A DNA stretch of 64,000 nucleotides, taken from contig JAUKUA010000004.1 in NCBI GenBank assembly GCA_030549175.1, forward strand, positions 1,984,001 to 2,048,000. The letters are read 5' to 3'. The DNA comes from Lasiosphaeris hirsuta. Its lineage: Eukaryota; Ascomycota; Sordariomycetes; Sordariales; Lasiosphaeriaceae. Below the pieces are notes generated by a model. The model ran no database searches and was not told the DNA's origin. It saw only the letters and a list, made by a program, of their open reading frames with translations. Position 1 is the stretch's first letter. Every line of letters begins with the position of its first letter. Shown here one piece after another: positions 1-64,000 of this stretch. The position numbers were made by a program, and so were the translations under genes.

Positions 1-369
1 GGTCTAGGTCCAGCCCCTTCAGCTAGCGCGCGCTGCCTTCGGCAACATCTGTTACCCTCTGGGCGGTCCCGCTCCACTGTCGATCCATTCGGCCCATTCG
101 ACCCCATCACCTGTGAAGTGGTCGACGCCGTCCACCGCGTGAGCTGCAAGCTTTTTTTCTGCCACCCCTCCCCCCGGGCTGCAGAATCTTGCTTCGCGTG
201 CGATTGCAGTTGCAGTTTGCCTCTGCGCGTCATTCCCTCCGTGGGAGACCTGAAATACCGGCCGTCGGACACCCGAAGCCCTTCAAGGACTGTCGTCGTC
301 GAGCACCCCGCCAGATCCGACCCCGCATCCCCTCAACAACGTTGCGCGAGCACCACCACCACCAGCGCC

Positions 370-2221
370 ATGGCCATCAAGAAGCGGGCGATCAGCCGCT
401 TTGCGGAGAAGATCGCCGTCGATGCCGAGCCCGGCCTGACTACGGCCCAGCTGATGGTGCGAAAGCTCGCTCACCCGTCCTGACGGGGCTGTATTTGCTA
501 ACGGTGATGGCCTCACTCAGTTGACCAACCACGATCTGAAGCCCGTGGAACCGGCGCGTCGCCAATGGGGCCCCTGGAACTTTGTCGGTTTCTGGGTTGC
601 TGATTCCTTCAACATCAACACCTGGATGATCTCGTCGTCCATGATTGTCGGCGGTCTCTCGTGGTGGCAGTCGTGGCTGTGTGTGTGGATTGGTTACGCC
701 ATCTCCGCCTGCTTCATCTGCCTGACCGGTCGTATTGGTGCTACCTACCACATCGGTTTCCCCGTCGTGTCCAGGTCCTCGTTCGGTATCTGGGGCAGCT
801 TGTGGCCCATCTTCAACCGAGCCGCTATGGGTATGTGGCCCCTCTTCCGTCCGAACTTGCCGCGAAACCCGCTGACCGTGCGGCAGCTTGTATTTGGTAC
901 GGTGTTCAGTCGTACATTGGTGGACACTGCGTGTATATCATGATTCGTGCCATCTGGCTGCGTTGGGTAAGCGAGCAGCCGCGCCGTCAGCCGACCACCA
1001 CGAGCCCTCACTGACCAATGTTGTTAGGACCGTGACACCATCCCAAACACGTTTGCCGAGGACTCTGGAACGACCACTGCCGACTTTGCGTCCTTCTTCA
1101 TCTTTTGGCTTTGCTCGTTGCCGGCCATCTGGTTCCCCGTCCACCAGATCCGCCACCTGTTTACCGTCAAGGCCTACTTTGTTCCCACTGCCGGCATTGC
1201 CTTCCTCATCTGGGCCGTCGTCCGCGCTGGCGGTGTTGGCCCCATCATCCGGCAGCCGTCGAGGCTTGAGGGCAGCGAACTCGCATGGGAGTTTGTCAAG
1301 GGCGTCATGAGCTCTATTGCCAACTTCGCCACACTGATTGTGAACGACCCCGACTTTTCACGTTTCGCCGGGAAGCCCCGTGATGCGCTGTGGTCCCAGC
1401 TGTTCACCATTCCAATTGGCTTCGCTTTCACCTCCTTTATCGGCATTATTGTGTCTTCGTCTACCACCATCATTTATGGGGGTGACCCGATCTGGGATCC
1501 CCTTGATCTGCTGGAGCACTTCATCAACGATGGCGGCTCCGCCCAGCGCTTCGGTGTTTTCGTCATTGCGGCTGCCTTTTCCCTCGCTCAGCTCGGCACC
1601 AACATCGCTGCCAACTCGGTATCTGCCGGTACGGATATGACAGCCTTGCTTCCGCGCTTCCTCAATATCCGCCGTGGTGGTTATGTTTGTGCCGCCGTCG
1701 GACTAGCTATGTGCCCTTGGACACTGCTCACGTCGGCCAATCAGTTCACGACCTATCTGTCCGCCTACAGTGTTTTCCTGTCGTCCATCGCTGGCGTCAT
1801 GATCGGAGACTACTACTTCGTGCGCAAGGGCTATCTCGAGGTTAAGGAGCTGTATGACGCACGCAAATCTGGCCCGTACTTTTTCAACTATGGCATTCAC
1901 TGGCGTGCTTACGTCGCCTACATTGCTGGCATCATCATCAACGTGGTGGGCTTCGCTGGTGCAATTGGCCGCGAGGTTCCCATTGGCGCCACATACATCT
2001 ACAACATCAACTTCTTCGCAGGCTTCATTGTTTCCTCCGGCGTGTACTATGGTCTGTGCAGACTTTCCCCCATCCCCGCCACCAGCGACACGTGGATGGA
2101 GGTGGGCGACGAGGTTGAAGACCTCCGCGTCGCCTACGATAACCAGAGTGGCAGCGGCCCGGAGTTCGACGACGATTCGCGGGCCTACAAGGGTGCACAT
2201 GAGGATACAAAGGCGGTATGA
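370..2221 (+). CDS. NCS1-family uracil/allantoin-type permease
   Basis: Four exons fit: 370-456, 521-830, 887-966 and 1028-2221, giving 556 residues, the usual length for fungal Fur-type transporters. All introns have GT..AG ends and phases agree; intron 1 has a perfect CTAAC branch site at about 498. Exon 2 opens with the NCS1 signature (TNHDLKPVEPARRQW, then an FNINTW helix). Exon 3 carries the conserved ACIWYGVQSYIGG segment, and exon 4 has NDPDFSRFA and AANSVSAGTDMTALLP. About 12 hydrophobic helices are visible, with hydrophilic ends. The family imports uracil, uridine, allantoin or related nucleobase compounds by proton symport at the plasma membrane. Which substrate applies cannot be read from sequence. 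The start at 370 was chosen for its GCCATGG context and because it joins exon 2 in frame. Confidence 0.93.
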
Positions 2222-2498
2222 TGATCTTTTTGGTTTTCGGGTCAGGGCGGGTTTTTGGATCTTATGGAGGTTTGTTGGGTACGGATACCCCATGTCGCGG
2301 GAAGGCTGTGAGGCCACGGAGTTCAAGCTCCTGTCACAGGTTTATTGGAGCACTGGATACCATTTGGAATTGAATAAGAGCGTCGGCTCATTAGACACTC
2401 ATTCGCTTCTCAAGCATGTTCAGAATCCGACTGTGACCGGTTGAACGCAACATGTCAGCACATCAAAATCTCCTCGAACAAGATACTCACCCCACTCC

Positions 2499-3089
2499 TC
2501 AAACCCCCTCAAAAACCCTCAATCCTTCCCACTCCCCATTCATATAGAGCCTCGTTGCTCGTCCCAAGCTTCCTGCGGGGAGATGAATATCCCGCCAAAC
2601 CCCTTGTCCATCAACAAATGACATGACACTCGGTTCAGCACACTGACGCTGCCCAGCTGGAATTGAGCCGACCACCGCCGCCGCACCAGCGGAGCTACGT
2701 CCCTTCTCCCACGACCCCCCGCAATAGTCAAGCGTGCCGAGGTCGAGGCAGCATTTTGAGGGGCCGGCGTCCGCATCGGGCTCGACGCACCATGCGTGAT
2801 TGCCGTCGGTGCAGTTGTGGCTGGAGTAGGTGAAGAGGTATGTGCCGGGTGTACTGTGTTTTTTTTTTCTAGTGGTTAGTTTCTTGGTGATGGAAGGGGT
2901 AGGGAAAATAAAGTACCAGCCATCACAGCCCATCACACCGCACCAGGGCGATGGCGCCTGGCAACATGTTCCCGGCGCTATGTTGGCGCAGCGGATTGAG
3001 GGGTTGGTTGTGTTACAAGAGCCGGGTTGGTAGAGGATTATGTCGGCTGCAAGGGAAAGGCGCAGGAAAAAGAGAGCTAGGAGGAACAT
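2499..3089 (-). CDS. Small secreted Cys-rich protein
   Basis: Two exons on the minus strand, 3089-2917 and 2853-2499, joined in phase 2 across a 63-bp intron with a CTAAC branch site, give 175 residues. The first 15 or so residues (MFLLALFFLRLSLAA) are a signal peptide. The mature part has 13 cysteines, including CC pairs in TCCQ and KCCLD and the motifs WCGVMGCDGC and HNCTDGNHAWC. Reading through without splicing would insert a Lys-rich stretch, so the intron is needed. Cysteine richness and small size fit apoplastic effectors or cell-wall proteins, but I recognise no named family. It is transcribed toward the permease and shares its upstream region with DBP4. Confidence 0.72.
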   Translation of the reverse strand: MFLLALFFLRLSLAADIILYQPGSCNTTNPSIRCANIAPGTCCQAPSPWCGVMGCDGWYFIFPTPSITKKLTTRKKKHSTPGTYLFTYSSHNCTDGNHAWCVEPDADAGPSKCCLDLGTLDYCGGSWEKGRSSAGAAAVVGSIPAGQRQCAEPSVMSFVDGQGVWRDIHLPAGSLGRATRLYMNGEWEGLRVFEGV

Positions 3090-4027
3090 CGGGAAGTAGC
3101 TTGATGTGATAGTGTGTATGGTTTAGGTCGGATCGTTGTCAGGGGTTGAAGATCGTTTGTTGATCTTGCAATTCTGGATTTGAACTTAGGTTTTTTTGTA
3201 CGAAGAGTTACCTTAAGGATAAGTTATCTGCTCTCCCTGGGATATCTATAACTAAATGGGCTGGTTACAGCGCCATATGCGCATGGAGGTAGGAATGACC
3301 GAATGGACTGGGTAAGGTAAGAAAAACTGAAGAGAGCAAGCCTGGTGCTACTTCTTTCCCTGGTGGCAACCACTGTCAACCGGCCCGTTTCACTTCTGTG
3401 CTACAGCCAACCCTAGAAAATTGTATCTTGTACAACCAGAAGCAGGTACAATACTGCAAGTTCGGTATTACGTATTTACCCTTTCAGGGGGTCAAGTCAG
3501 ATGCTTGGATAAATTGGTGATGGATTGCCCAAATTGGTCATGCGAGGAGGGAAACTGGAATGTGATACAGTATCAACAAATCGTTGACGTGTAGGTAGCC
3601 AATGACTTGATCGGGAAGAAACAAAATATCCACCAAGTAGGCGCCTTACTGCCGTCAGAAACACACCTTGCATGTCTCACCAGACACTGGTTTGTCCCGC
3701 CAGCAGACGCCCATTGAGTGGCTCCGAAGCAATATCTTGTACCTGAATTGCCACTACCACATGTAATGGCTGTTTGTCTTCGCGAGGTAAAAAAGCATAG
3801 TGTTGTCGGGGCTTTAACAAGGCTCTGTGTTCCCGTCGTTACTGGCCTGGTGTCAGGGGTTGCAGTCAGGGGCTCGTGACTTATCGTCAACCCTAACCCT
3901 ACGGAGGCCTCGAATAGGACAAAGTCAGTGCCCCACAGAAATTTATTTTGGAGGGACATCCTGCTAGTGGCAGAATTCCTTCTCCGCCAAAATTTTGCAC
4001 ATCTGCAACTCCACGACAGAGTTCAAG
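3090..4027. promoter_or_regulatory. Divergent intergenic promoter region
   Basis: This 0.94-kb stretch separates the starts of the Cys-rich secreted gene (leftward) and DBP4 (rightward). No convincing ORF is present. It contains the tandem AACCCTA element at 3889-3901 and a single AACCCTA near 3409. The rest is moderately AT-rich promoter sequence. Confidence 0.5.
3889..3901 (+). promoter_or_regulatory. Tandem telobox-like AACCCTAACCCTA element
   Basis: Two overlapping AACCCTA units lie 127 bp before the chosen DBP4 start. AACCCTA teloboxes are known in promoters of ribosomal-protein and ribosome-biogenesis genes in several eukaryotes, including fungi. DBP4 is such a gene, so a regulatory role is a reasonable inference. 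The array is too short to be evidence of a telomere. Confidence 0.5.
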
Positions 4028-6448
4028 ATGGCGACCGGCAGCGCAAAGAATGGTGGTGCAGGCCAGAAGAAAACAAGCCAGAATAGGAATGATGCGCGCA
4101 CACTTAAACGGAAAAGAGTAAAGGACGACCTCTCGGTGCTGCAGAGTGCCACCGATGCCCTGGACCCGAAAAATCCCGACCTCAAGAAATTCACCGACCT
4201 CCCCCTCTGCGAACCCACGACCGCTGGCCTCCGCGATTCGCACTTCGAAGTCCTCACCGATGTACAACGAGCCGCGATACCCCTGGCCCTCAAGGGACAT
4301 GACATTCTCGGCGCTGCCAAGACGGGAAGTGGCAAGACTCTCGCCTTCATCATCCCCGTCCTCGAAAAGCTCTACCGCGCGCAATGGACCGAGTACGATG
4401 GCCTCGGCGCCCTGATCATCAGCCCTACCCGCGAGCTGGCTGTTCAGATTTTCGAAGTTCTGAGGAAAGTCGGTCGCAAGCACCAATTCTCGGCCGGTCT
4501 TGTCATTGGAGGCAAGAGCTTGAAGGAGGAGGCTGAGCGCCTGGGGCGCATGAATATCCTCGTCTGTACACCGGGCCGCATGCTCCAGCACCTGGACCAG
4601 ACGGCAGGGTTCGATGTCGACAACCTGCAAGTCTTGGTCTTGGATGAGGCCGATCGGATTATGGACATGGGTTTCCAATCGGCAGTAGATGCGCTTGTCG
4701 AGCATCTGCCCAAGACACGGCAAACCATGCTGTTCAGCGCGACGCAGAGCAAGCGGGTCTCTGACCTGGCGCGATTGAGCTTGAAGGACCCAGAATACGT
4801 CTCGGTACACGAAGCCGCAACTTCGTCGACCCCCACCAACCTCCAGCAGCACTACCTCGTAACGCCACTGACAGAGAAGCTCGACACATTGTGGGGCTTC
4901 TTGCGCGCAAACCTGAAGAGCAAGATTATTGTCTTTCTCTCATCGGGCAAGCAGGTCAGATTTGTTTTCGAGAGCTTCAAGCGCATGCAGCCTGGTATCC
5001 CACTTCTTCACCTGCACGGGCGACAGAAGCAAATGGCCCGAATGGAGATCACCTCCCGGTTCACACAAGCGAAATACGCCTGTCTTTTTGCGACGGATGT
5101 GGTTGCGAGAGGTGTCGATTTCCCAGCCGTCGACTGGGTTATTCAAGCAGATTGCCCCGAGGATGCGGACACCTATATCCATCGCGTCGGACGCACAGCC
5201 AGATATGAGAGTAAGGGCCGGGCGGTCCTGTTTCTCGACCCCAGCGAAGAAAAGGCGTTTCTTGAGAGACTCGAGCACAAGAAAGTCCCAATAGAGCGGA
5301 TCAATGTGAAAGAGAACAAGAAGAAGAGCATCACGAACGAATTGCAGAATCTGTGCTTCCAGTCACCGGATCTCAAGTACCTGGGTCAAAAAGCCTTTAT
5401 CTCATACACGCGCTCAATTTACTTGCAACGAGACAAGGCAGTGTTCAAGTTCATGAAATTGGACCTTGACGCTTACGCAGCGAGCCTTGGTCTTCCGGGC
5501 ACACCGAATGTCAGGTTCCAAAAGGGAGAAGATATCAGGCGGCTCAAGAATGCATCGCGCGCTGCTATTTCTAGCGGGGATGAGAGTGATTCCGATGGTG
5601 AAGGGGGAAAGAAGAAGAGCAAGCCCGAGGTCAGGACCAAATACGACAAAATGGCCGAGCGTCAAAACCAGGACGTGCTCTCGAGCCATTACCGGAAAAT
5701 TATCGAGGAAGCCGACAGTGGCGACGACGACGAACAGGACTTCCTCTCCGTCAAGCGTGTCCTCAACGACGATGCGCTGGACGAGACTGCCGGCGCAGAT
5801 GCCACCACCGCAGCTACCGCCAAACCCAAGACCATTATGCTTGGCAACCAGGAACTCATCATCGACTCGAAACGGCGCGAGAAGCTGCTTACATCCAAGA
5901 AAAAACTGTCCAAGTATATGGACAAGGGCACCAAGCTCGTATTCGACGACGACGGCAACGCCCACCCCATCTATGAGCTCCAGAACGAAAACCACTTCAA
6001 GCAGCAGGGACCTGCAGAGGCGCTGCGGCGAGAATTCGTCCAGACCGAAGCCGACAAGGTCCGCGAGGCCGATATCGAGGACAAGCAGCTTGCCCAGGAC
6101 AGAAGGAGAGAGAAGCGCGACAGGGCGAAGGCGCGCGAGCGCGGCGAGGAGGCCGCGGCCGTCGCCGCACAAACTGGAACCCAGCTGGAGGGTTGCGACG
6201 CCGACGCGGAAGCTGCACTGGACTTCTTGCGGTCGCTACCCGTTGCTGGGCAGAATGGCAGTGACGATGAGGACGGGCCACCTAAAAAGAGGGCCAAGAA
6301 GTGGTTCGAGGATGCCTCGGAAGACGAGGCCGAGGCCCTGCAGAAGGCCAAGAAGAGGAAGAGTGGGAAGAAAGTCTTTGAAATGGGCCAGGAACCGGAC
6401 AACTTGGAGGATTTGGAGGCGCTGGCTGCAGGTCTGTTGGAGGATTAG
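4028..6448 (+). CDS. DBP4: ATP-dependent DEAD-box RNA helicase Dbp4 (Hca4)
   Basis: Intronless ORF of 806 residues. It has the DBP4-type order: a Q-motif region, Walker [10 protein letters not shown] (about residues 96-104), PTRELA, DEAD at about 206-209, SAT in LFSATQS, and [15 protein letters not shown] in the second RecA domain. A long charged C-terminal tail follows, with EDE- and KKRAKK-rich segments. Yeast Dbp4 is needed for U14 snoRNA release and 18S rRNA maturation in the nucleolus, and the long basic/acidic tail is typical. The ATG at 4028 (AAGATGGCG) is preferred over an in-frame ATG at 3995, because the extra 11 residues look like leader sequence. Confidence 0.95.
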
Positions 6449-7150
6449 ATAGGGCACACCGGCCAAGATGGATACAGGAGGGAGTTTAGGACGATCGCCC
6501 TTCAGGTGGTGCCAATAATGAATAGAATACTCCAAAATACCCCTTTCAGAATAGCCACATTTCTTCACGACCCGACTTAACTACTTGCGGGCCGGCGTCT
6601 TTCTTTGCTAATAAGAGGCACTGTTAGCTTTTGAAGTATAGTATCTAGTTGAACAACCGCCATAACGGCGCTCATGTGGATCGATGTCAACTGTTCCCCG
6701 CCTTAGAGAGTCACAGGTTACCGTTATCGCATCACACCGATTTGGAAGGTCTAGGACGTGTGGAGGACATAATCTTGAATGTTTATTTATTTATGAGCAT
6801 GTGAAATCGCATCATGTCATAAATAGCGGAAATATCATTTACTACCTCTTGGAATCCTAAAATTCGCCCCAAAAGCCCCTGACACGTAGATGGATGCAGT
6901 GTTGTGCACCCTTCCCGAAATAGCAATTACGCCGGATTGAACGAATGTGCGAACCATCAACGCTTCTCCCTCACTCCAAGTATGTACAATGCTCTCTGAA
7001 CGGGTATCACGCGTTCTTTTCCTTCCCCATAACGCCAAGCTGGAGATATATGTATTGCACGACGGTGCTGTGCTTCCCGCAAAAAGAAAGAAAAATGTTT
7101 CTACCCATACATGGCCCTGTTGCCGATTCAAAACCCGCCGCGGCTATCTA
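6449..7150. other. Convergent intergenic region
   Basis: About 0.7 kb between the 3' ends of DBP4 and the SUN-domain gene. It is AT-richer than its surroundings, consistent with two 3' UTRs. No ORF here has coding character. Confidence 0.5.
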
Positions 7151-10100
7151 CTACTCCTTGCTCTTGGAGGCAGTCAGATCGAAAATGTCGCCATATAACC
7201 TGACGCGATAGAAGCATGTGTGGTCCGCATTGTGGTTGGTGACGGCCCGGATGATCACGTGGTCCGTCACCGCCTCAACCTTGGACAGTTCAGGGTCGAG
7301 TGGACGAACCAGAATGCCGTCCTTTCTCCGGTCGTACTCGTAGTTGAACTCGTCCAGCTTGATAAAGCCCTTTGCGACGATGAGCTTGTTCTTTTCCCTC
7401 CAGCCATCGGGGTACTTGGCAAAGGCCCAATCGGATAGAAGCTTTTGACGTTCGGGTTCGATGACGCGGGCCCAGACCTCCATCTTCTTGGGCATTGAGC
7501 CCGGATCAATCGTTGCGTCCGGATCGATGTGCTCCACGACAACGTGCTGTGGAATCACCGGATTCGCAAGCTGAATGGACAGGTCGGCAGGGTACCGATC
7601 CTTCCCCCCCAAGATGCCTGCACACCAGCAATTACCAGGCTCGTCCCAGCTGTTCAGCGCGGCATATTTGTCGAGCCGGAACTGCGGCGACTTGACAAAG
7701 GTTTGTCGCCATGGGAACGATCCAACCGATTGCCTAGGCAGCATCCAGGTTGGCGAGGTTAGAGAAACATCCACCATGGCGCCATTGCCAGGGGCAAAAT
7801 GGTTAATGCGACCTCGAAGCTCTTCTGGGTCGAGGCCAGCCTTGCTGACACCGTTCTTGGCGGCGTGCTTGAGTTGCGCGTTTGCGATGGCTTTCTTGAC
7901 AATCTTATCGACCAAGCTCGCGACTTCGTCCTTGGATAGACCCGCGGGCGGCTTTGGGGCTGACTTAACCTTGGAGACCTCGTCAACGAGGGACTTGAGA
8001 GAGCTTTGCAACTTGTCGAACTGGGCGTCCGTTGCTTTTTGGCGTGCCAGCACTTTCTCAAGCTCGCGAACGAAGTCGTCCCTTGTGATCACCGCACCCA
8101 CCGTGGAGAGCTTTTCCTTGATGAGCTTGTCGGTGCTTTCCATGACCCTTTTCTCCAGACCCGGCACGTTTTCGCTGACAAGTTCGGCCACCTTTTTCTT
8201 GTTGCTCTTCAACCAGTTATCCCAGGACTGGGAGCTTGTCTGTCCAGCGGCCATCTGAGGATCACTTTTGAGCCGGGTGAGCAGTGACTTCCATTGGCTG
8301 TCTGAGAGTTTGGATCGATCGTCTAAAGTGAATATCGACTCATCTTTCTGGATCTGATCTTTGATGGCGTGCCAGAAATCCTCGTCGATAACAAGCTTAC
8401 CCGCCCGGTCTCGTTGCACATGCACCAATTGGGGGATGAGCGATGCCAGGTTTTCACGGGCGCTGCTGGTGAGATTCGATGGGTTCGCCAGGAACTCTTT
8501 GAGACTATCGAATTGATCATTCGACATTACGGGGGAAGATGCCTGGCTGATACTGGAGATCAAAGCGAGTAGGAACAGGAGCGCAAGTCCTTTGAGAAGG
8601 TTCCGTAGCGTAAGATGGCGCCAAATCTTGGCATTTGATAGATGGTTATCGTCTTTGTTTTGTGCGGGCTGGGCGCCTGGTCGATGTCGCCGACCTTGCG
8701 AATCGGATTTTGCGGTGACCCGTTGCCTCGCGTCATATCTATCGGCTTCGTCGTCTTCGTCTCTGTCGGCTGACAGCCGGCTGAAGGCAACTCCCGGGTG
8801 GGTGCTAGGCGGGTGTGAATTTCTATAATCTGTCGTCGATGCTTGACGGTGGCTTAGTATCGGTTCTTGACCGAGTTGTGTGGGTTGTTTCGGGGCGGTA
8901 CCTGAATTGGTGGGCTCAGAACGGGAAGCGCGTCCAGGTAGCTGGGAGGATGTGGCCTTTTCCGGGCGGCTTTCGGGGGCAAAGGAAATCGCTCCAGGCC
9001 TTCGACCCCCCGCAGATTGGCCAGGAGGCAAGAGGATAGTCGGGGGGACCAAGCTAGCAGCCCTGCCGCCGGGTATGGGCGGTCTGGTTGCTGGGGGCGG
9101 CAAGGGAGGCTGCGAAGGTAACTCTTGCTGGGGTTTATGGTTTTGTGCATCATTGGGCCGGGGAAGTATGGGGCGGGGTGGACGAGGTGGTGTCGCGGGG
9201 CCGCCGGATCTCCGCGTGTTTTGGAGGGATTCCACTTGGGGGGTTTCAACTTCGGCCTCATTGTAGACGTTGCCCTCCTCGATGAAACTTCGGGCGGAGG
9301 GGGGTAGTCCGCCTACAAATCTTTGTTCCGAGGTATTCGTTGGTGTCGCTATAAGCCGAGCCGAGTGCGAGACCAGAGCCGCTGCTGCTATCGGCCGAGG
9401 CGGTGGTGGCGGCGGAGGGCCGGCAAATTTTGCCCTTTGGGATTGTTCACTTCTTTCTCGGGCAGATTCTTCTGCTTCGGCGTGTCGCTGATCCGCCTGG
9501 CGTCGGGTTTCTGCTGCCCTTTCACGTCTTAGGCGAGCATCTCTTTCGATTCTTTCTCTCTCAGCCTGCGCTTCGGCCTCTTCATCGTCCCGCGCTCTCT
9601 TTCGGGCCTCTCTTTCCGAAGTTTCCCTTTCTCTCTCTGCTCTTACGGACTCCTCCTGTTCGTGTCGATCTCGAATTGCCTCGGCGCGTTTACGGCGAGC
9701 ATCTTCTTGATCTTCCCTCATCAGCCTCCGCCGTCTTGCCTCATCCTCCGCTCTCAGGTCTTGCGATTGGCTATTGGAGGGGGTTAATTCTTTCTGAAGA
9801 TCTACTTGCTGCCGATACAAGTCGGGATCGAGTTGCGACTCTTCGGCTTCTTCTTCCGCAAGTACTTGCTCAGCGATCTTTGCGGCAACTCTGTCCTGAG
9901 CGCGATCAAAATCGTCATCTGCAAGCTCGTCTACTAGCTGAGATGTCTCGTGGGTTGGTTGCGAGGTAGGGGGGGTGTTCTTTTGCGCAGTGCTGGTAGA
10001 TGGCCCTGGGTCCTTGGCACGTCGGCGGGTATCCGCCGCCTTATTGTCCTTTTTTACTCTCTGGAAGATTTGGGCTGCAGCCATAGAGAGGTTGCCGCCG

Positions 10101-10405
10101 CCGCCAACCAGGGACCTGTCAGGCATTTGAGACAGGGGAGAGCCATAAGAGGTGCTATACATTGCAGGCATTGGCGCCCTCACGTGCGGATTTGGATTGC
10201 GCGGGTCGGAGCTCCGCACCGACGAAGATATTGAAGGCGCCGGAGACGGCGTGGCGCCGCTGCGGCGCGATGTGCGTCTAGGTGGCATTGCGATGAGATC
10301 CACACTACTCTGTCGAAAACGATTGAGTTTCCAGATAACAAGGTCAGACAGCTGCGAGTCCGGGGCGGCAGCAGCCGGAGGCGAGCTTGGGTCCTGGTCA
10401 GCCAT
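7151..10405 (-). CDS. SUN-domain inner nuclear membrane protein
   Basis: Single exon of 1084 residues. Residues 1-180 are Ser/Pro-rich. About 180-325 is a highly charged Arg/Glu coiled coil, followed by a Pro-rich linker. One transmembrane helix (GLALLFLLALISSIS) lies near 600-620. The lumenal part has a second coiled-coil region and ends in a SUN domain from about residue 870 (SWDEPGNCWCAG, VEHIDPDATIDPGSMPKKMEVW, CFYRVRLYGD). SUN proteins span the inner nuclear membrane and bind KASH partners in the perinuclear space to link chromatin or spindle pole body to the cytoskeleton. The ATG at 10405 was chosen over an in-frame one at 10489, because the added residues look like translated leader. 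Confidence 0.9.
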   Translation of the reverse strand: MADQDPSSPPAAAAPDSQLSDLVIWKLNRFRQSSVDLIAMPPRRTSRRSGATPSPAPSISSSVRSSDPRNPNPHVRAPMPAMYSTSYGSPLSQMPDRSLVGGGGNLSMAAAQIFQRVKKDNKAADTRRRAKDPGPSTSTAQKNTPPTSQPTHETSQLVDELADDDFDRAQDRVAAKIAEQVLAEEEAEESQLDPDLYRQQVDLQKELTPSNSQSQDLRAEDEARRRRLMREDQEDARRKRAEAIRDRHEQEESVRAERERETSEREARKRARDDEEAEAQAERERIERDARLRRERAAETRRQADQRHAEAEESARERSEQSQRAKFAGPPPPPPPRPIAAAALVSHSARLIATPTNTSEQRFVGGLPPSARSFIEEGNVYNEAEVETPQVESLQNTRRSGGPATPPRPPRPILPRPNDAQNHKPQQELPSQPPLPPPATRPPIPGGRAASLVPPTILLPPGQSAGGRRPGAISFAPESRPEKATSSQLPGRASRSEPTNSGTAPKQPTQLGQEPILSHRQASTTDYRNSHPPSTHPGVAFSRLSADRDEDDEADRYDARQRVTAKSDSQGRRHRPGAQPAQNKDDNHLSNAKIWRHLTLRNLLKGLALLFLLALISSISQASSPVMSNDQFDSLKEFLANPSNLTSSARENLASLIPQLVHVQRDRAGKLVIDEDFWHAIKDQIQKDESIFTLDDRSKLSDSQWKSLLTRLKSDPQMAAGQTSSQSWDNWLKSNKKKVAELVSENVPGLEKRVMESTDKLIKEKLSTVGAVITRDDFVRELEKVLARQKATDAQFDKLQSSLKSLVDEVSKVKSAPKPPAGLSKDEVASLVDKIVKKAIANAQLKHAAKNGVSKAGLDPEELRGRINHFAPGNGAMVDVSLTSPTWMLPRQSVGSFPWRQTFVKSPQFRLDKYAALNSWDEPGNCWCAGILGGKDRYPADLSIQLANPVIPQHVVVEHIDPDATIDPGSMPKKMEVWARVIEPERQKLLSDWAFAKYPDGWREKNKLIVAKGFIKLDEFNYEYDRRKDGILVRPLDPELSKVEAVTDHVIIRAVTNHNADHTCFYRVRLYGDIFDLTASKSKE

Positions 10406-12372
10406 GGTCGCGAAAGCAATCTCGGACTTGTCGATTGAGAAGAAAAGTCGGCGATGAGGTGGGCGCCACTGGTGCGCACCGATGCGCAAAGGCGGTTGAG
10501 GTAGTTGAGTGAGAGCGAGCAGAAAGAAAACAAGTCATCAAAATAGTTGGAAAGCTTAGAGCACGACCAGAAATGACCTAAATCTAGGAAAAGAAAGAGG
10601 GGAGGGGAATACCGAGCGAAGAAGATGGAGATTACCTCAATGGGCGTGATAGAGGTAGCTCCTGCTGCTTTTTTATGAGGGGATGGGCGGTTGTTCTTGG
10701 GTCCTCGATTATCGACTTCGGATTTTTGACTTGGGATTTCTCGACGTTCTGGCAAACAAACACCACACGTCGCGCGACAACGAGCGAAACCGGGCACTAA
10801 AAGCGCAACCGACCCCAAAAAATCTCGGCACTGGCAAATTTGGTCGTTTGGCAGCTTATTCCATCACAGATTCCTCCAAGACAGGTTTGGAGGAGTCGGC
10901 GGCGCAGAGGGACGTTGTTGGTCTCTAAAACGGAGACAATTGAAGGACGCAGGACGCGCAGAAAGCCGCAGGGCGAGCTGCATGCATCGTCAGCCGAATG
11001 AAGGCCCTTGTTCGATGGCTGAAAACGGCCTGCTTCCTTTGAGGCCCAGTTGAGAGGGCGCTTTCATGACGGCGCAGAGGGGACCAATTCTTTATTTTTT
11101 CATTGTCCAGCCGATTGTCTGGACGAAGCGGTCTGAGGCACTCGGAATGCGATCTGTGGATCGGCGCGTCTTTTTGGAGCTTCTCTGGCAGCTGTCTGGC
11201 CCAGCCTTTTTGCTGCCCAAGGTCTGTGCTGTCCAGTCCCAGCCCACGTCCCACGTCCGTCTACCCCGGACGAGGCTGGACGCGTTGCGCTGGCAAGGGG
11301 TGTGCTGTCATTTGATGACTCAGCTAGTGCTGTCGCGCATGCCTCTAACGGGGGGGTATGTTGTTTGCGAAGCCGCCATGCTGGACCCCGCCAAAGCAAG
11401 GAACAAGCAGGGAAGACGATTCCCTGGCGGGTCTGCTGGTTCTTGAAACGGAATGGTGGCGCGTGTTTGGTGTGCCTCGAAACAGATCGCCCTCGGTATG
11501 CGCCCAGGGCCCTGCTCATCCATTCTTTGCGGATGCGCGAATCAATGGGTGCTGCAAGAGGTGATATCGCCGGTATGGCGGCCTGCGGCTCTGTTCCCAT
11601 CATTTCATCCAAACTGCCAGCTGCACTTTGGCGTCCCCTTCGAGAACATCCACCGTCCTCTTTGTTTGGTGGAAAGACACGAAATACGAGATCCGTAGTA
11701 CTCGGTGCTCACCAGTCCCCCCCTCCCACCAGTCTGTGTATCGCGACGTTAGCCAGTGCCGACCAAACCCAGGCTCCGAGTTCCCCGGGAAGGGCCGTTT
11801 GTGGCAACTTCGCATGCGTCGCGCTTTCCATGACCCATGACAAAGTAGTGTACTACGTAGTAGGCAGATGAAAACTTCAGGTCATCATGATGAACTTGCG
11901 CCGATGCCCCGCCGATGCAGCGGGAGAAAAGCTAAAATCCTCGAGTACATACCTACCAAGCCGCCCAACTTCGATGCTTTGCGTGCGTGCCCTAACTCAG
12001 GTCCCTTCGCAACTTCTCATCATTCTGCCACTCAGTTCACCACGTTGCTTGCTCGCACATTGGACACCCGCCAACTCCACTGATCTCGTCCAATCTTCCC
12101 TACCGGCCTCCCATCAAGGTGCCAACCGGGGGAGTTGCAAGGCACTTCTGCGGGGTCCCCTGTTTCACGGCAGCCCGCACGGGAAGGTAGCCGACTAGCG
12201 AGATTCGATTTGCGACCAAGGCCATTGTGTCTTGTTTTTTTGCTCGACCCCAAGGCACGAGGTAGCCAAGTCTCGATACATAACTGCGATTGCTCCTCTG
12301 CCTCGGAATCAGCAGCCTCGTTTTCCCCCACCGAACCTCGATCGCACCGCAAAAGAACGAAGACACGACACA
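10406..12372. promoter_or_regulatory. Long divergent intergenic region
   Basis: About 2 kb separate the SUN gene and the epimerase. Several ORFs of up to 189 codons occur on the plus strand, but none shows domain-like composition, splice signals or a plausible start, so I treat them as chance ORFs. The region should hold both promoters. Confidence 0.5.
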
Positions 12373-13797
<1,425 letters not shown>

Positions 13798-13905
13798 TCA
13801 TCAGACCATTGCGATTTGGTCGAGTCAGACTTTTCTTCACTCTTCTCCCAGTGTGTTAAACTGCATCCTACAGACTTATAATTCTCACCATAGAGCTTCT
13901 TCGCA

Positions 13906-15079
13906 TTAGACCTTGAGCAAAAGCTTTCCCGTTGACTTTCTGCCTTCCAAGTCCTCGTGCGCCTGTCTAACCTCGCTCAGCGGGTACGTCTTGAAAACCG
14001 CGATCTTGATCTTTTCAGCGGCTATGAGGTCGAACAGCTCAGTCGCGTAGCTCCTCCACTCCTCCTTGGTGACAATATAGCTGAGCAGGACAGGGCGCAT
14101 GAGCTTGATATTCTTGGGGCTCAGCCTGAGGAGGTTCACTGGGTCAACAGGACCCGACTGCGGGGTTACGTCAGTGGGTTACATCAAACAAAGCTTCACA
14201 CAAACACTTACGGCATTGCCAAAAACAATAAGAGTTCCCTTCCGCGCAATGATCTCGAGGTCGAGGTCAAACGTGGCTTTGCCAACGCCGTCAAAGATGA
14301 CATCGACGCCCCTCCCAGACGTGATCTCCTTGACACGAGCCGCGACGTCCTCACTACGGGAATCAATAACCCACTGGGCGCCGTTCTTTCGCGCCAGCTC
14401 GCATTTCTCCGGGCTACCCGCCGTGCCGATGATCTTGGCGCCCATAACCGACAGGATCTGCACGAGCTGCGAACCGGTGCCGCCCGCGGCGGCATGGACC
14501 AGTGTCCAGGGCCCTTCGCTAACACCGAGTTCCTGCTTGATGCCGGCAGCTTCGCGGACAAAGGTGAGTGCTGTCAAGCCTTGAAGCAGTGACGCGGCCG
14601 CCTGCTCTGTCGTGATGCCCGCCGGCAGAAGCACCGCCTTGGCGGCGGGGAGGGCGGTAAGCTCCGCATACGCGTGATCGGAGATGTAGCCAACCCTGTC
14701 ACCCTCCTTGAATTCGGGGGAGGACGAGGCGACGACGACGCCTCCGGCTTCCTTGCCCGTCACAAGCGGAAACGGGGCTTTGTACAAGCCAGTGCGGAAG
14801 TAGCTATTATTGGGAGAGCGGGTTAGGGGGCAGCTTTACGGTTTATACGGGGTACAGGGGTGAGCTATGCAGGGGGCAAGATGGCTCGTCCAGCGCAGGA
14901 GGATAATGGTGCAGAGCGGCTTACGTGTCAATGTAATTGATGCCAATGAATTCATTCCGGACGAGGATCTCGCCGTCCTGGAGCTGCGGGACGGGCAGGT
15001 CTGTCTTCCACTGGAGCACGTCGGCGCCGCCAGGGGCATCGATCAAGATACCGGACATGGATTTGGGAACAGGCGCCAT
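13906..15079 (-). CDS. NADPH:quinone oxidoreductase (zeta-crystallin type)
   Basis: Three exons on the minus strand, 15079-14925, 14803-14212 and 14157-13906, give 332 residues, the usual length for the Zta1/QOR branch of the medium-chain dehydrogenase family. Visible features are GILIDAPGGADVLQW at the N-terminus, NYIDTYFRTGLY across intron 1, LLQGLTALTF, and the nucleotide-binding HAAAGGTGSQLVQ. There are no zinc-binding cysteines, as expected for the quinone reductase branch. It would reduce quinones or alpha,beta-unsaturated carbonyls with NADPH. It ends 108 bp from the convergent epimerase stop. The frame stays open upstream to an ATG at 15433, so a longer form is possible (see findings). 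Confidence 0.9.
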
Positions 15080-16838
15080 GGTTGATACTTGGCGGGAGGT
15101 GGAGTCGTGCGACTTTCGGAGAGGGGCAGTGCTGAAATGCGGGGCAAAATGTTTTGCGCTGTGTGTGACGAGTCCTCGTAGCGTGTTGGGAAATGGACGG
15201 GGGAATGGTGGTGGTGGTGACGACGACGATGAGGGTGAAAATGGGGCGGGCAGTAAATTCGACGATATCAATTGACTGCGGGCTTTAATACGGAAATCGG
15301 GGTGAGAGGTTGAGAAGAAGCCATAGTCTTGGAAAGCACGACTTGAAGACGCTATCCCGGCGGCGCGGCGGAACATCATTTGTACGGAGCAATCGAAGCT
15401 CGAAGCCGCCATGAGCCGATGGGTCGCTAACATTAATCCGATAGAGCTGTTGATTCAGGTCTCCTTTCCGCGGTGTTGCGAGTGATCCATATGACAGCTC
15501 CCATTCCCCCAGTGCTGGAGGGGCATCGCGACTGCGGGGATTCTCCACAAATGAACGGGAATATGACAAATGATGTCATTGGCAGCTGCCGTCCTTTCCG
15601 CCATGCCAATGCTGTAAAGGGAAACATTCATGCTTGAGTTAGCGCTAACCTCCATATTCACAGTTCGGTAAGGTGTGCCTGAATTTCTGTGGTGTGTGGG
15701 CTGTATCCGACCATTCTAAAGGAATGCGCGCGGGCTGTGAGGGCGGGCCGGGGGTTGGAGCCGGCTCCTTCGCTCCTGCCGGCTTGGGCAACGCCCAGGA
15801 CTGGGTCTGCCTACCAGACGGCCTCGTTCTGGTATGTCCTTCAAGGCTGGCTTACCTGTCACACCGCGCGGTCACAGTCCAGAGTCCAGACATTCGCCTG
15901 CCACGTCCTGTTTGCGGGACACAACCCGCCACCCAGCGCGTGGCTGCATCCCAGCTCCGTCCGCCAATGTTTTTGTGCGCTATTGGCGAGAAATTGCTGG
16001 AGCGCGGCTACGATTCGAGCTGCGGCCCTGGCGCCAGTGGACCAGGCACTCCCGAGTCCTATCTGGCTGAGCTGTCAGGTTCTCCGGTTCTACTCTCTTG
16101 CCGTGCGCGTCGTGCTCCTGTGCAAATTTCAGATATCGGATTGAGATATCCGTCCTACCCTCCACTCGCACCATCTTCGGTGTGGCTCAAGCTCTCCAGG
16201 TGATGTCCCACGACTAGCCGTTCGCTACCTCTCTGTCAAGTCGCGCGAGCAGCGTCAGGTTGAGTCTAGACAGAGCCTCTTCTGCTTCAAACCATCTCTT
16301 TTTCATTTACTGCAATATTCTGCTGTGCTCTCTACCCCTAGCTTCTCTTTCTAAGCTCCCCTCGATTCTATCACCGAAAGCTTGGACACTTGTGCACTGG
16401 AGCGGGAATCCGCCACGCGGCGACCCACCTAACACGTAACAGGGAGGCTGCGCAAAACCTTTGTCGAGGCAGATCGGCGAAACACACATTCGACAAGCCC
16501 GTCGCTCAGGCGCTTTCCACCTGACGCTCCCTGTGCCCTGCTGAACGTCAGGACTTGCCCTTGGCTATGAGGACTGGCTCGTGGGACCTCAGCGGTTCTC
16601 TCAAAGGTGTCTTCGTACTCGCACCCCGGCCATATACTTTTCACGATTTTATAAAAATAGGCTGTAGCTTATAGCTCACTGCCGGCTGACAGCTTGCAGC
16701 TTACCGCCTACAGCTTTGTTAAGTCTGCCGCCCACCGCTGACCCTAACTACCGTGCCGCCCGACGTGGTGGAGTGATACATCATTGCCGGATCCAGCCGC
16801 TCCCGCAGACAGTGGACCCCGAGATTTCCTAGGCTGCA
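15080..16838. promoter_or_regulatory. Divergent intergenic region with AGCTT-rich patch
   Basis: About 1.76 kb between the quinone oxidoreductase and the ankyrin gene. ORFs here look random. At about 16662-16720 the words TAGCTT, CAGCTT and ACAGCTT recur five or so times within 60 bp, 120-180 bp before the ankyrin start. This could be a cluster of short regulatory sites, but it may be chance. Confidence 0.4.
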
Positions 16839-19800
16839 ATGGCGTCGGTCCCAAGCCCGGATGGCCGCCAGGCCCAGCTCCGACGTCTCGCGGCTGACTG
16901 GGGCGTTGCGGACCCGGCGCCTGTCGCCGTGGCTCCGCTAACACCGAGCCCCCGGTCTTCAAACGACGAATTTCTTGCTGAAGACTTTCTGAAGCGCCGC
17001 CGACTGTCAGAAAATGGGGAGAGGAACTCACAGGGAGGCACTATCAAGCGGGCATTCGGCTCCAGCAGAAAGACTTGGGAGCCCAAGGAGATCTTCGACG
17101 CCCTCGACGCTCACGTCGGCAACTGCGGTGACCCCGGCGTTGCAGATGCCCTCATCGCAAAGCTCCGCCTAGTTGGCGGCGACTTCAACGTCTCAAATGT
17201 GAAGAATAAAACTAGCCTGCTCACTCGGAGGAAAAGCATCGAGTCAATGGAGCGCAGCCGGGTCCTGCAAAAAGCCATACAAAACCGTCAGCCAGACATG
17301 GTCGCTGTCTTAGTTGAACACGCAGACCCTTTCACACTTGATGCAGCGTTGCCCTTTGCCATACGGTCCGGTGATGCAAGAATGCTGCAAATGCTCCTCC
17401 AGCGTGGTGCAAACACTGCTCAGAACCAGGACTCTCAGGACGCCTTCCGCCAAATGTGCATTGTCGGTGGCCAAGCCGACTTGGTGGGCCTTATCTTGCA
17501 ATCGGCAGGAAAGCCCCCGGCACAATGGATATCCATGGCCATGGTGGACGCAGCACGTAAGGGCTGTCTCGACACCGTCCTGAGACTCAGTCGGTCGACT
17601 GCTGACGCCAATTATTCCAACGCCGAGGCACTCAAAACAGCCATCGCTCTGTGCCGGGTCGACATTGCACTTGCCATCCTCACAGGCACCAATCCGCCGA
17701 TCCAAGGCGGCCAGGGTCTGATGGAGAGCTTCTCCGAACTCTTCGAGCACAGAACTATCGGCCCAAACGAGAAGATGGCTTTCACCGAGGCGCTTTTGTG
17801 TGCCGGGGCTTCTGGGGATCAAGTCTCGCTTGCGCTGGCCCATGCTTGCTTTACAGAATTTTACGATATGGTTGATCTTCTTGTGACATATGGAGCCTCC
17901 GTCGAGTTTCAAGACGCCAACGTCCTGCGCCGCGCCATTTCCAATGGGCAAAGTAGTCTGGTTCAACTGCTCCTCAACGAGAAATCGACCCTAAGCCCCG
18001 TATATGCTTCAGAGTGTGTCGGCATAATCCCCAAGTCGATTGCGCCCGAGGACCGCCACGCCATCTTGAGTATATTGTTGCGGAAGGGAGCAAAAGGGAT
18101 ACCGCTACATAACGCGTTGATTTGTGCTGTAGAAGCGTGCGACTTGCAGTCGGTTGACCTCCTTCTCACGCCACAGTTCCCAGGCCAAAGAGCTATCTCC
18201 AGCAGTGATCTTCGGGGCGGCCGTCCAACAGCGATTGACAGACACGAAGTGGCCTCGGTAGACCACAGGAACGGAATGGCCCTAAGTGTTGCGATAGGGA
18301 TGAACTATCTCCCGGCGGTCAAACGGCTCCTGGCCGGGAAGCCGTCCCCAGAAACCCTCGCTCAAGTCTTTTCTCAAGTTTTCATGTTGCCACCTGCGGA
18401 TCGATATCACATGACAGAGCTCCTTCTTGCTGCAGGTCTTTCTGGGTTTGGGGTTTCGGCGGCATTACAGGAAGCTATTGAGGAGCTACCTCCACGACGT
18501 GATGAGAGGTTCATCAGCCTCCTGCTCCGACATAATGCCGATGGGAATTTTAATGACGGTGCTGGAATCCTCTCAGCCATCACCATCAGGGACCTCGGTC
18601 TTTTAGAGACATTACTGAGAAACAGGCCGACCGCTCAAATCACAGCCGCAGCCATGGCCAGAGCCATGATGGTAGAGGATAAGCGCATCAGATTTGGCAT
18701 GGTGAAGTTGTTGGTCAGTGCCGGAGCAGGTCGAGAGGGCCCGGAAGTCTCGCAAGCATTGTTGCAGCTCCTGCCCATCAAGCCAGTCGACGTACCTCTT
18801 GTCTCGTTGCTTGTCGAGCAAGGGCGTGCCGACGCCAATTTTGATCAAGGCGCTCCTGTTGTTCTTGGTACGCTCGTGCCATCCACTTGTTATATTCATC
18901 TGCTGATTCGTCTTAGCCGCCGGAGACCCGGACCCTGCCGTCCTCGAGCTCGTTCTCCAACATGGTAAACCAGATAATCAAAGCTTATCTCGTGGTTTCG
19001 ATGTCATCTGCGAGATCCCCACCACCCCCGCAAAGGCCGCCAAAGTCGATATGATCCTACGTCGCACGAACCAAAAAGAATTACTCAATGCCGCGCTGCA
19101 CAAGGAGGTGCAAACAGTGCTCAAGTCTCCCGTTGAGGCGCGCAACCCTGCCGTTGTCAAGTCTCTTTTGTCAGCAGGCGCCGACGTCAATTCTCACAAG
19201 GCTGCGATGCTCTGCTTTGCTGTGAAGGCTGCTGATGCACAGATGCTCGACTTGATGCTCACAGCGAACCCATCCCCCGCCTCCCTTGCAGCAGCACTTC
19301 CTCACTCACTCAACATAGCCCACCCAAGGGATCGGCTGAGCTTCACTCGGAGGCTAATCGATTCCGGCGCCCCAAGTGCCGAGGCGAATCGAGCGTTGAT
19401 TTATGCGATTACCGCCCACTCCAACGATTATCCATTGATGGAAGCCCTAGCTGCCCATGCTGAATCCACCGATGGCGAAGCCTTGATCTTGGCAGTAGGG
19501 AAAGAGAACCCCAAGATCGTCAACTTGCTGCTTGAGAAAGCTCCGATACGATATCAGGCACCCGTTCTGCAAAGCGTGTTCCAAGAAGCCACAAAGGTCA
19601 AAAGCAAGGAGAAGAGAGTCACAATCTGCCTGCTGCTTCTTCAGAAAGGGGTTGCAGGCCAGATCGTGTCTGACGCCCTCCTTGCGGCTGCCTCGGACGG
19701 GGATTTACCCCTTGGCTCTATTTTGATAGACTACGGAGCAAGCGTGGAGCACCATGATGGCCAGGCCATTGTTGAAGCCTGCGGCGCTGGTGCGCCAGAC

Positions 19801-22434
19801 GTGCTCAAGATGCTCCTCGGTAGTAAGATGGAGATCAAGAAGCAAACCCTCACCAAAGGGTTTCAGGCAGCAACCCAGATCAGTGATCTCGGTAGACGAG
19901 CAGAGGTGTTCCGTCTATTGTTGGATAATGGGGTTGTCGGTGAGGCTGTGGACGCGCAACTCATATCTGCAGCAAAGTTCGGGGAAGATGGAGAGGGGTT
20001 GGTTAGACTACTTCTCCAGTTTGGGGCTGATGTCGACTACAACTCCGGGGAAGCCATCTGGAATGCCACCAGAAGCGCTATCATGGGTAGCCTAAAACCC
20101 CTTCTCGGAATTGAAAAGGTTGGCAAGCGTCAAAGAAGGCCATCTCATGCCACGCTACTTCGAGCGTTGAAGGCAAGTCGGAAGTTGAGCCAGGATCCTC
20201 GGTATCAGGTCATCGAATGGCTTTTTGAGGCTGGATTACCTGCTTCTGAGGAGATTCACATCGCATTGAACAGAGCCGTGAGGGACGATCCAGACCCACG
20301 GCTCATCCGACTACTGCTCAAACACGGGGCTTCGCCGATGGTTAACGGTTGCGAGACTCTAATTGACGCGGCTCAGCTTCTTTCGGCGGATGTCCTGGCG
20401 GTGTTGATCGACTCAGACATTCCTCAGCAAGATATATCATGGACATTCCAGCAAGCCTTTACGCTGGATACTGTGGACACTTGGCTGACAGAGCGAGGCA
20501 TCCTCATCGCAAAGATGCTCATGGAAAGGGGTGCGGCCGGGGAAAGCCTATCCGCGGCTTTGAGCACGGCCATCGACCATTACGGCACAGAAAAGGACTC
20601 GGCAGCTCGGCAACTTGCCCGGCTGCTGCTGCTGCACAAGGCCGATGTCAGCTATCAGGGCGGCCTCGTAGTCCAGAAAGCAGCTGAGCGCGCAGACCCA
20701 GAACTCATTCATCAGATCCTTCAACAAAAGCCCGATTCTCGGGCTGTATCCATGGCGTTCCCATGCCTATTTGACTCGGACCTCTCGGAGGAAGATACCC
20801 TCCGACTTGTTACACTGTTTACCGACTATCACGACGGAGAGGAACGACTCGACGCAATGTTCCAATATCCAGAGTCCAAGCCGGTCATCTTCCGCGCGCT
20901 TGCCAAGTTTCCGCGGTCTTTCAGAATGCTGCAGACCCTCCTTGACGCTGGATACTACCATGATCAACTCACAATGCTACGGGTCATGGATGAGGTTGGT
21001 GAGGATGAGCCTGTCAGCCTTCTGTTTTGGTCACTCTTCCAGCCTCAAAAGAAGGTCAGCAGTGCCATCATCGAGCTGCTCATCGAGCGGGGCGCCAAGG
21101 TCAACTTTGAGACGCGCTTATCTAAAACGACGCCTCTCATGCTGGCGATCCAAGCCAAACGCCTTGATCTCGTAGGTACACTGATCCTCGCCGGGGCCGA
21201 AGTTGATGTAGCGGACATCACGGGAAATACCCCAATGACGATGGCGACCAAAATTGGAGGAGACCTCGGGACTTTGATGATGACGAAGATTTTGGCTGCC
21301 GACCCATCCAAGAACGACGGCTCCTTGCACAACGCCGCGAGGGAGCTAAATCTCAAGACATTGCATGTCCTCATTGACTTTGGGCACGATCTTGACTTCC
21401 CCAGCACACTTCATGGCGGTCGCAGCGCGCTGGGTGAGCTTTGCCTCAATGCCGCCCACGCCGGGCCCCTGTCGCCTACGCAGGAAAAGCAGATGGAAAA
21501 AGTCATGGCACTTCTCATCGAGAAAGGGACTGATCTCACCATACAGTCGGATGGCAAGTCCGTCTTACTTCTTGCACTCAGCTCAGCCGATCCGGTTCCG
21601 ACCACGCGCGCGCTCCTCAAAGTTGGGCTATGGAAATTTGTCAACCGTGTGTGCAACCACTTCACAGATGGCACATACACGTACTCTCCCTCGCAGTTCG
21701 TTGCACGGGTGCTTCCTCCGTCCGACGTTCAATCTGAACTCGGCCAGTTACTCAAGGCCAACCGTGCCACAGACGTCTACTTTGCAAACGATGGCCCGCA
21801 ACCCGAGGGCGCCGTTAACCTCCCAGAGGAACTGCTGCGTGCTGAGCGGGAGCGGCGCGCTCGGGACGAGCGTATTGCCAAAGAGTCGGAAGAGCACATG
21901 ATCGCACTGGCTCGAACCAAAGAGATTGCGCAAATCCAGAACCAAATCTTCCTCTCGCGGGCTGAGCTAGAGGACTCGAGGGCTCGCCGCAAGCTTGAGG
22001 AGGATATCAACGGCATCAGGGAACGCCAGGCGATCGAGGACCAAGGCTTCGCCGCAGAACTGCGACGGCGGAAGGCGGAGCGCGAGGCCGCGATACAGCA
22101 TGAGCAGCAGCTTACCGAGGCGGGTATGATGCGGACCCGGCTCATTGCTGATACGGAGCTGGATTTGGAGAACCGGAAGCAGGAGAGGTTGCTTGGGTGG
22201 GACCACACTCTTAGTGCGCAGAGAGTGGCGAATGCGAAGCAGCTGAGCGCGCTACGGATCAAGGAGAGGGAGGCGATCGAGAAGCTTGATACGGCCAGCG
22301 ACGTGAGGACGGTTAAGAGGATCGAGGAGCATAGGAAGCTCGTCGATAGCCAGAATACGCTCGCGACGAGGCTGGCTGCCGGGGGGATCGACCAGAGGAA
22401 GCAGATTGGGTACATCACTGGCGAACTTGATTGA
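16839..22434 (+). CDS. Giant ankyrin-repeat protein with C-terminal coiled coil
   Basis: Two exons, 16839-18867 and 18917-22434, join in phase 1 across a 49-bp intron and give 1848 residues. Splicing restores VVLAAGDPDPAVLELVLQHG, which continues the repeat pattern, so the two long ORFs are one gene. From about residue 130 to 1560 the protein is built of divergent ankyrin-like helical repeats, seen as recurring LLLxxGA, LLLQRGAN and LLLKHGAS words. About 1650-1840 is a charged Arg/Glu-rich coiled coil. The N-terminus is short, Ser/Pro-rich and has a basic KRRR patch. There is no transmembrane segment or NACHT/ATPase domain. Ankyrin arrays bind proteins; the partner and role are unknown. Confidence 0.85.
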
Positions 22435-22752
22435 AGATAGGGGTGCGGGAAAATTTGATGATGCCATGTCGTGATGTGATGTCAAAACTGGTTCTGGGTT
22501 TGGAGTTTGAAAGTTATTTAGGCATTTAGGGGACTCGGAGTTGCAGTTCATAAGATACCAGCTTCGGTCAAGATTGCTGCATATTACTACCACTGCCTAC
22601 ATGGATGATACTCATAGGAAATTTCATTCAATACTTGTATTGAGAAACGTGTGTTCTGGGGAGAAACCATCGGCTTTGAGATAGTGTTGAGATAGTGTTG
22701 AAGAATCGTCCTGGTTCTTTCATCCGCGCCCCCTTTCTCTACACCGCCTAGC

Positions 22753-22774
22753 AAAAAAAAAAAAAAAAAAAAAA
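22753..22774 (+). repeat. Poly-A run, 22 nt
   Basis: Uninterrupted A22. It could be a simple homopolymer or the tail of a decayed retroposed copy. No element body or target-site duplication could be recognised next to it. Confidence 0.8.
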
Positions 22775-22919
22775 TACATTTCCTTGCACCGGTTTCGATT
22801 GATCAACAATCTTGCCAGTCTGTTCTTCTTTAGATTTAGATTACCTACCATGGGGTACATCACCTCACATTGACCCAAGTCTGCCCTCAGACCCAAGTCT
22901 CGTGTAGGGAGGGATATCG

Positions 22920-23040
22920 AACCCCTCAAAGGCGTTTCTAGCATCAAAAATGGTATTTCTAGTATTTTGAAGGGCCTTTTTAGCAGCCCAAAGGGCCTTT
23001 TCTACCCTTTGAAAAGGCCCTATAGTATATTTCCAAAAAG
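22920..23040 (-). repeat. Dispersed repeat, copy 1 (GGCCTTTT-rich)
   Basis: AT-rich stretch with repeated AAGGGCCTTTT words. Its reverse complement aligns by eye with 37310-37430: both contain a block of the form GCC(C/T)TTC-AAATACT-GAAA-ACC-TTTTGATGCT. Two copies in opposite orientation 14 kb apart, both outside genes, suggest a small dispersed repeat family. Confidence 0.55.
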
Positions 23041-23236
23041 TTCATTTCTTGAGTAACAGAACGAGTTAATCCTGCAGGTACCTTGACGTTCACGGTGCCG
23101 AAGCACGCAGTGAATGGAGCTCGATATAGTAGGTGACGACGTTGGACGATAGGTCGGCATTGCCGCCGCAAGAGATCTCTTCATTCCATTTGGAGGTCCG
23201 AGAGCAATTCCCAAATTCTCTCCAACCAAATCTATT

Positions 23237-26200
23237 TTACTTTATTGCAGTAGCTTGTGACAGTTTTGTTGTAATAGCTTGCGACAGCTTCATGACCCTA
23301 TGAAGGTCGAGATTCATCACCACACAACTTGAAGCATCCGAGAGCGCCTTATGATCCCGACCAGACGCCCTTTCCTTCTCGTGCCGCATTTCCGTCGTCG
23401 GCAGTCCCTGGCCGTACTCAAACAACTCATCCCAATATACATGATCCCGGAACCACAATCTCCCGGGCTCGAAGCTCGAGGCCATCTCAGATAAACATTC
23501 CTCGTCTTGTTCCTCCATCGCTGCCAAAATCAACCTGCGTCTTTTTTCGGTCTGCGTATTGCTAGGGGCTCGGTAGATGCGCTCGTACAGGCGGTTTCCT
23601 TTCGCTGATAATCGATTCTCCATTGCCTTGAACACTGTCAAGATTGGCACAGTGGCCGCCGCGTAGCTCAGACTCAACAAGGGAGCATTGGTGCCGCATA
23701 CATCATCCAACAGGTCTATCTTGAGCCCTCGGAGGACCTCTTGGTTAGTCAAACTTCTCGGCTCGCTGACCTGACCAGGAGTGGCTGCGGGGAGCCCGAG
23801 AGTGTCTCTAACTTTATGCACCGTGACTCGACCTTGGGGGAACATCTTATGGAGCGCCTCAAAGACGTTTTCAGTACAAGGTTCAAGGTCCCCGACTGAC
23901 ATTTCATGCAGTTCGGCAACCATTTCGTCAGTGAACCCGTCGGCTTTCATACGCCGAATTAGCTCTGTCTCCTCCAGTTGTGCTGTTCCGTTCGAGTGGC
24001 CAGTAACGTGCCTGGTCTGGGAGAGCCGGATCGTCATGAGAATTGTCCTAATAGGAATGTCGGAATCAGGAATGCGATGTACGTTCCAGCCTGCCTCGCG
24101 ATATAGCCCCAATTGAGATATTTGCTTGAAGAAACGGTTGTGTCTGACAGATAGGGTATCGTGGATGGTACCAGCAGACAACGCGGCAGGTCGGGCCGCG
24201 GCTCGATGCCGTGCTGTAGGGCGAGACACGGGCATGGCTTGGCCAACATGCGCAACAAGGGCTTCGCTGAAACCAGTGGTTGGGACTTTTCCGTCTTTGA
24301 AGAAGCTTTTGTCGAATATACCCTCAATAGTTCCAAGGAGATTAATGGGTTCCTGGATGTATCCCGTTTGCACAAGCATGTTGTGGAGGTGGACAAGATA
24401 GGTGACCTCGGGAATCTTGTCCCAGATCTGCATCCCGAGAAGATAGCCCTGCTCAAGTCCTTCCTGAAGGCCGACGCCGCAGAGGTAAGGCGAGTATTCC
24501 CAGAGTCCGTTTGGGTTTGTATGGGAAAATCGGGAAGGAGGGATACTTGGTAAGCTGAAGGTGGACTTGGAATCGCCAAGCCAGCCACCAAAGCGAAGTT
24601 GAAAATGTTGCATCAAGCTGATCAGGGGTCCGTCATTGCGGTGTCCCAGCTGGCCGGGCCCGCATTGCTGACGGTCCAGCTTCAAGGCGTGCTGGAGGAG
24701 CATGAGCCCTGTGAGAAAACCCCAGTATACCTTTTCCTCTCGGTCTAGAAAAAGGTCGATGTCTCGTTGCGGCTCAAATGCGCTAGCCGGCGGAGACAAG
24801 ACATGACCTCGATGCACATCCACGGACCAGCCCCTCGAAACAGCCAACGAATCCATGATGCACTGGAGCTCAAAGACGTGATGGGGGAGGACTTGACGGC
24901 CGATATCTGTTCCGGGCTTCTGCATGGCAAGAGAAGTGACATGGCTTGCAAATTCGGTCAGACCGAAAAGCCTGCGATCTGTGTCCCACTGCCACGGCCC
25001 CTCCACGGACCCGTCGACGACATCGGAGGAGAACACGTTGACCAGATCGTATAGCCAGTTGATGGCGTACGCTCGGCGCCACTGGAGTCGCTCCTCATCA
25101 GTAGTAGCCTTTTGGAGGTCAAAGTCTGGATCCCAGTTCCTTATTTCCTTCATCATCCGTCGAGTCGGCTTCCCATTACGGTTCTGTTGGAAATCTTTGA
25201 TAAAGTCTAATAGGACATGGTAGGCGTGGATGAGAAATTGCTCCTTGATATCAACAACACTCTCATGGACCTCCTTAGCCTCGCCTAGGAGATGGGGGAT
25301 ACTTATTGCCGTGTAAATGCCCTGCGCGCGGGCCACATCACCGAATGTCAAGGTGTTCATGACGCTTTCGTAAGAATCTTGGCCTGGAATATCAGGGAAC
25401 ATGGCAGCTGCCGCTCGCCGAACCATGGCGACGGCGAGGGTGGAGAGCGTACCAGCCACAGCACTGTTGAGGCCGTCGTATGCAACCTCGCGCCAGGCTT
25501 CCTGAAGTTCGTATCGAAGTTGGCGGCACTCCTTTACAAGGACCAAGGCAGCTAGGAAATCATCCGTCTCTCTGCCTTCCTTGTCTTGGATGATGCGATA
25601 GCTTTCCAGAGGGAGGCCATTGAGGCCAGCCTTGGAAAAAGCTGTAGGCTTTTGTTGCTCCTTGCTCTTTTTGCCGCGCCTGCACTTCTTTCCCTTGTCG
25701 CGCTTCGGCGCCCGCTGTCGTCTGGGTGGAGCAGCTGGGTTTTGATGAGGTTCATCGTCCGACAACCCCTCGCCCCCATCATCTTTCTCCTCCGAGGCAC
25801 TCAGTGCGCTGAATTTGTTGGTGAGGAGGAGCCGGTCGAGATCACTCTTGGCTTTTAGAGCCTCTGCTGCTGGAAAGTGTGCCGAGTTCGAGTTGGCGAC
25901 GGATCCGGCCCATTCCTTTCCGCCTAGGGCTTCGAAGGCAGCTGTCAGAGCATCTATGAATGCTTTGTGTGATGTATTTCTTTTCACCACCTCGGGGTCC
26001 GGATATAGCGCGGCGATTTGTTGGTAGTGGGCATGAAAGGCCGTTCTTGCGTCAATCACGGACTGAAACAAGCGTAGGATTGATGGTGGCGTCACATCCG
26101 CGTGTTGAGCGATGAGTTTAGAAAGAGAGACGAGACCCGATAGTGTAACAGTTCCCGACGTATTAACTGATTTTGGGATCCCATCACCCGAAGATGAGGG

Positions 26201-26302
26201 TTCTGTGCATTCGGTGATAACGGAGTTGGACGCGTTTACAATCCAGTAGATCAGCTGGTTTGTTTCCAGCTTGTAGCTGAGGTACTTGTCAGCCGTCACC
26301 AT
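23237..26302 (-). CDS. DUF6604-type fungal protein
   Basis: Single exon of 1021 residues. The N-terminus reads MVTADKYLSYKLETNQLIYW, the characteristic opening of the fungal DUF6604 domain. It is followed by the long helical N-terminal region with a Lys-rich linker (RRQRAPKRDKGKKCRRGKK) at about 205-230 that is typical of the family. The C-terminal 700 residues are largely helical and carry no catalytic motif I recognise. The start at 26302 was chosen because the domain begins exactly there; the in-frame ATG at 26491 adds only low-complexity residues. Function is unknown. The last 20 residues contain a short imperfect duplication (KLSQAITT / KLSQATAI) mirrored in the DNA. Confidence 0.8.
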   Translation of the reverse strand: MVTADKYLSYKLETNQLIYWIVNASNSVITECTEPSSSGDGIPKSVNTSGTVTLSGLVSLSKLIAQHADVTPPSILRLFQSVIDARTAFHAHYQQIAALYPDPEVVKRNTSHKAFIDALTAAFEALGGKEWAGSVANSNSAHFPAAEALKAKSDLDRLLLTNKFSALSASEEKDDGGEGLSDDEPHQNPAAPPRRQRAPKRDKGKKCRRGKKSKEQQKPTAFSKAGLNGLPLESYRIIQDKEGRETDDFLAALVLVKECRQLRYELQEAWREVAYDGLNSAVAGTLSTLAVAMVRRAAAAMFPDIPGQDSYESVMNTLTFGDVARAQGIYTAISIPHLLGEAKEVHESVVDIKEQFLIHAYHVLLDFIKDFQQNRNGKPTRRMMKEIRNWDPDFDLQKATTDEERLQWRRAYAINWLYDLVNVFSSDVVDGSVEGPWQWDTDRRLFGLTEFASHVTSLAMQKPGTDIGRQVLPHHVFELQCIMDSLAVSRGWSVDVHRGHVLSPPASAFEPQRDIDLFLDREEKVYWGFLTGLMLLQHALKLDRQQCGPGQLGHRNDGPLISLMQHFQLRFGGWLGDSKSTFSLPSIPPSRFSHTNPNGLWEYSPYLCGVGLQEGLEQGYLLGMQIWDKIPEVTYLVHLHNMLVQTGYIQEPINLLGTIEGIFDKSFFKDGKVPTTGFSEALVAHVGQAMPVSRPTARHRAAARPAALSAGTIHDTLSVRHNRFFKQISQLGLYREAGWNVHRIPDSDIPIRTILMTIRLSQTRHVTGHSNGTAQLEETELIRRMKADGFTDEMVAELHEMSVGDLEPCTENVFEALHKMFPQGRVTVHKVRDTLGLPAATPGQVSEPRSLTNQEVLRGLKIDLLDDVCGTNAPLLSLSYAAATVPILTVFKAMENRLSAKGNRLYERIYRAPSNTQTEKRRRLILAAMEEQDEECLSEMASSFEPGRLWFRDHVYWDELFEYGQGLPTTEMRHEKERASGRDHKALSDASSCVVMNLDLHRVMKLSQAITTKLSQATAIK

Positions 26303-27080
26303 GATGCCCTTGGCAAAATGGACCAAAGGGGTGCGATGGGATTTTGAAGGGAAATTGGGGTTGCAGGCATGTAAAGGCGAATAATGGGCGGCCGATGAAA
26401 GAAGTGAGTTGAAGATCCTGGCTGGCGGCGGAAAATAATGGGGAGTAAAGCTGTGCTGCCGTGGAAGTGTGGCGGAAGGAAAATGCATCATGGATAGCTT
26501 CCACGGACAGAACCGATGTAGTATCGGAGCAATAAGGTACCTGAGGGACGCGTCCCTTCGTCACTCTGGAATTTTCAAGGCGTCAAAACTTTTCGCGAAA
26601 CAATTTGATTACCTACTAACTATCAAAATAGCGCGCGCTAGCGTGAACTTGCTCCAGAAGCCACCGGTGTTGGTATTGCCCACCGAATAGAACTGGGCTC
26701 AGGAGACTGGCTTGAACAAGACCGCTACATGTATCTCTGCCTACCTGCCTTATTGATTGCACCTGTTCGACCGAGATTGACTGACTCGATCAGCTAATTG
26801 CGTGGTAACCATTGCATACCTTATCTAGGGTGTAGCTATGAGAGGAGGATGGCAATGCTGGACTAATTAGTACAAGTTTTATTGCCATTACTGATGGGCA
26901 CCGTCCTCATCCCGGAGGCATAAAAGATTGCTTAATCTGCTGAACTGGATGAACATGGATAAAACATATTTAGAGGTGAAAGCCGAAAGACTTTATTGAA
27001 ACTAATAAATTATGGGGCTATCGATCGGCCTTTTTCCATTTGGTGTTGCTGCGGTTTGGGACACTGGCGACGTGTTAGAA
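26303..27080. other. Intergenic region, no gene seen
   Basis: About 0.8 kb. The proximal part should be the DUF6604 promoter. AT content rises at 26580-27000. No coding ORF or repeat was recognised. Confidence 0.45.
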
Positions 27081-27984
27081 CTAATCTCTGCTGGCCAGTG
27101 ACTCCTGGCTGGATGACTCTGGTCCCGCTACATGGGCTGGTCTTTGGAAAATTATCGACAGAGGCCAACTCTCCGTACTCGCGTACACGGCGAAGCCGGA
27201 GTCCTCCAGAATGTCCAGAAGCTTTAGCATGGCGGAGTCGGTATTACCCCGACCGCCCAGCTGCATCCGGCGCGTGTACTTGAGTCGGAGGAAGAACGGG
27301 CTGCGTCTTGGCGCGATGGCTATGGGGCCAAAGGTCTCCAATATGGCCATCTCCACTTCGACAGGTGTTTGTCCCACAACCAGAAGTTCGCCAGGCCAGT
27401 GCATCGATATGCTGAGGAACTCGCAGGGTCTTGGCCGAGGGCACTCGTAGGCGAAGACGAAGAGCTCTGCGTCTGCAACATCTTGTTAGCTTGCACATAA
27501 TGTTTTAAAGAAGGCTTGACTTACCTCCTCGCTGGAACTCGGGCTCGGCGGCAACAGTGGGCTGCCTCGAGGGATTGAACATGACGTGCTGGAACACCTA
27601 GCCCCTGTCATGGAGCGCCTTGAGAATCTCGTGCTGCAGGCGGAGGTAGTGCTGTGTGGTCTCGCGAAAGTGGTGAGGGAAGAATCCGGCGCCGGGGTGG
27701 ACCATTAGACAGATGAGGAATGCGTCGCCCTGTTGGCGCGACCAAGGGACTCGGAGCAGCCATGCTCGGCGAACCGTCTGTTCGATGACGAGCAGTTCGG
27801 GCAGGGGAAAGTTCACGAGGCGGATGACGATGGAGGATATCCATAAGCGGACTGACATGCAGGCGCGTCCTGGTCGAGGGTCTGATGCGTGCGGGTTGGG
27901 TCTTGTTGCGATCCGTGTGCTCAGCGCACTCGGCGGGGGGTTAGGGGCATTGCTGCTGTTTTCATAGGCATACTGGAAAGCCAT
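27081..27984 (-). pseudogene. Unknown gene interrupted by one in-frame TAG
   Basis: On the minus strand two segments, 27984-27525 and 27472-27081, join in frame across a 52-bp GT..AG intron and would encode 283 codons. Codon 129 is TAG (plus-strand cta at 27598-27600). The same frame stays open and protein-like on both sides: LRLQHEILKALHDRG before the stop, VFQHVMFNPSRQPTV after it, and DAELFVFAYECPRPRPCEF after the intron. No domain is recognised. Either the gene is recently dead, there is a base error, or the UAG is recoded or edited in mRNA. The start at 27984 is uncertain. Confidence 0.45.
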
Positions 27985-30367
27985 CCATAGAGATTTCGGG
28001 AGAAATAGTGTCTGTCTAGTGAGGTATTCGGAAGATGGAAAATAGGTTGTGGATGGAAATCGAAGAGAGGGCAGTATTTGCGAACCAAGCCCGACTCAAC
28101 ACCGAGCTCTGGTGGGGAGGAGAGGGGACAGAGTCATGCCAGATCACGAGACTCCGAGGTCCCTAGCAGTCGTTCTTTCCCTCACGTATCCATCCTCCAG
28201 TCTCCGCTGGACATAACAGGCAGACACCCACCCTATCCTGCAAGTTGTAAAAGAAAAGAAGAAGAAAAAAAAAAGAACAGCTTCTATTACAACGTCTGCC
28301 AGACCCAAAGGCGCAGTCGTGACTCACCCACGCCCATCACATTGTTGCAGTTAATCATTTGCGCCCCTGACTCCAGGACTTCGTCTAAAGTTGGTGAGTC
28401 AAACAATGCCATTTTCCTTTCTGTAAATAAGATCCAAGCGCTCCTCCTCGCTAGTGTTGACTCTGGACAAAGATGACCTCTTCGGCACGAAGGAGGTGAA
28501 CACGCCGCACAAAGCTAGATATCGCCACCGCTGGCATCAGATGCTACCTTTAGCATATAAAATGCAGTCGAAGATGAAACTTTCTCCGATTGCGTCTATG
28601 AGTACTGCGGCTTGTCGGCACTGCGGAAGCCTTCAGAACCAGTCGCCACATCATGGCCGCCGAGCTTCACTACAACATGGAACATCGTCATAATCCTCAC
28701 CACTTTGATGACAGCGATGACTTGTGATCTGGATCAGAAACGAGGGCTGCTAGCCTCTCACGAGGCGTTGCGGTCCATGGCCAGATGGCGTATTTCCACA
28801 AACATCAGCTTAGAGCAGCCTCCGGGTGTGCTGCAGCTGGCGGATACGGCGGTGCCTAAGCAGCAGGATCTGGGCACCGCGTCACTTGGGGATTGAACCC
28901 TGCTGCGGAATATTCCGACGCCGGGGGTGAGCATGCCCAATATCGTGCCCATGGCGGCGAAGGATTCCGTGCTACCTAACTACGGGGCGCCACAGGTCCT
29001 TTGCCATTGACCGTGCGCTCGAGCTCGGAATATTGATTGCCAAGCGGAAGAAAAAGATAAGGAGAGCAGGGTTGAGCATGGTGAGCCGTTTGAAGGGGCT
29101 GTTTTGGTCCAGGATAGCTATCTCCTTTCGGACATGGGGCGCAAGGGGGCAGTAGTGGTGGGTTTTGTGTCTTATGTGTTCAAATCGACCCTAATGATAG
29201 ATTTTGATGGTCTGAATAATTGGCCATCACCCATAGAATCGAGTCATATGCACATCGTTGGATGAACAAGATATCAACGGCCTCAGGCATTTTCTGACCG
29301 TAGTAGGCTGATCTTGCTAGAGTGGCGATGTGCCCTTGATAGGTTCAGTGAGGTCAATGCATAACACAGGCTTCGGTTTTACCGCGCCTAGTTAGGTACC
29401 TGGTTATCATTTAAGCCTCAAGGCCGAAGAGAGAACAACTGTGGTGAATCGAGGGAAATTACTTTTCGGAAAGATCATTCACACATTTGAAGATACTCGA
29501 GGATCTAACCCTGGCCACCTCGTCGGCGTGGTTTCACTTTGTTGGACCTTGGCTCGCCCAGAATGGAGGCCGATAGCGATATTAGAAGCTGTACACGGCG
29601 CATTCAAAGTTTTTTGAATTCTCTTTTAATAATAGCTCTTCACATGTGATATGAGGTCTTGATAGGAGCCAGGAGCGGAGCGGTGGCGACCCTTGAGGCT
29701 CGCTACATCCTGCTTCAAACCATCACTCTCACATCCATCCCGCGATCCTTGACGACACTCTGGCCCCCCACGGTTGGAAAGTCCGACTCGGTTGTAATGC
29801 ATAATAAAAGCAGTCTAGTGAAATCCCGACTCATGCAGTGGGACTCTGCATTGCACATCTGGACAGTACCCCTTTTACCCACATCCCAGCCACTCAGATC
29901 ACCTCCAACCAACAAGGTAATTATACCTCTTCTGACAACCAGAGCGCGCTGCATTGCTTGGAAGGCAGCCAACCACTTGGCAGAACAATAGGATAGAGAG
30001 TCACTGTTTTGTTCTGCACGCAACACTCTGCTATTGTGCATCGTGTTTTGTATTAACCGCCTCCTGATACAACAGCGCACAAACTCGAATGCCAGGCCAC
30101 GACAGCCCAACCGAGCACCATCGGCCGTATATGGGTTTCTACCGCAACATAACTAGCCTACCAGACAAATCCGAAAAGAATCTACGAGGTATAACCATTT
30201 TACCCGCCTACCTACATTGACCCCAGTCGTATCAAGCTGTAAACCGTGGGTAATTAGTCCAAGTCCAACCCAAACGCCTCCTCCAAGTTTTTTGCCTTTA
30301 AATCAAAACAGCATCAATAAGTATACATCAAAACATCAAACATGGAATCTTTGGCCCTTTGAATGAC
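27985..30367. other. Gene-poor region with possible decayed coding fragment
   Basis: About 2.4 kb. Around 28612-28990 (+) one frame looks protein-like (LASHEALRSMARWRIS and QPPGVLQLADTAVPKQQDLG), then after a TGA continues as IPTPGVSMPNIVPMAAKDSV. This may be a gene remnant, but no family is recognisable and there is no start. The rest is AT-richer and shows nothing I can name. Confidence 0.3.
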
Positions 30368-32013
30368 CTAAGAGTGCGCTGATGCCTGGGACCGGCCAGT
30401 ATCGTCACCTTGGTACTCAACCTGCCACTCGGTGTTCTTTGAGATAATCATCCTCTGACTATCATTGCTCTGCGTGCTCCTTGCATCGCCGCTCAAGTTC
30501 CGTGAGACAACCGCAACACGGTAGTCGGCACGGTCCCAGCGCGTCGCCGGTGTCGTCACAGCGATGCCCTTGGTGTGCGCGGTGCCCATCTCCGGGTCCG
30601 ACTCGGACCCGACCACCGTCTGTGTGCCCCGCGACTCGGAGTCGGCACGGTCGCGCTTGTGGTCGGTCCGCGGCGACAGGTCGTTGAGGGTGTACTCCTT
30701 GTCCGACTTTGACTTTTGCGACGCCTTCGCGACTTGCGACGAGAGCTTGGACGATTTGGCAGACTTGTAGCCGCCGCCAGTCCGGCTTATCTTGCTACCC
30801 TGGGGCGTCTTGGGCTCGGTCGGGCCGCCGTAATGTGTGTTCAGGGCCGACATGAAGGGTCGCAGGCAGGGTGTGGTGGTGGCGATAATAGCATAGCTGA
30901 GCTGGGTTTGGGTGCAGATGGTGGCGAGCACCGAGTCGAGTGTGGGATCGGATGAGGAGAATGCGAGGGAGAGGTAAGTGAGGCGGATTATGGTCGGGAT
31001 GATGACACTGGGAGGGCCCTAAGGTTAGTGCCCTGTGGAGCTGTGTGTATGGATTCAGGGGGAGGGTAGGGTAGGAGGACATACAGCAGGCGGAGCCCGA
31101 AGGCGAAGAGCACGACAGATTTCTTGGACCGGTCGAGCTGCAGGCCTTGTGTCATGTACACTGCGACAGCGAAGAGGCCGACTTCGGTCGTGATGTCAAA
31201 CGCAGCGGTTGCTTGCCAGCGGGCGAGCTGTTTTATTAGGGGACGCACATATCAGCTCAGTACAGACAGCTTCAATGCTGGAACATGATCATCCGCCCGA
31301 GCTTACCAGTCCAGGGCATTGCTCGCCAACGAACAACCATGGCGCAGCGAGGTTACAGCGTAGACAAGTCGTGAAGACAGTCACAACCAGAAACAGCGTC
31401 GCTGCAGCGAGACAAAGGTACGCTGCGCGAATGTGGTTTCTGTCCGGGGATAGGCGTATAAAAAGGTAGACAATTGAGATCTTGGTGAGCCACAGGGCTA
31501 GGAGGTAGATTATGTCGGCCACGAATCCGTCCTGGTTGCCAAGAAAATTGTGTAAGTAATAGTCACTGACTGATATCACGAGGTCTTGATGGGCGATTTA
31601 CCTTTTGCAGAGCAATAAGACCTTCGGGTGTCACATCCTTCATGGTCTTTCCGAGCCCCTGACTAACTTGGGTGAAGACAAGACTGCTTTGGATAATAAA
31701 AAGAGCCTGGTTTGTGGTGGTTAGAGATGCACCAACAAAGCAACGATGTTGCTCACGAGAGCAGGAGTCTTACCAGAGAACCGGCCGAGGCAAAGTCATC
31801 GCGTGCAAAGCTATGTCGGAACTCTAGACGCACGTATAGACGTATAAGCATCGAGATGACTGCAAAGATGAGAGCAAGTGTAGCGCCGATGATAATAACA
31901 CCGCTCTGGTCTGTTGCTGTGAGGACAGCGAGCGGAGCCGACTGACCCGGGAGGACGGCCGACTCGCTGCCGGTAGGCGTTGCGCTGCCGGGATCCGACG
32001 AAGATTCAGACAT
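30368..32013 (-). CDS. Rhodopsin-domain (PTH11-like) seven-helix membrane protein
   Basis: Five exons on the minus strand (32013-31774, 31706-31602, 31531-31307, 31227-31085, 31007-30368) with consistent phases give 450 residues. Seven hydrophobic helices are visible. Family landmarks are TATDQSGVIIIGATL at the N-terminus, SLVFTQVSQGLGKT, a conserved cysteine in FTTCLRCNLAAPW, the ARWQATAAFDI helix, and PCLRPFMSALNTHYGG at the end of helix 7. A Ser/Lys-rich cytoplasmic tail of about 150 residues follows. The last intron's acceptor (CCCTCCCAG at 31008) was chosen because it restores the family's RLxVIIP segment. Such proteins are orphan fungal receptor-like proteins at the plasma membrane; the ligand is unknown. 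Confidence 0.9.
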
Positions 32014-32178
32014 GATCTGCGCTTTGTCCTGGTAGGAAACAAGGACTGCTACAAGAAAAGGGCCCGGGAGTCGGGGAATAAAAGAAGAGAAGAAGGGGAC
32101 AGGTCGAGCACGGGTGGCTGCTTCATCTGGTCCGAGGGAGGTAGACTACCTTCGAAACGAGAGCGGAAGCAGGGGGGA

Positions 32179-32197
32179 GGGGGGGGGGGGGGGGGGG
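32179..32197 (+). repeat. Poly-G run, 19 nt
   Basis: Uninterrupted G19, with six more Gs just upstream at 32172-32177. It lies in the upstream region of the rhodopsin-domain gene and could form G-quadruplex or cause sequencing error. Confidence 0.8.
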
Positions 32198-33988
32198 AAG
32201 CATCTACTTCAGCTGGAAGGAGGCATGAAGCGAATTGTATCCATGTGTTATCGCAGACGTTTAAGACAAGATGCTCCCAGACCCCAATCCAGTGCAAGAC
32301 AAACCGACCCGTCCAGTTCCTTGTTGGACCTTGCTGGACTCGGTGTGAGAGGCGGGAGCCTGGAGGCGGGAGGGAGTGACGCGAAACTGGAACAGCAGGA
32401 AGCAGGATGCCAGACATGCATCTGGAAAAAGAAACTGGATCTTGGAACGCCGCTGGACAGCAGCGTGGTGCAGTGTTCGGTGCCCTAGTTGGGGTTTGGA
32501 CTTGATGTGAAGTGCAAAGTTCGTCTTCTCGGAAGCTTCCAGTCTCGCACTCCACACCGGGGGCGGGGGGCACCGTACTGGCCAAGATGGAGAGAGAGAA
32601 AGGAACCCCTGGCGATGGAGTGATAAAGCGAAATAAAACATTCCCTGTGATTAAGGCCAAAAGCCTCTCAGAAGCGCCATTAAGCCCCAAAGCCCAAAAG
32701 GTAACGCTCCTGCAGGAACTGTGGTTACTAATGGCTACCAATGACTGACGCTCTCGGTACGTCTTACACTTTTGAAAGTAATCCCCGTGGAAAGCGGATG
32801 GGGGCGGATGGCGGGCGGATGGGGAGGGCGAGCGGACGTGGACCCTGTCAATGGCGCGGAGATATTAGTTGGTACAAATATTGCTTTGCATCTCCCTTCA
32901 CATTTCCGAGAGCTGCATCGCCATCACATTGAGCCTTGGCCGGCCGAGGGCTTTTGGAGATGCTGGCGCAACGAAAATTTTTGGGTTGTTGTCAAGACGT
33001 CACTGCATGCGAGACTGGCACTACCGTAGTATGTCTTGGAGCACGGCCGATTCAGCTGAGGTCGTGCAGCGAACATCACTGCTCCATCTGGAAGGTTTCG
33101 AGGCCGATCCGGCCGCCACGGACCGGCCACGACACATTTTGAGCCCAAATCGTATTGTTTTCTTTTTTCCACCTCTTATTTCTCAGATCACCCGCGCGAT
33201 TTGAGCTGGGCTCCCCGGGGCACCGAGCTTCCCCACAGGCCATTCCCCAGTGGTCCACGCTCCACTCTCACTCCTTCCCTCTTCCCATCAGTAGTTTGTG
33301 TGAACTGCATCCATATCGCTCAGCTGGAAGGAGAAGCTAGGTGGGATGGAGAGCTGGGGAAGTAAGGGCGAGACATGCGCAGAGCATCATGCCACCCAAA
33401 GCAGTCAAAACAAAAACCCCACACGCTCTGGCAGGGTTGATTGATTTTTAAAATCGCAAGAACTCCGTAATATCGAGTCGAAGTCTTTTCTTATCTTTTT
33501 TCCAATTGATCCCCCCTCCCTCTCCCTTTCCCCTCCAACCACACTTCCACACTTCCACCACCTCCGCAACCTTTACCTCCTCCTCCATCACCATTTCGCA
33601 ACCCCCAACCCAAGCCCAGGTCAACGGGAGCTAATGGGGCGGACCGAAGAGTGGCGGGACGGACTAAAATGATTGCGACTGGGGTTTGAGCACGTACACT
33701 AGGTGGCTGCATGGGCGAGATGTCCTCCCGCGGGTTCAGTACGCACTGCCTGTGATGCGATTGGGTTGGGCAACGGTGGAGGGAATCCAAGTCTTGCCCC
33801 GCGGGTTGTGTTGCCCTGCATCCGTAACACCCAGACTATCACTAGCCATAATGCTTGTCAATGCTTGTCAATCTGCGGTGGTCCAATGGCGAACAGGGCC
33901 CGGGCTCCAGTCCCAGCGTCCCCCCCCCCGTGTGTCGCTCTGTTGCGGCGAAGCCATTGGCTAGGCAGCTCGCATTCATGGTTTCCTA

Positions 33989-34014
33989 CATGCAACTTGC
34001 ATACGAGTTGCATG
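33989..34014. repeat. Perfect 9-bp inverted repeat
   Basis: CATGCAACT and AGTTGCATG are exact reverse complements separated by 8 nt. It could be a palindromic transcription-factor site or hairpin; nearby GCATGC words add symmetry. It lies about 0.7 kb before the permease start. Confidence 0.6.
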
Positions 34015-34696
34015 CAAGCCACCTTCTCGGGAAGGAAGTGGGATAAGACTTTCATAACCACTTACTGGACCCCAGTGTCTCTGGTAGGTGTCAACTCGAG
34101 CTTAGTGCTGTCTGGGTTCCCTGAGGGATATGATATGGGATGCCAATGTCGTTGGCCAATTCGTCCCGGCAACAGCCGCATGAGGCCCTAGTGCCGACGC
34201 GGACAAGGTCCTTTTTTGTCGCACGTCGGCCAAGCATCGAGGTCACAAGAAGGTGCCGCGACTGCCAGCAGGCTGCCAGCCTACCAGCGGGCCAAGCCAT
34301 GGCAAAGTGGTGGCGGTATCCAGCGCGGGGGTAGGCTTTCGTTTCCAATTCAATTCCAACCAAACCGTCACCTTACCCATTCTTAGAATTGCATCGTCTG
34401 TGCAAGGAGGCTGTTTGGGGCGTTTTGCTTGGCTACTCGTTGTATGAGAACCTCGACGTCCTGGGTGCTCCCGAGGTCGGCTGTTCTGCTCTCACTGGCT
34501 TCTTTCATTTGCTCCTCCACACGTCGACCTCTCCTTCCCTCCTCCCCTAAACCAACCCCCCCCCCCCCGATCTTGATTCGCATCTCGCAGGAGGAAGAAC
34601 GCGCTCCCCCCGCCCCCTACCCTTTCGTTTCCCGTCTGTTGTTCTGGTTGTCCCTCCTTCCACGCACCCTCATTCTTTTTGGTTACTGTAGCCATC

Positions 34697-36635
34697 ATGT
34701 CGGCCGAGGGCAAACAGTTCCACGAGAGCTCGTCCCACGAGCGCCTCGAGGGCGCCTACGAGTTGCGCAATGCCTCCCAGCTGGGTGGCACCTCCGCCGA
34801 TGACCAGGAGATGCGCATGTTGGGAAGGACCCAGCAGTTGAACGTCAGCACGCCTCTCCTGTCTGCCTCTCTAGAACTAAGATATTGACAAAGCTACCAG
34901 AGAAACTTCAAGTTTATCTCGACCCTGGGGTTTGCCTGTACCCTGATGAGCACTTGGGAGATCTCGTTGATGTGAGTGGTCCGCCGGTGTGGGCCAACTG
35001 GTCTGAATGGAGCTTGCTGACGTAGACTTCCAGGACGAGCTTCTTCTCTCTGCTCAATGGCGGAACGGCCGGCATGATTTGGGGCTACTTGATCGTATGG
35101 GTGGGCTATCTGCTCGTGTTCGCGTCCATGGCCGAGATGGCCTCAATGTAAGTTTAAGCTTCTGCCTTGCAGGGCTGATCGACACTGACGATCGATCCAA
35201 CGCAGATCCCCCACCTCTGGTGGCCAATACCACTGGGTTTCCGAGTTCGCGCCTGAGGGGTCACAGAGATTCCTTAGCTACCTCACAGGTAAGACAAACC
35301 CGAATCGGGACCGACCATTGGTACAGCGGACTGACGGATGTGTTGCACAGGCTGGGTCTCGGTACTGGGATGGCAGGTCGGCCTTGCATCGCTCACCTTC
35401 CTCGTGGGCACTATGATTCAGGGATTGCTGGTTCTCAACTTGCCCGACTACGTGTTCGAGAACTGGCACGGAACTCTCCTGGTTATCGCCATCACCGCTT
35501 TCTGCATCATCTTCAACACGTTCCTCGCCAAGCGTCTGCCCATGATCGAAGGGTTGGTTCTCATCGTCCACGTCCTAGGCTTCTTCGCCGTGCTCGTGCC
35601 CCTCTGGGTCCTAGCTCCCCGCGCTGACCCCAGCGTCGTCTTCACCGAGTTTCTCAACCTCGGCGGGTGGGAGACAAACGGCCTCTCCTTTTTTGTTGGT
35701 AAGTTACACCCCCCCACCCTCCACTAGATGCAGAAGCAGGAAATGGGGCTAACATAGATACCCAGGACTTCTCGGCCCCGTCTACACCCTCATTGGTGCC
35801 GATTCGGCTGTGCACATGGCCGAGGAGATCAAGGACGCGTCGATTGTCCTCCCCAAGGCTATAATGTGGGCTGCTACTGTGAACGGTAGTCTTGGTTTCA
35901 TCATGACCATCACCTTCTGCTTCACCCTCGGCAGCGTTTTCGACATAATCAACTCACCCACGGGATACCCCTTCATCGCTGCTTTCTACGGCGCCACTGG
36001 AAGCTATGCCGGTACCTCTATCATGACGGCCATCATTATTGTTAATATCACATCGGCCTGCATCAGCACCGTTGCTACCGTGTCCCGCCAAACCTGGTCT
36101 TTCGCTCGTGACGGCGGACTCCCATTCTCGAGCTTTATTTCTCACGTCAGGCCTGGCTGGAATATCCCGCTCAACGCCGTCCTCCTCACATTCACCATCA
36201 CAGCGCTACTATCCCTTATCAACATTGGCTCGGTCGTTGCCTTTCACGCGATTGGATCATTGGCAGTTAATGCCATTCTGGGAACCTATCTCATCTCGTG
36301 GGTGCAAATGCAGTCTTGCGATTTACAAACAGAAATGCTAACCTGAAAACCACAGCTTCTCCGTCCTCATCTTCCGCCGCTTCAAGGGCCCCCTCCCTCC
36401 CCGGCGCTGGTCGCTCGGCAAGTTCGGCCTTGCTATCAACGTCGGTGCAATCGCCTTCCTATTAGTCGTTTGGGTTTTCATGTTCTTCCCCCTGACCCCT
36501 GCGCCTACGGCCGACACGATGAACTGGAGTATCCTCATGTTCGGCTCCGTGATGATCTTCGCCGTTGTGTACTATTTCGTCAAGGGCAAGCACCAATACC
36601 AGTCGCCTGTCGATCTGGTAAAGAGAGAGGACTAG
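34697..36635 (+). CDS. APC-superfamily amino-acid/GABA/choline-type permease
   Basis: Seven exons (34697-34843, 34901-34971, 35034-35147, 35206-35288, 35351-35698, 35766-36297, 36356-36635) join in phase to give 524 residues. Family landmarks are RNFKFISTLGFACTLMSTWE near the start of helix 1, NGGTAGMIWGYL, SPTSGGQYHWVSEFAP, GADSAVHMAEEIKDASIVLP and SRQTWSFARDGGLPFS. Twelve hydrophobic helices are visible. These match the fungal Uga4/Hnm1-like branch, which imports GABA, amino acids or choline at the plasma membrane; substrate cannot be assigned. The ATG at 34697 (ATCATGTC) follows a CT-rich leader typical of strongly expressed fungal genes. Confidence 0.93.
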
Positions 36636-37309
36636 GGTGCCGCTCTTGGATTTGGAAAAGGGATGGAAAACTGGGAGCCGGTCCATGCGTCACGGTTATA
36701 CCCCTGTTGTTGATTTGATGCGACTTGTTCTCCATGTAAGAGTTTTGACGCTTTTTTTGCTGTAATTTGGTCACGATATGGGTGGCCTACCTATTTGAAG
36801 CCCCAGCTACATCCTAGGAAACGCATACCAAGCCAGCCAACAACGTAGTGTAACAATTACAAGCACAATTCCATGTGTGAAAATCGGAGCGAAGAATGTA
36901 CGATTGACGTCATCGCAATCTATGCGCCTCACAAGACATAGTGACATACTATTGAAGACTGTCCCGCAGCTTCACAGGCTGGTACTTTCACCGAGGACAG
37001 CAGCTTTTATCCATGTCGCCGATGGCAACGTCGGACCAAGACACCGTACGCCCAAGTTATTTACGTGACGTATCAACGGTAGTAATGCTTCATTACTCCG
37101 TTAATTCGAGTCCTCTCAGAAGATCACATCCTTCTTCAAGCCATCCGCACCAACAAACACGCAATCAATCTCGCTGTTCTCTGGCGCTTCTGTCTGATTT
37201 ATCTTCACAGGAGTCCGTAACACTCGACTATGCCAATCATCACTTTCTTACGTGTATGTCACCGGCCAAGCTCGTAGGGATTGTTGGAGGCTGTCAAGTT
37301 TAGTCATCA
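36636..37309. other. Intergenic region, no gene seen
   Basis: About 0.67 kb downstream of the permease with no coding signal. It should include the permease 3' UTR. Confidence 0.4.
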
Positions 37310-37430
37310 AAGGTCTTTTCAAACACGGAATATATCTTGTAGAACTCTGGAAAGGCCTTATGCAAGACTAAATATGCCTTTCGAAATACTGGAAACACCT
37401 GTTTTGATGCTGTAAGGGCCTGCTGACATG
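37310..37430 (+). repeat. Dispersed repeat, copy 2
   Basis: Matches the reverse complement of 22920-23040 by eye, best over the second half (GCCTTTCGAAATACTGGAAA, then TTTTGATGCTGTAAGGGCC). It lies next to decayed coding sequence. No terminal inverted repeats could be made out. Confidence 0.5.
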
Positions 37431-37558
37431 GGCGACGATGTTGAATGACTTGATACAAATTTATGTTTGGTCGCTCGCCTGGGGCAGTTTGGACGATCGA
37501 CTGGGGTCTATGCCATGTACAACATGTTCTAGGCCTACGGCAGCAGCTTCCACCGGCG

Positions 37559-38232
37559 TCAGATCGTCCACGATCGATGGGGCATCCTGCCCCCTAGATA
37601 ACAACAGCGGCCACACGAAGCAATTTTCCGTGGCACGCACCGGAGACGCTCTGGGATCTCTGGGGTATCATGGATAGGAAAGAGTTTGTTTTGGAGGAGG
37701 TAATCGAGCATCTCGTCGAGATCGTTAGGGTTCAAGCCTGCTGGAAAATCTTTGGTGCACTTCAGCCAGACGGTAGATGCAACAACCGCAACCATCCCAA
37801 CAGAGTTGATGAGGTCATCTCACCACGCCTCTTCCGCTTACCCACGTTCTTCGTGCCTTCTCCGTCTTCTTCATAGGGCTTCCACAGGAACTCTAGCTGA
37901 AAAGTATGGCGAGTACCTCCATGGGAGTTCCCGCCGGCAACGGAAGGTTGTAACTTGACATCCACCCCTTACAAAGCCCAAGCCCTCGTCCTCATCAACG
38001 GCACCTCAGCGCCATACCGCTCCCCGGAAACCGGGGCCTGGTCACGGGGACGCATTATTACTTCAAGCGCGAGTTTCACACGCTCCTGCTTGATGAGTGT
38101 TTGGCGTTGGAACGGCGCGGGCTTGCCAGTGGTGTAATGTATGAATGTGGCGAGGGGCGTGTTGGACGGGTGGCCGCAGTTGCGGACGGCACGGCGTAAG
38201 CATTGTGTAAGTCGGGCAGACTTTAATGGCAA
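37559..38232 (-). pseudogene. Decayed coding fragment, unknown family
   Basis: On the minus strand, 38232-37969 (FIHYTTGKPAPFQRQTLIKQ) runs into a TAA at 37971-37969. The same frame then continues (RHTFQLEFLWKPYEEDGEG). Near 37822 the protein-like reading moves to another frame (VAVVASTVWLKCTKDFPAGL, NPNDLDEMLDYLLQNKLFPI), as a one-base indel would cause. The stop plus frameshift suggest a dead gene. A plus-strand frame here (HYYFKREFHTLLLDECLALE) also looks protein-like, so even the strand is uncertain. No family is recognised. Confidence 0.3.
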
Positions 38233-38868
38233 GTGCTTTGGGCGGACGGATAACAGACGGGCAAGAGCGGATGTCGGGGAGGAGGAGAGGGATGATATGG
38301 AGCGTGTTTGGATGCTGTAGATTTGTTTCGTACATAGTATGGGCAGGAGAGGAGGTATACGTACTTTCCCCGTGAGAGGCAGTGGGGGGTGAGCTGTGAT
38401 CGGGTCGATATGGTGTTTGTCTCCAAGGTGTTGTAGGAGGCAGGGAAGGTGCTGCGGACGGTAATTCCGGATACGCCTGAGGAACGTGGACCCAGTGACT
38501 ATGTCCCTGTTTGGGTTGAGCTTAGGCTCGGGCCTTGACTTCCATGGATGGCCGGAACTCTAGATGACAAAGGTTGCATATCGCCTAGTAAAGGAAGGCG
38601 CGCCTAACGTCGTCGGACCTTAACTACCTAGTGCCATATTTGGCAGGAGCAAGTTCGTTATTGATATCGTCTCGCTTGGGTTGACCAAGGTCTGGAAAGG
38701 GCAAACATATTCCACAAATTCCCAATTCGCGAGAGCAGTGCAAGTTGGTTTGAATTTGCCAAATTCATCGTTTCCTTCAAAGTCCAGATTCCCATCAAGT
38801 CGTCTGAATTACCTTCAAAATATCTAGCTGAATTCTGCCGACAAGTTAACATTCACTGCACCGTCACC
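38233..38868. other. Intergenic region, no gene seen
   Basis: Upstream of the secreted protein at 38869. No ORF or repeat supported. Confidence 0.4.
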
Positions 38869-39696
38869 ATGCGTCTCATCAAGAGCTTCTCGATCTTTCT
38901 GGTCAGCGTCCTACTTGCTACCACTGCACTTGGTGAGCTCGTCAAGGTCACTCGGTAAGCTCCCCCAGTAACCACAGTAATAGCTGTTCCTTTGGCCCCG
39001 TCTAACCAAATACACAGACCCATCCATGATAATGGGAGAATTTTCGGTCGTAGTGTCAAGGGAGGCGATCTTGGCACCGATCCAGGTATCGCGGCCGACA
39101 AGTACAAGGAGTACTCGTCCAAGTACTGCAGCAAACCCGCAAAGAAGGGAGACAAGCGAGACGTGGCGATTGCAGATGAAGCCCAGCACATGACTCTCTG
39201 GGCTCGCGCCGCGCCGGCCGGCTTTGCTGAAGTGACAGCGGGTACGGGCAAGAGCCGCAAGGTCTCGGACAACCCCCCAGGCCTGTGGTCGGACCAGTTT
39301 GGTACCTGCCCAGGCGTCGTTGTCACGGGAAAACCGGGAAAGAAAGGAGGCGTCACTAGGTTTTTGTACCACTTCAGCCTGGGATCTGAGTGGTCTGAGC
39401 TCCGCAGCGATTGGGAGAAGTTTGCTGAGGCCGTCAATCGCGAGAAGATGACAAACATGAAGGGCTATCTTTTCACTCCCGACACAAGCTCGACCAGCCC
39501 GGAAATCTCTGGAGATCCGTTCATGGTGGACATGGCGGCTGACTTGGAGAAAGCCTACACACGTCTGCGCCTGCAACTTCAATACCTGATCGGCACCGCC
39601 CCCACTCGCCTCAATCATCCCTTTGGTGGCACTGGCATAATGAAGGTTGATGCCAAGAACGTGGTCATGACCTCATATGTGCAGCCCAAGTTGTAA
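38869..39696 (+). CDS. Secreted protein with possible Cys-His (CheD/deamidase-like) core
   Basis: Two exons, 38869-38954 and 39018-39696, join in phase 2 across a 63-bp intron and give 254 residues. The first 22 or so residues (MRLIKSFSIFLVSVLLATTA) form a clear signal peptide. The mature protein has just two cysteines early on (KYCSK and FGTCPG). A hydrophobic strand after the second (Cys126, GTCPGVVVTG) and a histidine 21 residues later (His147, RFLYHFSLG) resemble the Cys...His arrangement of CheD-type glutamine deamidases. That resemblance is weak and is inference only. No neighbour clarifies the role. An alternative view is a plain uncharacterised effector-like protein. Confidence 0.75.
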
Positions 39697-40503
39697 CTCG
39701 GCAGTACTCATCGGAAGTCGGCGGATAAGGCAGCTTGTTGTGATAGCGATAGACAGGTACGCTCTTCGTCAATGGATTCCTTGGCTGTGACTTTCAGTGT
39801 GTGTTGATACACCATGGTCACCTTGGTACCTACCAGTATAATAATAGTACGCGGAAAGGCGAAAGGTGCACATGCGGTTGGGCAGGGCAATCTTCTAGTT
39901 CGCGGTCCACCTTCTGAAGGGTCTGCTCATCTTCGGAGAATTGCCTCGGATTTCGGAATCATATAGAGATCTGCTCCAGCTTCTTTTCTCCCCTCTAAAG
40001 ATTGAGTCAATTGAGTCTTTGGGGCCTTCTGAGTTTCTACTTTTGAAATTGACGAAACATACTATACTAATTGGTGTCAGCCAAACCTGGGATTCCCTCA
40101 GACCTTTAAGAGGAGTATTCACGACAGGCTCAGACATGCCGCGAGTTGAGCGCTGAGCAGGGGCAGGCAACCATCAGCCGATAATCGTAAGTCATTACGG
40201 CGATACTACCTCTTCCAGAACCGGACGCATGCCTTTTTCGGGTGGTGGCTGGAGCAGGGGAGGTTGATGGGCCAGAGCCCGGCATGAGCGGGTCGAGCTC
40301 CCGGGCCCAAATAAGCCGAGAACTGGATGTGTTTTCACCCTGTACCCCAGGAGCCGCCCACACCGGTATTGGCCGTGCAGACCGAGACCCCGCACGGCGC
40401 ACGCCGTGTTAAATTCCTCCCACGATTTCCCTTTGGACTCCCATGTCTGTAACTAAAGAGGCTCGCCGTCTTGGGTGACTGTGACTGACCGCTGCTACGT
40501 AAG
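39697..40503. other. Intergenic region, no gene seen
   Basis: About 0.8 kb. It should contain the methyltransferase promoter. ORFs on both strands look random. Confidence 0.4.
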
Positions 40504-42021
40504 ATGGGCGAAAGGGGAGAAGCAAGCCGGGCAACCGATGGCCTGATCGATGTAAGCCGAATCTTGAAGCATCCGATGTATTTGGTTCTGACTGATGTGC
40601 TCTCATCCAGGTGGACAGCGATGATATCATAGAAGACAATCTGTGAGTCGCCACCCTTCCAAATGACTAGCTTCAAGGTGCCGGACTAATAATATATGTC
40701 CTCTTCTGCAACGAAACAGCTCAAGTTATGGGACGTCTCTGGCATCTAGCGTTGTCGACTATCCCGTCGAACATGGTCGTCGCTACCATGCTTTCAGATC
40801 AGGAAGTGAGTTGGCGCTATTAGACTCGAATAGCAAGCAAAACTATGGTACATACTAATGTCGCTAGGATACTCGCGGCCAAATGACGAGGTATAGTATT
40901 GCCGTATGCAGGGATGCAGTTTGGCTCAAATAGAGACTGATATTGTAGAGCTTCAGCCCGAGATGGAACGCCTCCTCCTCCTCCATGAGATCATGACTCG
41001 CGCCATAGGCGGGCTGTATCTGGCTCCAGTCGACAAGGAGAAAACAAAGCGCGTCCTGGACATCGGCACGGGAACAGGTGTTTGTAGGGGCTTGCAATGG
41101 TTGACAATAGACTGACTAATATTACAGGCGCTGACATGTAGCAGGGGCAATCTCGATTGCCGAAGAGTTCCCTAACGCCACGGTAAATGGAACCCCCCGA
41201 AACTACAAGACGGAACACCTGCAACTCTTGGAATCTCGGCCCAGTGGATGCTAATGCACATATCTAACCACCCTGTGATAGATTATCGGAAACGACCTCA
41301 GCGCCAACATGCCCGCCTTTGTCCCGCCCAACGTCAAGTTTGAGGTCGACGACGTCGAGAGCCCCTGGCTCGGCGAATCCAAGTTCGATTGGGTCTTCAC
41401 ACGATACATGGCCGCGAGCATCTTCGACTGGCCCAGGCTCGTCAGCACCATCCACGAGTCCGACTGCCCCTATACCATCAGTCCCCTGACCCCCGACTAA
41501 CACCCAGCTAGAAATCTCGCCCCCAACGGCTGGGCCGAGTTCCAAGACTTTGACCTCCAGTACTACTCCGACGACGCCTCCCTGCAGCCGACCGACCCGC
41601 TTCTTGTCTGGATCTCTAGTCTCCTAGACGCCGCCCGCACCCTCGGACGCGAGCCCAACCCGGGTTCCAAGCTGGCGGGTTGGGTCAAGGATGCCGGGTT
41701 CAAGAACATTGTACATAGGCGGTACAAGATTCCGATTGGGCCATGGCCTAAAGACCCGTTGCTCAAGGAAGTCGGGGCTTATAACCTGGCCCAGGTGATG
41801 GGCGGGTTGGAGGGGCTGTCGATGCGGTTGTACACCGGCGTGTTGATGTGGAAGGCTGAAGAGGTGCAAGCATTGCTGGCGAAGGTCAGGAGGGATTTGG
41901 CGGATCCCAAGATCCATGCTATGTTTGATTTGTGAGTTCCGCATCCTGGCTTCAGATGGAGACATACGTACTGATTTGATGTGTGTCTAGTCATGTTGTT
42001 TATGGCCAAAGGGTGGAGTGA
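40504..42021 (+). CDS. LaeA-like SAM-dependent methyltransferase
   Basis: Nine exons fit with consistent phases: 40504-40551, 40611-40642, 40720-40805, 40868-40890, 40951-41077, 41145-41182, 41282-41457, 41512-41931 and 41991-42021, giving 326 residues. Family landmarks are SSVVDYPVEHGRRYHAFRSG, PNDE, the SAM-binding motif I VLDIGTGTG, IIGNDLSANMP, VDDVESPW, LAPNGWAEFQD and the terminal FHVVYGQ. These match the large fungal LaeA-like/TAM group, some of whose members control secondary metabolism while others act on small molecules. The exon 4/5 junction uses an acceptor ending GTAGAG and is the least certain. No biosynthetic cluster genes lie nearby. Confidence 0.88.
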
Positions 42022-42029
42022 GATGCCCT

Positions 42030-42245
42030 GCAGTACGCCAGATAGCGTGTATGTGCGAATAATTACGCTGTTGCCGCCATTGGAGTTGCTTTATCTGGCT
42101 CATAGGCTCCTGGACACTCTTTTTCCTAGTCCGATCCCAAGTATCTCTCGCAGACCCGGTACAAGCTGAGTTCGGGGCCATCGCGAAGGACACTGGTGGC
42201 AGGTAGGATATCCTCGTGAGTAATCAATTGATGTCGGGCGGCCCG
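42030..42245 (-). pseudogene. Truncated relic of the membrane gene at 44156-45373
   Basis: Two blocks match the intact gene by eye. About 42036-42110 resembles 44122-44205 (CGAATAATTA-GCTG-TACCGCC-TTGGAGTTGCT and AGCTCCTGGACACTC). About 42140-42245 resembles 45100-45215 (CATCGCGAAGGACACTGG-GGCA-GTAGGATATCCTCGTGAGTAAT). Nearly 0.9 kb of the gene between the blocks is missing, so only the two ends of the matching stretch survive. It directly abuts the methyltransferase 3' end. Confidence 0.7.
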
Positions 42246-42329
42246 AATAGAATTGGCGGAAGGACGGGGGCACGCTTCCATGAGAGACATGGTAGTGACG
42301 CATTCCCTGACACTTTCGCAGCCCCTGGA

Positions 42330-42889
42330 CTAGGAGCCGATATAGGGCGTATCGTAGGGTGCAGCCCCCTGGGATCTCACGTGGGATGACCCAGCAGTCG
42401 ACCTCACACTTGGGATCTTTGATCTTGGTCTTTTCGCTGATTTCCCAGCTGCCACCGGCAATCGCATGGCTCTACTTGGTCGGGAGATAGTAGAGTATAC
42501 AATGTCAACCGTCTCGTCAACTTTGTTGTCGGACATGGCGGGCGCCTCGGCGACCTGAAGGAGATCGGGATACCTTCGCCACGCGGACAGGACGATGTTC
42601 GACACTTCGTGATGAAACCAGCTGGCGGCGTCTGACTCTGAAGCCATCCGCCAGCTGCGCGCGTTGGGCGGGGAGGCTCTCTCTCTCAACCGCAACTCAT
42701 CGTCACCGTACAGAGGGAGGAACGAGGACTCGGCATCGAACTCCGCCGACACAAACCCGTCACGTTGAACTTGGGTGCGGAAGCGAAAGTTGGAGATGGG
42801 TGGGTATTTGTCCTGCCAGCTTTTGAGGGAGGTGGTGTAGTACCGGCTTCGGGAAAGTATAAATCCGCCAAGCTCGGGCTCCTAGGCAC
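42330..42889 (-). pseudogene. Frameshifted fragment of an unknown fungal gene
   Basis: Reading leftward, 42889 onward gives MPRSPSLADLYFPEAGT and then, after a frame change near 42747, AEFDAESSFLPLYGDDE and ESDAASWFHHEVSNIVLSAW. The second part resembles the N-terminal half of an uncharacterised fungal family with a WFHNEVSN-like motif and VDIVYS ending. The frame closes at 42330 without the expected C-terminal part. It diverges from the kinase-like pseudogene at 42963, as if the two once shared a promoter. Confidence 0.5.
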
Positions 42890-42962
42890 GACCCGAACGA
42901 CCCATCAATTTTAGCGCGCCCCCGGCACGGCCACGGCGACTCTAAAACGGCCCGACACAGCC

Positions 42963-43710
42963 ATGGCCGAGACACAAAACTTCCCGTGCCAGGTATGAAA
43001 AGAGACTGGTGATTTAACACAAGATTACAATTCGCCTAGGTTCAGCTTGGCTTCCGCACCATTTCCGGAACTGGCCTGTTCATCGTCCCGGATCGCCATC
43101 ACGTCCTACCAACCACACTCTTTTCGACAATGCCGTCCATTGGCTCGCGAGCTGGCTTCCTTCGTTGGCCCAGCCATGGCTCAAAGCTTGGATTCCCACC
43201 CTGCTTCTCCCCCGTACCGTTGTCCTCGAGAAACTAAAACCGGGCTGGAACGCGCAATCTGACTAAGAGAAGAAAATATACCAACAGTGGAAGCCCCTGC
43301 AAGGACGTGTTATCCCGGTCTATTACGGGGGGAGTACGTGTGATGGGCGACGTGCGATCGTTCTTTTCGATGCTAGCGGAGTCGATCTCTACTCGGAGAA
43401 GTTCGGATCCGTCACCAAGTCGGCAGTCAAGGAGAAGCTCCAGCTTACCATCAGGGCCATCCTCGAGCTGGGCGTCGAGCCGGCGGACCATAGTCCTAGG
43501 AACTATCGCATCGTCGGGGACGCAGCATTCGTTGTCGACTTTGAGGGTACGGCCGAGGTCGACCCAGAACAGGTCGAAGAGCTCACCGACGCGGTTGCTG
43601 ATAGCGTCGCGCATTGGGCCGCCTTCTACCAGAAGCATAGCGCAGCTCAGGCGACACGGCATGGCCATCAAGCCGCAACCCTGGCTGGGTTCTCGAATCC
43701 CCCGACCTAG
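42963..43710 (+). pseudogene. Broken protein-kinase-like gene
   Basis: A 30-bp first exon (MAETQNFPCQ) and a GT..AG intron (42993-43039) lead into VQLGFRTISGTGLFIVP. A one-base frameshift in a T run near 43113 is needed to continue as FDNAVHWLASWLPSLAQPWL and EKLKPGWNAQSD. A TAA at 43264 then interrupts the frame, which continues as KKIYQQWKPLQGRVIPVYYG, AIVLFDASGVDLYSEKFG and ELGVEPADHSPRNYRIVGD. These match the hinge and the HxDxxxRN-like loop of small kinase-like/APH-like fungal proteins, with DHSPRNYRI in the catalytic-loop position and VVDFEG as a DFG-like motif. Two lesions make it a pseudogene. Confidence 0.65.
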
Positions 43711-43784
43711 ACAAACCCCACCTCTCGACCTCATACGCCGCGTTTCCCCGCCGTGTCGTCCAAGAACACCGTCTCGCCACGACA

Positions 43785-44110
43785 TAATACAAGGCAGATT
43801 CCCCGTCTCTCAGGAGCTGAAGAAATCGCGAGGGGAAGAAATTACCGACGTGTTTCATACCAGGCTTTTCTATATGAAGAGAGTGAATAGGTAATGTGTC
43901 GGGAAGCCGGGATGCCGAGAAAAACGACAGTAACTGACTAATAATGAAATGGCCAGTGAAGAAGGCGGAAACGCTCAACTCGCTTGTGTTTCAGGACAGG
44001 CACTTGAAAGTGTTTCTAGCGGCATCACTCGGTAGATTATCTTGGGTTCGAGTGTAAGATTGGAGATGAACTCCGAATCCAGCAGAGTAAGCCGCGTCGC
44101 TTGAAGGGTC
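43785..44110 (+). pseudogene. Truncated relic of the protease-like gene at 45888-49943
   Basis: Aligns by eye with 48050-48940. First, TCTCAGGAGCTGAAGAAATC matches the segment near 48083-48105. Then, after about 0.6 kb missing, CTTTCTATATGAAG-type sequence and an exon-3 match follow (VKKAETLNSLVFQDRHLKVF against the intact VKNAESLDSLVFQDGYLRVF). The copy then has a TAA in place of a codon within the intact FECKV region. It ends right where the intact unit's homology begins (about 44115). Confidence 0.7.
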
Positions 44111-44155
44111 CTATAGTACGATGGATAGCGTGCCCGCGCACGAATAATTATGCTG

Positions 44156-45373
44156 CTACCGCCCTTGGAGTTGCTGAACTAAGTCGATAAGCTCCTGGAC
44201 ACTCATGGTAATGGTGTCGCCCCCATTGGTAGAAACAGGGTCCTTCCAGGCTTTCCAGGCAACCCATGCTTGGAAGGCGGCTAGGCCAAGGCTCAGTATG
44301 CCCACGACAATGGTGATCAAAAGCGCAGCCAGCGCGACGGCAAAGGCATTGCTTTCGGATTTTTGCCACTGCATCCAGCGCTCGAACTTGTTTCGCGGTG
44401 GAGGATTGAGAACAAAATCATGTAGGACTGCGAGCCGCTCTCCCCAGTACAGGTACTCGAGATCTTTTGCGTCGTCGGAGGTTTTGTAGCCATCGGAATT
44501 GGTACAATCCTCGTCAAACCCGGCTTTGGCGATGAGGCGCTCTAGAATAGAGGTCGACTTATCATCATCAAAGTTGAAAAGTATTGCCAGGATGGAATGA
44601 AGCGTCTCGACAATCAGACGGGCTGGAAGGCAGCCGCTGGTGGCAGAGTGAGCGGTCCGACGACCATGGTCATAAGAGGCCGGGTGGAGCTATTACCTTT
44701 GGAGACAGGAGAGTAAATCATCCTCCTTTTTAGGACCTCTCTCCTGCAAACGGTTCAGGTGCGCTTTGAGGAATGCGGTATAGTGGAAAATATATAGGGT
44801 TGGGCCATCCGGATGCAGGGGATCTAAATGCAGGTGGCGAGAGAGGTTGTCAGTGCCCCTGAAGGATAGATGAAACCTGGCTTTGAGCTTCCAGGCCTTC
44901 ATGGCTTTTTGCTTTTCCATGGCCCTTTTCACAGAGGCGGATACACCGAGAGATTTGGGGAGGCATTTGGAGACAAAATCAACAAAGCGCTCCTCCGGCT
45001 GCCAGCTGAAAGAGTCGCCTTGGCCAGCACAGTCTAACATCAGCATGGCCCGAGTAGACGCAAGAATCCTCAGTTTCAGCTGCTGGGCGGATTGCTTTTT
45101 GCCCAGCTTGGTCCCGAGTTTCTTGCAGGCCTGGTCCAAGGTGAGCTCGGGTCCATCGCGAAGGACACTGGCGGCAAGTAGGATATCCTCGTGAGTAATT
45201 GGTGTCGGGTCGATTGATTCGGGCTCCTCAACCTGCACGATATATGCATCGCCGCGGGCGAGCAGAGCATCGATCACCCTGAAGTACGACGCTAGCGGTT
45301 GCGTGGTTGTGCCGAGCAGCTCGGCTGCGATTTGGGCGCGGTAATCCGGTTCGTCTCGCGTTCCTCGTTCCAT
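44156..45373 (-). CDS. Uncharacterised fungal protein with C-terminal membrane anchor
   Basis: Two exons on the minus strand, 45373-44697 and 44636-44156, join in phase 2 across a 60-bp intron and give 385 residues. Residues 1-225 are soluble and helical (ITHEDILLAASVLRDGPEL, LRILASTRAMLMLDCAG). The second exon starts with the widely conserved fungal segment GCLPARLIVETLHSILAILF. A strong transmembrane helix (FAVALAALLITIVVGILSLG) lies near 325-350, preceded by YWGERLAVLHDF and followed by a short Gln/Asp-rich tail. Domain order matches a large unannotated fungal family. The start at 45373 is preferred over 45514, because the upstream codons cover a tandem repeat. It is divergent from the protease-like gene 515 bp away, and both have a decayed copy next door. 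Confidence 0.75.
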
Positions 45374-45390
45374 TGCTTGTGGGCACTCGG

Positions 45391-45434
45391 GATGAAATGT
45401 GATGGCATGAAATGTGATGGGATGAAGTGGGAAC
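45391..45434 (+). repeat. Short tandem repeat, 15-bp unit x3
   Basis: GATGAAATGTGATGG is followed by CATGAAATGTGATGG and a third, diverged copy. It lies in the leader just upstream of the membrane gene's chosen ATG. Confidence 0.7.
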
Positions 45435-45887
45435 AGAAGGGGGCACCTGCGCAGTTTGATCTGGCTGCCTTGGAGAAGTCCCATGGGACTTGGGCTTGTA
45501 CACAGGCCGGGCAACGCGTGGATGGGGGTGCTTCCTGACGTGCATAGTGCATTCCAAGTTCCAGCTCTTCACCTCCATGAAAAAGCCACCACCCGCAGCC
45601 ACCACCAGCTGGATGGCTATGCTGCCCAGAGCCTTGTCTGAGGGGTATCATGTTTTCCGCTTTGCACTCTTCACCTCTCGGCGCTTCTCAGCTCTGCCCA
45701 TGTTGGAAACACGCCCGCTTGGAAACATCATGTCACATTCTAAACGCGGCACCATTCCGATCCCTGATTGATGCGCTGCGAATGGCCGCCGTATCCTCCT
45801 CCCCCTCTGGCAACACCGCGCGACGCGTGCGCTCAGGCAAAAACAGCTCTCCTCGATGCCAGGACATCCGCATTTTCGATATCTCAA

Positions 45888-48800
45888 ATGGGCGTTCGGA
45901 CGCAGACTCTCAGTCTGAATCCTGGCGGGTCATCTCCCCGCGATGACTCGCAAAAGGATCAAGCTACCGCACTGTCCAAGTCGAGTGTGCCACAGCCCTC
46001 GTCTCCCGTACCTCCTCCCAACGAGGGCCGCGGCCAGAGTCGCTACCAAGACCAAGACCGCGACGGCGGCGGCGGCGGGAGCGATACCGAAGCCGAGCCG
46101 TCAACCGCCGCCTCAACTGCTCCCGAGACTGTGCCACAGGAAGTTTGGCACTATAGCGTCCCCGTTCCCGGGAGCAAGAAGAACAAGCTCATATATATCA
46201 AAGCCCCATTCGAGCTCAGACCTTGGACGACGGAGCAGTGGCAAGCACGCTTTGTCTTTGTGAAGAATCAGCTCGAAGACCTAGTGTACAAGTATCTACG
46301 CCTCCTGGACTTTGAGAAGCGCCCAGCCTACCACCCCCGTATGGTTGGAACATGTCCTTCGGATGCCCGTCCGAGCGTCGTCATCATCTGTCGGGAGGCC
46401 GATGCCAAGCATATTCAATCTCTCTTCCGCACGAGAGCTGAGGAGAAACTATGCCTCCAAGGAAGAGAGTCGGCCTGGTCGCAATTTCGCTCGTCCTTCG
46501 GTACCGGGCAACGCGAAGCTCAAAGCGAGCAGGCTATCCCTCGTCTTCAGTTGGTATACTATCGGACTCGGACACCAGTTGATCGCCGTGCTCATGGTGA
46601 CACTCTCTTGGCTTACCCTGGTCGAAACGGTCCTTCTTCCGGTGGTATCGTCCGTTTCCGCGACGCGTCGGCTACATTGGGGATTGCCATCGACATTGGA
46701 AATGCCAAGGTAGCCATGCTTACAGTTGACCATCTGTTCTCGACAAAGCAAGAACGCAGTTTGAAGTCATTATCACTCGGCAGCAACGAGTTTCCCCCAA
46801 CCTCGGACCGCCCAAGCACTTCCCCTTCGTTAACTGGTGATTCCAATCTGAGCGGGTCAGGCGAGAACAGTCTGTGGGAAGATGACGACGAGTATGAAGA
46901 TTTGGATACTGATGAGCTCATCCCGCCTGATTTGAACATAGCTGAGCCCGGCGCACCCCATGCACCAGAACAGCCTCAAAGGAACTTCGACACGCAGTCC
47001 CAGGCTCTTGGCGACCCGCCAGAGACATGGGAAAGAGTAGAGCCCCCAGACAAACTCAAACCGTCCGCTCCGTACCTGGACTGGGCTCTGGCGCTTCCTA
47101 CATCTCTATATACACCACACCTTTCTCTCGTGCAGGCCAATACCGTGTTCCCGGGCGGCCCGGGGAGCGAGGCCATCCTGCTTGTGTCGTGTCAAGAAAA
47201 CCCACCTAGCAACCTAGCAGCAGTATACATGGTCTCGGGGGTTCGAGGGATTGTCCGGGGTAGCATTCTCGCAGCATCCAGCTTTATTCCCTCTTTCCCC
47301 GGCCAGGAGGCCTGCGAGGTGTGGACCGTTATTTTGGACGTATCTGATGGTAAGGGTCTCACTACCTAATTTCTTCAGTCTCGATCGCGCTCTGTACTCA
47401 CGCCTCACAGGTCTTCTCAGCGGCGAATGTGGCGCAATCGTTGTTGATAAGGAAAACAATAAAGTGTACGGCCATGTTGTGGGAAGCGACCCCTTCGGAC
47501 ACGCTTATGTCGTTCCATTGATCCATACCCTCGATCAGGTAGCGGTTTGCTTTGGCATGGCGGCCATATACCGCCCTTCCCGTGACACGGCCCAGAGGGC
47601 TATGAACCAGCAGTCTGACCCCCCCACAGTCTCGGAAGGAGGTCCATTTCGAGGCCCTCGAGGGAGTCTCGAAGTCTCTAGCTCCGAGTTTGCTGTATTC
47701 GGGGATCCAGTAGAAAACACAGTTACGCGGCTCGGAAACACACCCGGGTCCGAAGCAGTAACCACTTCGCTATCTGAATCGGGCATTCATCAGGAAAGCG
47801 ACATTGAGCTAAACTACGGTTTGAGCTTTGGTAGCAAAAGTTCATGGATGACGAATCTAACCGAGGCTATCAATCGGAAACAAGCTGAGGAAAAAGAGGA
47901 AGCAGGCGGTGTGTCAAATCAAGCCGAAAAAGACTACGGGAAGACGTCTGAGCCAAGGCGGAAACTCTTAGACGCCGCCAGTGGAGCAGCGTCCAAGAGC
48001 ACCATCCCGCCACCGCAAAAGGCGCCAGCTAGGGAAGAGACCAGATTCTCTCTCTCTCGGGAGCTGAAAATGTCCCACTCTTCTCAGGAGCCGAAAAAAC
48101 CGCGAGGGGTAGAAAGCGCCTCCGACATGCGTTATGCCAGCGCGAAGCAGAACAAGGAGTCCAGCCGCTTTGCGCCCGGGGTCACTCCCACTATCGAGGG
48201 TATCATGCAGCCACCCCCGTCTATAGAGAAGGAATTGATTGCCCGAGGAGGCTATGGGTTATCCCAATTCACAGACACCCTGACGAATACTACAGAGATG
48301 ATGTCTGGGGGTTCAAAGACCCTGGGCAGTATATCATTACCATCAGCACGTCCGAAAGAACACCATAACCCCAAAGCGCCAGAGGTTCCTTGGTTCCAGG
48401 CTTTAGGTGTTCGGCCCCATATTTCCCAAGACGTGAAGTACGTTTCCAAGGCAATAGAGTCCACCGGGGAGGGAGCACCTGAGCCTTCCGCCACAACGGT
48501 CGCGCAGCCGCAACATATCTCCAATAGAAAAAAGCTTAAAGACTTTAGGCAAAAGAATGAGGCTCAAAAGAGTACCCCTCTACGACGGGCACTTTCCGGG
48601 TGGGCGACGAAGAAAGCGCTCGGTGGGCAGAAAAAAGGAGATGACCAACTCCCCAACAACCCACCTCTACTTGGGAGTCCTCAGGATGTACCCCCACCAA
48701 AAGAAATCTTTCTGTATGAAGGGTGAGTAATACGGCAGAGAACTGGAACTGTTGTGCCGAGAACAGCAATAGTAACTGGCTAACAATTAAAAGACCAGTG

Positions 48801-49943
48801 AAGAACGCGGAATCGCTCGACTCGCTAGTGTTTCAAGACGGATACTTGAGGGTGTTCCTGGCGGCATCACAAGATTATCTTAGGTTTGAGTGCAAGGTTG
48901 GGGATGAGCTCCGAATCCAGCAGAGTAAGCTGCCTCGATTTGTTACCCGTGGATATGGTTTCGGAAAGGGCTAATGTGAGGGTGGACAGTCAACACAAAA
49001 GGCGCGCAATTTGTTCCCGTGTACGCTTACCAAGACGTGCGGTTCCCCAACGTCGTTTACGTCGATGGTGTGGGGAATAAAACTTCAAGAAGCTCAAAGG
49101 AAGCCATCTATCGCTTTGACGCACTCCAGGGTAAGTCTACCAGTATTTTGCAAGGCAGGGATTAATGTGTCGTTAAAACAGGAACATCAACAGAATTATT
49201 CGACTTTCAGCATAAACTTACATCAGAAAAAGTCGATCTCGATATCTCGAGTGTCAAGTTGCTCAAGCTAACTAGGAATTTGAAATGGGAGTCAAGGCTG
49301 GAATACTATGATAATGTGCGGCTCCAAATCTTGAAAGGGGAAAATCCAACATCAACGAGACTGGGTGTGTTGCCGGCGCCGGCGGCCAGCACCGCCGTGC
49401 CGGGGTTATCCGCTGGGGGGCCAGCGTATAAGGCCTCGAGGTTGGTTATGTATTTGGGCCGGGTGGGAGAGTACATCACGATACCGAGTAAGTTATGGCC
49501 AGGTACATCGCAATCATGGTTGATGCTGACGCCTATTGCGATGCTAGTTGATGAAAGTGTCGAGTTAGACACCACGAGGGAAACGACGGCCCGTCTGGTC
49601 ACAAAAGTACCTATGATGAGTCCATTCCCAGGGATAAGGCTCACTAACCCGGGCACCGTCCCGACATCCAATGTCTGGAAGACATTTACGATTAAGTTTG
49701 AGGATGCAGCATGTAGGTTTGACCTCGCTACTTTGGTCTTTTACGCTAATATTCCAACTTCAAATGCTAGGTCAAAATTCTTTCATACAGAGGTGGATGG
49801 CTGCCAAGCAGAACAGGGCTGCCACCAAGGTGGCGGAGGTCGTCAGCGACACAGGATCGGCATCCACGGCGGCGAAGCTCAAGGGGACGAACAAGCACTT
49901 AAACAGCGGAGGTAACCTTCACGGCATGGATGGGGGGCCCTGA
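45888..49943 (+). CDS. Large protein with chymotrypsin-like Cys-protease-like core
   Basis: Seven exons (45888-47349, 47411-48722, 48794-48924, 48990-49130, 49182-49487, 49548-49712, 49771-49943) give 1229 residues with consistent phases. ATLGIAIDIG and LTVDHLFS (His282) resemble the strand and TAAH-like histidine of chymotrypsin-fold proteases. GLLSGECGAIVVD (Cys494) sits where GDSG normally holds the nucleophile serine, followed by VYGHVVGSDPFGHAYVVPL, as in the substrate-pocket strands. An acidic, disordered insert (EDDDEYEDLDTDE) separates the two, and a long disordered Ser/Lys-rich linker follows. The C-terminal 350 residues form a separate unknown domain (SLVFQDGYLRVFLAAS, KFEDAACQNSFIQRW). 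Protease activity is inference. An alternative in-frame ATG lies at 45771. Confidence 0.75.
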
Positions 49944-50886
49944 AGAGATGACGACAGCATCATGAACCTTTTCTAAAGGGCTACAATGCACTCTGCCGGC
50001 GGAACCTGTCCTCCAAAATTGTAGCATCTGCATTTTCAGAACACCTTAGTACGGAAACCTCCTTTGCCGCTCCTGAAATTAGTGCTTAGAATTATATAAT
50101 AGGGCTTCAGGGGATACGTCCGGGGCCCCACTTCCTCGGGCCTCTCACACCTAAGGATGACAAGTAATGACAGTATTTGGAATTGGCAATAAGCCGTCGC
50201 AGGCAGGCACTGTTAAATTGCGCAAAGACACATAACTAGTACTAAGCAGACAGTAAGTAAGCTGGTGGCGGCTTGGTGAGTTGACTCGCCCAATCGTACA
50301 GTTCTGCAGTGAGACTGACAATGTGGTGGGCCAAGACACGGCACTCGAAAGCAACATCTCGTGAGGGCTAAAGGCGACAGGACAAATCCACCAGGGGATG
50401 CAGATCATCCCACTCGGCGATGCACATCCACCCCAGGGATCACGATGGTACCCACAGACACCACAGGGAGGTAAATAACTGTTAACCCAACACACGTCTT
50501 GCGGGCGTGTGCGATTGGGGCTATCGCTTATTACGGTGCGAGGTGCATGTGACTGTGTTTCCGTGGTGGGTGTTATGGCTGGGCGAGCGCATAGTGCTTA
50601 CCAGAGCTCAGACTGGCGAGAATGTTTCGCGACTCAACAGAGATCTGTGAAGCGCAAATCATCTGCTAACATAATCAGCCAAGGACGCATCGAGACTCAC
50701 CCCTATTCTGGGTCGTATTCTTACTCACCGTGAGCCGGGCGGGTCGATCCGGGTGAGTGGTGGTCATGATTTGTGTTGCGAGCACCTCGACGGCCACGCG
50801 CGTGTATATAAAGGGGGCATCTGCGACGGCCGTCGAGAATACCCCCAGGTCCCCTCCAAGCTTAACATTCAACATCTCCTTCCACC
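49944..50886. promoter_or_regulatory. Intergenic region with TATA-type promoter
   Basis: About 0.94 kb between the protease-like gene's stop and the secreted hydrolase. A canonical TATATAAA lies at 50805-50812, about 75 bp before the hydrolase ATG. No ORF is supported. Confidence 0.55.
50805..50812 (+). promoter_or_regulatory. TATA box
   Basis: TATATAAA, 74 bp before the ATG at 50887, followed by a C/T-rich leader. Spacing fits a fungal core promoter for an inducible secreted enzyme. Confidence 0.65.
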
Positions 50887-51922
50887 ATGTTTGCACTTTC
50901 ATCTGTGTTTTTGCTACTTGGCGCCGCCATTACGGCCCAGGCTGGTGTCATACCCACTGCCTCCACTACCAACAACCCAGCAGCACCAACATCAACTTCC
51001 AAGGCCTTTGTACCACTCTACAAAACCCTTCCCGCCACCCCCGTCCTCCCACCGAATGCGCGCTTTCAGGGGACAGCCAATGTCAACAACATTGAGCTTT
51101 GGTACACCCTCTACGGGCCTCCCCCGAAGCTGTCCAAGAGAGAGCCGGTCGTGCTGCTCCATGGCAGCCAGATGAGCTCGCGATGGCTGGGCGCCCAGAT
51201 CAAGCATCTCATTGCCTCCCAAAAGGACCGCACCATCATCGCCATCGACACGCGCGCCCACGGCCGCTCCACCGACGACCTATCCGTCCCGCTCACCTAT
51301 GACCTTTTCGCCAGCGATGCCGCCGCGCTACTCAAGCAGCTCGGCATCAAGCGCGCCGCCGTTTTCGGCTGTGAGCGATCTGCCTCCACCCCATTGACAA
51401 AAAGGCCCCTTACTAACAAAACACGCAGGGTCCGACGGCGGCAACACAGCCGTGGCCCTCGCGATGGGGTCCTCGGCGTCGCTGGTCGAGCGCGCCTACG
51501 TCTACGGCGCCAACGCCAACCCTGACCAGGTCAACGTCACGGGCATCATGACGGCACCCTTCTGGGACGAGCACGCGGCGCGCATGCGGGCCGAGTACGA
51601 GGCCATCGCGCCGGTGCCGGCCGCGTGGGACACCTTTTCGGAACGCATCGAGGACATGCAGTCGGCGCTGCCGCAGTGGACGGGCGCCGACCTTGGAAAG
51701 ATCAAGACACGCTACGAGGACCCCGAGAACGCGCCGATCGTGTGGTTCTCGGGCGGCGACTCTGAGGAGGTCATCAGCCGCTACGTGCCTGGCACGCTGA
51801 GGGATAGTGTTTGGGGGTCGAGCTTGGTCATCTTGCCTGAGGTTGGACATTATGGCCCGGTAGAGGACCCCGCGACGTTGAATGCTGTCTTGGATCGGTG
51901 GTTGGCGAAGAGCAGGTACTGA
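50887..51922 (+). CDS. Secreted alpha/beta-hydrolase
   Basis: Two exons, 50887-51370 and 51429-51922, join in phase 1 across a 58-bp intron, giving 325 residues. A signal peptide (MFALSSVFLLLGAAITAQA) is followed by a Thr/Ser/Pro-rich spacer. The fold is shown by the oxyanion-hole motif VVLLHGSQ, DTRAHGRS, the nucleophile elbow GWSDGGN (Ser163, formed across the intron) and the C-terminal histidine in LPEVGHYGPVEDP. IVWFSGGDSEEV is in the acid-residue position. It would hydrolyse an ester, amide or similar bond of an unknown substrate outside the cell. The TATA box upstream suggests regulated expression. Confidence 0.88.
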
Positions 51923-52526
51923 GTAGAGCAGGACTGGATGGCGGTTTGGGATTAAGCAGGGGTTAGAGTCGTCCAGTGGTGTCTAATTTCTATTAAATTC
52001 TAGAATCAAATTAATATGCTGGACGTGGGCACCTGTTTTTTATCACATCGTGCCTAATGATAAGTTACGAGTCTTCTTGGGCGTGTGAAGTTTCCGGGAA
52101 GATGGATGGATTCGTTCCATCTCTGTAGCGATTGGGTGATCCATGTTTGCAAGTCCAAAACACAAAAGAGTCAAGAACCTTGGGCCGAGGTATTGCGGGC
52201 AAGAGCATTGAGGGCTCTGCGGGCACTCAAGTCAGCAACTCGCAAGGGTGCCCGGACCTCCAGCAGAGCGGGTAGCAACACTTTAGCAGTATTAGACATT
52301 GTGGGTAGTTGCAGTGACCTGTTTGCCTTCACCTTCCGACAGATTCCACCCATTGCAAACATAGCACATACACGGGCATACATATACCCGACACACCCGC
52401 TCATGAGATCACGATCTACAGCTCAGTACAACCATCTACCTACTCTCGGCGACTGCGGCTAAAGACCATTTCATCGAGTTTTTCGCCTCTGAACCATTGG
52501 ACGGAAAGACAGCGCATCCTGAGGCC

Positions 52527-54114
52527 ATGACTGACAAGAATCTCGAAGGCGAGACCGAAGTCTCCAACCCCCTCGACGGGTGCGTCAGTAACGTGGAAGA
52601 CTTTGTCAAAGATAACCCCGACGAGAGCAAACAAAACTACCAGAGCTCGACCGACTCTGATCTAGACGAGGGGTCAAGGGAACAAGAGCTTCAGGTGGCG
52701 AGGGCACGCATTTACGAGATCAACGAATCCGGTGCCCCCTTTTTCACCAAGGATGCCATTCGAGACGCACTGCGGCAGATCGACAACATCGAATCAGGTC
52801 AGGTGGGCAATGTCTTCTTGACTGGGCTCGATGGAACCGTCGTGAGAGATATTGCGTCATGAAGGGAGAGCTCCAACCCGACCCTGCTAACCCTGTTGCC
52901 GACACATTTCAGTAAGTCTTTTAAATTCTAGAAACTCTGTTATGGATGCCAGAATGCCCTCTTTTCACGACGGAAAGGCCTTGTCAAGGCTTCAATATCC
53001 CTTGTGGCCGCAGTGTTCCCCGCGAACAAACAAACCAGGGTTGGTTTGTAGCCCATGGCCTGGGTAATCTCTGATGCTTTTTTTCCCAGTGTCACGCCGG
53101 TTCTAGTGTTTTGTGGGATTTTCCAACTGCTGCGACCCTCCAGCCTGGACTCGGATGATAATTTCGATGTCATCGACATGGCCGACCCCAAAACGGCATA
53201 CCTTCCGATACGCATATCGCATGAGGTCCGGAAGAACCCTGGCACGCGGGAGGCCGGCCTCCTGAGAGGCGTCGGCGGTAGTTGGCACCATGGCTCCGGG
53301 CATTACCGATATCTTCTCACATACAAATTTTCCCGCGAGTACCTTGAGCCCTAATTGGTCACTGCCGGGCCGCATCACAGAAATTCAAGACCAGTTTCGG
53401 CGCGAAAGGGCTGAATGGGAGGCCAGTATGCAGTGCCAACGATTGAAGTCCATCATGGAGAAAGTCGAAATCCCGCCCATCAAGAAAGTGATAGCCATTG
53501 CTTCCGGGAGCGTCATATTCAACTCTCTCGCCGACCCTGATTATTACACAGAGCCGGAGTTTTCCGAACATGATACTTCCAAGTGCTTCATCCAAAACGC
53601 CATCGTATTGACACTACGGGATATTTTTGCGGACAAGTTGGGAAGGTCCGGCAGGGCCACAGCTCCATCCGACGTCAGCTGTTACGTTCAAGACATCATG
53701 TATACGGCAGTCGACACTGAGATACTCGGTGGGGAGGGAATCACTGTCGTCGAACACCCGCACGGATTCCTCGAGATGGATGATCAAACAGCCGTCTTCT
53801 GTAACTCTCCAGGCTTTCCCATGCGGGAAATCACGGCCGACATTGCCAGACCAGCCATAATGATATGGAACAGCTCAATGTAGGTATCCGAAGCTGAGAA
53901 TTCGTAAGTGGCTACTGGCTGGCACCCTTGACATCTATAAAACACTAACACGATGCCACTACCTTGTAGATGGCTCGGTGATTTATTGGATGCGCGAGTA
54001 GAAGCGATGACCAAAGACTACCTGGCGATTCCATTCCCCGCAGATGACATGAAGTGGGATTGGCCCCTGTTTGACAGCGACACCACCATCTACATCAGAA
54101 AGCCGACTACTTGA
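52527..54114 (+). CDS. SRR1-like domain protein (model incomplete)
   Basis: Exon 1 (52527-about 52841) encodes an acidic N-terminus and then PFFTKDAIRDALRQIDN and FLTGLDGTVV, as in fungal SRR1-like proteins. Later exons are 53381-53879 (KKVIAIASGSV, QNAIVLTLRDIF, CYVQDIMYTAVDTEILGG, VVEHPHGFLEMDDQTAVFC) and 53970-54114 (IWLGDLLDARVE to TTIYIRKPTT). A middle exon ending at 53277 (AYLPIRISHEVRKNPGTREA, GLLRGVG) is clear, but I found no acceptor that joins it to exon 1 in phase. The gap also holds a repeat-like segment (52940-53040). So the gene may use an unseen small exon, or be damaged. SRR1-domain proteins are linked to light/clock responses in plants and to heme biosynthesis in yeast; role here is unknown. 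Confidence 0.65.
52940..53040 (+). repeat. Repeat-like segment, copy a
   Basis: Aligns by eye with 56955-57050 (shared words GATGCC, AAAGGC, GGCTTCA, GTGTC/GTGTT-CGCG-AACAAACA-ACCAGGG-TG). It falls inside the unresolved part of the SRR1-like gene. Its nature is unknown. Confidence 0.45.
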
Positions 54115-54310
54115 CCTGCTGGTGGTCATCTCACACCAAGGCGACTGGGATATCCCATCCTCGGCGAGTGGTGTGACCTTTGCGGCGAGTGTCCAAGTTG
54201 AAATGAGGTTGGCTGGAAAGGGAGCTGGTTAATCTATCAGTCATCAGTTGCCTGGATGCTAGCGTCTGAACTGTATGCACTTGTATATAGCTGTTTACTG
54301 CATTTTGCCT

Positions 54311-55492
54311 TTATGCCAAGCGCTTGTCAAGAAAGTATTGCACACGATACATTGTCTGCGCCGCAGTGTAGTGCAATGTCAAATCATGGCCCGTATTCGG
54401 CGGGACGAACATCTCGTACTCCGCGTTCGGGAACATGGCCAACCCCGTCATCCTCATCTTCTCCTCGCAGGTTCCGGGTAGCTCACCGCTACAAAAGAGC
54501 TCATCACATCCGCCAGTCACGGCCAGGACGGGCTTCCCGCGGAACCCCTCGGCCGGCTCCACAAACCCAACACTGCACATCTCGCCCACCGTAACAGTAT
54601 CTTGATGCCGATAGTCCCAGCCAGGAATCCGGTCATCATAGAAGCCCGTGTAAAGCAACTCCTCCCTGCCCCTTCTCGACGCCCCAGCCAGATACCCCAA
54701 GGGCAACTTCCTGAACCTCGTGTCCACCAGCGCCGCGGGCATGAACTGCATCCTCTCACACGTCCTCGTCGCGTTGGCAAAGACGCTAAACCCAATCACC
54801 ACCAGCCCATCCACGTCGTCGGGGTACTTGGCCACCAGCGCCGTACCCAACATCGCCCCATACGAATGCCCCACATACACCACGCGCCGAAACGGCCGCG
54901 GTAGCGGGCTGCGGTGTCCACCGGTGCGTATGGCATGGATCAGTTGGTGCAGGATCTCCATCTGCAGCGGCCCCTGGACGACCGCGATCGGGTCGGGATA
55001 CCGGCGGTAGGTGTCCTCGCCGTGGGCGAGGCGGTCGATGGCGAGGGTGTGGTAGCCGCGGGAGAGGGCGCTCGCGTGCCAGTTGTAGTCGTCGCCGAAG
55101 GGCTGGCCGCTCCAGATGTCGCGGTTGTACGAGATGCCGTGGACGAGCAGCTGCAGCGTTGGGGGTTGGTGGCGATGGTGGGGCGAGGAGGCGGGGCGGC
55201 AGTAGGTGCCTTTGACGCGGAAGGTGCCAGTGGTGAGGGTCGTGCCGTTGAGGAGGGGGCCGGTTGCGTTGGCGGAGCAGGCGGCGGTGAAGGCAGTGAT
55301 GTCTTCCGGGCTGTAGGGGTCCGGAGGGTACTTGAAGACGACGTTCGAGGCCGAGGCGCGGACGTAGAAGGTGACGGGATGGCACGGCGACCACCGGAGT
55401 TCGACGGTTGACGGGAGGGCTGCAGCGACTGCGGTGGGGATCTAGCCCAGCAGCAGCAGGAAGAGCAAGGCACCAAACCACAGGGATTTCAT
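54311..55492 (-). pseudogene. Secreted alpha/beta-hydrolase with TAG in signal peptide
   Basis: One continuous minus-strand frame from ATG 55492 to the stop at 54311 spans 394 codons, broken only by TAG at codon 17 (plus-strand cta, 55442-55444). Codons 1-16 (MKSLWFGALLFLLLLG) and those after (IPTAVAAALPSTVELRWSPC) together make a perfect signal peptide and cleavage region. The enzyme is intact: LLVHGISYN, the nucleophile elbow GHSYGAMLG, TGGCDELF as acid region and NTGHDLTLH with the catalytic histidine. No intron can remove the TAG in frame. It is therefore a very recent pseudogene, a base error, or a gene whose mRNA is edited or read through. The enzyme differs clearly from the hydrolase at 50887. 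Confidence 0.7.
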
Positions 55493-56232
55493 GACTGTAC
55501 GCTAATTATCGGCAATCTGTCGGCCGGGAGAAGAAAATCGGCGAAAAGAAGCTGGTCACTCAGGTACGGTCTTAGGGACGTAGGTAGGAAAGAAACGACG
55601 GGATGCGGAAGTAGGTTTTCAAGAAAGGGGAACGTCTGTAATAGCTAAACCGAAGTCCCTTGGCTGGTTACTCCAGAATGGCACACTGCCATTGCCACTT
55701 TCAATGGAAGTGGGGAGAAAGAGGCAGGAGCGCTTTCCACTTTGCAAGTGGTGGTGCGCGCCACCAAGTTCCCAACTGTTCTCTATAACTACCTCATGTT
55801 GGGCACAACCTAAAAAATGGGCATTAATGTTACCATTTTGCCTTGGTCTTAGGTAACTTTTTTTCGTGCCCAGCCTCAAAACTTTCCCCATTCCCGCGCC
55901 AAAATATAAGTGCCAGCGCACCGCCGAGCTCCAGCTTTCCCTCTTCATAACTTTCCTACTCAACGACGCTTTTCGCCAAACCATAAATCACTTCTCACCA
56001 TCTTCTTTCATTTTTTTTTTTTTTTCCGAGGAACCTCACTCACCTCTTAACGACTCACCTATCGCTTTTCCCGTTTCGCCATGTCGAGCAAAGTCAGACG
56101 CGGGTTCTCACCCCGACCTCAGAAGCCATCGCGACTCACCGAAGCTCCTCGGCTCCCCCTCCGAAGCGTGGCTTCTGTGCGATTTACCGCGCGTCGTATT
56201 CATCGAGCTTGTCACCATTCGACCATGATGAC
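55493..56232. promoter_or_regulatory. Divergent intergenic region
   Basis: About 0.74 kb between the hydrolase pseudogene and the small ORF, with a T15 run at 56011-56025. An ATG at 56081 opens another frame with a basic N-terminus, which I could not join convincingly to the downstream ORF. Confidence 0.4.
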
Positions 56233-56655
56233 ATGGTCGAGATTCCCGAGGTACTGAATTCGCAGGAGACATTGGAGTTCTTTGGCTTCCGGCCTGACGC
56301 TGCCAAGACGATCTTCGAGTCTTGGGAGGAGCTACAGCAGACGCCAGGGCAATTGGGACAGTGCGAGAACATCCTCACAGCAGCGGAGCGTTACATAACC
56401 CGCATGGCAGACGTCGAGGATGCATGGCTTCCCACTCACAACTGGCGACAGGCACTGGTCAAGATGGGAATCAACAGCGACTTGACAGATGCTATTCTCG
56501 ATGATAATTTTGATGAAATTCGCAAGACTGCGTCTGCGTCTGCCTGGGTCATCGACACTTTCAGGACATCTTGGGAGTTCCTAGAAGGTCTCGACAAGCG
56601 AATTCGCTGCAAGGAGGACGAGATGGATCGCCTCGCCCTCCCTCATTCGATATAA
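56233..56655 (+). CDS. Small hypothetical acidic protein
   Basis: Open frame of 140 residues from the ATG at 56233. Composition is protein-like: acidic, helical, few low-complexity stretches (EVLNSQETLEFFGFRPDAA, WRQALVKMGINSDLTDAILD). No signal peptide or known motif is present. The frame is open upstream without an ATG, so a longer, spliced N-terminus is possible. Not recognised as a known family. Confidence 0.5.
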   Translation: MVEIPEVLNSQETLEFFGFRPDAAKTIFESWEELQQTPGQLGQCENILTAAERYITRMADVEDAWLPTHNWRQALVKMGINSDLTDAILDDNFDEIRKTASASAWVIDTFRTSWEFLEGLDKRIRCKEDEMDRLALPHSI

Positions 56656-56954
56656 TTGCTGCTATGCCGGATATTGGTGAGGGGAGAGTCATGCTGAATA
56701 AGGTAGGAGCCATGACGAGATTGGTCTCCGTGTTTAATGGTTGTTAATGCATCTCTCAATGTCACTCGACACTTCTTCCTTGCCCCCACAGACTTCTATC
56801 GCACCAGAGTAGATCTTCTTTACTCTACTAATCATCTTGATATTGCTGAGTAGTACGGTAACCTTGCCCAGCGTCGCATCCAGGCTGAGGAGGGTGTAAT
56901 GCTGTGTTTTGTTGTCCCAGCCTAGTGGGTTTCAATGAGGCCTTATAGAATACC

Positions 56955-57050
56955 AAAGATGCCGTTTCTTGAGCTGCAAAGGCGCTATCGGGGCTTCAGC
57001 ACCTCTCTCAGTGGCAGTGTCACGCGCTAACAAACAGACCAGGGCTGTAT
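56955..57050 (+). repeat. Repeat-like segment, copy b
   Basis: Matches 52940-53040 at roughly three of four positions by eye. It lies 170 bp upstream of the T9A28 tract, so it could be part of a decayed poly-A retroelement. This is inference. Confidence 0.4.
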
Positions 57051-57220
57051 TGTATAAGGAGTCGGACGGGGATGATGAGTTTGGACTGAGAGTTTTCGTC
57101 GGCTTATGGATGGGAGTATACGGTTTTTTGTTAAACCTTCTACTGGCGCATCAGTCTGACTCATTAACTTCAACCATCAAGAACTCAACGACGTCGGGTG
57201 TGGCGTTGAAACCTATTTTG

Positions 57221-57222
57221 TT

Positions 57223-57257
<35 letters not shown>
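57221..57257 (+). repeat. T9A28 tract
   Basis: Nine T followed by 28 A without interruption. It is one of three long A runs in the window (also 22753 and 60898). Confidence 0.8.
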
Positions 57258-57261
<4 letters not shown>

Positions 57262-58458
57262 TTAGTTGCACAGCGTTCAAGTTGCAACCCAGGCCGTTTT
57301 TGTAGGACCAATATCGTCCAATATTAGCCCATTCAAATAAACATTGGTCACAGAGTAGCACATAATGTGGCTCGCCGCATGCACTTAACGATTCGGAATT
57401 GAAGCAAGGTAAAATCGATGGCCGCATTTGTAAGCAAGTTGGTTGGTAAGGTCGGCGCAACTAGAGGAAGTCTTTGCTCGGGCAGCAGCTGTTGGCAACT
57501 TCTTACGGCCATCTGATCTTTGATGCTGGCGCCCCATTGATGTAACACTGGCTCGTTGCAGCCCCTGGCTGACAAAAAGTTGCAAAAGTCCCCCGCATCT
57601 CTGAACATGATGCTCAAGTAAACACGGACATAGCCCCATGTGCTTCCCCGGGTGCAATTGCTTGGTTCTCCACGTTTTTATGCTTGCTTTCTAACTAAGA
57701 GCTATAGAATCTATCCGCTACCACTTTTTCCAGCAATATGTATCATGGGATCTCTTCCTGATCGACGAGAGTCCTTGTCGTCGGTCAAAAAAAAACCCCC
57801 CCCCCAACCCCAAAAAACCGGGCACGACCCACCGATTGCTGCTAAGCTAATGCTAAGATCGGGGATGCAGTCATCCCGCCGGGGTTGCAGCTGGGTGCGG
57901 AGGGATGCAACGGGATGCAGAGGGATGCAGCCAACAGGGGCTCCGCCACACCGTTTCACCCAACCCTTCAACGTCCCTAGCTTAAAGATGATGAAACTGT
58001 CCTGCCCAGCCTCCAATTGGGGTCTTTCGGAGAGCGCAGCGTGCCATTGGATCGAAGCGCCGATCCCTACCCATGCCGAGGCTTGAGTCCATGTCTGCTA
58101 TCCCGATGCCGACACCTTCAGAACGGCACACGGGGGCGCAACCCTGGGCTGGAGCGCGGCACTGCGGATTTGGAATCGTTTGAAGGCTCTAAGCCCTCCA
58201 GCTCGTGCCAGCAAATGCCTCGCCTGGTACCCCCGCACCCGTTTTCGGAAGATACCATTCACATAAGAACTCGGCCCCGGTCTGTCGACATGGACTTGAC
58301 CGGCCAGCCCGGGCTCGATTCAAAAGGTTATTTCCTCCGCGCTGTGTTCACACTCACCGGCCAGCCAAGGGAAGCCTGTTGACTGACAGCTCAAGGGTCG
58401 GAGAGAGGATCCCGGTCATTCTCAGTAAATCTTTTTGGTTGAGCAAAGTCATGGCACC

Positions 58459-60112
58459 ATGGGGGAGCTGCGAACGACCCAAGACCTCTCCCCCCGAAAG
58501 ACTTTGGGCGACGCAATCGACAAGTTCTTCAAGAAAGATGAGAAGAACGGCAAGGGCGACAAGGAGAAAGAGGAACCGCCCAACGAAAAGGAAGGCAAGC
58601 TAAAGATACCGATACTCCCTAGTCTGATAGGCAAAGACCCTCCAGAGAAGACGACGACGAGCATTATTGATCCGTCTTCACCACCTACCCTACCATCCCC
58701 ACCCACCGCAACTGAGGCCCCGCCCAAAACGACGACCACGACTCCGATATCTATTGCTACGAGTACGACCAGCACAGCCAGCACGACAAGTACTACCGGC
58801 ACCACCAGTACCACAAGTGTGGCCAATACAGCCAGCACAACCAGTACGACCAGTGTCTTCACTCCACCACCTCTCAACTTGCCGACACCGGATGTGACGC
58901 CAACAGAGCCACTAGCGGTATCTTCGCCGCCCGTCTCCTCGAGTTCCTTAGACTCATCGACTTCATCAGATCCCTTGGTTGCAACAAGCACAGTTGGTAG
59001 CACCTCTTCAAGCTCAGCATCAGTCACACCCCTTTCTTTGATCCCTGGAACAAGATTCTCGACAATCACAACATCCTCGGGACTAGCAATCACTGGAAGT
59101 AAGTAAAAATAAAAATAAAAATCACGGCTGATTCGTAGCAACTTTGCAAGCTCATCGTCTAAACTAATGTGATAAAAGCTGCTCCGGATATTTCGGCCCC
59201 TGCAACAACAAGTTCATCGGCTGCGACTCTAGACTCTCAGGCCAAAATGCTATCCTCGGGCCAAACCGTGGGAGTTGTTATTGGGTCGATATGTGGGTGT
59301 TCGTCTCGACATAGTGAACTTGCGGTGCTGATTGTTCCCCAGCTAGTTTCTTTCTGGTTGTGGCCTTGGCTGTCTTCGCATGCCGAAGATGGACGCGCCA
59401 CCACCACCAAGACCTTGCAAAACTCGAACCTGGCGATAGCGACACGCTTAGCCGCGGTGGATACAGCCGCATGGAAGATCCAGTCGCGGTGCCTGATGTT
59501 GAAGCCGCTCGCGGCCTCTTTGCTCTCAGCAGCCAACTACCAGAAGTCGCAATGCCCAAACCAGTCTTCTCCAAATGGTTTTCTCAGATGCGACAGGCCA
59601 TCCCCATTTCATTCATACGTCCCTTTGCCACTGCATCGAGGGAAGCCGAGAGGGTGCCCCAGCATCCCGGTACAGGATGCAGAAGAACACCTGTTAGCTC
59701 CATGGTATCAACAATGTTCAACCGCCAAGGATCGTCACCTTCGGCCGGCCGCTCGACCCCATCAACTTTTAGTGGCCGACCACCAGGAACTCCTTTTCGG
59801 CAGTCCGGGGTGTCCGAAATATCGTCCATGTGGGCTGCCACGGTGGCGATGCGTGACACAGACAGCGGTACGTTCGTACCGACAACGCCTTTGAGGTACC
59901 CCAGGGGGGCACCATCAGGTCTATACCAAGAGGTCATGGAGCCTCCACTCCCACGTATCCCTCCAGAACTTGAAGCAGGCTCTTCCAGGAGAATTCGGAT
60001 CTCTATCCCAGAAGCACTTCCAAAAAGTGTAAAGGCTAGGGAAAGTGTGATCAGCTCGGATTCTAGGGATGAGAATTCTAGGTTTGCTTCTGACCGGAAC
60101 TTAAGGCTATGA
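58459..60112 (+). CDS. Ser/Thr-rich single-pass membrane protein
   Basis: Three exons, 58459-59098, 59179-59292 and 59343-60112, join in phase 1 to give 507 residues. Residues 1-60 are charged (KKDEKNGKGDKEKEEPPNEK). About 70-240 is a Ser/Thr/Pro-rich, mucin-like stretch with degenerate TSTTSTASTTST repeats. A single helix, VGVVIGSISSFLVVALAVFA, is built across intron 2, and RRWTR anchors it on the cytoplasmic side. The remaining 230 residues are Ser/Pro/Arg-rich. The layout recalls fungal wall-stress sensors or Mid2-like proteins, but no N-terminal signal peptide is visible, so topology is uncertain or the true start lies in an unseen upstream exon. Intron 1 carries a (TAAAAA)3 microsatellite. 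Confidence 0.75.
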
Positions 60113-61031
60113 TGACCTATATCGGACGGCGACATGTCCGGAGTAGAGATGGTAGCCTAACAAGGCCATGGATAGTTTCAGTTTCGCATCGCCGCCTTTA
60201 TTTTCTCTGCTCTGAAAGCTGCTTGCAGGCATATGCCTTTAGTAGAACACATTTGTTTGAAATTTCATTCTCCTTTCATAGCCCCTGAACTTCATGTGCT
60301 TCATCCACGCAAAAAGCTTCGATTGAATGGGCTCCCGTAAACTCGTAACGCGATGAATAACTGCTACCGTATTTACCTCGGCATGTCGGGCATCACCGGT
60401 ATCCCAAGTCCTCTGTCCTCTTCCACCTTCCACCTGCGGCCCCTGAGGGCGGACAGCGAGAAATACCAGGACTGATGACCTGACGTACGGATTGAACTAT
60501 TCAGGAAAGTCGTTCTAAGGAGAGGATTACTGTTGTAGGTCGTACTACTCAGCAGCCACAGTTACGCACGGGAACTTGAAGTCATTTGCCAGTTTCAGCC
60601 AGGAACTTACTAGTTCCCCATGATTGATCCTGCGCGTGAAATGAACCAAGAGGAAAGTACCCCAAAAAGACACTTAGCTTACCTGAACCTAGAATACCGA
60701 GGGCTCAAAAGTCCTCCCCGAGCCCATAACCTGATAGATGATTAGTAGTGTCCGTGATTCCCACGAAATGCAACCACTCCAAACATGCAAATGCGGCTGA
60801 AAGGTAAATGGGCACAAAGTCAAGTGGTCTCTCAGCTGGGGAAAATAAAAGCACCGCAAATCCTCACAAAAAACGCCATCAATTCAACAACAGCAACAAA
60901 AAAAAAAAAAAAAAAAAAAAGTCCTCAAATCTCGAATCCCGATGCTCAATCCTAGCTACTTTAGTACCTAACTACTTCGGCAGCTCAAGAGTCTGGGCCA
61001 CGAAGACCGACAGCCCGGATGGCGGCACCAT
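60113..61031. other. Convergent intergenic region with poly-A run
   Basis: About 0.9 kb between the membrane protein and RNA ligase 3' ends. It contains A23 at 60898-60920. No gene is seen. Confidence 0.45.
60898..60920 (+). repeat. Poly-A run, 23 nt
   Basis: A23 preceded by CAGCAAC. No element body recognised. Confidence 0.8.
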
Positions 61032-63319
61032 TTAAACAAGACCGAGCCACGTGGCATAGCCCTTGTACTTGTCTGACATGGTTTTGGCATTCTCACCACT
61101 GTCTCCACTGTCGTCGCCGTCAGTTGCATGGTTTCCGCTCTGGTCGCCGTCAGTCGTGTGGTTCTCGCTCCCATCGCCGGCAGTCGTGTCCTGCTCGATT
61201 CTACCTGGATTATCGTCGCTGTTTACCTCGAGGGCGGGGAGGGGCTGCTTCCGTTGGTGGTCTGGATTCAAGCGGAAGTAGATGTCATCGACGGGGAAGG
61301 GCTCCTCGTTGGGATACTCCTCGGCCATCCAGCCCTTGAGCCAGTTCTCCATCTGGGTACCGCTGCCTTCGATGAAGCCCTTCTCGGAAAAATCGCGCCA
61401 CGTGTTGAAAAAAGCCATGACTTCCTCGTCAGACATTTGCCAGCTGAGTTGGTCAATATCCGTGTCGACGACCTCGGGGTCGACAGGGGCCCGGTAGAGG
61501 ATGGTGAACTCCTTTCCGTCGTGTATGACTTTCTTGGGGCTTTCTGCCGAGTTGGGAAAGTACAAATCGCGGTATTCATCCTCGTCGGACCCGTCCTCAA
61601 AGTCCTTAATATCGGCGAGCGAGCCCCCGTCGGACGTAGATCCGAGGGAGGTCGAATCTCCCGGGGTCTGGACAATAGCCTCAGAGTCGAACCCTGATGA
61701 GACCCCCGTGGAGGCAGACATGCCTCCGAAGGACGAGGAGGGCATTATAGGCGATGGGATAGGGGGCACGCTGATGATAGGCAAAGGCTTGGGGATCGAG
61801 ACTCGGGTCATGTCACTCTCGGAGGATGACGCCTTGATGCTGACATTCTGCTCGTTGAGGCGAGAAGTGTTGGCCTTTGCCGTGACAGCCTCGTCACCGA
61901 CCTGGAATGGGTTGATTTCGAGGGGAACGGGGCCCTTCGGCCGAGAGTTCTCGCGGTCCTGGATGTACCGGCCGGACAGAACTTTGAACCAGCGCCCATC
62001 GTTGCTGCTCTTGAAGACCAGGCCTTCACCTTGCATGTTGTTTGCCCGGTCAAGCAGGTCTTGATGGCAGCTGGCAATTTGGCGAACGGTATGGTATCCC
62101 AGCACCTTGGCATGCTTCAGGCCCTGCTGGTTGGCGAAGAGCTCGACCAAGTCCCCGTCCCGGCGCTTGTTGGTATCGATATCAACGACAGCATAGACGA
62201 TGAAGTCGTAACTCCCCTTCGCATACCCGTAGGGGTTGCCCTGGATGTTCCAACCAACGAGCTCGCCCTGGACGACAATCGACTTGCCAAGCTCGGCCAG
62301 CTTGCTGTGCAGACCATTCTTGGTGGCCGTGGCCCAGTACGGATTACCCTTGACGTCGTCAGGGAAGAGGTCGCAGTTCTTGGAGCACACTCCAAAGCGG
62401 CCGTTCGGATGGGCCGCGTACTGCACGCAGCTAGCGGGAAGTTGACCCAAGTGGTCGAAGAACCTGGACGACTTCTCGACGAAGTAGCAGCTCATGGAGG
62501 AGCCATCCAACTTGACCGACTCTTGGAAGATGAATTTCGTATACTTCGCCTTGGTAAAAAGGTTGGGGCAGTTCTGCACCCGCTCCATGTCCGTCTTCAT
62601 GACGAAAGACGGGACTTTGCCATGAGAGGTGGGGCCCTCTCCCTGGCTATCTTCCCACTTCTTAATGCCGAGCTCTTTGGAGTAATCGATACCGCGTATG
62701 GCCGAAGCAAATGTGGGTGAGTCGGGAAAGCCGGCTTGCTCATCGCGAACTTTGAAATCTTGCATGATTTCGGGGAAATTGCTCAATTTGAAAATGTGGC
62801 CTTGCGAGTAAACCTTTTCCTTGCTGCCGTTCGTGAAGCCGCGGACAAGAACAAGGTAGCCGTCTTGGTTGATGTTAGTTCGGGGGTTTCCGACTTGGGC
62901 GAACATCGAACTATAGGGGCTGGTCTTTGGAAGAAAAGCATCTGCCTCCAAGAAGACGACAAACTCGCTCTCGTAGAACATCTCATCCTTTTTCATGACC
63001 ACGGTCCTGCTCAGCAACGTTAGCATATCATATCACCTCCGTCCTTGGGTTCGAGAAAACTTCTAAGTGTCACACACCATCCATCCACGTCGATCTTGTT
63101 GTGTTCGTAGGTGAAAGACTCGACGTTCTTGATCATCCGAACGGTTGCGAGTTTTCGGATGGTGCCACGCATCTTGCTGATCGAGGCAGTGGTATCGTTG
63201 GTTGGATCAGTAGTTTCATCATGAGCGGCTTCTGGGGCCGGAGCTGCACTCGGGTCCAGTGTAGCGCCCGAGACGCTGATCGCACCCTCAAGCCACGCGC
63301 GAATGTCAGAGGATGCCAT
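61032..63319 (-). CDS. ATP-dependent RNA ligase (Rnl5/DRB0094-like)
   Basis: Two exons on the minus strand, 63319-63078 and 63006-61032, join in phase 2 across a 71-bp intron and give 738 residues. The N-terminal third looks like the OB-fold module of DRB0094-type ligases (TIRKLATVRMIKNVE, then SEFVVFLEADAFLP). Nucleotidyltransferase motif I is KLDGSS with the adenylated lysine at about Lys246. VVQGELVGWNIQGNPYG, GEGLVFKSSNDG and WFKVLSGRYI correspond to motifs IIIa, IV and V. After about residue 430 comes a disordered Ser-rich linker, a small folded segment and an acidic tail with DGDxSGNHxTDG-like repeats. It would seal 3'-OH/5'-phosphate RNA nicks using ATP. The biological substrate is unknown. 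Confidence 0.85.
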
Positions 63320-64000
63320 TGCTGAGAATTTTGAACAATGGTTGGCTTCGATGGTGTCCGAATATCTGATTTTGTGAGTGTCAGTCTGGATTCGGTGATA
63401 TGAATTGTTGCCTTCTTTTGAGGCGAGAAAGATGTCGAGGGCAAAGGCGGAATAGTTAAATTGGTGTGATGATATATAAATAGTAATAGATGCCAATGCC
63501 AGGGAAAGGTAATGGACCTTGGGCGGATATTGGAAAGAGCGATGGCCAGAATCGTCTCGGGAAAAGATGGAAGGGTAAAACTTCTAGGGCTTGGTTCTTG
63601 TGGTGTGATGCTTGCGGTGGTGTTCGTGTTACATGGGGAATCTGGAATTTCTTACCTGGACGTCCTCGAGCTGAGGAAGCAAGAGGCAAATATGATTGTG
63701 CAAGTAAGCAAAGGCGAAGAAGCAATGCTGTAGTCGGTATGGACTGTGAGTATCTGTCCAAGTGGGCGAAGTGTGGATGGTGGAAAGGAATGAGGGAGGG
63801 AGGGAGGGAGAACGAGGCCTCAATTTATACATTTCTCACTTGGCCCGTGCGTGAGTGTGAATTGCCGTAATAGCAGCTAGGGGAGTAGGCTGAAGCAGAC
63901 CAAACGGAAGCTCTTGATTGGAAGGATCATTTCTAGATTCTCGAAGCTATTCAGACGCTCTCGTTTAGGGGTGACAGGGGTCCGTGCGGTGGTTTAGGAT
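63320..64000. promoter_or_regulatory. Upstream region of the RNA ligase gene
   Basis: About 0.68 kb to the window edge. It includes an (AGGG)n microsatellite near 63793-63808 and AT-rich words near 63470. ORFs on either strand look random; a further gene may start beyond the window. Confidence 0.4.

Follow-up and report, generated by a model that had tools for sequence, protein, structure and literature searches.

An intact membrane-protease gene pair beside a decayed partial tandem copy in Lasiosphaeris hirsuta: a possible sensor-and-executioner unit

The described systems closest to the locus reported here are the fungal gasdermin and HET-Q2-like (Q2L) clusters. In the available portions of their descriptions, proteases are fused to WD40, ANK, TPR or kinase-like domains, and the protease gene adjoins a gene for a membrane-acting partner (PMC12881547, PMC10197012). 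We find a similar arrangement in a 64,000-nucleotide stretch of L. hirsuta DNA (the window), where a membrane gene and a protease-like gene lie side by side, as do members of the same two families at three other loci of this genome (C7, C11 and C12). The genes of the window pair are divergent.

complement(44156..44636,44697..45373), minus strand: membrane gene, predicted and open, 385 aa, one intron
45374..45770: spacer between the divergent start codons, 397 bases
45771-47349, 47411-48722, 48794-48924, 48990-49130, 49182-49487, 49548-49712, 49771-49943, plus strand: protease-like gene, predicted, 1268 aa

The protease-like gene model has seven exons and six GT-AG introns. Its product includes a protease module (approximately residues 120-600), a linker of low-complexity appearance and a C-terminal module (approximately 963-1268). 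No full-length database match was found, the best among the candidates scored reaching 49%. In the structure model of the homologue P0038, the module is a trypsin-fold (PA clan) double beta-barrel, similar to that of NARROW LEAF 1 (NAL1). In alignment A1, the catalytic His and Asp are present in all 14 rows (13 homologues, P0039 and P0047 among them, plus the window protein), and the nucleophile position is Cys in 8, Ser in 4, Phe in one and Pro in one; the window protein's own residues are His, Asp and Cys. A fourteenth homologue, P0048, does not have the stretch that bears the His and is absent from A1. No Pfam protease family matches the window protein (E-values up to 1) or the homologues and paralogues scanned (E-values up to 0.1), so the assignment as a predicted His-Asp-Cys/Ser protease rests on the triad and the fold model. 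Neither an S64 (PF08192) match nor a NACHT or NB-ARC domain was found in the window protein, L032, the L029 fragment, L040-L042, L044, P0038, P0040, P0041, P0043-P0046 or P0049-P0052.

The membrane gene product is 100% identical to the database protein P0001. It is modeled as mostly helical (pLDDT 84.6), and model and hydropathy give a C-terminal hydrophobic helix at approximately residues 320-357; no pore-forming fold and no gasdermin was recognised in the model. Hydropathy was computed for all 37 sequences of the family, and the family alignment A2 has 29 of these 37 as rows, leaving out the shorter P0029-P0033 and P0035-P0037.

To the left of the intact pair, the original prediction had placed a second, decayed copy. 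BLASTN of the window against itself finds four collinear same-strand blocks between 42032-44102 and 44115-48940, with identities of 77-88%. All four are plus/plus.

42032-42119 and 44115-44204 (block 1): 77%, E 2e-9; 3' end of the membrane gene, its last codons plus downstream spacer
42146-42238 and 45121-45209 (block 2): 85%, E 2e-22, found also by tblastn; middle of the membrane gene, about residues 59-88
43808-43841 and 48082-48115 (block 3): 88%, E 2e-4; piece of protease exon 2
43913-44102 and 48755-48940 (block 4): 82%, E 7e-47; intron 2, exon 3 and the first part of intron 3
44103..44115: duplication junction, where the left copy stops within intron 3 and the right copy begins; about 12 bases here are unmatched

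The region 42032-44102 is thus a decayed, partial, collinear and same-strand copy of 44115-48940. The expected recurrence of the 3' and middle parts of the membrane gene is found in blocks 1 and 2, and that of protease exons 2-3, with order and orientation kept, in blocks 3 and 4. The right homology does begin where the left one ends, as the left start at 42032 pairs with 44115, directly after the left unit, and the right copy is intact, with both genes open. The scores of this self-comparison stand far above the controls. The top left-versus-right bit score is 185. The maximum for 100 Markov-resampled right units (dinucleotide frequencies kept on average) is 37.4, the reverse complement of the right unit gives 23.8, and 10 other window stretches of equal size give at most 32.8. 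Gentler BLASTN scoring adds a weak fifth block at approximately 43757-43821 (E 0.002) and lengthens some of the others. Identity between left and right is 77% across 495 aligned columns. Used as a whole-genome DNA query, with very common words skipped, 42030-44110 finds itself and three of the blocks above, and no match elsewhere in the genome. The left exon 3 piece is frame-shifted, appearing in two tblastn frames and differing in length from the right copy by 4 bases. Substitutions from right to left, for which the direction of change is unknown, are 20 G>A, 16 A>G, 13 T>C and 13 C>T; there is no C-to-T or G-to-A excess indicative of RIP, and the composite RIP index is negative in all eight stretches computed. 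Taken alone, a tandem duplication is an ordinary event.

The left copy had been described as carrying large internal deletions and stops. Decay and a frame shift are there, but the middle of the left copy (42239 to about 43756-43807) consists of unrelated sequence and is not merely a deletion.

42239..43807: middle of the left unit, unrelated sequence standing where the right unit has 45210-48081; its last 50 bases weakly match the right unit (about 43757-43821)
42333..42881, minus strand: gene remnant of unknown family, nuclease-like by eye only, with relatives at C1:2656119-2656497
43018..43707, plus strand: kinase-like gene remnant with an in-frame stop at 43264

This middle segment is what is left of a different pair of divergent genes. 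A DNA search found no other copy of it; protein-level relatives were found. Those of 43267-43707 are at C8:2302791 and C1:2655041 in the protein-level genome search, and the C8 relative has a weak Pkinase match (E 0.0022, below the Pfam cut-off). Pfam gives no match for the 42333..42881 remnant, nor for 43018-43263 taken alone.

Beyond the window, genome searches, which score the best candidates only, found nine protease-module loci (one of them, C1:562597, showing the N-terminal part only) and eight membrane-family loci. The two families are paired at four of the nine, and in the C11 pair the orientation differs. For the other five, and for four of the eight membrane-family loci, the flanks examined show no partner; at four of the partnerless protease loci and one of the partnerless membrane loci these flanks extend approximately 1.5 kb only. 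With about half of the loci lacking a partner there, the protease module also occurs alone. Nor is four of nine a blind sample, because the C12 pair was first met through its membrane gene; the protease query reached it later and weakly (E 0.001). In at least five other sources both genes are apparently on one contig, judging from equal longest-contig sizes and locus tags, and the linkage appears to be kept in Monosporascus, Dactylonectria and Apiospora; the two single-protein searches and the profile search scored approximately 8,000 candidates each, so these counts are lower bounds. The C-terminal tails among relatives are ankyrin, TPR, kinase, nucleoside phosphorylase, F-box or zinc-finger-like, the last with C2H2 matches below the Pfam cut-off. 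Two of these tails are similar to genes that stand alone in this genome; the C-terminal module of the window protein has a stand-alone relative on C10, and weaker relatives of the C7 tail occur at several further places. Judged by sequence, the protease module carries exchangeable tails.

As to the history of the locus, one head-to-tail tandem duplication almost certainly took place. In the simplest history suggested by the junction, the duplicated segment is approximately 4.8 kb, from just beyond the stop of the membrane gene to a point within protease intron 3. Since the junction (44114/44115) cuts the protease copy inside that intron, the left one was probably without exons 4-7 from its origin. 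Of the proposal that the pair was duplicated as a unit, the tandem duplication stands, but the unit has only protease exons 1-3 and not the whole pair. Two full tandem pairs may instead have existed once, a later deletion taking both exons 4-7 on the left and the sequence 3' of the right membrane gene, and the other large losses in the left copy would accord with that. We regard it as very improbable: the left homology starts (42032, opposite 44115) exactly in register with the junction, a match that a single tandem duplication requires and that a deletion would need to produce by chance. Birth-and-death evolution as in defence or allorecognition genes is plausible, because similar pairs recur with differing C-terminal domains.

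As to the pair itself, the two genes quite probably form a two-gene functional unit. The recurring pair could also reflect shared regulation or neutral linkage only, with an ordinary tandem duplication at this locus, as the loci without a partner (five of nine and four of eight, in the flanks examined) would suggest; the apparent linkage in three other genera, and pairing at paralogous loci that have diverged, with a changed orientation at C11, make this unlikely. For the unit, we put forward tentatively a sensor protease with a membrane executioner. The tail would act as bait or scaffold, and a molecule bound by it would switch on the His-Asp-Cys/Ser protease. The active protease would cleave or release the membrane-anchored partner, which, once freed, would damage membranes, so that the hyphal cell is killed or walled off. 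Such units would arise and decay locally, as at the window locus. Alternatively, the protease could be an endoprotease of the SltB or Ssy5 kind that signals stress or nutrient state, the membrane protein serving it as receptor, anchor or substrate, with no role in cell death or non-self recognition. SltB, in the accessible part of its description, is predicted to contain a pseudokinase and a trypsin-like protease domain and signals to a zinc-finger factor (PMC4557415), and kinase and zinc-finger-like tails occur in the window family too. Yet the kinase part of SltB is N-terminal to its protease part (PMC4557415), the proteins scanned have no S64 match, and one genome has several differing copies with ANK, TPR, PNP and F-box tails besides; these differing copies and varied tails fit receptor families better, and we consider the signalling role somewhat unlikely. 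Taken whole, the duplication history together with a sensor-and-executioner pair is our best explanation, to which we give slightly less than an even chance.

A more specific proposal, and a speculative one, is a fungal conflict system in which a trypsin-fold, NAL1-like Cys/Ser protease bears at its C-terminus a bait that comes from a stand-alone host protein, senses through it any tampering with this host protein, and then activates a tail-anchored membrane executioner encoded next door. Equally conjectural is its reading as a counterpart of the HET-Q2/gasdermin clusters that works without gasdermin and has integrated decoys, in which the locus would be one unit duplicated and dying. Among the best-ranked open-licence papers matched, no description of such a system was found. 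The intact pair matters more than the duplication, as a protease with exchangeable tails linked to a membrane family in several Sordariomycetes; it looks like a little-studied unit. If it is a sensor-and-executioner unit, the repertoire of fungal cell death gains a further protease fold and a partner whose type was not recognised, and the tails' stand-alone relatives become candidate guarded host proteins.

Among known systems, rice NAL1 differs in sequence (12% identity), and Cys is the commonest nucleophile in the window family, of which the tails and the membrane partner are further features. SltB, as far as the accessible text describes it, likewise combines a trypsin-like protease domain and a pseudokinase in one chain, with a zinc-finger protein in the pathway, but its kinase part is N-terminal (PMC4557415), whereas the kinase tails of the window family are C-terminal; PF08192, the S64 family of SltB and Ssy5, has no match in the window-family proteins scanned. 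Compared with the gasdermin and Q2L clusters, the protease module of the window family is trypsin-fold, going by the homologue model, not S8 subtilisin or CHAT, and the partner, in which no gasdermin was recognised, is modeled as mainly helical, its C-terminal helix being hydrophobic. Fungal NOD-like receptors differ by their NACHT or NB-ARC domain, absent from the window-family proteins scanned; the likeness, from the part of the source available, lies in exchangeable domains, Pkinase and PNP_UDP among them, and in birth-and-death evolution (PMC4986451).

The window (contig C9, positions 1984001-2048000) lies in a 44.4 Mb genome of 14 contigs. Compared with itself, it contains four collinear same-strand blocks, and a weak fifth one, that pair 42032-44102 (the left unit) with 44115-48940 (the right unit). 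The block scores far exceed those of the controls (100 Markov-resampled versions of the right unit, its reverse complement and 10 further stretches of the window), which bears out the tandem duplication with a decayed left copy of the original prediction. Two stretches are missing from the left copy: from the membrane gene about 0.9 kb, starting opposite 44205, and from protease exon 2 about 0.6 kb, starting opposite 48116. It has about 1.5 kb of unrelated sequence where the right unit has 45210-48081 (2.9 kb), and it retains a frame-shifted remnant of protease exon 3. Over 495 aligned columns, the copies are 77% identical and show no C-to-T bias. Such a duplicated and decayed copy is as such ordinary.

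The right unit starts at 44115, directly after the left unit ends, and the left homology starts at the base opposite 44115. Both follow necessarily from a single head-to-tail duplication whose ends were at 44115 and near 48945, and the junction suggests that one such event took place. One end is 41 bases beyond the membrane gene stop codon and the other falls within protease intron 3 (48925-48989), so the left membrane copy was probably complete at birth and the left protease copy would have arisen without exons 4-7. The earlier interpretation, in which the pair was duplicated as a unit and one unit was then lost, is partly supported: it holds for the decay of the left copy and probably not for a protease gene copied whole.

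Inside the left unit there are two divergent features:

42333-42881, minus strand: frame of unassigned family
43018-43707, plus strand: putative kinase-like frame pair with an in-frame stop

A DNA-level search found no second copy of the left unit's unrelated middle. Protein relatives of both features adjoin at C1:2655041-2656497, also divergent and also interrupted by stops, so the left unit seems to hold what remains of another divergent gene pair. By eye we read 42333-42881, which has no family match, as nuclease-like; for 43018-43707 the kinase-like label comes from a Pfam match, below cut-off, of its relative on contig C8. Two large ankyrin-repeat frames and a DUF6604 frame are also grouped in the window (16839-18965, 19051-22431, 23240-26491).

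The membrane gene product is identical to the Lasiosphaeris hirsuta protein P0001. Nine loci found in this genome have the protease module or part of it, and four of them (window, C7, C11 and C12, the last first met via its membrane gene) have a membrane-family neighbour, divergent in all cases except C11, where both genes are on one strand. No such neighbour appears at the other five, within flanks of about 5 kb at C9:4.55 Mb and about 1.5 kb at the remaining four. Half of the eight membrane-family loci found in this genome are paired. Amongst the database matches listed, 5 of 25 proteins with the protease module appear, judged by equal length of the longest contig, to share a contig with one of 37 membrane-family proteins, in sources that include Monosporascus, Dactylonectria and two Apiospora; three of these five apparent pairs have consecutive locus tags. 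From these sequence comparisons, the linkage looks real, yet not obligatory. Searches of the open-licence literature, mostly at the level of listings, yielded no description of this recurring gene pair, which merits follow-up. Near the C7 pair, a long frame (7888-9900, minus strand, of C7:3200000-3209900) resembles by eye part of a HET-type protein, with no Pfam match.

Tails of the module's homologues match protein kinase, ankyrin, TPR, nucleoside phosphorylase or DUF6590 above Pfam cut-offs; zinc fingers in P0045 and the C7 paralogue fall below. Among the nine loci of this genome, an F-box above cut-off occurs at one, another gives weak coiled-coil matches and nothing else, and a third matches no family. 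The F-box (E 9.7e-5) is downstream of the module at C1:563986-568236, about 2.5-3 kb from another frame (L042) that has only the module's N-terminal part. In the homologue alignment, Phe or Pro occupies the nucleophile position in P0046 and P0049, and P0048, a homologue outside that alignment, lacks the His stretch; these would be either inactive members or wrong gene models.

The likeliest function, proposed tentatively by analogy, is a sensor-protease with a membrane executioner. Signalling like that of the fungal endoproteases SltB/Ssy5, as described in PMC4557415, comes second, with only slightly lower probability. An unlikely further reading is a decoy, with the tail as bait derived from a stand-alone host protein, proposed because two tails resemble stand-alone genes. 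The window protease tail matches a stand-alone gene region on C10 in three places (40-53% identity), with breaks at or near the protease gene's exon ends. The C7 tail (residues 587-876 of its frame) is 64% identical to a C8 frame and 61% to a C1 frame, neither with a protease module within the sequence examined, and this likeness may be a sign of domain capture. The C7 tail is also 39-47% identical to four more places, which places it in a wider zinc-finger family and makes the decoy slightly less probable.

For the sensor-protease with executioner, the comparison is with fungal gasdermin clusters. PMC12881547 reports that over 80% of gasdermin genes in fungi have a neighbouring gene that encodes a protease domain, and that many of the proteins from these neighbours carry WD40, ANK or TPR repeats. 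The present pair has a similar layout but a different protease fold, and no gasdermin has been recognised in its membrane partner.
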